Under the pieces are notes generated by a model, which saw nothing but the letters and a program-made list of their open reading frames with translations, was not told where the DNA came from and searched no databases. DNA of 22,327 bases from Pinguiococcus pyrenoidosus (Eukaryota; Sar; Pinguiophyceae; Pinguiochrysidales; Pinguiochrysidaceae). Positions 1-22,327 of this stretch are shown here, piece after piece. The stretch lies in NCBI GenBank assembly GCA_019677205.1, contig JAAMXY010001141.1:1-22327 (forward strand). The letters run 5' to 3'. The position numbers and the translations under genes were made by a program. Every line of letters begins with the position of its first letter. The stretch's first letter is position 1.

Positions 1-253
1 CACGGTAAGCTTCTGGGCAATGGAGAAGGAGCTCGCTCCTCAGTCACGTACCCGTCGGTCGACGCCTACCGGAACAAGCCCCTCGTGTGAGCGCGGTGAG
101 GACTGCACGTCAGGACGAAACGATGGTGAGCTCTGGTGTTGCTGGATCGTTTTCTGCATATCTCTCTCTCTCCCTCTCTCTCTGTGTGTGTGTGTGTGTG
201 TGTGTCTTCTCCCTCTCTCTCCCTTTTCCAGTCCGCAAGAACGGGCATCGTAC
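1..253. other. 3' flank of the AP2 gene, no firm gene
   Basis: Apart from the microsatellite this stretch holds only short open frames on both strands. On the minus strand 102-40 is a possible last exon of the AP2 gene (acceptor GACGTGCAG, 20 codons then TGA). On the plus strand positions 1-90 are open to a TGA. Neither could be confirmed from sequence alone. Confidence 0.4.
161..222. repeat. (TC)n(TG)n(TC)n compound microsatellite
   Basis: An uninterrupted dinucleotide tract runs TC, then TG (183-205), then TC-rich. It lies at the 3' side of the AP2 gene, probably inside an intron or the 3' UTR of that gene. On the plus strand it ends in a pyrimidine run and TTTCCAG, so it also imitates a splice acceptor. 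Confidence 0.9.
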
Positions 254-1665
254 CTGTGGGGTTCCTCCGTTGGATAGAATCTGATCACTAAAAGGGGTCA
301 AGGGGCTCCATTCACTGAGCACTCCCGATCCATCTCGGCTGCTCATTTGGCCTGAACGCGCAGAGAAGGCTGGTTTAGGTTGGTTTGGTTCGGAGTGCAA
401 CTTTCGGTTCGTTTCCAGCACCACGTCGGCCGCAAAGCCGGGGTGGTGATGGCGTGCATCTCTGTCTTACCGCTCAGCCGGGGGTTGGAGAAGGAGTAGG
501 GGTGCGGGCTACAGACGGGAGAAGGGCCGTGGCCGTTGGCGCTGCTGGGAAGCGACGCCAGGGCCGTGAGGTTGTCGAAGCTCTCGAGGTTGTATCCCCT
601 GCGTCGGATGGCCGCGAGCTCCAGCTTCGCCTGCTCGTATCGCGCCACCGCCTCCGCTTCGATCTGCGCGTGCGCCGCGGCGAGGGCCTCCGCCTCCATC
701 TCCTTGCGCGCCACCACTCGCGTCTGCCTGGGCGACATGCCGGCCAGAGGCATCTGGGGCCCTCCCCGCACCACATGCGGCAGCGAGTCATGGGGCAGTG
801 GTCCGCGCGGCGCCCTGCGCATCGAGGGGGACGCCACTTCCACAGCCGCGGAAGTGGCAAAGGGGTTGGACACTTTCCCCCGCCGCGGCTCCTGCGGACT
901 CGGAGGCGCCACGGACGCCACGGCCACCAAGGTGTCCAGCGGAGAGCTGGTCACGTTGTTGGCCGCGGCCTTGGGCGCGTGCTGGTTGCTGGCCAAGGTG
1001 GGCGACCACTTCTGCCCGGGCGCAGCCGTGGCCTGGCGACTGGTGCTGGGCGTTGGGCGCTCGAAGTTGGTGATGGCACTGGTGCCGTGGAGCGTCCGCG
1101 CGGCGTCGTCGTAGACCAGCGCGGCGGTCTTCTGGTCTGCGTACGAGCCCAGGTACCTCTGCTTGCCGGCGTACTGGATCTGCACCTTCCACTTCTTGCC
1201 GCACATGTACACTCCTCGATAGCGCTGCTTGCGCCCCTTCTTGGGCGGCGCCTCGGCGTCCGGCGCCGGCGGCGCATCGGTCGACGGGCCTTTTTCCCTG
1301 TCTTTTGTCTTGCCTTCGGCGTCTTTCTTGTCGCTCAGCGTCTCCCGCTCCTCGGGGCACGGAGGTGGGGGGTCTGCGGGCTTCCGGCGGCGCTCGGGCC
1401 CATCCCGCGCTGGCAACTCCCTCTTGACCGTCCCCACCTGCTGCTCGTTGTGGAGCGCGGCGGGCTGCGACATCGGCGCGCGCGCGGTGTCCACGGCTCC
1501 CCCGCGCGCAGCGAGCCAGTCACGCTCTGCGCCGGTGGCCGAGGCGGGCAAAGGGCTCTCGCGGCGCGGCAGTCGGGGCTCAGGCCGCGCGTGTTGGGGG
1601 CAAAACGACGGAGAAAAGTTTGGAGAAGCGCTCGAAACGAAAGCAGTGGCCGTGCCGAAGATCAT
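254..1665 (-). CDS. AP2-domain DNA-binding protein (AP2/ERF-like), 3' end uncertain
   Basis: This is a probable nuclear transcription factor. A single AP2 domain lies at about 1060-1233, with the YRGV start, the KxWKVQI and RYLGSY strands, the AALVYDDAA helix and a closing TNF, as in plant and algal AP2/ERF and apicomplexan ApiAP2 proteins. A basic, Pro- and Lys-rich stretch precedes it, and an Ala/Glu-rich helix follows (around 620-700). I chose the ATG at 1665; the frame stays open to an ATG at 1839. The 3' end is probably spliced: a strong donor (GCG|GTAAGA, intron starting at 470) and an acceptor at 352 remove 119 nt and join in phase to an exon at 351-254. That exon ends in CAG|GTACGA. 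It may splice on to 102-40 (20 codons and a stop), or read on to a stop at 110. Without splicing the frame stops at 343. The AP2 domain is certain; the target genes are unknown. Confidence 0.8.
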
Positions 1666-2481
1666 GGCCACTGCCAATGAGCTCCGGCGGCGGGTGCAGA
1701 ACAAGCCGGAATCTGCATTTGGGCAGCTGCGGGAATTGGCGCGCTGAAGCATGGCTGGATTGGAGGGCACTTGGCCAAGCCTCGGCGACGCGTGCTTGAA
1801 GTCCACCAATCGCCGAGGCGAGAGAATTTTGAATTTCAAGGTTCAAGACGTGAATGAGCAAGGGCAACCATCAAGAGTGTGGCAACGCGGCGTTGCAGAA
1901 GCTACGCCACGTGAAGAATGGCTCAACTACAAATGCATGTCAAGTCACTTGGCGTTGCGTTGCGCGCCTTGTGCCGCGCAAAGACACGGGCAAAAGAGTT
2001 CGAAACGATCCGGCCCCAACGCTCCACTGAAGCTTCCCCGATTCGTTTTATGCGCTCCTGACGTACGAGCGCTACGCCAATGAAACCCTCGCGGCGCTTC
2101 CATGCAATATCACGTCCTTCCAAGTCATCCTGGGGAATCCGCAGGACGAATCACGACTTCGCGGGCGTTCTGACAAGCTTGGGAACCCGGGCGAAAGTTT
2201 TTGGAAGTGGATCGACGGGGCCCGTTTTCGCATAACTGATTGAGCGCGAAGATGCATAGGCCACCCCTGCAGCAGTTGCTTCAAGTGGGCGGCAGCCAAT
2301 GGGGGGCCCACTGAAGGATTCGTTCCGGGAAGCGGCCGGGCGGCCGAAAAACGGCCAACACGCACGCGCCGTTGATTGATTTCGCTGCAGTGCGCATCCC
2401 AGATTCCAAGCGCTGCTGTACCGCACCTTTCCCCTTTTGCCCTCAATTTTCCGGAAGGATTCAGGATTCCTCCAGAAGATC
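1666..2481. other. AP2 5' flank and intergenic DNA
   Basis: I see no recognisable gene here. The first part should hold the promoter and 5' UTR of the minus-strand AP2 gene. A CACGTG (G-box/E-box type) palindrome lies at 1908-1913. Short open frames exist on both strands but none shows a protein family or consistent codon bias. Confidence 0.5.
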
Positions 2482-2700
2482 GGACAGAGTTCATCGGAGA
2501 GGTTCCAGCCGGACAGAGCATGAAGTCGTTGTAGATTTTTTTACGGTCAGTATAAACCCGTTGAAGTTGTCAGACCGACCGTAGAAACGGCACTATAGCA
2601 CTCCACAGTGAAGATAACAATAACATCACATCGAACGGAGCAGATGGAGCAGATGGTGCAGATGGTGCAGATGGTGCAGATGGTGCGAAGAGGGAGCAGG
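2482..2700 (+). repeat. Dispersed direct repeat, copy A
   Basis: This begins with GGACAGAGTTCATCGGAGA and ends with GAGGGAGCAGG. It is clearly similar to 5992-6142 in the same orientation; shared blocks include the start, a GACCGTA.AAAC..CACTATA block and GATAACAA.AACA...CACATCGAACGG. Relative to copy B it carries two extra segments of roughly 18 and 13 bp and an expanded 9-bp minisatellite. The two copies lie on either side of the DUF285 surface-protein gene. It could be a mobile-element remnant or a duplicated regulatory segment. Confidence 0.8.
2641..2685 (+). repeat. 9-bp minisatellite (CAGATGGTG)x5
   Basis: There are five tandem 9-mers, the first CAGATGGAG and the next four CAGATGGTG. 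They lie inside dispersed repeat copy A. The equivalent place in copy B is not expanded, so the array grew after the copies separated. Confidence 0.9.
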
Positions 2701-3132
2701 TTTCTGGAGACTTCTGCCCTCACATTCGAAAAGTTCCACCGGACGCTGACATCGATCCGCGGCTTCTCTTTGCTGTTCAGTGTTCTGTGGAAGGGAACTG
2801 CGCGAATGCGAGTACCGCGCAAATGCGAGTACGTCTTTGCAAAGAGATGGTCCTTGACGGACTCTCTGGTGCAGTGCTCGCGAGAGCACGAGAATCAGGA
2901 AGAGCAGCCTACGAGACTGACTGTGCGTGATTCCTCAGTGCAAGAACATGGCTTCTTTACATCGAACACCTACGTCGCTGCACACCCACATGTCCGTGGC
3001 ATCCTGCGATGCATGACAGTAAAAAGTGGCGACAAAGTGGCTTCAAGCTGCGAGCGATCTCAATCCGTCTCGAGCTCTCCAAGCGTGCCGTTCGCAACCC
3101 TTCCGAAAACGCCGCATCGATCTCAAAGTACC
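2701..3132. other. 3' flank of the DUF285 gene
   Basis: No convincing gene is present. A 17-bp tandem duplication at 2800-2816 and 2817-2833 (core AATGCGAGTAC) is the only clear structure. A plus-strand open frame crosses this stretch but begins in the minisatellite and shows no family resemblance. The 3' UTR of the minus-strand DUF285 gene should lie next to 3132. Confidence 0.5.
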
Positions 3133-5637
3133 TTAGATCTTGTCACGTTGCGGACTCTTCCCGCCATCGGATGCTCCTGCACTCTTCTTTGAGCGGCTGA
3201 AGCCGAAGACCACAGCGCCGACCACCAGAGCCGCCGCAGCTACGGCACCAACGATGACGCCTGCAAGGACACCTTCGCCGAGACCGTCGTCGGACCCATC
3301 CCCGGAATCATCATCGGGATCTCCACCACCATCACCACCCCGGAATGCACAAGGACAGTCCGTGCACGACTCGTCGAAGACCTGGCCGTCGCTTCCGTCG
3401 GCGATGAGAGACGTGTTCGTAGGACTCTGTAAAGCAGTCAGGTTAAAGCAGAGGATCTGATCGAAGGCGTCGGCGTTGACAAACATGTTGGTCATGTCGG
3501 TCACGCTGCTAGTGTCCCAGGCGCTGACGTCCTGATTGAATGCGGAGGCGCTGTCGAACATTCCAGTCATCAAGGTGACGCTGCTGGTGTCCCAGGCGCT
3601 GATGTCCTGGTTGAAAGCCCTGGCCTGTCTGAACATGTACCGCATGTCCACGACTTTGCTGGTGTCCCAGGCGCTGATGTCTTGGTTGAAGGCGTCCGAG
3701 CGATCAAACGTGCGAAACATATACTTGACATTGCTGGTATCCCAAGCGCCGATGTCCTGGTTGAACGCGTCAGCATCGGTAAACGTCCATGTCATCTCGA
3801 TGACGTTGCTGGTGTCCCAGCCGCTGATGTCCTGGTTGAAGGCGCCGGCTTGGAAGAACACATTGTTCATGTACAAGACGCTGCTGGTGTTCCATGCGCC
3901 AATGTCTCCGTTGAAGGAGCCGGCTTGGTAGAACATCTCGCTCATGTCGACGACGCTACTGGTGTCCCAGGACGTGAGGTTCTGGTTGAAGGATCCGGCT
4001 TGGGAGAATATGGAGCTCATCGCTGTGACGCTGCTGGTGTCCCATGCGCGAATGTCTCCGTTGAAGGCGGCGGCACCTTGGAACATGCGCCTCATATCTG
4101 TGACGCTGCTGGTATCCCAGCCGCTGATGTCTCCATTGAAGGAACTCGCGCGAATGAACATCGCGCTCATATCAAAGACGCTACTGGTATCCCATGCGGT
4201 GAGGTTCTGGTTGAACGCAGTCGCATCAGAGAACATGGATCGCATGCTGGTGACACTGCTGGTATCCCAGCCGCTGATGTCTTGGTTGAAGGCGACCGCC
4301 ACAGCGAACATTCTCTCCATATTGGTAGCACTGCTGGTGTCCCAAGCGCCGATATCGCCATTGAAAGCGCGAGCTTCACGGAAGGTGAAGTACATGTCGG
4401 TGACGCTGCTGGTATCCCAAGCGCCGAGGTCCTGATTGAAGGCGCCGGCAAACGCAAACATCTCGCGAATGTTCGTGACGCTGCTGGTATTCCAGCCGCT
4501 GATGTCCTGGTTGAAGGCCCTGGCATTGGAAAACATGAAAGCCATCGTGGTGACGCTGCTGGTGTCCCAGCCGCTGAGGTCTTGATTGAAGGCCTGTGCA
4601 CCGTCGAACATGTAGAGCATGGTAGTAACGCTGCCGGTGTCCCAGCCGCCGACGTCTCCGTTGAAGTTCTCTGCATTATTGAACATGTAGCTCATGTCCG
4701 TGACGCTGCTGGTGTCCCAGCCGCTGATGTCCTGGTTGAAGGCCCTGGCATTGAAAAACATTGAAGCCATCGTGGTGACACTGCTGGTGTCCCAGCCGCT
4801 GAGGTCTTGATTGAAGGCCCGAGCACCTCGGAACATCTGAGTCATGCTAACAACGCTGCCGGTGTCCCAGCCGCTGATGTCTTGGTTGAACGCCTCGGCG
4901 TCATAAAACATGTAGTTCATGTCGGTGACGCTGCTGGTATCCCAGGCACTGATGTTATCGTTAAAGGACCTCTCACGCTGGAAGAGGGTTTGCATGCTCG
5001 TAATACCACTCGTGTTCCACGTCGAAATGTGGCCGTAGCTTGCCTCGGCGGCAGCCCGATTGCTGATCCAGCTGCTCACAGCGGTGTAGATACTGTCCAC
5101 AGCGGGGTCGAAGACACCAGACGTCTGCAGGCGTCTCGAAGCTTGCGCTTGCTCGACAGCTGAGGGCTCGACAAGCTGCGCAGAGCAGCCTCCCAAGAAG
5201 TTCGCATCGAACGTGTACCTTGTGATGCCATGCTCATCGCTCTTCGCCACCTGCACCAGGAGAGCGTACTGGCCGACGGGGAGCGTCTGCGAGAAGGACG
5301 GCGACGAGCCGTCGGAGTCGCTCTCGACTCGAGCGCCGAGCTCGACATGATGCGGAGCGTGAGCTGTCGCATCTGCGGCGACGGAGTGGACGTGAAATGC
5401 CATGGGGTTCTCACGATCGGCTGCGCTGAACTCGACTCTCTGCGGCGTCGCCACCTCGAAGAGATGCACATCTTCTTCACCATACAAGACTTCATCTGGA
5501 TGCGTGCTACGCCCAAGTGCCATGCCCTGGTAGCTCCCGCCCGGACACTCGACCACGCCGGCGACTCTCCTCCGAGATCCCGGCGCTTGAGCGTACGTCC
5601 AACTGGCGAGGCCGGCGATCAGCAGGGTCTTCACCAT
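3133..5637 (-). CDS. BspA-like / DUF285-repeat surface protein, single-pass membrane anchored
   Basis: This is a predicted cell-surface or secreted-pathway protein of about 834 residues. I chose the ATG at 5637 because it gives a clean signal peptide ([18 protein letters not shown]); in-frame ATGs at 5685 and 5847 would bury it. Residues 203-727 are 21 tandem 25-residue units of the DUF285 (BspA-like leucine-rich) type, consensus [25 protein letters not shown]. A short Cys-rich segment follows (CTDCPC), then an Asp/Gly-rich acidic linker, one transmembrane helix (about 789-813) and a basic 21-residue tail. The N-terminal 200 residues are a separate, unassigned ectodomain. In other organisms this repeat family occurs in adhesins and antigens of bacteria, Mycoplasma, Trichomonas and Entamoeba, and widely in algae. 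The ligand is unknown. No intron is needed. Composition looks less GC-biased than in the neighbouring channel gene. Confidence 0.9.
3457..5031 (-). repeat. 75-bp coding tandem repeat array, 21 units (DUF285)
   Basis: Twenty-one units of exactly 75 bp each encode 25 residues with no indels. The WDTSSV core is nearly invariant (variants WNTSS, WDTGS, WDTSN, WDTSK). Neighbouring units differ mainly in the residues after MF and before FNQD. The strict length and in-frame periodicity keep several antisense frames open as an artefact. Confidence 0.95.
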
Positions 5638-5991
5638 GCCATTCAGAGACGCAGCCTGGTGGCTGCTTGAAGTACAAGTCTTCATCGGCTCTTGGAGCCC
5701 AAGTGCCTCTCTGCGCAGTCTGAGTGCTTGACCTCTGCGCCTGCAGAAGATCCGGCGCGCAAAGCAGATGCAGCTGTGACGGAACACGGTTGGGGAAGGC
5801 GACAGGCCGGTCAACAGACTTCTTGATGCTGCTTGATGAAGGAGCAAGAACTAAGCGGGCTAATATACATAGGATGAGGCAAGGGGGATAAAGCACTCGG
5901 AGCTCGGAGACAAGTTTCGGTGCCATTTCCTGTGGCGATTGGATCATTTGGATGTATGCCGAGGCGATCCTTCGGGAGAAGCGCAGTGACT
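5638..5991. other. 5' flank of the DUF285 gene
   Basis: This should contain the promoter and 5' UTR of the minus-strand DUF285 gene. A TATA-like TGTATATTAG lies on the minus strand near 5860-5869, about 225 bp before the chosen ATG. Two in-frame upstream ATGs (5685, 5847) are present. No other gene is seen. Confidence 0.4.
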
Positions 5992-6142
5992 GGACAGAGT
6001 TCATCGGAGAAGTCCCAGCCGGGCAGAGCACGAAGTCATTGAAGACTTTTTAGACCGTTTCTCAGACTGACCGTATAAACTGCACTATACAGATAACAAA
6101 AACAGCACATCGAACGGGGCAGACGGTACAGAGAGGGAGCAG
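5992..6142 (+). repeat. Dispersed direct repeat, copy B
   Basis: This is the second, shorter copy of the repeat at 2482-2700, same orientation, about 3.5 kb away. It starts GGACAGAGTTCATCGGAGA and ends GAGGGAGCAGG. It lacks the two extra segments and the 9-bp expansion of copy A. It lies upstream of both the DUF285 gene (minus) and the channel gene (plus). Confidence 0.8.
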
Positions 6143-6707
6143 GCGGAGCAGACGGGGCAGGAAGTGCTGGAATGCGCGGGGAATTCTCCAATCAGCGCTC
6201 GGCAGGCGACAAAAGCAGCAGTCAGGCGCTGTAGTACGCAGCGTCGGCCGTCGGCCGGCTGCCGTCTTTCGTCTGCCGAAGAGATCCGGATCCGGGAGCC
6301 AGGGAGCTGCGCCAAGCCGAAGCTGCGCACGCACAATCCCCGGCGCCACCCTACAGCACTGCCCCGGGTTTCCGGATTGATTTGATCCCTTGAGCAATTC
6401 AGGATTCAGAGGCAGGCTTTCGCAAAGGCTCCAAGCATGGCTACGGCCGCCTGCTCTTGTCGGCAGACGCGAGGGGAAGCCGACCAGCTCTGCCCCAGCC
6501 TCGGGCACAGCGCCACGCTGCCACGAAGGCTTCCATCTCAAGTCTCCCAACGTCACCCTACCCGGAGAACGAGGGAGCCTCTCTGCTTCACGAGCCTGCT
6601 TCCCGGGTCCCACGAAGCCATCCAAGCTGCCTAGCTCCCATGCGAGGGGAGACTGAGCTCAGCACCAAGATGAGCGCCTGAAGGAACTGCTCAGAGCGAC
6701 GACGGCC
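6143..6707. other. 5' flank of the channel gene
   Basis: No recognisable gene is present. Short open frames on both strands have no family features. The promoter and 5' UTR of the plus-strand channel gene should lie here. An ATG at 6670 opens a frame that stops after three codons, a possible minimal upstream ORF. Confidence 0.4.
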
Positions 6708-9700
6708 ATGGCGGAAGGTATGCCAAAGGCACGAAGCGCTTCTTCGAGGAGCGTGCTTCTCACGCACACCACCCACACCGCGCAGTGAAGCACGTGTGCA
6801 TCGGCGACCACATCACCATCCGCCTTCCTCTTGGTGATGAAGACGGCTTCTTCGGTACGACACAAACCACGACTACCGCCCACCCCAAAATGGAAGGTCG
6901 TAAGCCGAAAGCCTTGCTCTACGCGTCCCAGGCGCTGAGGGATTCCTGCAAACCGACATGCGTGTCATACCCGCGCCGGCCTTCCCGGAGGACTGCATCT
7001 TCCAGGTGTGCATCCAGCACAGCTACTCCGCGGCGGTGGAGCTGGAGGTAAAGCGCTGCCCCTTGGCTTGAGACCCTCCTGAGGATGCACATCCTGTCCG
7101 CTGACGCCGTGGAAACACAAAACCTCGTGCCCCGACACAGGAGTACCATGCGTCGCTGGCGGAAGAAGACGGCGGCGCTCAGATGCCGATGCCGGGCTTC
7201 CAACCGGAGGAAGAACCAGTGAAGGAGATGATGTCCGGCATCAGCTTCCAGGGGTCAACCACCTTCGGAGGCGCTCTGAAGCCTCGGCCGGATCTCGCCA
7301 GTCTCAAGAGTCGCGGGAGCACCAACAGCCTCTTCACCCAGAGCGCGGCATCGCTGGGCGTCAGCGCCGCTCCCGCTGAACAGAGCGTCGGCGACCTCGG
7401 CCTGGACGCCCTCCCGCCGGACACGGACGAGACCAAGAAGGAGGTCACCGCCAGGATGAAGGCGCGGCGGGAACAGGCGGAGAACGCCAGCTACCTGAAG
7501 AGCCTGGCTCGCAGTCGAGACAACGAGCACAAGCTCAACGAGATGTACATGGCGGCGCGGACCGGCCAAGTCGTCCGCTACGGAGACGTGCTTCAGCTGC
7601 GCCACGTGAAGACCAACAAGTTCCTCACCGCCTCCGTCAGCCGCGTTGCCGCTGTCGAGCGGGAGAACATGAGCGTCGTGCTCACGCCAGAGGGCTCCGC
7701 CCTGTCCTGGCTCACCGTGGTGCCCCGCTTCAAGGTGGTCCGCGACGGCGACGTCGTGAGCGACGCCTCCGAGGTCTTCTTCCGCATCACCGAGCGTGCC
7801 AACGAGTACCTGCGCTGCAGCGTGAAGACGTTGCCTCACTCGCCCGACTACGAGATCAACTGCTCCATGGACCGCACCGCCGCCAAGGTCTTCGTGTACA
7901 ACTCCTTCGACATCCTCACCGGAGACGTGCTCAAGGCCGGCGACGTCGTGACCATCATGGAGCCGGAGACCAAGTCCATGGTTCAACTCGCGAGAGACGA
8001 CCAGTTGGACGCCAGCGACGAGGACGCGGGCTCCGACGGTGGGTCTGGGTCCCAGCCCCAGTCCCAGTCCCAGCCCCAGTCCCAGCCCCAGTCCCAGTCC
8101 CAGTCCCAGTCCCAGCCCCAGCCCCAGTCCCAGCCCCAGTCCCAGCCAGCGCCGCAACTACTGCAACCTTTTCAAAGCGTCGTGCATCTAGTGTCCTACT
8201 CCAAGATGGACGCCTACGACACGAACGCCCTGTGGATCATCGAGCACAACGACGCCACCACGGGCGGCGCCATCCTGCCCAACGACGAGATGTACCGCCT
8301 GCGCCACGTGAACAAGTCGGAGTACATCGCTATGGTGCCCAAAGACCGCTGGACCCAGCCGCGCCGCACGTTCGACCTCGAGCGCACGGTGGCGCAAGCA
8401 GAGCAGGACGACGCGTCGCACACGCTCACGTCCACCTCGGAGAGACAGACCGGCCACGCCGCGGTCAGCATCCTCCCCATCAACGGCGCGCTGCAGAACG
8501 ACCTGGGCGACCAGATGCCCGTGTCCAACCGCGCCGCCGTGCAGCTCAGCATCGTCGGCCGCTACGTCGCTCGCGGGCATCGGACGCCGCTGGGCTCGGT
8601 GCTCCTCCAGGGCAGCGCCTCTTCTTCGCTGGCGCTCTCCTTCGTGCTCCAGTCCGTGCCGTCGAGCATCCGCTCGGAGGTGCAGATCGGATTGCTGGCG
8701 CGCCGCGCGCTGGAGCAGCTGCTGGACTTCTTGCGTCGCCATGGCACCAACAGAGCGTTGAAGAAAGAGCTGAGCAGTCTGCAGAGCCGCACGCACACGA
8801 TCCTGGGCCTGGTCGTCGACTTCCTGAGCGAGCAGACGGAGGCCCAGGAGTTTCGCCAGCGGATGATGCAGGAGCAGCTCATCATCAAGCTGCTTCTCGA
8901 TCTCATGGACCAGGACTTCAAGGCGCCGGGAATGCGCAGGGACGTCGTCGTTGGCATGCGAGAGCCGTCCTTCCAAGTCATCTACGCCGCGGCCTTCAAC
9001 CACCCGGCCAACCAGATGTACATCGCCGGCCGCCTCCCGGTGCTGGTGAAGCACGCGGGCGACGACTACAACGCCTGCGCCGCTCTCACCGAGATGCTGG
9101 GCAGCAACCAGCAGCTGCAGGAGACGAAGATTGAGGACGACGACGTCAAGATCTTCGTCGAGATGATGAAGGAGGCCTCCATGAACAGCCTGTACCTCAA
9201 CCTGCTTCGCAGCTTGTGCAGCTGCCGCGGCGCCGGCGTCGACGCCAACCAGTGCCGGGTGGCGGATCTCCTGCTGCGGGTCAACCCCCAAGTCATCCTC
9301 GCCGTGCAAGTCACCAAGGCCGGCGGAAAGCCCTTCTCCTTCGGCGGCCAAAGCCTGTACAAAGCGGAAGGCCGCTTCCTGGGAGAGACTCTACTAACGT
9401 CGGGCTGCCCGTGCATCGGCGTTTCGTGGAACTTCTCCAGCGACGGCCGTACGCTGAGCAGCAAGCGGACCTTCGGCGCCACCGCGGTGCCCATTGAGCG
9501 CATCTGCAGGGCCAGTCGTGCCCACGAAAGCGACACCGCCGTCCTGGGCGCCGACAGGTCCCCACAAGATAAGTCGCTCAGGAAAGGCACGAGCCTCAGC
9601 TTTGTCCCGAGTCCCACGGCGGGCAGCCGCCCGCGCAGCATGACCATCGCGAAGAACGACGCCGCGACGTCGCCGGACCACAGCGGCGAGAGGCGCAGGA

Positions 9701-12700
9701 AGCTTTCGGATTTCCTCGTCGCCCAGCTGCTGTTGTTCGCCGAGATGTGTTTGGACCGCAACTACGTCGCCATCAACCTCCTCAGCGCCACCTTCTCCTT
9801 CGAGGTGGTATTCAGCATCCTGGCGAATACGGCGCTCAACGAAGCCGTCCGAGCCGCCGCGGTGCGCCTGATGACTTGCATGTATGTGGACCGGAGTCCG
9901 CAGACGCGCGCGAAGGTGCCGAGGCTCACGAGGCTGTGGAGCGCCAGGGACGCAGACTTGATCGAGAGCACGACGCTGCATCAAAAGGCCTTCGTGGTGC
10001 TCCAGGTGCTCATCTCCAAGTACCTCCACGGCGACATCGACTTGGCGGGTCCCCTGTGCCGCAGCCTCGTGGAGCTGGTGCTGTACCTCATGCGCTTCCA
10101 ATGCTACCACTCGGTCGCTCAGATCCGCGACGTCGTCGATCCCATCACGAAGAACCTCGACCGGCGTCAGGACATGAAAGACGACGACCCCCTGGCCGCT
10201 GAGATGGACGCCTCGGAAGACGAGGCCGCAAGGCCCACGCCCAAGACGGCAGCTTCCGCGGTACCGCCGCAGCAGCGCAGCGGCTGGGAGAAGCGGACGC
10301 TGGATGTTCTCGAAGGGCTCTACGTCCTCGTCGCGGTCTTGGTAGTGGTGGTTGTCGCCATCATCGTTGTTCTGATCCAAGCCTTCGCCGGCGCCGAGGG
10401 CGCCGGCTACGAGGTGTTCGAGCTTAGCGTCGCGTCCGCATTCACGCTGGAGCTGGCGCTGCGCATGTACTGCTTCCGGCGCGTCCACGGCGAGATCCGC
10501 GCCTTCGTCAAGGACGCCATGTCGGCCGTGGACATCTTTGTGGTGCTGCTGGACTGGATCATCTTGGCGGTGGCGTTCGCCGGCGCCAGATCTCCGGGCT
10601 ACGGCGGCCTCGGCAAGAGCCTCCGTGGCGTGCGCCTCGTGCGCCTGGCGCGCATCCTGAAGACGGGGCGGCTCATCAAGAAGGTCTACGAGTTCGGGCC
10701 GGAAGAGCCGGTGGCCTACGTGCTGCCGCCCAGGTACTCCAGGACGTCAGAGATGCAGCTGGAGACCATGGTGCGCATGGTGGAGATTCTGGACCTCGTC
10801 ATGGACCTCCGCAGCGACGCGCACATCTCCGCCGCTCTGGCCGCCTTCAACGCCTGGCGCTCTAGGAGTAAAGCAGAGCCGGCCGCCAGCGTGCTGCGCC
10901 GCCACCTGGCGGCGGCGACCGACCTGGACATCGGCGACGGTTCCAACAGCACCGACGCCGTGCTGCTGGACCTGTGCATGTACGAAGATGGCAACCTGAC
11001 CCAGGCCGTGCTGGGCGTCCTTGTCAAGAAGCACTCCGGCGTCCACGAGCTGCTGAGCAACCAGCGTGAAGTGCAGGTGCTGGTCGACGCGGCTGCCGCC
11101 GAGATGTACCAGGACTTCCGCGCCAAGCTGCAGGTCCTCAACGAGCTGGCAGAGACGGAAGAGCTCTGGGGGAACCTGGAGACGCCCGCCGACCAAGAGA
11201 AGAATGCCGAGATCAAGCGCGTGCTGCAAGCGCTGTCCGACGCCTGTGTCGAGAAGGACCCAGAGGTCAACTTCCAGAGCGTCGTGCGGGGCCGCCGAGA
11301 CGTCCAGAACATGCTGCGCAACCTGGGCGCCGTCGACACCGTGGCCGCGGTGCTCCAGCTCAGCGCCGGCATCGACGATAAGACCACCGAGCCGCTGCGC
11401 CTCAACTTGGTGGACAACATCTTCCGCTGTGTCCGCTTCCTCTCCAACTTCGTCATGGACAACCCGGCCAACCAGGAGGTCGCCGGCTTCCTGGTGGACT
11501 TCCTCTTCGCGTCGCTGGACGAGAGCTTCGGCGCCGCCGACGCCATCCGCATGATCCACCAGGACAGCGCCGCGTTGATCCAGGTGCTGCCGGAGGGCAT
11601 CGTGCCGTTGCTGGTGGCCAAGCTGGAGAAGGCGCGGGAGAAGGAGAGCATCCTACGAGTGCTGCGGACGCTCACGCACGTCGGCGACGCCTACTTCGTC
11701 GAGGTGCAGTTCGAGATCGTGCGCGAGATCTCGTCGCCCATGCGGGCCGCAAGCGTCCTGAATCTCTGCCTCGAGGCCGCGCAAGTCGAGGAGCGAGACG
11801 CGCTCATGGCGGCCGCCCCTCCCACTCGCGAGAGCTTCATGGAGCTGGCCCCACCGCTGCGGTACCATGTGGAGTTGATGCGCACGCTGGCCAGCTGCGC
11901 CGTCGGCACCAAGGACGTCACGTTGGTGGAGGCGAAGCTGCAGAGCCTGCTGCCATACCAGACGCTGCTGGCCTGGATGCTGAGCGACGCCACCGTGGTG
12001 GAGGCCAAAGTGAGCTACATGCACTTCTTCCTCCACGCCTTCGTGGAGGTGGAGATCAGCTTGGACGACTTGCCCAACGACGCCGCCGTCTACCGGCTGA
12101 TCGACGCGGCCATCCAGGACGTCCGGCAGCTGACGGTCATCTTCCACCAGACCTGCACACAGAAGCGGCCGCTCACGTATCTGGAGCTGCGCCGCGCAGA
12201 GTATGTCCTGGTGGCAGTCCAGACGTTCACTCTCTTCTACGAGCACTTCTTTCGGGACAGGCCACTGTCTGGCGCCGCAGGGACGGAGGCGTTGCTGGCG
12301 CCAGCCGCACCCTCGACGCTCAGCGCTGGCGATCGGAGCCCGACGCCGAAGGTTGCGAAGCCGGCGGTGGAGGAACAGAAGCCCTACGCGCAGATGGCGC
12401 TGATGTACAGCGCTCTCCGCGCGCTGTACGTGAACCCATGGCCGCTGGAGTCGACGAAGTTGGACGATGCCCTGTACGACGCCATGGACCTGCTGCACAC
12501 GCTGGCGCGTACGCTGGTGCGCCTGGACCTTCCCGGGCGTCGCGTGTCCTTCACCATGAAGAGCCAGAGAATCGTCGACGACACAGAAGGCTCCGGCGTG
12601 GCGAACGACTTCGAGGCGTTCCGCTCCGCCTGCGCTGCCGATGCGGCACTCCAAGAGCTGGCGCAGCGAGGGCGCGTTGTGCACGTCATGCAGGCGATGC

Positions 12701-15700
12701 AGTCGCTGCCGTCAGAGAAGGACGTCGTCGATGCCGATTTACGCGTGGAGCCACTGCTGAGGAAGCTGGTTCTGCACGTGCGGGTGCGGATGACGACGAC
12801 CGACTCCAAGCGAACCCTGGACGACGCCTGCACGGCCACCACCATCTGGCTGGTGACGCTCTTCCGCACCATGATCGAGACGGCCTGGGGGATGTCCATC
12901 GACGACCGTGACGAGCTGGGTGGCGACGAGCAAGACGCCCGAGCGGACGCCATCCAGAAGACACTGAATCACACCGGTGTCACCGCATTGTGCATCGATC
13001 TCATCGCGCCGGGGATCGCGGACGACTTGGTACTCGAGAGCATCAAGCTTCTGGTGGCGCTGCTGTTCAGGGAAGGCGGTCACGTGGCCGTCCAGGAGAC
13101 CGTTCACGAGTGCCTCTCGAGCGACGCCAGCCGCCTCTTCTACGACGCCGTGCGCCACGAGGTGGACGCGATGGTGCAATGGCACGAGAGGATCCTGCGG
13201 GTCCAGGCCGACGCAGAAGCGCTGGAGCGCAAGAAGCTCAACATGCTCGACGATGCCAGCGACAGCGGCGACACCTTCGATCTGCTGGGGTCTGCGGCGA
13301 AGCCTGGGGGAAGAAAGAGCTTCTTAGCCGAGCTCAGCAGCTCGCGGATGCTGTCGGCCGTGATGGGAAGCCGCCACGCCGCCGTCACGCCGGACGAGAG
13401 GCCCCCGATCGGCGCTTGGGAAAGCCTCGACGAAGGTGCCGCTGGACGAGACCATCGTCAACGCGCCGGAGATTCGACTGAAGGACAGGGTCGCAAAGCT
13501 GAGAACGACGGCAAATGGGACGAGGCCGACGTCGAAGTGCCGCCGAAGCTGCTTCTCGTGCGCTTCTTGCAGCTCTGCTGCGAAGGTCACTTCCTCCGCA
13601 ACCAGAATATCTTCCGGGAACAGGGCCGCACGCTGAGCGTCAATCTGCTGGAGAGCCTGCTCAAGTACCTCAAGTTCCTGTCGCGCAACCCTAGCCGCGC
13701 GTCGACGCACGCGGCGCAGGCCGTGGCCGATACGGTGCTGGAGGTCATCCAAGGTCCTTGCAGGGGCAACCAAGTCTACTTCGCCACCAACTCGGAGCTC
13801 ATCGAGATCTTGAATCGCCTCTTGCGCGCCAAGGTGGTGCGCGACTGCGTGGAAGACGAGGAGACGGCACTGAAGAAGACCGCACTCGAAATCTTCGAGG
13901 CGCTGCTGGAGGGCCAGACGCCGGACAGTGAGATCTACGAGAGGATCCTCAACGTCATCCATCTCGACACGCTCCAGGCGCTGGTGCTGAGACCCGTGAT
14001 GATGGAGGACGCGTCCGACGAGGCCGAGGGCCTGCAGATCGAGTCGCTCGTGCTCATGCAGATGCTCTTCGACGCCAAGCCCGCCGTTGCCGAAGAGGTG
14101 CAGCTGCCGCCCAGCGTGCAGCACATGATGGGCAACGAGGTCCGCAGCGTCGAGGTGGTGTGGAACGGCACGCTGCAGCGGCGCTTCTTCCCGCTCCCGC
14201 GCGAGATGCAGGACCTGTCCGAGGCGTCCAAGAACGCGCTCGTGCAGGAGATCGACCGGTCCAACCAGGAGAACAAGCTGCTGGACTTCGTCCGCCGCAG
14301 CCGCGATCTCTTCCGTGAGATCATGCATCAGCAGTACCTCAAGGAGCGCGGCGTCGCCGTGCTGTTCAGCCGGCAGAACCAGGACCGGGCGACGTGGATC
14401 GCCTTCTTCCTCAACATCATCATCAACCTGTGCATCATGGCGTCGTACGAGTACGACAGCAAGATGGACACCCGGCCCAGTGGCGACGCCAGCGTGGACA
14501 TCTTCGTCACGCTGCTCAACATCCTGCAGATCTGCTGCTCCTGCTTCGTGTACATCTTGTTCCTGGTGGTGCGCGTCCCCGTGCTCTACGCGGCCAACCG
14601 CGCCGGCGGCCTCAGCCCGTACGTCGCCTTCGTGTACACGGCCGGCGACGGCTTCACGCTGTACTACTTCGGCTACTGCATGATCGCCATCCTGGGCATT
14701 CTGGCCGAGGAGGGGCCCATCTTCAACAGCGTCTTGCTCATGGACATCATCGTGAAGGACACCACCACCAGAGACGTGATCTACGCCGTGCTGTATCCCC
14801 TCCGCCAGCTGTCCATGACGCTGCTGCTCACGCTGATGGTGATCTACATCTTCGCGGTGAACATCTTCTTCGACTTCCGCGACGACTTCACCGAGGGCTC
14901 CGGCGAGGACGACTGCGACACGCTGCGCGGCTGCTTCCTGACCACCATCGGCTACGGCATGCGGCTCTCCGGCGGCATCGGCGACAACATGGAGCACAAC
15001 ATCAGCGACCGCTGGCTGCTGGACATTGCGTACTTCTTCATCGTGCTCATCATCCTGCTCAACATCGTGTTCGGCATCATCATCGACACCTTCAGCGAGC
15101 TGCGCGCGAAGAAGCAGGAGCGCGACAAGGACACGCACGAGGTGTGCTTCATCTGCGGCCTGGAGAAGGTGGTGTTCGACCGCTCGTCCGCGGACGCCAC
15201 CTCCGGCTTCCGGCGCCACCACCAGCAGGACCACAACATGTGGAACTACATGGGCTTCATCACGTTCCTGTGGCTGCAGGACAAGGACGACGACGACGGC
15301 CTGGAGCAGTACGTGCGCGACTGCATCGACGCCGGCGACATCTCCTGGTTCCCGCTGGGCAAGGCGCTGTGCCTCGAGGCGCAGAGCGAGGAGCAGGAGG
15401 AGGCGCAGCGCGCTCTGGACAAGCGCCTCGACGAGCTCGAGGCGCTCACGAAGGGCCTGGCGGACACGCACCGCAAGCTGGTCGAGAAGCACGCCGCCAA
15501 GATGGAGAACCTGCTGGAGACCATGCTGCGCCGAGGCCGCCCGCCGCAGCGTCCAGGCCGCATCTCCATGCCGGACATGTCGGAGGTGCTGCACAACTTC
15601 CAGATGCCGTCTCCGCCCGCGGACGCCGAGGTGTGGGACTCCACCACCGTGCTGGTGCGGCGCGCGGACAAGCTGGTGCCGCCGCACCTGCTGGGCAACT

Positions 15701-16089
15701 CGGACCCCTTCCTCAACGTGCAGGCCTTCCTGGGCTCTCACAAGCTGGGCCAGACGGAGAACGTCTGGATGCTGCAGGGCGTGGAGTGGCCGGAGCGCGG
15801 GTCCAACACCATCGTGGTGCGCGAGAGCGATCTGCAAGCGGCGCCAGCCGACAGCGCTCTGCGCTTTGAAGTGCACCACCACACGCACCGCGGCCGAGGC
15901 TTCTTCCTGGGCGCCGTCGTTCTGGCGCTGGACCGCCTCCCCAAGATGGGCCCTCACGACGTGGACTTTCCCCTGCAGAAGCTGAGCAACATGGAGGGAA
16001 GCCAACAGACGATGGTGCAAGGACGCTTGACACTGCGATTCCGCCACAAATTCCGCCGCCGCTCGGCCGCTCAGTCCTTCGCCACATGA
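6708..16089 (+). CDS. IP3-receptor/ryanodine-receptor-like Ca2+-release channel with inserted voltage-sensor domain and C-terminal C2-like domain
   Basis: Proposed join 6708-6717, 6786-6854, 6932-7047, 7141-16089: introns of 68, 77 and 93 nt, all GT-AG, restoring one frame of 3,047 residues. The first exons supply the family N-terminus (MAEVKHVCIGDH..., then FPEDCIFQVC, compare FRDCLFKVC in animal IP3 receptors). Order by residue: N-terminal domain and MIR repeats (1-570) interrupted by a Gln-rich repeat (369-401); RIH domain (about 575-785); a conserved segment with LFAEMCLDRNYVAI (about 920-1076); four-helix voltage sensor (1121-1246); second RIH-type helical region (1260-1700); channel segments (2481-2720) with pore GGIGDN at 2676-2681; C2H2 linker finger (C2734, C2737, H2758, H2763) and NMWNYMGF; coiled coil (2815-2866); C2-like domain (2894-3035). 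The likely role is a tetrameric Ca2+ channel of an internal membrane. IP3-contact residues are mostly replaced, so IP3 gating is doubtful. Membrane, gating and function are inferred. Confidence 0.93.
8051..8146 (+). repeat. 6-bp coding repeat (CCCAGC/CCCAGT)x16, Ser/Pro-Gln tract
   Basis: There are sixteen in-frame hexamers giving alternating Gln with Ser or Pro at residues 369-401 of the channel. The tract sits inside a MIR repeat, where animal IP3 receptors carry the loop with the RTTxR-type IP3-contact residues. The NALW that closes that loop is present just downstream (near 8225-8236). Confidence 0.9.
10306..10698 (+). other. Voltage-sensor domain (S1-S4) within the channel CDS
   Basis: S1 is the Val-rich helix at 10318-10380. 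S2 carries F1166-T-L-E1169 and R1173, the F-x2-E charge-transfer pattern of voltage-gated channels. S3 carries D1196 (AVDIFVV) and D1203. S4 has basic residues at every third position: R1227, R1230, R1233, R1236, K1239, R1242, K1245. No pore helices follow, so it is a sensor module like those of Hv1 or voltage-sensing phosphatases in extent. It falls where animal IP3 receptors have a variable linker before the conserved EILxFILxVRxDxRIS motif (here EILDLVMDLRSDAHIS). Confidence 0.92.
15625..16056 (+). other. C2-like domain at the channel C-terminus
   Basis: The segment begins TTVLVRRADKLV, continues with LGNSDPFLNVQAFLG and ends with LRFEVHHHTHRGRGFFLGAVVL and two further strands. This follows the C2 pattern (hydrophobic strand, A-x-L, SDPF, strand, FLG). 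The loop that usually supplies Asp residues for Ca2+ (VxDxD) reads EVHHHTH, so Ca2+ binding is probably weak or lost. It follows the coiled coil where animal IP3 receptors end. Confidence 0.7.
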
Positions 16090-16584
16090 GCCGACGCGAC
16101 TCTTGCCTTCCGAGGTCTTACGCCTGGGGGTTTCGGGGTCCCAGAGGGGCTGTGGCCGTAGAGCATGCGCAGGAGAAGGAGCTCGCACAAACGCGCCGTT
16201 GGAGCTTCGGAGTCTTTCCCGTCGATCTTCAAATCGTCGGATCTTTGGCGAAACGCGTTTTAGGTTTTTGGCGGGAAATGCCATGCGTCCGTCTGTCCGC
16301 CTCTCGGTCTCTGTCAGAACTTCACTTTTGGCTTTGGTGGCCTGCGAACGTTGGCGAGCTAAAGCACGGCATATGGAGGCGAACACTTCGGACTTCAGCT
16401 GTCTCGCCCAATTGAGATGCTCCGTCTCCCGGCAACCGTTGTTGAACTTGGTACTACCTTCGCCGAGTACTCCGTCCCATTCTGCGTGTTCAGTATCCGC
16501 CGGTATTCGCACTTTGAAACCAGCGACGCACTTGAACCACAACGCCGCTCGGCGCTTTTGGCGCGTGTGTGGCTGTTGTAAAGC
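16090..16584. other. Intergenic region with E2F-like motifs
   Basis: No gene is seen between the stop of the channel gene and the next ATG. Three E2F-type sequences occur: TTTGGCGAAA at 16244-16253, TTTGGCGGGAAA at 16267-16278 and TTTTGGCGCG at 16556-16565, the last about 20 bp before the ATG at 16585. They are candidate promoter elements for the downstream gene. Confidence 0.45.
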
Positions 16585-18265
16585 ATGTTTTGGCCTCTGC
16601 TGCTGTCCCTGCTAGGCGCCGCCGGCGCGGTGTCGCGCACAGTGGTGCAGTCGGGCAAGGCGGCGGTGACTCCGGAGGAGTTGGGCGGCGTGTTGAAGGA
16701 GCTGAGCAAAGCGCGGGTGCTTTGCACTCTCACGCCCAGCTTGCCGCAGTCTGAGAAGCTGTACAACAAGGCCTTTGGCGTCAAGTTGCCCGCAGGCTCT
16801 GTGTTCGAGAGCGAGGCGCTCAGCGTGAACATGGACGCCAACCTGGACGTGTGCGTCCTGCAAGGCTACGCCGCGGAGCGCCAGGCCGGAGAGGCGCTTT
16901 CCGCGGGCTACGCAGGTCTCGTGCAGCTGTGCAGTGCAGCCGATGTGGTCATGGTGGAGATCTTCAAGGAGGATCTGGAGGCGTCTGGCGGCTCGCTCAA
17001 GGCGGCGCTCCGAGAGCTCAAGAAGACCTCCGACAGCAAGCGGATCATGGTGGTGATGGTTCGCGGAGGGGACGCCGCCTCCGGAAGCAAGGTGCGCATG
17101 CTGAGAGGAAATCAAGGGACAAGATGAAAAAGAAGGAGAGGGAGAGAGAGAGGAGGGAGAGGGAAGCATGTGTGAATGCGTGGGAAGAAGACGAAGGTGC
17201 AAAGGGCCCCAGTCAGGATTGCTCACCTCTGCGTGCTTCGCTCACTTGACGTAGCTGGATGCTTGGTTGTCTGCGAACGAGCTGGCGGACTTGAAGGAGG
17301 CGTTCGACATCGCCGTCCTGTCCGTGGCGATGGACCCCACCGCGGAGGATGCGGAGGCGCTTGCCATCTGCGTGGCGGAGAAGTGCAAGGAAGGGACCGA
17401 GACGGGAGCCGTGGCGCAGAAGATCCTGGATGGCTGCGCCGAGGCGGAGAAGGCCAAGAGCGTGGGCCTGCCGGGGTTTGAGGAGCTGCAGGCGGCGACC
17501 GAGCTCGCGGCCCTCAAGGCCACCGCGGAGCTGCGGCGGTCGCTCCGGCCGTTCCGATCGACAGCGGAGAGTGGGAAGATCGTCAAGAACTTTGGCAAGA
17601 TCTGCAACGACATTCGGGGACGCTGCCTGCAGACCTTCACGGGCACGGTGGGGTCGCTGTCCAGCCAGTTCAACGTGCCGGACGAGGTCGAGTTCCAGGC
17701 CGTCTACGCGAACGCCAAGGAGGACTTCGAGGGCCAGATGAAGCGGACCTTCGAGCGGCTGCAGGCCCGGCAGATGGACGTGCTCACGACCTCGGCCAAG
17801 CAGACGCTGCAGAGGCTGCTGCTTCGGACGCTGCGCTCGGAAGGGGCGCTCCCCCGCGACAGGCAAGCAGCCCTTGTGCGGCAGGTGCTCTACGAGTTCA
17901 CGCTGAAGTCGAGACCGCTGGTCGGGAGCAACGTGGCCTTCCTGAACCGCGCCTACAAGGGCCTGGAGTCGGAGCTCACCAAGACGGCGAGCACCTTCCT
18001 GGAGACCCCGCAAGCCCAGCTGGTGACCGAGAGGCGAGTCGAGAAGGCCGCCAAGAAGCAGCAAGGGGTCAAGGGAGCACGCTCGCTCAAGGCTAGACTA
18101 GACATCGTGAGCATGATGAATCTTGGGGGCACCGGGAGCCTCGAGGGCTTCGCCGCCTACCAGGCCGGTCCCGTGAACTTCGTCGCCGGCTTCCAGAACG
18201 AGAACGACGGGGACGAGCCACTGTTCCAGATACAGCCGAAGTTCCACTTTGATCTGTCGCTCTAG
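16585..18265 (+). CDS. Secretory-pathway protein of unknown family
   Basis: Proposed join 16585-17091 and 17255-18265: a GT-AG intron of 163 nt in phase 0 with an AAG|GTGCGC donor and a GACGTAG acceptor, containing a purine-rich (GGGAGA)n tract. The product is 505 residues. It starts with a strong signal peptide (MFWPLLLSLLGAAGAVS). The first 170 residues alternate short strands and helices, with SAADVVMVEIF and KRIMVVMVRGG. This recalls the late part of a dynamin/GBP-type GTPase fold, but there is no P-loop, so I do not assign it. The middle (about 260-400) is mainly charged amphipathic helix. The last 55 residues look like beta strands ending IQPKFHFDLSL. There is no transmembrane helix after the signal. 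Secreted, ER-lumenal or plastid-directed location are all possible. I do not recognise the family. Confidence 0.82.
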
Positions 18266-18789
18266 CGTGGCGCGTGGTGGAAGAGAGCTTCCAGCATCGC
18301 CCGAGGATTCGTCAGCGTCTTGGAAGTCGTGTGCTCAGCGTAGGCTTTGGTTCTCGTCAATCTTCTGCGTCTTCCTGCTCCTCTTGCTCTTGCTCCCCCG
18401 TTTTCTGCTCCAGGTGCTCCGTCTACGCCAAGTGCTCCTCCATTCCCATGCATTTCTGTTCTACGATGGGTTTCTCCTACGCCCTTCAAGCCCCTACTTC
18501 TCCTGCTTGTCGAAGCTGGCCCCTAATCAAAGCTGGGCCCTCATCGAAGCTGGCCCCTAATCGAAGCTGGGCCCTAATCAAAGCTGGCCCCTAATCGTAG
18601 CTGGGCCCCAATCTCCCGCTTGTGCTCCAGCCATGGCTCCTTTCTCCACCTTTCCTCGTTCCGCAGACGACGACCCGCAAGCATCATCACACTGATGACA
18701 GAGAGGCGAGAGACCAGGGTAAGACACCACAAAACGAAGGAGTCTCTTCTTTTTATATGCGGGGATCCAAGCCGTCCTTCATTCTGCGC
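18266..18789. other. Intergenic region between convergent genes
   Basis: This holds the 3' flanks of the plus-strand secretory-protein gene and minus-strand RPS23. It contains a pyrimidine-rich stretch (about 18358-18430) and a tandem repeat (18511-18613, listed separately). No gene is seen. Confidence 0.5.
18511..18613. repeat. 17-18 bp tandem repeat, about 6 units
   Basis: The units alternate between GAAGCTGGCCCCTAATC and AAGCTGGGCCCTAATC forms. Half contain the GGGCCC palindrome and all contain AGCT. The array lies between two convergent genes, nearer the middle of the gap, and could fold into hairpins in either transcript. Confidence 0.9.
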
Positions 18790-19296
18790 CTAGGAACGGG
18801 GCTTCTCCTTCTTCTCTTTGTAGAGCGCCAGCAGCGAAACCCCCGCGACCTTGACCACCTTGAAGCGCACTCCCGGGATATCTCCTACGGCGTGTCCAGA
18901 GCGCCCGAACCCCGACACCAGCACCTCGTCGTTCTCATCCACATAGTTGAGGCAGCCGTCATTGGGCACGAAGCACGCGATCTTCTTGGCGTTCTTGATC
19001 AGCTGCACCCGCACGCATTTCCGGATAGCGGAGTTGGGCTGCTTGGCCTCAATGCCCATCTTCTCTACCACGATGCCCTTGGCCATGGAGCTGCCTCCCA
19101 GGGGGTTGGCCTGCGCACCCAGATCCATCGTTACCCCGGCAACGAGGAGGAAAAACATGCAGAGCTGAGCGGAACAGACCTTCATCGCAGTGATACTGTG
19201 TGCCTTCACATAGCGCTTGGAAGCCCACTGCTCCTCGCGCCGCAGGTTGCGCAGCTTGCGTCCGGCGCGGATGCCACTAGGCTTTCCCTTACCCAT
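18790..19296 (-). CDS. RPS23: 40S ribosomal protein uS12 (RPS23)
   Basis: This is a small-subunit ribosomal protein of the decoding centre, where it contacts the codon-anticodon helix and controls accuracy. The gene is join(18790-19110, 19180-19296) on the minus strand, 145 residues, against 143 in human. The start MGKGKPSG matches the family. Highly conserved blocks are [18 protein letters not shown] (with P64, the prolyl-hydroxylation site position in other eukaryotes), [38 protein letters not shown] and the C-terminal KPRS. The 69-nt GT-AG intron after AMK has no stop and is a multiple of three, so unspliced RNA would stay in frame. Family alignment shows it is an intron: ...AMK joins ANPLGGSS. 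The gene is divergent from the DOT1-like gene. Confidence 0.97.
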
Positions 19297-19761
19297 GGTG
19301 CTCTGAGGAAGGCAGCAAAGAGGGTTTCGGTGGCGTTCGCACTTCAGCCTCTCAATGGCAATTGGGAAAGAGCTGAACGGGATCCAGTAGGAGACATCGG
19401 CATTTTTAAAGAATAGATATGTTTTATCGGCGACGCAGGATTGGATGCCGCTCCCGTGCCGCCGCAGGAGAGACCATGGATTGGGAGATGGGCAGAGCGG
19501 GAGACTACTATTTTGGAGTATTATACCACCATCCAAAGATCTAAATCCTCTAAGCCAATAAAGACTATCCATGACGTCATGATTATTTCAATCGACCGTT
19601 GCTGTTCCGACAGATCCACATATCAGCTGACACCCGTTCTCCTTCTGCGCTCTCCTTTCCCCCCTCTCTTCTGCCGCAGATCTTTTCCTTCCGCCGCACC
19701 ACACCGCGCCACTTGTCCAGCCAGGCTCTCGTTTTCCGGTTTGACATCGTTTTGAAGAGCC
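19297..19761. promoter_or_regulatory. Divergent promoter region between RPS23 and the DOT1-like gene
   Basis: This 465-bp gap separates two start codons on opposite strands, so it should contain both promoters. It is more AT-rich than the flanks (for example 19390-19440 and 19500-19590). It contains the perfect palindrome ATGACGTCAT at 19571-19580, a CRE/bZIP-type site, and pyrimidine-rich DNA (19640-19690) before the plus-strand gene. No TATA box is certain. Confidence 0.55.
19571..19580. promoter_or_regulatory. CRE-type palindrome ATGACGTCAT
   Basis: This is a full TGACGTCA core extended to a 10-bp palindrome in the shared upstream region of RPS23 and the DOT1-like gene. The factor is unknown; bZIP proteins bind this sequence in other eukaryotes. 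Confidence 0.5.
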
Positions 19762-21212
19762 ATGATTCAGCCTCGCGGAGAGCGCGCCAAGGCCATGCTT
19801 CAGAGCCCGTCCAAGCGGCGTCGCCACACCCCCCGACGCACGCCGAGAGAGCCTCCTCCGGAGACGCCGGAGGCCATTCGTCGCGGCTCCGAGGAGAACG
19901 AGGCGCCCAACACCCCTGAAGGGGCCGTGAAGCCCCAGGAGCTGTTTCCCAAGGCGGCCTTGATTGAGGAGGCGCCAGATACGCCGGGCGCGGTGGTCGA
20001 ACGCCGCCCGACGTCGAGGTCTAGTGGCGTGAAGGCAAAGTTGGAAGTGGAGCCGAGCGCCGACAAGGTGGACAAGAAGGCCCTGGAGATGGACAAGAAG
20101 AAGGAAAAGGTCCGCCAAAGCTACAAGGTGCTGCGCAAGGCCACGGGAGCTCTGGGAGGCAACGCCGACGGCGGAGCCATCTACGGAGAGATCACCGAGG
20201 GCAGCATGGCCCGCATCGTGACCGCGCTGGAGCAGTACTGCGGCTTCTCCTCGCGCTCCACCTTCATTGATGTCGGCTCCGGCCTGGGCAAGCCAAACGT
20301 GCACGTCGCGCAGTATCCGGGAGTGGTGTGCAGCTATGGCATCGAGCTGGAGGATATTCGGTACGCTCCTTGTTCCGACACCGCAGAGACGCGTGATTGC
20401 TTAGGAAGCGTTTGCAATGGCCACCGCCCCCACGTACCTCCCTTTTCCTCCACCTAACCCTTACGTCATGCCCGCGCTGCACAGGTACAAGCTTGCAATG
20501 ATCAACCTGGATGCGCTCCTCAAGCAGGAAAGCCTGCAGCGCAGCGTCTTCTTCTCCAAGGGAGACATCGCCATGGCGGAGAGCTTCGCGGGCTTCACAC
20601 ATGTCTACATGTATGACCTTGGCTTCCCGCCGGAGACGCGAGAGCATATCTCGAAGATGTGGTCCGACTCGGGGCCGCACACCAAGTACGCTAGCCGTGG
20701 AGACCCTCCAGCTTGCCCTCGTGGGCTGCACCGCCTCACGACTGAAGCGTCTTCTCCCTTCTGCAGATATCTGGTGTCCTACATCAGACCCAGCGTGCTG
20801 ATAGAGCAGTATGACATGGAGATCGAGGAGCTCGTCGACGAAGATGGGGAGCCTCTCCGCATCCCAACGTCCATGCACGGTGAGCGGTTGGTGGACCATC
20901 ATCATCTTGGTTGCGTTGAGGCTTCTCCTTTCAGCAGGTCGAAGCTGACGCGTTTCCCCCTTAGGCTCCGCCGAAGGTCACACTGCGTACTTCTACAAAC
21001 GATCTCCTCCGATGACGACGGATGACGAGTTCCCAGCCGACGCGTCCGAGATTGCGAGCATGGTGGACCCGGTTTTCAAGCAAGGCTTTGAGCTTGTGGG
21101 CGGGCCCGTGGAGGACCTGCAAGCGCACACGACCGCCGTCGTCGCGGACTACCTGACGGAGACCAGGAAGACCAGGTCCCGCACCGGACGCAGGAAGGTT
21201 CGAAATGACTAG
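19762..21212 (+). CDS. DOT1-like histone-lysine methyltransferase domain protein
   Basis: Proposed join 19762-20360, 20485-20685, 20767-20879, 20965-21212: three GT-AG introns of 124, 81 and 85 nt and a 386-residue product. It is predicted to be a nuclear SAM-dependent methyltransferase of the DOT1 class (histone H3K79 type). The N-terminal 115 residues are basic and rich in Thr-Pro/Ser-Pro, with a KRRRH nuclear-localisation-like cluster. The catalytic fold begins near residue 120. Motif I is FIDVGSGLGKPN (168-179), motif II GIELEDIR (193-200, E195), and an acidic SKGDIA (D227) follows. The place of the DOT1 NNFAF motif reads MYDLGFPPE, so the usual paired Asn is not kept and the substrate could differ. 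The C-terminus is acidic, then basic (TRKTRSRTGRRK). Splice choice is fixed by frame; the alternative acceptor at 20937 gives an early stop. Confidence 0.88.
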
Positions 21213-21402
21213 CACGACGACGAAGCTTGAGCGACGTAGGTCGATTTGTCCAGGTGCAGCGTCGGTCGAAGGTTGTCCCAACGGGCTGCATCCCTTGTTT
21301 GTGTGGCGATGCGGCAAGCCCTCCCCTTTTTCATGAGCGAAGCTCGTTATGCGCCTTCCTGTCTACAAAGGCTACGAACGAAGTGATTGTTACTTGCTTC
21401 TC

Positions 21403-21882
21403 TCAGAGCGGCACTAAGCGCTCGGGATCGTCTAGCCAGTCTAAGTTCTGCAGCTGCCCATCGGCGGTTGCTTTCATCTTTACAGCCTGCAGGGGCACGC
21501 CCACGTTCAGCATCTTGAAATAGGTCACACAGGCGGGATGTGTGCGCGCCGGAACCATGCCATCTTCCTTCACGGGCCCTTCGTCTTCCGGAGTCTCTTC
21601 GGCATTCGCCGGCGTTTCCGCCGGTGCTTCAGCGGAAGTCGCCGGCTCTTCGGCTACTGCGGGGGCGACTACAACACTAGAGCTCTGTGCGATGCTCACG
21701 ATCGACGGAGAGCGCAACTTCGCCTCCAGCACCTGCAAAAGCGTCTCCAGACGAGTGACTTTCGCGCTCACTTTCGCCAGGCGCTCGTCGCACTGCAGCG
21801 CAAAGCTATTGAGGAACGCAGTGGTCTGCAGAATGAAGTGATTGACCAGCAGCGCCGAATGAGGCGCCGGCGCGCCCGCCAT
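21403..21882 (-). CDS. WASHC3: WASH complex subunit 3 (CCDC53 family)
   Basis: This 159-residue protein matches the CCDC53/WASHC3 family at both ends. Near the N-terminus is the helix VNHFILQTTAFLNSFALQCD followed by the coiled coil RLETLLQVLEAKL (human: VQFLNRFSTVCEEKL, IETTLNILDAKL). After an Ala/Glu/Pro-rich linker comes YFKMLNVGVPLQAVKMKATADG (human YLKMVQVGVP). In the WASH complex this subunit joins the core assembly that activates Arp2/3 on endosomes. The start ATG at 21882 gives MAGAPAPHS; the frame stays open upstream to 22101 but that part is not family-like. The C-terminal acidic tail of the animal protein is shortened. No intron. Its 3' end faces the DOT1-like gene 190 bp away. Confidence 0.88.
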   Translation of the reverse strand: MAGAPAPHSALLVNHFILQTTAFLNSFALQCDERLAKVSAKVTRLETLLQVLEAKLRSPSIVSIAQSSSVVVAPAVAEEPATSAEAPAETPANAEETPEDEGPVKEDGMVPARTHPACVTYFKMLNVGVPLQAVKMKATADGQLQNLDWLDDPERLVPL

Positions 21883-22327
21883 TGGCCTCAAAACGCAGCG
21901 TAGGACACAGATTTTGGCGCCAAAATCCTGGGCATTTTCGTGGATTTCGTCAAAACAAGAAAAGGAATGGGACAGACGACGGGACTGTGACAGAGGGAGC
22001 GAAAAAAGACGGTGACGGACGGAGACCAGGCTCGCGGTGACAGAATCCAAATCCGAAGGGCCCAAAACCCAAAACACGAAACACGAAAGATAGGAAGGCA
22101 TTCAAATGATCATCTGCGCCACAAAGCGCCTTGTGGACGAGCGATGCCGTCTGAAGTGGCCATGTGGCTCCAACTAACTTCAGAATGGCGTGAGAGACCT
22201 GCGTGAGCTGCGCAATGCCGCCGCTTGGCGCTTGCGACGCTGTAGCAAAGCCGAAGAGGCGATCAGCTGATGCGCCAAAGACGCTTCCGCGCGTCCAAAA
22301 GGCCACAAACCGCCGCTGCTCTGGAGA
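21883..22327. other. 5' flank of WASHC3
   Basis: No second gene is recognised before the window ends. It carries the palindrome at 21911-21926 and a reverse-oriented TGCGCCAAA at 22271-22279. A CCCAAAA/ACACGAAA direct-repeat run lies at about 22061-22088. Confidence 0.45.
21911..21926. promoter_or_regulatory. 16-bp perfect palindrome ATTTTGGCGCCAAAAT (E2F-like)
   Basis: This is a perfect 16-bp palindrome 29 bp upstream of the WASHC3 start codon. Its core TTTGGCGCCAAA fits the E2F/DP consensus of plants and animals. It may be a core-promoter element. Confidence 0.6.

Follow-up and report, generated by a model that had tools for sequence, protein, structure and literature searches.

In skeletal muscle the ryanodine receptor (RyR) is coupled to Cav1.1, and the voltage sensor is therefore a separate protein of the plasma membrane. 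Voltage-sensor domains (VSDs) are also found joined to proteins of other kinds. In Ci-VSP an N-terminal VSD is attached to a cytosolic enzyme, and in the sperm Na+/H+ exchanger SLC9C1 a VSD lies within a membrane protein of another family, which is a transporter and not a Ca2+-release channel. Two-pore channels bear VSDs and reside in endomembranes, but have the classical fold with the VSD beside the pore and lack RIH and MIR domains. The window analyzed here (the whole 22,327-nucleotide stretch of Pinguiococcus pyrenoidosus DNA) encodes a predicted protein that resembles several of these systems in part. As in the muscle pair, a voltage sensor is brought together with a Ca2+-release channel of the same superfamily, although here the sensor would act from within the channel itself. 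As in Ci-VSP, a VSD is joined to a different effector, here by insertion in mid-protein, and the nearest solved sequence to this VSD is that of the voltage-sensor phosphatase (E 0.0046). With the animal IP3 receptors (ITPR1-3) the protein shares its domain order, the Ca2+-activation motif of ARM3, a zinc-finger juxtamembrane motif and a GGxGD-type filter, which can be read as GGIGD in the translation of the pore domain. It differs in carrying a VSD where those receptors have a wedge loop; none of the 26 animal proteins compared has a VSD. The first-pass annotation, which proposed such a channel, knew of no described example. None was found in the literature searched, which covered IP3R structures and ER voltage; that literature, including the available parts of PMC9694693, PMC7016017, PMC3194816, PMC11085791, PMC10613215 and PMC8930994, nowhere places a voltage sensor inside an IP3 receptor.

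The gene is a single frame of 2968 codons with no internal stops (Table 1). Its Pfam matches follow the order Ins145_P3_rec, MIR, RIH, RIH_assoc and C-terminal Ion_trans, which identifies the predicted protein as a member of the IP3R/RyR superfamily. The stop-free frame and these matches bear out the earlier claim that MIR, RIH and an IP3R pore share one uninterrupted frame with the sensor. The best solved-structure match, to IP3R1 (E 5e-107), extends over several parts of the protein; RyRs match over one stretch only, the pore, with a best E of 4.7e-34, and no SPRY domain occurs among the Pfam matches of the 2968-residue protein. On the multi-region similarity to IP3R and the absence of SPRY, we assign the predicted channel to the IP3R type rather than to the RyR type. 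The C-terminal tail has a possible C2 domain, which falls short of the Pfam cut-off that the corresponding domain of the relative P0120 exceeds (28.9 bits against 22); it would fit, without proving, a tethering of the tail to membrane.

Table 1. Features of the predicted channel gene, with positions in the window. VSD helix bounds are approximate.
Feature	Residues	Position	Strand	Basis
Whole gene, predicted VSD-bearing IP3R/RyR-superfamily channel	2968 aa	7183..16089	+	Single open frame, Pfam, solved-structure match
Ins145_P3_rec region	92-242	7456..7908	+	Pfam PF08709, E 1.7e-17
MIR domain	335-409	8185..8409	+	Pfam PF02815, E 2.3e-8
RIH (RYDR_ITPR) domain; aligned IP3-contact residues differ	552-706	8836..9300	+	Pfam PF01365, E 1.6e-21
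Central-linker-domain flank 5' of insertion (MCLDRNYVAI ... ..NLDRR)	840-990	9700..10152	+	aa 839-924 against IP3R1; rest by family alignment
Linker before S1	~996-1039	10168..10299	+	Long, variable in family
Voltage-sensor domain S1-S4	~1040-1170	10300..10692	+	Pfam Ion_trans S1-S4 half; family profile
S1	~1047-1066	10321..10380	+	Top hydropathy peak of whole ORF in scan
S2, with F1087, E1090, R1094	~1077-1098	10411..10476	+	Hydropathy below 1.3 cut-off; residues by alignment
S3, with D1117, D1124	~1113-1134	10519..10584	+	Hydropathy peak; family alignment
S4, with K1145, R1148, R1151, R1154, R1157, K1160, R1163, K1166	~1145-1168	10615..10686	+	Charge-run scan; family alignment
Post-S4 connector, P-x-R-Y at end	1167-1185	10681..10737	+	Family alignment
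Central-linker-domain helix 3' of insertion (MQLETMVRMVEILDLVMDLRSDAHI..)	1189-1215	10747..10827	+	IP3R1 stretch up to 1004; family alignment
RIH_assoc (ARM3 region), with E2134, E2187, Q2190	2125-2214	13555..13824	+	Pfam PF08454, E 5.3e-17
C-terminal pore domain (Ion_trans)	2407-2644	14401..15114	+	Pfam
Possible C2 domain, C-terminal tail	2822-2926	15646..15960	+	19.8 bits, below cut-off 22

A profile search with voltage-sensor models, proposed earlier as a check, matched the segment 10216-10740 to positions 5-113 of the 241 positions of the Pfam Ion_trans profile, that is, to its S1-S4 half (E 7.4e-10; a second scan with the VSD gave E 5.7e-10). The longest run in the ORF of Lys or Arg recurring every three residues, with hydrophobic residues between them, has eight members; in 1000 shuffles of the ORF the longest such run was 2 (576 shuffles), 3 (404), 4 (19) or 5 (1), and never more. 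A hydropathy scan (19 residues, cut-off 1.3) gave peaks for S1 and S3 and none for S2 and S4, so S2 and S4 are assigned from the profile match and from the alignments rather than from hydropathy. The segment thus predicted contains the VSD signature of an aromatic and an acidic residue in S2, an Asp in S3 and at least four Arg or Lys at every third position of S4. The first-pass annotation had described four hydrophobic helices, an F-x2-E in S2, an Asp in S3 and seven basic residues at every third position of S4. Its nucleotide coordinates were correct and the motifs stand (F1087/E1090 and D1117, with the S4 run extended to eight by K1145), but its residue numbers, including F1166, E1169 and D1196 as well as those of S4, were 79 too high; the four helices agree with the S1-S4 profile match, although hydropathy marks only two of them. 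S4 is followed by helices of the central linker domain and not by an S5-P-S6 pore of its own. We considered a Cav fragment with its own pore and rejected it, as the S1-S4 half alone matches and the flanks are of IP3R type. A total of ten membrane segments per subunit would follow from the sequence.

Relatives were collected by three protein searches, one of which contributed the best 120 of 129, giving at least 139 distinct database clusters and, with the window protein, a set of 140. Another of the three, an alignment-profile search, returned at least four proteins, none of them new. A family profile made from 12 VSDs, among them that of the window, recognized a VSD in 92 of the 140, at the same site in 91 and elsewhere in one (P0011, from Triparma), leaving 48 without; because the queries were themselves VSD-bearing, the proportion of 91 in 140 should not be taken as a prevalence. 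The search for other IP3R-type proteins with a voltage sensor, another of the checks suggested, thus yielded 90 database clusters that share the VSD and its site. Placement at that site was made by a simple motif for 86 of the 91 and by flanking sequence for P0055, P0068, P0074, P0091 and P0119. The 48 proteins without a VSD comprise the 26 animal proteins, for all of which the earlier statement that animal receptors have no S4-type sensor holds, together with P0012, P0013 and 20 other, close relatives. Fifteen of these 20 have a plain loop at the site; in P0083, P0085 and P0087 the alignment leaves no gap large enough for a VSD, and P0108 and P0111, which can be aligned through the site, show no voltage-sensor S4. 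Since these 20 lack a recognizable VSD, the channel backbone evidently can do without one. Two of the 92 carriers are named to species: P0063 (Ochromonadaceae sp. CCMP2298), an ochrophyte protein with a degraded S4, and P0011, from the bolidophyte Triparma laevis. P0063 is publicly recorded as a hypothetical protein.

Residues 839-924 of the window protein align to IP3R1 727-812, and the stretch after S4 aligns to IP3R1 up to residue 1004, a match that is weak alone and that the family alignment with fish IP3R2 supports. By helix order and IP3R1 numbering, rather than by residue alignment to human IP3R3, the flanks of the VSD map to the two ends of the hIP3R3 loop Pro897-Glu958, which the available part of PMC10613215 assigns to the central linker domain and names the 'wedge loop'. 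As described there, part of this loop fills, in the resting state, a cavity among the linker domain, ARM1, ARM2 and ARM3; its presence stabilizes the extended, resting position of ARM2, which takes up a retracted position in both the pre-activated and the activated state, and it holds Ser934, a PKA site (PMC10613215, in part). On that mapping the VSD would sit on a described allosteric switch. The site is common to the 90 clusters and both flanks are preserved, in agreement with the first-pass suggestion that the insertion falls in a linker variable among animals and could leave both flanking folds intact. From R1163 to R1184, along the connector that runs to the conserved P-x-R-Y and the next central-linker helix, the spacing is 17-23 residues (86 of 91 measured), compared with 40-158 residues for the linker before S1 (the 61 of 91 measurable by pattern). 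Given this difference, the attachment of the sensor appears to be tight at S4 and loose at S1.

Conservation within the 91 same-site VSDs is concentrated in the residues of the sensor. D1117 is kept in all 91 and D1124 in 81. Position 1087 is F in 90 and Y in one, 1090 is E in 68 and D in 23, and 1094 is R in 85 and K in six. The S4 arginines R1148, R1151, R1154 and R1157 are present in 89, 86, 82 and 81, respectively, and a basic residue occupies position 1160 in 86 and position 1163 in 85; position 1166, a Lys here, is basic in few. For the median VSD column the frequency of the most common residue is 0.40. When the columns of the insert are ranked by conservation, sensor residues take eight of the top nine places and R1184 of the connector takes the remaining one. 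A full signature (aromatic, acid, base, Asp and four S4 charges) is found in 81 of the 91. It is incomplete in P0063, P0065, P0072, P0074, P0077, P0078, P0081, P0086, P0115 and P0123, six of which (P0063, P0065, P0077, P0086, P0115 and P0123) retain fewer than five of the eight S4 charges. All 13 VSDs that were scanned singly match Pfam Ion_trans at E <= 0.01. Judged from the alignment, this pattern is the one expected from selection on voltage sensing, and it would exceed the needs of an inert anchor.

We built a FastTree phylogeny of 45 selected proteins with the VSDs excised; some of its branches are very long and several supports are low. The proteins with the VSD at the common site group in a single clade (support 0.966), within which the VSD-less P0012, P0070, P0083, P0092, P0096, P0108 and P0111 are nested, and P0011 falls outside this main clade. 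A simple reading would be that the VSD was gained once, early on, and afterwards lost in some members, with the Triparma line gaining one independently. The VSD of P0011 spans residues 2111-2261 of that protein, matches the family profile at E 1.9e-26 and has an S4 run of seven residues. In a coarse alignment it falls before the start of ARM3, near residues 1577-1612 of fish IP3R2. The available part of PMC10613215 gives the linker leaving ARM2 as hIP3R3 1556-1587, and on the same coarse alignment the P0011 VSD lies near this linker; both insertion sites would then border ARM2. The Triparma VSD was probably a second acquisition, because it occupies another site in a protein outside the main clade. 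Among the channel loci retrieved from the organism's own genome, the highest-scoring match to the family profile apart from the gene itself (46.5 bits, contig C669) is too weak to name a donor, and one scan of viral contigs returned no relative that would point to a viral origin.

The IP3 contacts of hIP3R3 are given as R266, R270, R503, K507, R510, R568 and K569 in the available part of PMC10613215. The loop with R266 and R270 cannot be aligned to the window protein, which has E, R, Q, P and A at positions 503, 507, 510, 568 and 569; unlike in animal receptors, none of these five alignable contacts is identical, although the change of K507 to R is conservative. Among the 18 of the 91 VSD-bearing proteins that were compared, counted from alignments, R568 and K569 are never both kept, and one of the two is kept in three (P0001, P0002 and P0009); R510 is kept in 12 of the 18, and R503 and K507 in four each. 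Standard binding of IP3 by the VSD-bearing receptors is doubtful on this evidence, and this protein may bind IP3 in another manner. Poor conservation of the contacts does not imply insensitivity, given the trypanosome receptors and the PI-PLC encoded in the organism's own genome. According to the available text of PMC9694693 (section 3.6), trypanosome receptors with poor conservation are said to be activated by IP3, and oomycete receptors too conserve the contacts poorly; the opposite of IP3 activation in trypanosomes is cited in the part of PMC3194816 available.

The residues E1882, E1946 and Q1949 of the activating Ca2+ site of hIP3R3 correspond, by motif match, to E2134, E2187 and Q2190, and in fish IP3R2 the two motifs are 64 residues apart, as are E1882 and E1946 in the numbering of PMC10613215 (seen in part). 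Among VSD proteins longer than 1900 residues, [CS]EGH is present in 78 of 85 and ExxQGP[CS] in 80 of 85. Co-activation by Ca2+ is probably kept. The zinc-finger motif could be located in 53 VSD proteins. A pattern search gave a filter of GGxGD or GGxxD type in 34 of them and none in the other 19, so that the pore may not be uniform across the family.

We consider it likely that the gene encodes an IP3R-type Ca2+-release channel that acquired a complete S1-S4 VSD at the wedge-loop position, belongs to an old family of such proteins and is controlled by voltage through the ARM2 switch. The VSD would lie in a membrane, its two ends facing the cytosol. A change in voltage would move S4, and the movement would pass along the short P-x-R-Y connector, of nearly fixed length, to the central-linker helix at the place of the wedge loop. 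ARM2 would then move between an extended, resting position and a retracted, pre-activated one, which would set the readiness of the gate formed by ARM3 and the juxtamembrane region, with cytosolic Ca2+ as co-activator at the ARM3/juxtamembrane site for opening of the pore. Voltage would thereby replace or join the priming role that IP3 has in animals. The case for voltage control is strengthened by the eight sensor residues among the nine most conserved columns and by the location of the insertion at a described regulatory loop. Counting against it, ten of the 91 VSDs have an incomplete signature, some close relatives lack a VSD altogether, and ER membranes are generally held to have little standing voltage. 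An excitable membrane is plausible in this organism, since its genome has frames of multi-domain, voltage-gated-channel type on contigs C716 and C411, each with several of the 81 Ion_trans matches found genome-wide.

An anchor or vestigial module that holds the cytosolic cap without gating by voltage would explain why loss of the VSD is tolerated and why some relatives have fewer than five of the eight S4 charges or no VSD at all. For an anchor, however, hydrophobic helices alone would suffice, whereas the gating-charge and charge-transfer residues are kept in 81 of 91 and stand among the most conserved columns; we regard this explanation as unlikely. Stand-alone VSDs are able to conduct protons, and the VSD could itself be the conductor, by a proton or gating-pore pathway like that of Hv1, with its ion flux coupled to the receptor. 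The hallmarks of Hv1 are RxWRxxR in S4 and an acidic selectivity residue in S1. RxWRxxR occurs in none of the 91 same-site VSDs, the window's included, and an acidic residue lies within the S1 core in seven of them and is absent from that of the window protein (1049-1064), which makes such a conductor very improbable. That the insertion is an artefact of gene fusion, assembly or splicing, missing from the mature protein, can for practical purposes be dismissed: the same insertion is shared by 90 database clusters and found in one clade, and the codon pattern of the VSD is that of the rest of the frame (third-position GC 0.897 against 0.898 for the whole ORF). The continuous frame and the 90 clusters likewise dispose of an intron, a two-gene or a chimeric origin.

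Since the N and C termini of a VSD both face the cytosol, the domain could be placed either in the membrane of the pore or in another membrane across a junction. In the latter case a single polypeptide would bridge the two, with its VSD in the plasma membrane and its pore in the ER. The long linker on the N-terminal side and the C2 domain, a lipid-binding module, listed for P0001, P0004 and P0120 would suit such an arrangement; the shortness of the connector after S4 would not, and we think it quite improbable. A voltage-controlled channel acting through ARM2 remains our preferred reading. On a bolder and rather speculative version of it, to which we give limited credence, one polypeptide would couple excitation to Ca2+ release, with the VSD in the plasma membrane or another polarized membrane and the pore in the store, and depolarization would open the channel through the wedge-loop position and ARM2 without influx through Cav channels or IP3. 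Protists would then have invented, probably twice (in the main clade and in Triparma), their own form of the solution that muscle builds from two proteins.

The organism's genome (23.7 Mb in 768 contigs) contains related pores at three other loci, on contigs C5, C635 and C359. No VSD-like S4 run of five charges was found in the frames examined there, of which those on C635 and C359 are incomplete, so that an exon could be missed; one C635 frame has a four-charge stretch of looser pattern (at its residue 132). The idea that every IP3R-like gene of the organism carries a VSD was accordingly set aside, as no VSD was recognized in these frames. The same genome also has 29 matches to the light-harvesting family PF00504, some of them exon pieces. 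It further has three LOV stretches that we take to resemble aureochrome; no bZIP was found in the same frame as any of the three. The light-harvesting and LOV matches point to a photosynthetic protist, probably a stramenopile.

If the preferred reading is correct, the IP3R/RyR superfamily would include a new architecture, in which, among a group of protists, a single protein places intracellular Ca2+ release under the direct control of voltage. Because sensors in the family range from intact through degraded to absent, these proteins would amount to a natural experiment on gating through the wedge loop and ARM2. They would also open to direct test the questions of the membrane voltage that such a sensor meets and of what replaces IP3 in receptors without its contacts. 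The family would represent an independent solution to the coupling of excitation to Ca2+ release.

The genes flanking the channel frame in the window, together with a pore-related frame found elsewhere in the Pinguiococcus pyrenoidosus assembly (G000, contig C359), are collected in the table. No voltage-sensor domain (VSD) was seen in the pore-related frame, which is incomplete. About 150 open-frame residues precede the ribosomal protein S12/S23 domain and represent a putative coding extension. The remainder of the DOT1-like domain was looked for in the adjoining frame (20417-21025) and was not found there.

Genes neighbouring the channel in the window and a pore-related locus in the same genome
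Feature	Location	Strand	Match
904-aa frame, mostly DUF285 repeats	window 3133-5847	-	E 1e-207
Ribosomal protein S12/S23	window 18790-19572	-	domain in open frame
DOT1-like domain, start portion	window 19762-20457	+	E 5e-7; profile 21-77 of 205
CCDC53 (WASH-complex subunit)	window 21403-22101	-	
Pore-related frame	G000 C359:27866-32290	-	23% identity to pore region of the window's protein

Among the database clusters of IP3R-like proteins, P0070, P0074, P0083, P0108, P0111, P0115 and others are near kin of the VSD-bearing receptors. At the same insertion site, these carry a plain loop, a degraded S4 (the charged sensor helix) or no recognisable S4, and taken together they show the sensor being lost by degrees, as a natural series. 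A VSD is also found at a second site, in the IP3R-like protein P0011 of Triparma laevis f. longispina. Here it occupies residues 2111-2261, upstream of the start of ARM3 (the RIH_assoc region), at a position different from that of the main family; it appears to be an independent acquisition.

EF-hands are listed for two VSD-bearing receptors, P0008 and P0009; those of P0009 (aa 824-879) are flanked by the RIH domain and the VSD. It is possible that Ca2+ and voltage act as a joint input to these two receptors.
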